Shown here: in pieces, positions 1-5,811 of the stretch
Layout of the letters: each line of letters begins with the position of its first letter
Numbering within the stretch: the first letter of the stretch is position 1
Assembly (NCBI GenBank): GCA_937916485.1
Contig: CALFSV010000019.1
Span: 1 to 5,811, forward strand
Direction of reading: 5' to 3'
From: an uncultured Paracoccaceae bacterium
GTDB lineage: Bacteria > Pseudomonadota > Alphaproteobacteria > Rhodobacterales > Rhodobacteraceae
Length of the DNA stretch: 5,811 nucleotides
Made by a program: the position numbers and the translations under genes
Notes under the pieces: model-generated
The model's database searches: none
Told to the model about the DNA's origin: nothing
Seen by the model: the letters and a program-made list of their open reading frames with translations, nothing else

Positions 1-167
1 GAGTGGCGCCAACTATTGAGCGCATAGGTTTAGGCTGCGCTAGCAATCTGATGCGAGTTCTCATTAGTCTGACAGCTGCAATCTGATGCTTCGCCTTATT
101 GGTTTGGCAACTTCGTTTGACAGCTCCATATTTTTCTCTTTTCTATCACGGCGGCTCGGCATTCACG
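1..167. other. Non-coding flank beyond the 3' end of the regulator gene
   Basis: No reading frame here can be supported as a gene. One plus-strand frame is open from the left edge to a TAG at 25-27 and could be the last eight codons of a gene lying to the left, but eight codons cannot be judged. The stretch contains short direct repeats, annotated separately, and a T-rich run at about 129-144. I found no clear intrinsic terminator for the minus-strand regulator gene that ends at 168: its downstream strand is A-rich rather than U-rich. Confidence 0.5.
43..89. repeat. 12-bp direct repeat, two copies (43-54 and 78-89)
   Basis: GCAATCTGATGC occurs exactly at 43-54 and again at 78-89, 35 bp apart. 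The second copy is directly preceded by TGACAGCT (70-77), and this 8-mer itself recurs at 118-125, so two short words are interspersed over about 80 bp. No function is recognised. They may be binding sites for a factor acting on a neighbouring gene, or remnants of a local duplication. Confidence 0.5.
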
Positions 168-1214
168 TTAGATATTTGTCCGCAGTAGTATTTCGATACG
201 GATGTTTTCTTGGGACTGAAGCGTTTTTCGCTGGTCGATAATTCCCTTCAACCGCCGGATCGCACTGCGTACGAGGTGTCCTGCGTCTTGGGCAATTACT
301 CCGTCCAAAGTATGTTGCTGCAGGGCAGCTTCGGTAAAAGGTGTGCGTTCATGGGCAATTTTGATGATGGATGGATCAAGCCCAAGCTCACTAACGATTG
401 ACAAAGGGATACGTGCTTCAGATGCCATAATGTAAATGCCAACTACATCCGGGTTAGTTTTCAAACTATTTGCAATAATTTGCCTCGCTCTATCTCCATT
501 GCCGTAGGTTTCAAGTGAAGGCAGTGCGCGCAGACGCAGGAAATTGTCATTGAGCTCTTGATCAAAACCGAGTCTGCGCTCAAGGGTATCTCGTGACTGC
601 ATGCTTTCAGAAATGACCAGAATGGACCCTTCGCGCCGCGCTGTAAATTGTCCTAGCAGCAAACCCGCTGTCGCCCCTGCAGCACGGTTGTCTATGCCGA
701 CCCAATTCGCGTCCATCATCGTTTGGTTAGACACGAACGGCAACGCTGCGACGCCGCGTTCTTGTAATCGCGTTATAGAGTCGCGCACTTGTGGTGTTTC
801 AGGTGACATAATCGCGATGCCATCGATATTGTCCTTGGACAGAGACGCAAGATAGGTCGAAATGCCGTGCGGATCCTTGTCATCGATTTCCTGTATCTCA
901 CACCAGATGTTATCTTCGGCAAAGACGGCCTGCGCTTCTGCGATGCGCTGTTTGATTTGATCGAGAAACTGATCTCCAGATCTCGGGAGCGCAAAGATAA
1001 AGCGGTAGTTTTGCGATTTCGCCAGATTCGCAGCCTGCAGATTGCGGACGAATCCCAGTTCATCAATCGCCTGATTGACGCGCTCAATGGTCTTTTTCTG
1101 CACCCCTTCGCGCCCGTTCAACACCCGATCTACGGTTGCACGGCTGACGCCGGCGACTTGGGCAAGGTCTTTGGTTGTGGGTCTCAACATCAGCTTTTTT
1201 TTTGCCATTTCCAA
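168..1214 (-). CDS. LacI-family transcriptional regulator, probable repressor of the adjacent sugar importer
   Basis: This cytoplasmic DNA-binding protein has 348 residues, normal for the LacI family. Residues 13-34 form the helix-turn-helix (TTKDLAQVAGVSRATVDRVL, then NG). Residues 36-58 complete the DNA-binding headpiece, and LQAANLAK (59-66) is the hinge helix, with Leu64 in the position of the leucine that inserts into the central CG step of LacI operators. The rest (about 70-348) is a periplasmic-binding-protein-like effector domain. The TVDRVLNGR variant, with Asp where LacI has Ser, marks a subgroup I associate with sugar-uptake operons; this is from memory. The start is uncertain. TTG at 1214 lies 5 nt after AGGGA, while ATG at 1208 lies 11 nt after it and gives a protein two residues shorter. 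A run of nine A follows the ATG (codons 4-7). The gene is divergent from the importer, and the palindromes between them are its likely operators. The effector is unknown. Confidence 0.95.
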   Translation of the reverse strand: MEMAKKKLMLRPTTKDLAQVAGVSRATVDRVLNGREGVQKKTIERVNQAIDELGFVRNLQAANLAKSQNYRFIFALPRSGDQFLDQIKQRIAEAQAVFAEDNIWCEIQEIDDKDPHGISTYLASLSKDNIDGIAIMSPETPQVRDSITRLQERGVAALPFVSNQTMMDANWVGIDNRAAGATAGLLLGQFTARREGSILVISESMQSRDTLERRLGFDQELNDNFLRLRALPSLETYGNGDRARQIIANSLKTNPDVVGIYIMASEARIPLSIVSELGLDPSIIKIAHERTPFTEAALQQHTLDGVIAQDAGHLVRSAIRRLKGIIDQRKTLQSQENIRIEILLRTNI

Positions 1215-1227
1215 TTTATTCCCTAAT

Positions 1228-1233
1228 ATTATC
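1228..1233 (-). promoter_or_regulatory. Possible -10 element for the regulator gene
   Basis: Read on the minus strand this is GATAAT, five of six matches to the sigma70 -10 consensus. It lies just upstream of the regulator's start. The -35 region is poor (TTCATT at an 18-bp spacing is the best I see). A start site about 7 nt downstream would give a very short leader, so the assignment is tentative. Confidence 0.25.
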
Positions 1234-1234
1234 A

Positions 1235-1263
1235 GACAGTTTCTGATTTGAAATGAAACTGTC
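1235..1263. promoter_or_regulatory. 9-bp perfect inverted repeat in the divergent region
   Basis: GACAGTTTC (1235-1243) is exactly the reverse complement of GAAACTGTC (1255-1263), with an 11-nt spacer. The arm centres are 20 bp apart, about two helical turns, which suits a dimeric regulator binding one face of the DNA. Its sequence is unrelated to the LacI-type palindromes at 1297-1342. It sits immediately upstream of the possible -10 of the regulator gene, so it could control that gene or serve as an activator site for the importer. Confidence 0.45.
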
Positions 1264-1296
1264 CGAGGTCTTGTCTACAGTCTTCGTACCACAAAA

Positions 1297-1312
1297 TGAT
1301 GCACGTGTCTCA
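1297..1312. promoter_or_regulatory. Operator-like palindrome O1 (imperfect copy)
   Basis: TGATGCACGTGTCTCA matches the perfect palindrome at 1327-1342 in 14 of 16 positions; the two mismatches are in the right half. It keeps the central CG step typical of LacI-family operators. Its centre is exactly 30 bp from the centre of O2, roughly three helical turns, so two repressor dimers could bind on nearly the same DNA face. A CATAAT box (1311-1316) overlaps its right end. Confidence 0.7.
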
Positions 1313-1349
1313 TAATTATCTTGCTTTGATGCACGTGCATCATTAACAA
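1311..1349 (+). promoter_or_regulatory. Candidate importer promoter(s) overlapping the operators
   Basis: Two weak sigma70-like arrangements fit. In one, CATAAT (1311-1316, five of six) serves as a -10 with a poor -35, which puts the start site just before O2. In the other, TTGCTT (1321-1326) and TAACAA (1344-1349) flank a 17-bp spacer that contains O2 entirely. In either case repressor on O2 would block RNA polymerase. I cannot choose between them from sequence alone. Confidence 0.35.
1327..1342. promoter_or_regulatory. Operator-like palindrome O2 (perfect 16-bp dyad)
   Basis: TGATGCACGTGCATCA is a perfect dyad centred between 1334 and 1335 on CG, the architecture of LacI/GalR-family operators. 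It lies 70 bp upstream of the binding-protein start codon, inside the region expected to hold the importer promoter. Together with O1 and the divergent LacI gene it is the most likely site of repression. The protein-site pairing is inferred from position and family knowledge. Confidence 0.8.
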
Positions 1350-1398
1350 AGACTTCACGATAGTGGCGCGGCGAGGGGGCTGAGCCTGTCAAAGTCTC

Positions 1399-1406
1399 GG
1401 GAGGAG
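1399..1406 (+). promoter_or_regulatory. Strong Shine-Dalgarno of the binding-protein gene
   Basis: GGGAGGAG lies 6 nt upstream of the ATG at 1413. It is the strongest ribosome binding site in the window and fixes the start. It suits a binding protein, which is usually needed in excess over the membrane components. Confidence 0.85.
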
Positions 1407-1412
1407 ATACAA

Positions 1413-2747
1413 ATGAAAATGAATCTGATGATGACCGCCGCTGCAGGAGCGATGATGGTCAGTGGCGCAGCCACAACGGCAACTGCTGGTGGCCATGCAA
1501 CTGAATTGACCCTGTGCTGGGCAGCCTGGGATCCGGCAAACGCGCTGATTGAGCTTAGTAAGGATTTTGAGGCGCAGTCCGGCCACACAATGAACTTTGA
1601 GTTTGTGCCATGGACCAGCTTTGCAGACAGAATGCTCAATGAGCTTAACTCTGGTGGTCAGCTTTGCGATTTGATGATTGGCGACAGCCAGTGGATCGGT
1701 GGTGGTGCTGAAAACGGCCACTATGTAAAATTGAATGACTTTTTTGATGCTAACAGCATCGACATGGGCGATTTCATTCCTGCAACTGTGACAGGGTATG
1801 CAGAATGGCCAAAGAACACGCCAAACTACTATGCGTTGCCTGCGTTTGGTGATGTTGTCGGTTGGACTTATCGTAAAGATTGGTTTGAGCGTCCAGAGCT
1901 TCAAGCCGAATTCATGGAGAAATACGGCCGTGAGTTGGGTGTTCCAGCTTCGCTTGAAGAGCTGAAAGAGATTGGTCAGTTTTTCCAAGGGCGCGACATT
2001 GATGGCACCACAGTTTACGGTGCCGCAATCTACACAGAGCGTGGGTCTGAAGGTATAACCATGGGTGTGACGAACGCCCTCTACAACTATGGTTTTCAGT
2101 ATGAAAACCCAGATAAACCCTATGATTTGGAAGGGTTTGTCAATTCCGCTGGTGCTGCTAAAGGACTTGATCTGTATAAAGAACTTTATGATACTGCGAC
2201 GCCTCCGGGATCATCAAATTGGTATATGGGCGAAAACATCGATGCCTATCGGTCAGGTCAGGTTGCGATGCAGATGAACTTTGCCTTCATTTGGCCGGGC
2301 GTTGAAGCTGACGAAAATGTTGGTGGCGGCAAGTCCGGTTATTTTCCGAACCCTGCAGGTCCAGCAGGCCAGTTCGCACAGCTTGGCGGACAAGGTATTT
2401 CGGTTGTTTCATACTCTGATAAGCAGGACGCCGCATTGGAGTACATCCAGTGGTTCGCCCAGCCTCAGGTTCAGGCACAATGGTGGGAACTGGGTGGATA
2501 TTCAGCGCTGAAGTCGGTTGTTGAAGACCCCGGCTTCGCAACAAGCCAGCCTTACGCACAGACGTTCCTTGATAGCATGGCGATCGTTAAGGATTTCTGG
2601 GCCGAGCCAGCCTACGCTGACCTGCTGATTCCGATGCAACAGCGCATGCACAACTTTGTCATCGCTGGCGAAGGCACATCGCAAGAAGCGTTGGACGGTC
2701 TCGTTCGTGACTGGACAGAAGTCTTTGAGGACGAAGGCAAACTGTAA
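1413..2747 (+). CDS. Carbohydrate ABC transporter substrate-binding protein (CUT1, SBP_bac_1 type)
   Basis: This periplasmic receptor binds the substrate and delivers it to the permease pair encoded downstream. It has 444 residues, usual for the family. The N-terminus is a signal peptide (Lys2, then a hydrophobic Ala/Met-rich core) with a likely cleavage after Ala25 in the A-T-A motif. The mature part starts with the first strand (ELTLCWAAWDP, 31-41). It contains YALPAFGDVVGWTYRKDWFE (140-159), the counterpart of the family's central Y-x-LP…KD-x-F block, and GGYSALKSV (361-369), the counterpart of the GY-x-P-x-KS block near the C-terminus. Many tryptophans (36, 39, 67, 94, 132, 151, 157, 270) could stack on sugar rings. 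There are only two cysteines, Cys35 and Cys85, both in the mature protein and close to adjacent strands of the N-terminal lobe, so a disulfide is possible. It is the first gene of the operon, behind two LacI-type palindromes. The substrate is not identifiable; a sugar or polyol is expected. Confidence 0.96.
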   Translation: MKMNLMMTAAAGAMMVSGAATTATAGGHATELTLCWAAWDPANALIELSKDFEAQSGHTMNFEFVPWTSFADRMLNELNSGGQLCDLMIGDSQWIGGGAENGHYVKLNDFFDANSIDMGDFIPATVTGYAEWPKNTPNYYALPAFGDVVGWTYRKDWFERPELQAEFMEKYGRELGVPASLEELKEIGQFFQGRDIDGTTVYGAAIYTERGSEGITMGVTNALYNYGFQYENPDKPYDLEGFVNSAGAAKGLDLYKELYDTATPPGSSNWYMGENIDAYRSGQVAMQMNFAFIWPGVEADENVGGGKSGYFPNPAGPAGQFAQLGGQGISVVSYSDKQDAALEYIQWFAQPQVQAQWWELGGYSALKSVVEDPGFATSQPYAQTFLDSMAIVKDFWAEPAYADLLIPMQQRMHNFVIAGEGTSQEALDGLVRDWTEVFEDEGKL

Positions 2748-2756
2748 AAATATGTG

Positions 2757-2787
2757 TTGGATGCGTTGATAGTTTCTGCGCGTCCAA
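2757..2787 (+). other. RNA stem-loop SL1 after the binding-protein gene
   Basis: TTGGATGCG (2757-2765) pairs with CGCGTCCAA (2779-2787) through nine base pairs including one U-G, enclosing a 13-nt loop. It starts 10 nt after the stop codon of the binding-protein gene. No U-tract follows, so it is not a typical intrinsic terminator. Such hairpins between binding-protein and permease genes are known, for example in malE-malF, to protect the upstream message from 3' decay and raise binding-protein output. That role is inferred here. Confidence 0.6.
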
Positions 2788-2792
2788 ACTTC

Positions 2793-2824
2793 GTCCTCTG
2801 GCGCTTTTTAATTAGTCAGAGGAC
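2793..2824 (+). other. RNA stem-loop SL2 between binding protein and permease
   Basis: GTCCTCTG (2793-2800) and CAGAGGAC (2817-2824) form a perfect 8-bp stem, extendable by a G-U and a C-G pair to ten. The loop contains TTTTT (2805-2809). It follows SL1 after only 5 nt, and the sequence after the stem (ACTCCATCC) has no U-run. Together with SL1 it fills the only sizeable gap in the operon, consistent with differential expression or mRNA stabilisation of the binding-protein segment. Confidence 0.65.
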
Positions 2825-2887
2825 ACTCCATCCAAAATACCCTCATGGGCGGCACGTTGTGCAAGCCCGCAGGAATGGACCAGCCCC

Positions 2888-3835
2888 ATGACAGAGTCTC
2901 CCATCGATAAGGTCGCTGTAAAGACGCCAAATGGTGTAGCCCGTCACATAAAAGGCCTTTCGGACCGCACCATCGCGTGGATTTTTGTCGCTCCAACGAT
3001 TTTTTTGTTGCTAGCGGTGAACATCTTTCCGCTGATCTGGACAATACGGCTGAGCTTTACCAATTTTCGCGTGAACCGCCCTAACAACGACGTCGAATGG
3101 GTTGGCTTCCGCAACTATGAACGCATTCTGTCTGACCCCGATATCTGGGCAACAATGCAGGCGACTGCGCATTTCCTGATCTGGACCATCGTACTGCAAG
3201 TTCTGATTGGCTTTACGCTGGCCTATCTGATCAACAAAAAATTCAAAGGCAATGATATGTGGACCACGATCATCGTGCTTCCGATGATGTTGTCGCCCGC
3301 TGTAGTCGGAAATTTTTGGACCTTTCTCTACCAGCCCCAAATCGGCTTGTTCAACTATGCGGTTACCTTTTTTACTGGTGGTGATCCAGCTGACTTTTCA
3401 ATGATCGGCGACGTGCATTTGGCGCCTTGGGCAATTGTGATTGCGGATACATGGATGTGGACACCTTTTGTGATGCTGATATGCCTTGCGGGCCTGCGAT
3501 CTATTCCGGACAGCATCTATGAAGCTGCCGAGTGTGATCGTGCCTCTAAGTGGCGGCAATTCTGGACAATCACCATCCCGATGGTGCTCCCTTTCTTGAT
3601 GCTGGCGGTGTTGTTTCGTGGAATTGAGAACTTTAAAATGTTTGATTTGGTGGTCCAACTGACGGGCGGTGGACCTGGCAATACGACGACCCTGAGCTCG
3701 ATTGACCTAAAGCGAGAGGCATTCGAAAAGTGGCGTACAGGTTACTCGTCTGCATATGCTGTGATCTTGTTCGTTACAGTTTTCGGCCTTGCATCGATCT
3801 ATGTCAAAGCCCTCAATAAGGTAAAAGAAAGATGA
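2888..3835 (+). CDS. Carbohydrate ABC transporter permease, MalF/UgpA type
   Basis: This inner-membrane subunit forms half of the translocation channel with the next gene product. It has 315 residues. About six membrane segments are visible, near 28-50, 92-115, 125-148, 180-201, 233-250 and 285-306. The periplasmic segment between the first two contains WVGFRNYERIL (71-81), the counterpart of the W-x-G-x-x-NY block of MalF-like permeases. The cytoplasmic EAA loop, which docks into the ATPase, begins at Glu212 (EAAECDRASKWRQFW…IPMVLP). Its conserved glycine is replaced by Arg218, while the second permease keeps the glycine. LTGGGPGNTT (near 258-267) is a further family hallmark. The start at 2888 has only a weak GGA 8 nt upstream, so initiation may be modest compared with the binding protein. 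It follows the two stem-loops and overlaps the next gene by 4 bp. Confidence 0.96.
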   Translation: MTESPIDKVAVKTPNGVARHIKGLSDRTIAWIFVAPTIFLLLAVNIFPLIWTIRLSFTNFRVNRPNNDVEWVGFRNYERILSDPDIWATMQATAHFLIWTIVLQVLIGFTLAYLINKKFKGNDMWTTIIVLPMMLSPAVVGNFWTFLYQPQIGLFNYAVTFFTGGDPADFSMIGDVHLAPWAIVIADTWMWTPFVMLICLAGLRSIPDSIYEAAECDRASKWRQFWTITIPMVLPFLMLAVLFRGIENFKMFDLVVQLTGGGPGNTTTLSSIDLKREAFEKWRTGYSSAYAVILFVTVFGLASIYVKALNKVKER

Positions 3836-4770
3836 GCTTTTCAGTCACAGACCCCAGCCGCGCCATTAAATGGGTCGCAGGTGCTTTGGTTGTCGGGTAT
3901 GCCGTCATAACCCTAATCCCGCTCTTGTGGATTATAGCCACTGGCTTCAAGTCCCCATCAGATTCAATTTCTTACCCTCCAGTGGTGGCTTTTGAACCGA
4001 CATTGGAAGGCTATGTAAACCTGTTCACAGACCGCACCCGCGCAACCGAGAAGATGTTGGAAGAAGCGGGCCCACCGACGACATGGTACGAAGAAATCAC
4101 CCGCGAACGTGGCACAGTCATCTCTGGCCCGTCCCGCTATGGCGAGCGGTTCTTGAATTCGGTGATCATTGGGTTTGGATCAACTGCGCTCTGTATGATC
4201 CTTGGCACCATGGCGGCTTATGCGTTCAGTCGCTTTAAGGTGCCGCTCAAGGACGATCTGTTATTCTTTATTCTGTCTACTCGGATGATGCCGCCGATTG
4301 CTGTTGCAATTCCGATCTTTTTGATGTTCCGCAATCTGGGCCTGAACGACACGCATCTTGGTATGATCCTGCTCTATACGGCTGTGAACCTGTCACTATC
4401 GGTTTGGCTACTCAAAGGCTTCATCGACGAAATCCCAATAGAATACGAAGAAGCGGCTTTGATCGACGGCTACACCCGCTTTCAAGCGTTTTATAAAGTG
4501 GTGCTGCCACAGGCGGCGACTGGCATCGCATCGACGGCCATATTTTGTTTGATTTTTGCATGGAATGAATATGCGTTCGCGGTTCTGCTGACATCTGGCA
4601 CAGCCCAGACGGCACCTCCGTTCATACCCACCATCATCGGGACCAGCGGTAAGGATTGGCCTGCCGTTGCGGCGGGGGCCACGATTTTCTTGGTGCCAGT
4701 CATGGTCTTCACCATCATGTTGCGCAAACATCTGTTGCGCGGGATCACATTTGGAGCTGTACGCAAATGA
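3832..4770 (+). CDS. Carbohydrate ABC transporter permease, MalG type, with extended first periplasmic loop
   Basis: This is the second half of the channel, 312 residues, about six membrane segments (near 14-37, 107-132, 143-166, 176-195, 230-255, 276-298). The EAA loop is canonical: Glu207-Ala-Ala, Gly213, and Leu225-Pro226. WNEYAFAVLLT (244-254) and the C-terminal LLRGITFGAVRK (301-312) are typical of MalG-like proteins. The unusual part is residues 66-106: MalG-like permeases normally run almost directly from the T-L-E-x-Y-x-x-L-F block (57-65 here) to the second helix (FLNSVII, 107-113), but here about 40 mostly polar and charged residues intervene, with repeated Glu, Arg and Pro. They should lie in the periplasm, where the binding protein docks. 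The gene starts in an ATGA overlap with the first permease, so translation is probably coupled. Confidence 0.96.
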   Translation: MSFSVTDPSRAIKWVAGALVVGYAVITLIPLLWIIATGFKSPSDSISYPPVVAFEPTLEGYVNLFTDRTRATEKMLEEAGPPTTWYEEITRERGTVISGPSRYGERFLNSVIIGFGSTALCMILGTMAAYAFSRFKVPLKDDLLFFILSTRMMPPIAVAIPIFLMFRNLGLNDTHLGMILLYTAVNLSLSVWLLKGFIDEIPIEYEEAALIDGYTRFQAFYKVVLPQAATGIASTAIFCLIFAWNEYAFAVLLTSGTAQTAPPFIPTIIGTSGKDWPAVAAGATIFLVPVMVFTIMLRKHLLRGITFGAVRK

Positions 4771-4955
4771 TGAACTTTTTCGACGGTCTGGTGCGGTTCC
4801 GACGCGGTGCATGGGAAATGCTGGCATCCACCTTGATTGCGGTTGGTGTGGTCATGTTGATGCAGCCATTCGCGATCGGTCTCTATACTTATTCATTCAT
4901 TGTCACCCTTGTTGGCACGGTGATGTTCATCATCGTCAGCCATTTTCCGGAGTAA
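4767..4955 (+). CDS. Small two-helix membrane protein of the ABC operon, function unknown
   Basis: The gene encodes 62 residues and starts inside the stop codon of the MalG-type permease (ATGA). GGAG at 4753-4756 lies 10 nt before the first ATG, and a second in-frame ATG follows immediately at 4770. The N-terminus (NFFDGLVRFRRGAWE, 3-17) is amphipathic and carries three arginines. Two hydrophobic segments follow, about 18-34 and 37-57, joined by a turn at Gln33-Pro34, and the end is SHFPE. The positive-inside rule predicts both ends in the cytoplasm. It is not an antisense or frame shadow: it fills the space between permease and ATPase exactly, and its last codons contain the Shine-Dalgarno of the ATPase. 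I do not recognise a named family. By position it could be an accessory subunit or assembly factor of the transporter. It does not look like the larger DUF2160-type protein of glycerol importers. Confidence 0.78.
   Translation: MMNFFDGLVRFRRGAWEMLASTLIAVGVVMLMQPFAIGLYTYSFIVTLVGTVMFIIVSHFPE
4949..4952 (+). promoter_or_regulatory. Shine-Dalgarno of the ATPase inside the small membrane gene
   Basis: GGAG overlaps the final codon of the 62-residue gene and stands 6 nt before the ATPase ATG at 4959. It fixes the ATPase start and suggests that translation of the two genes is coupled. Confidence 0.75.
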
Positions 4956-4958
4956 CCC

Positions 4959-5811
4959 ATGGCACAGATCAGAATTGAAAATGTGCGCAAGGATTTCGGA
5001 TCGTTCAATGCGGTGAAATCTTCCACTTTCACGATTGAGGATGGAGAATTTTTCATGCTGCTTGGCCCCTCGGGCTGCGGTAAAACTACCACCTTGCGTA
5101 TGATGGCAGGGCTTGAGCTGCCAACGTCTGGCGAGATTTACATCGATGGCGAAGAGGTGGGCCAAAAACCTGCCAGCCAACGCGACATCGCGTTCGTGTT
5201 TCAGATGTTTGCTTTGTATCCGCACCTGAATGTGGGCAAAAACATCAGTTATCCATTGATTTCCCAAGGTATGCCCAAGGCTCAGGTGAAAAAGAAGGTT
5301 CAGGAAATTGCTGAAATCCTTGGTATAACAGATATTCTGAAAAAGCCGGTTGGCGGCTTGTCAGGTGGCGATCGCCAACGTGTTGCCTTGGGCCGTGCGA
5401 TTGTTCGTGATCCGAAGGCGTTCTTTATGGACGAACCGTTGGGGGCATTGGATGCAGAGTTCCGCGAGCATATGTCAGAGGAGCTGCGCGCCTTGCATGA
5501 CCGGATGGGGGCCACGACGGTTTACGTGACCCATGACCAGCTTGAGGCGATGCAGATGGGCGACAAGATTGTGGTGATGAACCACGGATCGGTCGAACAG
5601 TTCGGTGTGCCGCAAGATATCTATGACTGGCCTGCGACTAAGTTTGTGGCGGAGTTCATCGGTTCGCCCCCAATGAATTTCCTTAATTTCAATGGGATGG
5701 TCGGTGTGGGTGCTAATTCGGTCCGGCTGAGTAATGTGTCTTTGCCGGTCCCTGTAACGATTGATGGTGCAAACGGTGATTTGACCTTTGGGGTGCGCCC
5801 TGAACATGTGA
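4959..5811 (+). CDS. Sugar ABC transporter ATPase, MalK/UgpC type (3' end outside the window)
   Basis: This cytoplasmic ATPase powers the importer. The reading frame is open to the right edge; 284 residues are visible of an expected 350-370. In order: Walker A GPSGCGKTT (36-44), Q-loop Gln82 in FVFQMFALYPHLNV, signature LSGGDRQRVALGRA (134-147), Walker B FFMDEP with catalytic Glu159, D-loop LGALDAE (161-167), and switch His192 in VTHDQLEAM. After about residue 235 (FIGSPPMNFL) the C-terminal MalK-like regulatory/TOBE region begins, and FGVRPEHV at the edge is a usual block in it. The signature has Asp138 where most MalK-type proteins have Gln. All catalytic residues are intact, so an active enzyme is expected. 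The gene starts 3 nt after the stop of the small membrane gene, behind a good GGAG. Truncation is due to the window edge only. Confidence 0.97.
   Translation, partial: MAQIRIENVRKDFGSFNAVKSSTFTIEDGEFFMLLGPSGCGKTTTLRMMAGLELPTSGEIYIDGEEVGQKPASQRDIAFVFQMFALYPHLNVGKNISYPLISQGMPKAQVKKKVQEIAEILGITDILKKPVGGLSGGDRQRVALGRAIVRDPKAFFMDEPLGALDAEFREHMSEELRALHDRMGATTVYVTHDQLEAMQMGDKIVVMNHGSVEQFGVPQDIYDWPATKFVAEFIGSPPMNFLNFNGMVGVGANSVRLSNVSLPVPVTIDGANGDLTFGVRPEHV

Follow-up and report, generated by a model that had tools for sequence, protein, structure and literature searches.

A two-helix membrane protein encoded between permease and ATPase genes as a probable accessory subunit of a two-ATPase CUT1 importer

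CUT1 importers typically contain a single ATPase species as a homodimer, a feature that is not strictly defining. MalFGK2 and LpqY-SugABC, whose permeases are homologous to those encoded by the operon described here, to our knowledge use a single kind of ATPase and lack a small subunit. In the cited excerpt, the glycerol ABC importer GlpSTPQUV of Rhizobium leguminosarum, with Rmet_2229-2234 in Cupriavidus, is described with one binding protein, two permeases, two ATPases and one small membrane protein (PMC7912956). Accessory membrane proteins of ABC importers also include CbiN of the ECF cobalt importer CbiMNQO, which the part of the report cited describes as a two-helix protein that is essential for transport and weakly interacting (PMC7689651), and LucB, a conserved small transmembrane protein within a mycobacterial lipid ABC importer according to the section cited (PMC10710835). 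CbiN differs from the protein reported here in that it belongs to an ECF rather than a CUT1 system and that its function is tied to an extracytoplasmic loop, while the importer of LucB is of another kind and the likeness is one of description.

The window analyzed in this study is a 5,811-nt stretch of DNA from an uncultured Paracoccaceae bacterium, and its features are collected in Table 1. The encoded importer has an SBP_bac_1 binding protein, two BPD_transp_1 permeases and a MalK-type ATPase with a C-terminal OB-type regulatory domain (PF00005, PF17912), which places it in CUT1. ATP1 matched the UgpC-type model PRK11650 below that model's cut-off, and the nearest solved relative of PERM2 by sequence is SugB (E 2.3e-39). 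The single ATPase typical of CUT1 was, however, not found: a second ATPase gene (ATP2), which lies beyond the window end and is known from the loci of relatives, is present in 80 of 80 loci, and the system is filed as a two-ATPase variant. With two ATPase genes per operon, SMALL is one of six components and not the fifth subunit that the initial annotation had proposed. The first two helices of PERM2, taken from hydrophobic segments at residues 18-36 and 111-129, seem to be linked by a long periplasmic region (window positions 3940-4162).

Table 1. Location and assignment of the features in the window
Feature	Coordinates	Strand	Assignment
LACI	168..1214	-	divergent LacI-family regulator (PF00356, E 2.7e-14)
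GATGCACGTGCATC	1328..1341	.	perfect palindrome between LACI and SBP; candidate LacI-family operator
SBP	1413..2747	+	CUT1-type solute-binding protein (PF01547, E 8.4e-23)
PERM1	2888..3835	+	MalF-type permease (BPD_transp_1, PF00528, E 2.6e-22)
PERM2	3832..4770	+	MalG-type permease (BPD_transp_1, PF00528, E 5.2e-19)
SMALL	4767..4955	+	62-aa two-helix membrane protein, the object of this report
CCGGAG	4947..4952	+	final two codons of SMALL (Pro-Glu) and ribosome-binding site of ATP1
ATP1	4959..5811, runs off the window	+	first MalK/UgpC-type ATPase (PF00005 and PF17912; signature LSGGD)

The palindrome GATGCACGTGCATC has an imperfect copy at positions 1298-1311; in a shuffle test that allowed 3 mismatches, 16 of 200 shuffles also reached two matches. 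Among the 59 relatives with a divergent LacI gene, 19 (a raw count) had a copy with two or fewer mismatches, and the CACGTG core was absent altogether in 35.

SMALL is a real gene. A search of 5.8 billion proteins returned 4320 relatives at E ≤ 10, and the 120 listed were 61-66 aa long and 79-98% identical. Genome contigs were also scanned, which yielded 485 relatives; the best 80 of these were used for the counts of gene context and selection. In all 80 loci, the SMALL gene is flanked by those of PERM2 and an ATPase, with the second ATPase gene following, so that homologues do reside between a MalG-type permease and an ATPase, and the absence of conservation in protein or position, named earlier as a refuting outcome, did not occur. 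The other such outcome, equal synonymous and nonsynonymous rates, did not occur either: nonsynonymous changes were strongly depleted among the 75 of these 80 loci that encode exactly 62 aa (5 of other length were excluded), with a median dN/dS against the window of 0.109 (73 of 75 comparisons with finite dS). The value for codons 11-60 alone was 0.080 (69 of 75 finite), and the two other frames of the same DNA, taken as a control, gave 1.34 and 2.84. PERM2 and ATP1 had dN/dS values of 0.043 (59 of 73 comparisons finite) and 0.033 (21 of 75 finite), respectively, all these values being rough because the synonymous sites are near saturation. Thus, SMALL is under purifying selection, yet it is less constrained than either PERM2 or ATP1.

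SMALL matched no NCBIfam model, reached no Pfam cut-off (two weak matches, E 0.32 and 0.46) and gave a single weak match to PHROGs (E 0.077); the CbiN family models were not among its Pfam or NCBIfam matches at E ≤ 1, and a scan of the window against Rfam returned nothing at gathering scores. The annotation of a named plasmid includes the gene as a 'hypothetical protein' with the same overlap with the permease gene, and a translated search of a plasmid collection found 51 records. In two loci, the operon and the kinase gene described below reside on plasmids named as Ti plasmids; insertion sequence elements flank the operon of pTi6.2 (L203), and an IS66 transposase gene follows that of pTiL51_94 (L061). 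A partly narrow literature search, which included few subscription papers, found nothing on the function of SMALL.

SMALL is predicted to form a helical hairpin. Its structural model comprises helices at residues 2-32 and 37-59 (pLDDT 81.9, pTM 0.60), and the best hydrophobic windows are residues 19-37 and 39-57, which agrees with the two transmembrane helices expected; the Arg-rich N-terminus thought to precede them is also present, as R10, R12 and R13 come first. An alignment of 102 proteins shows seven residues without any variation (G27, Q33, P34, L48, G50, F54 and S58); Arg occupies position 13 in 98 of the proteins, and position 59 is occupied by His in 82 and by Lys in 20. The positive-inside rule is well established for the topology of membrane proteins, and the positive charges thus suggest that both ends of SMALL are in the cytoplasm. 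A Foldseek comparison with PDB folds gave 19 matches at E ≤ 10 and none at E ≤ 0.001, a profile of SMALL matched no PDB chain at E ≤ 1, and no natural fusion of PERM2 and SMALL was seen among the 120 listed of 8000 scored.

As annotated initially, the start of SMALL overlaps the stop of PERM2 through ATGA, and 3 nt separate its end from the ATG of ATP1. The four-base overlap with PERM2 was found in 111 of 114 distinct loci. These comprise all 103 distinct loci of the main set (114 loci before repeats were merged, with the in-frame start nearest the overlap taken), 7 of 10 further distinct loci, in which two others had a one-base overlap and one had neither, and a locus of a divergent branch (L172). 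It should be noted that the genes of relatives were partly obtained by greedy picking of open reading frames, that several are probably in the wrong frame and that these were included in some of the Pfam scans. The junction between SMALL and ATP1 is looser: the two genes are 270-530 nt apart in 6 of the 103 distinct loci and about 440 nt apart in one of the 10 further loci (L181). Given that the four-base overlap is near-constant and the ATP1 junction is loose, SMALL stays with PERM2. In one locus (L060), a glyoxalase/bleomycin-resistance-like gene (8196-8564) is found between SMALL and ATP1.

The own Shine-Dalgarno sequence ascribed to SMALL exists as a GGAG 10 nt upstream of the start, but it is rated as weak because this spacing is long. 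A GGAG is found 3-13 nt before the start in 72 of the 103 distinct loci, and no motif among those tried was present in the remaining 31. SMALL is more likely to be translated through termination-reinitiation coupling. The GGAG of ATP1 is 6 nt upstream of its ATG, within the final two codons of SMALL, and SMALL ends in CCG GAG at 76 of 106 short-gap loci (repeat copies included); as these codons double as the ATP1 ribosome-binding site, the Pro-Glu C-terminus is poor evidence for a function of the protein.

SMALL accompanies its importer closely. In a sample of 299 genomes across a phylum, the 22 genomes with PERM2 at ≥70% identity were also those in which SMALL was found (E ≤ 1.5e-17), and two of them (G001 and G005) were known as carriers beforehand. 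In a second sample of 240 genomes, SMALL was found in 11 of 11 genomes with PERM2 (E ≤ 1e-60), and a twelfth SMALL was located at a contig edge next to a cut PERM2; two genomes (G026 and G018) belong to both samples. Each of 10 known carrier genomes had one strong SMALL match, the next being at E 0.07. Matches at E 0.07-0.6 in the known carriers were dropped as noise, as were weak matches in three other genomes (G089, G463 and G508), beside which no importer gene was found.

A divergent branch provided five further PERM2 loci at 54-56% identity, and SMALL was present at all five. A profile search found four of these copies and the fifth was found only by reading the locus, which demonstrates that a profile search can miss divergent copies. 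The divergent proteins are homologous to SMALL by profile comparison (E 1.5e-9). In three loci (L133, L139 and L172), a divergent paralogous importer has its own SMALL and no kinase gene nearby, and TetR-type, amidase and creatinase/prolidase genes are in the neighborhood in L133 and L139. We opened 12 of the 63 listed loci with a PERM2 identity of at most 44%, and tblastn (E ≤ 0.01) detected SMALL at none of them; one of the 12 (L173) has more than one ATPase. SMALL accompanied the importer in all close relatives that were examined, and it is thus probably a functional component of it. Its co-occurrence with PERM2 supports its proposed role as an importer subunit; such a component is not unprecedented, given the small membrane protein reported in the cited excerpt on the glycerol importer (PMC7912956).

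The gene neighborhood points to dihydroxyacetone as the likely substrate. In 79 of the 80 close relatives, a dihydroxyacetone (glycerone) kinase gene follows SMALL at a distance of no more than 3 kb, and the contig of the 80th ends too soon to show it. In a more distant group, an ATP-type kinase was found in one of five inspected loci and Dak1-type matches in the other four, two of which also had a PEP-utilising enzyme. The substrate assignment is based on the fact that two types of phosphorylation, by the ATP-type dihydroxyacetone kinase (DAK) and by the Dak1 type, accompany one transporter lineage. The same pairing argues against the possibility, to which we give the smaller share of belief, that a different small polyol or sugar is imported and dihydroxyacetone only arises from it inside the cell, although one locus (L060) has genes for a Gfo/Idh-type oxidoreductase and an IolE-like protein and further enzyme genes are near some loci; such a substrate would be compatible with SMALL as a subunit. 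In the excerpt of a microarray study cited here, a cluster of Bradyrhizobium diazoefficiens whose members were induced together is listed in the order binding protein, permease, permease, bsr3569, ATPase, ATPase, DhaL, PTS proteins, a hypothetical protein and DhaK, and bsr3569, a hypothetical gene, was up 16.7-fold along with its neighbors (PMC5017801). From its position in the cluster, bsr3569 would be SMALL. In the divergent branch, a kinase gene was found in none of three stretches of 16-19 kb, and the dihydroxyacetone reading is therefore not extended to that branch.

Based on these results, we propose, with a probability of roughly 60%, that SMALL is an accessory membrane subunit dedicated to a CUT1 ABC importer that six genes encode and that probably takes up dihydroxyacetone; this interpretation from comparative genomics is plausible and well supported. 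The importer would consist of the binding protein, two permeases, SMALL and two different ATPases. Ribosomes finishing PERM2 would restart on SMALL at the ATGA, such that both proteins would be made together, and the SMALL hairpin may pack beside PERM2, which is suggested as the partner because of the gene order; the partial distance correlation of SMALL gives PERM2 no preference and tends slightly toward ATP1, at 0.248 with PERM2 and 0.405 with ATP1, and within the close group alone it was 0.118 and 0.215, respectively. The turn on the periplasmic side would contain the invariant Gln-Pro, and the two ends, one Arg-rich and the other with (His/Lys)-Phe, would be near the coupling region. As a permanent subunit, SMALL would mainly serve the stability or the assembly of a complex in which the permease pair is joined with two unlike ATPases.

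Its tight coupling to PERM2, with the four-base overlap described above, and its predicted hairpin fold would also suit an assembly factor that departs once it has helped the permeases to insert or to pair; the invariant residues, however, equally suit a lasting interface, and we regard a transient factor as unlikely. Several bacterial small proteins control transporters according to the cited portion of a report (PMC10710835), and SMALL could similarly regulate transport or turnover without being a structural part, in the manner of MgtR, MgtU and AcrZ. Such a role appears quite improbable, as the constant position and probable coupled translation imply a constant co-production that would fit a subunit better than a switch. 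That SMALL is mainly a translational bridge carrying the ATP1 ribosome-binding site in its last codons, its protein mattering little, is very improbable and largely refuted by the dN/dS over codons 11-60 alone and by the retention of SMALL at the 6 loci where ATP1 is at least 270 nt away.

Like the GlpU-type small protein, which we take to be DUF2160 (PF09928), SMALL directly follows the second permease in a two-ATPase operon. Among the PF09928 loci compared, which are presumably glycerol importers, a PF09928 match directly followed PERM2 in 8 of 8, and the two ATPase genes were upstream of the permease genes in both loci read at length, so that their gene order differs from that of the SMALL operon. 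SMALL was considered as a DUF2160/GlpU homologue and rejected, with no PF09928 match at E ≤ 1 and an hhalign probability of 0.4%; DUF2160 is predicted to have three helices in contrast to the two of SMALL, albeit in a model built from only 8 sequences (pLDDT 76.8).

The ATPases differ as well. LSGGD was found in ATP1 at 94 of 98 close-group loci counted and LSGGE in ATP2 at 79 of 79 (repeat copies included in both counts), and the Walker A, Q-loop and His-switch of both look intact, whereas in both of the two PF09928 loci compared one ATPase was without the usual switch-His motif and the other without the signature motif. In L012 and other loci, the Gln of LSGGQ is replaced by an acidic residue in both ATPases (LSGGD and LSGGE). 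As judged from their genes, the two importers share a design with two ATPases and a small membrane protein, and the small proteins are without detectable relation. A possible, though on balance doubtful, extension is that CUT1-like importers of uncharged three-carbon compounds (dihydroxyacetone and glycerol) share an architecture of their own, in which two unlike ATPases are combined with an additional, obligate membrane subunit. That subunit would have been recruited at least twice from unrelated proteins, which would point to a common mechanical need, for instance to seal the permease pair or to couple it asymmetrically.

Should SMALL prove to be a true subunit, the customary account of what makes up a CUT1 importer would be incomplete for a lineage that is widespread and mostly alphaproteobacterial, a family of thousands of proteins would gain a role, and reconstitution of the importer without SMALL would be expected to fail. 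The finding also raises the testable question of why an extra membrane protein is present in importers that have two unlike ATPases and whose substrates are probably three-carbon compounds.
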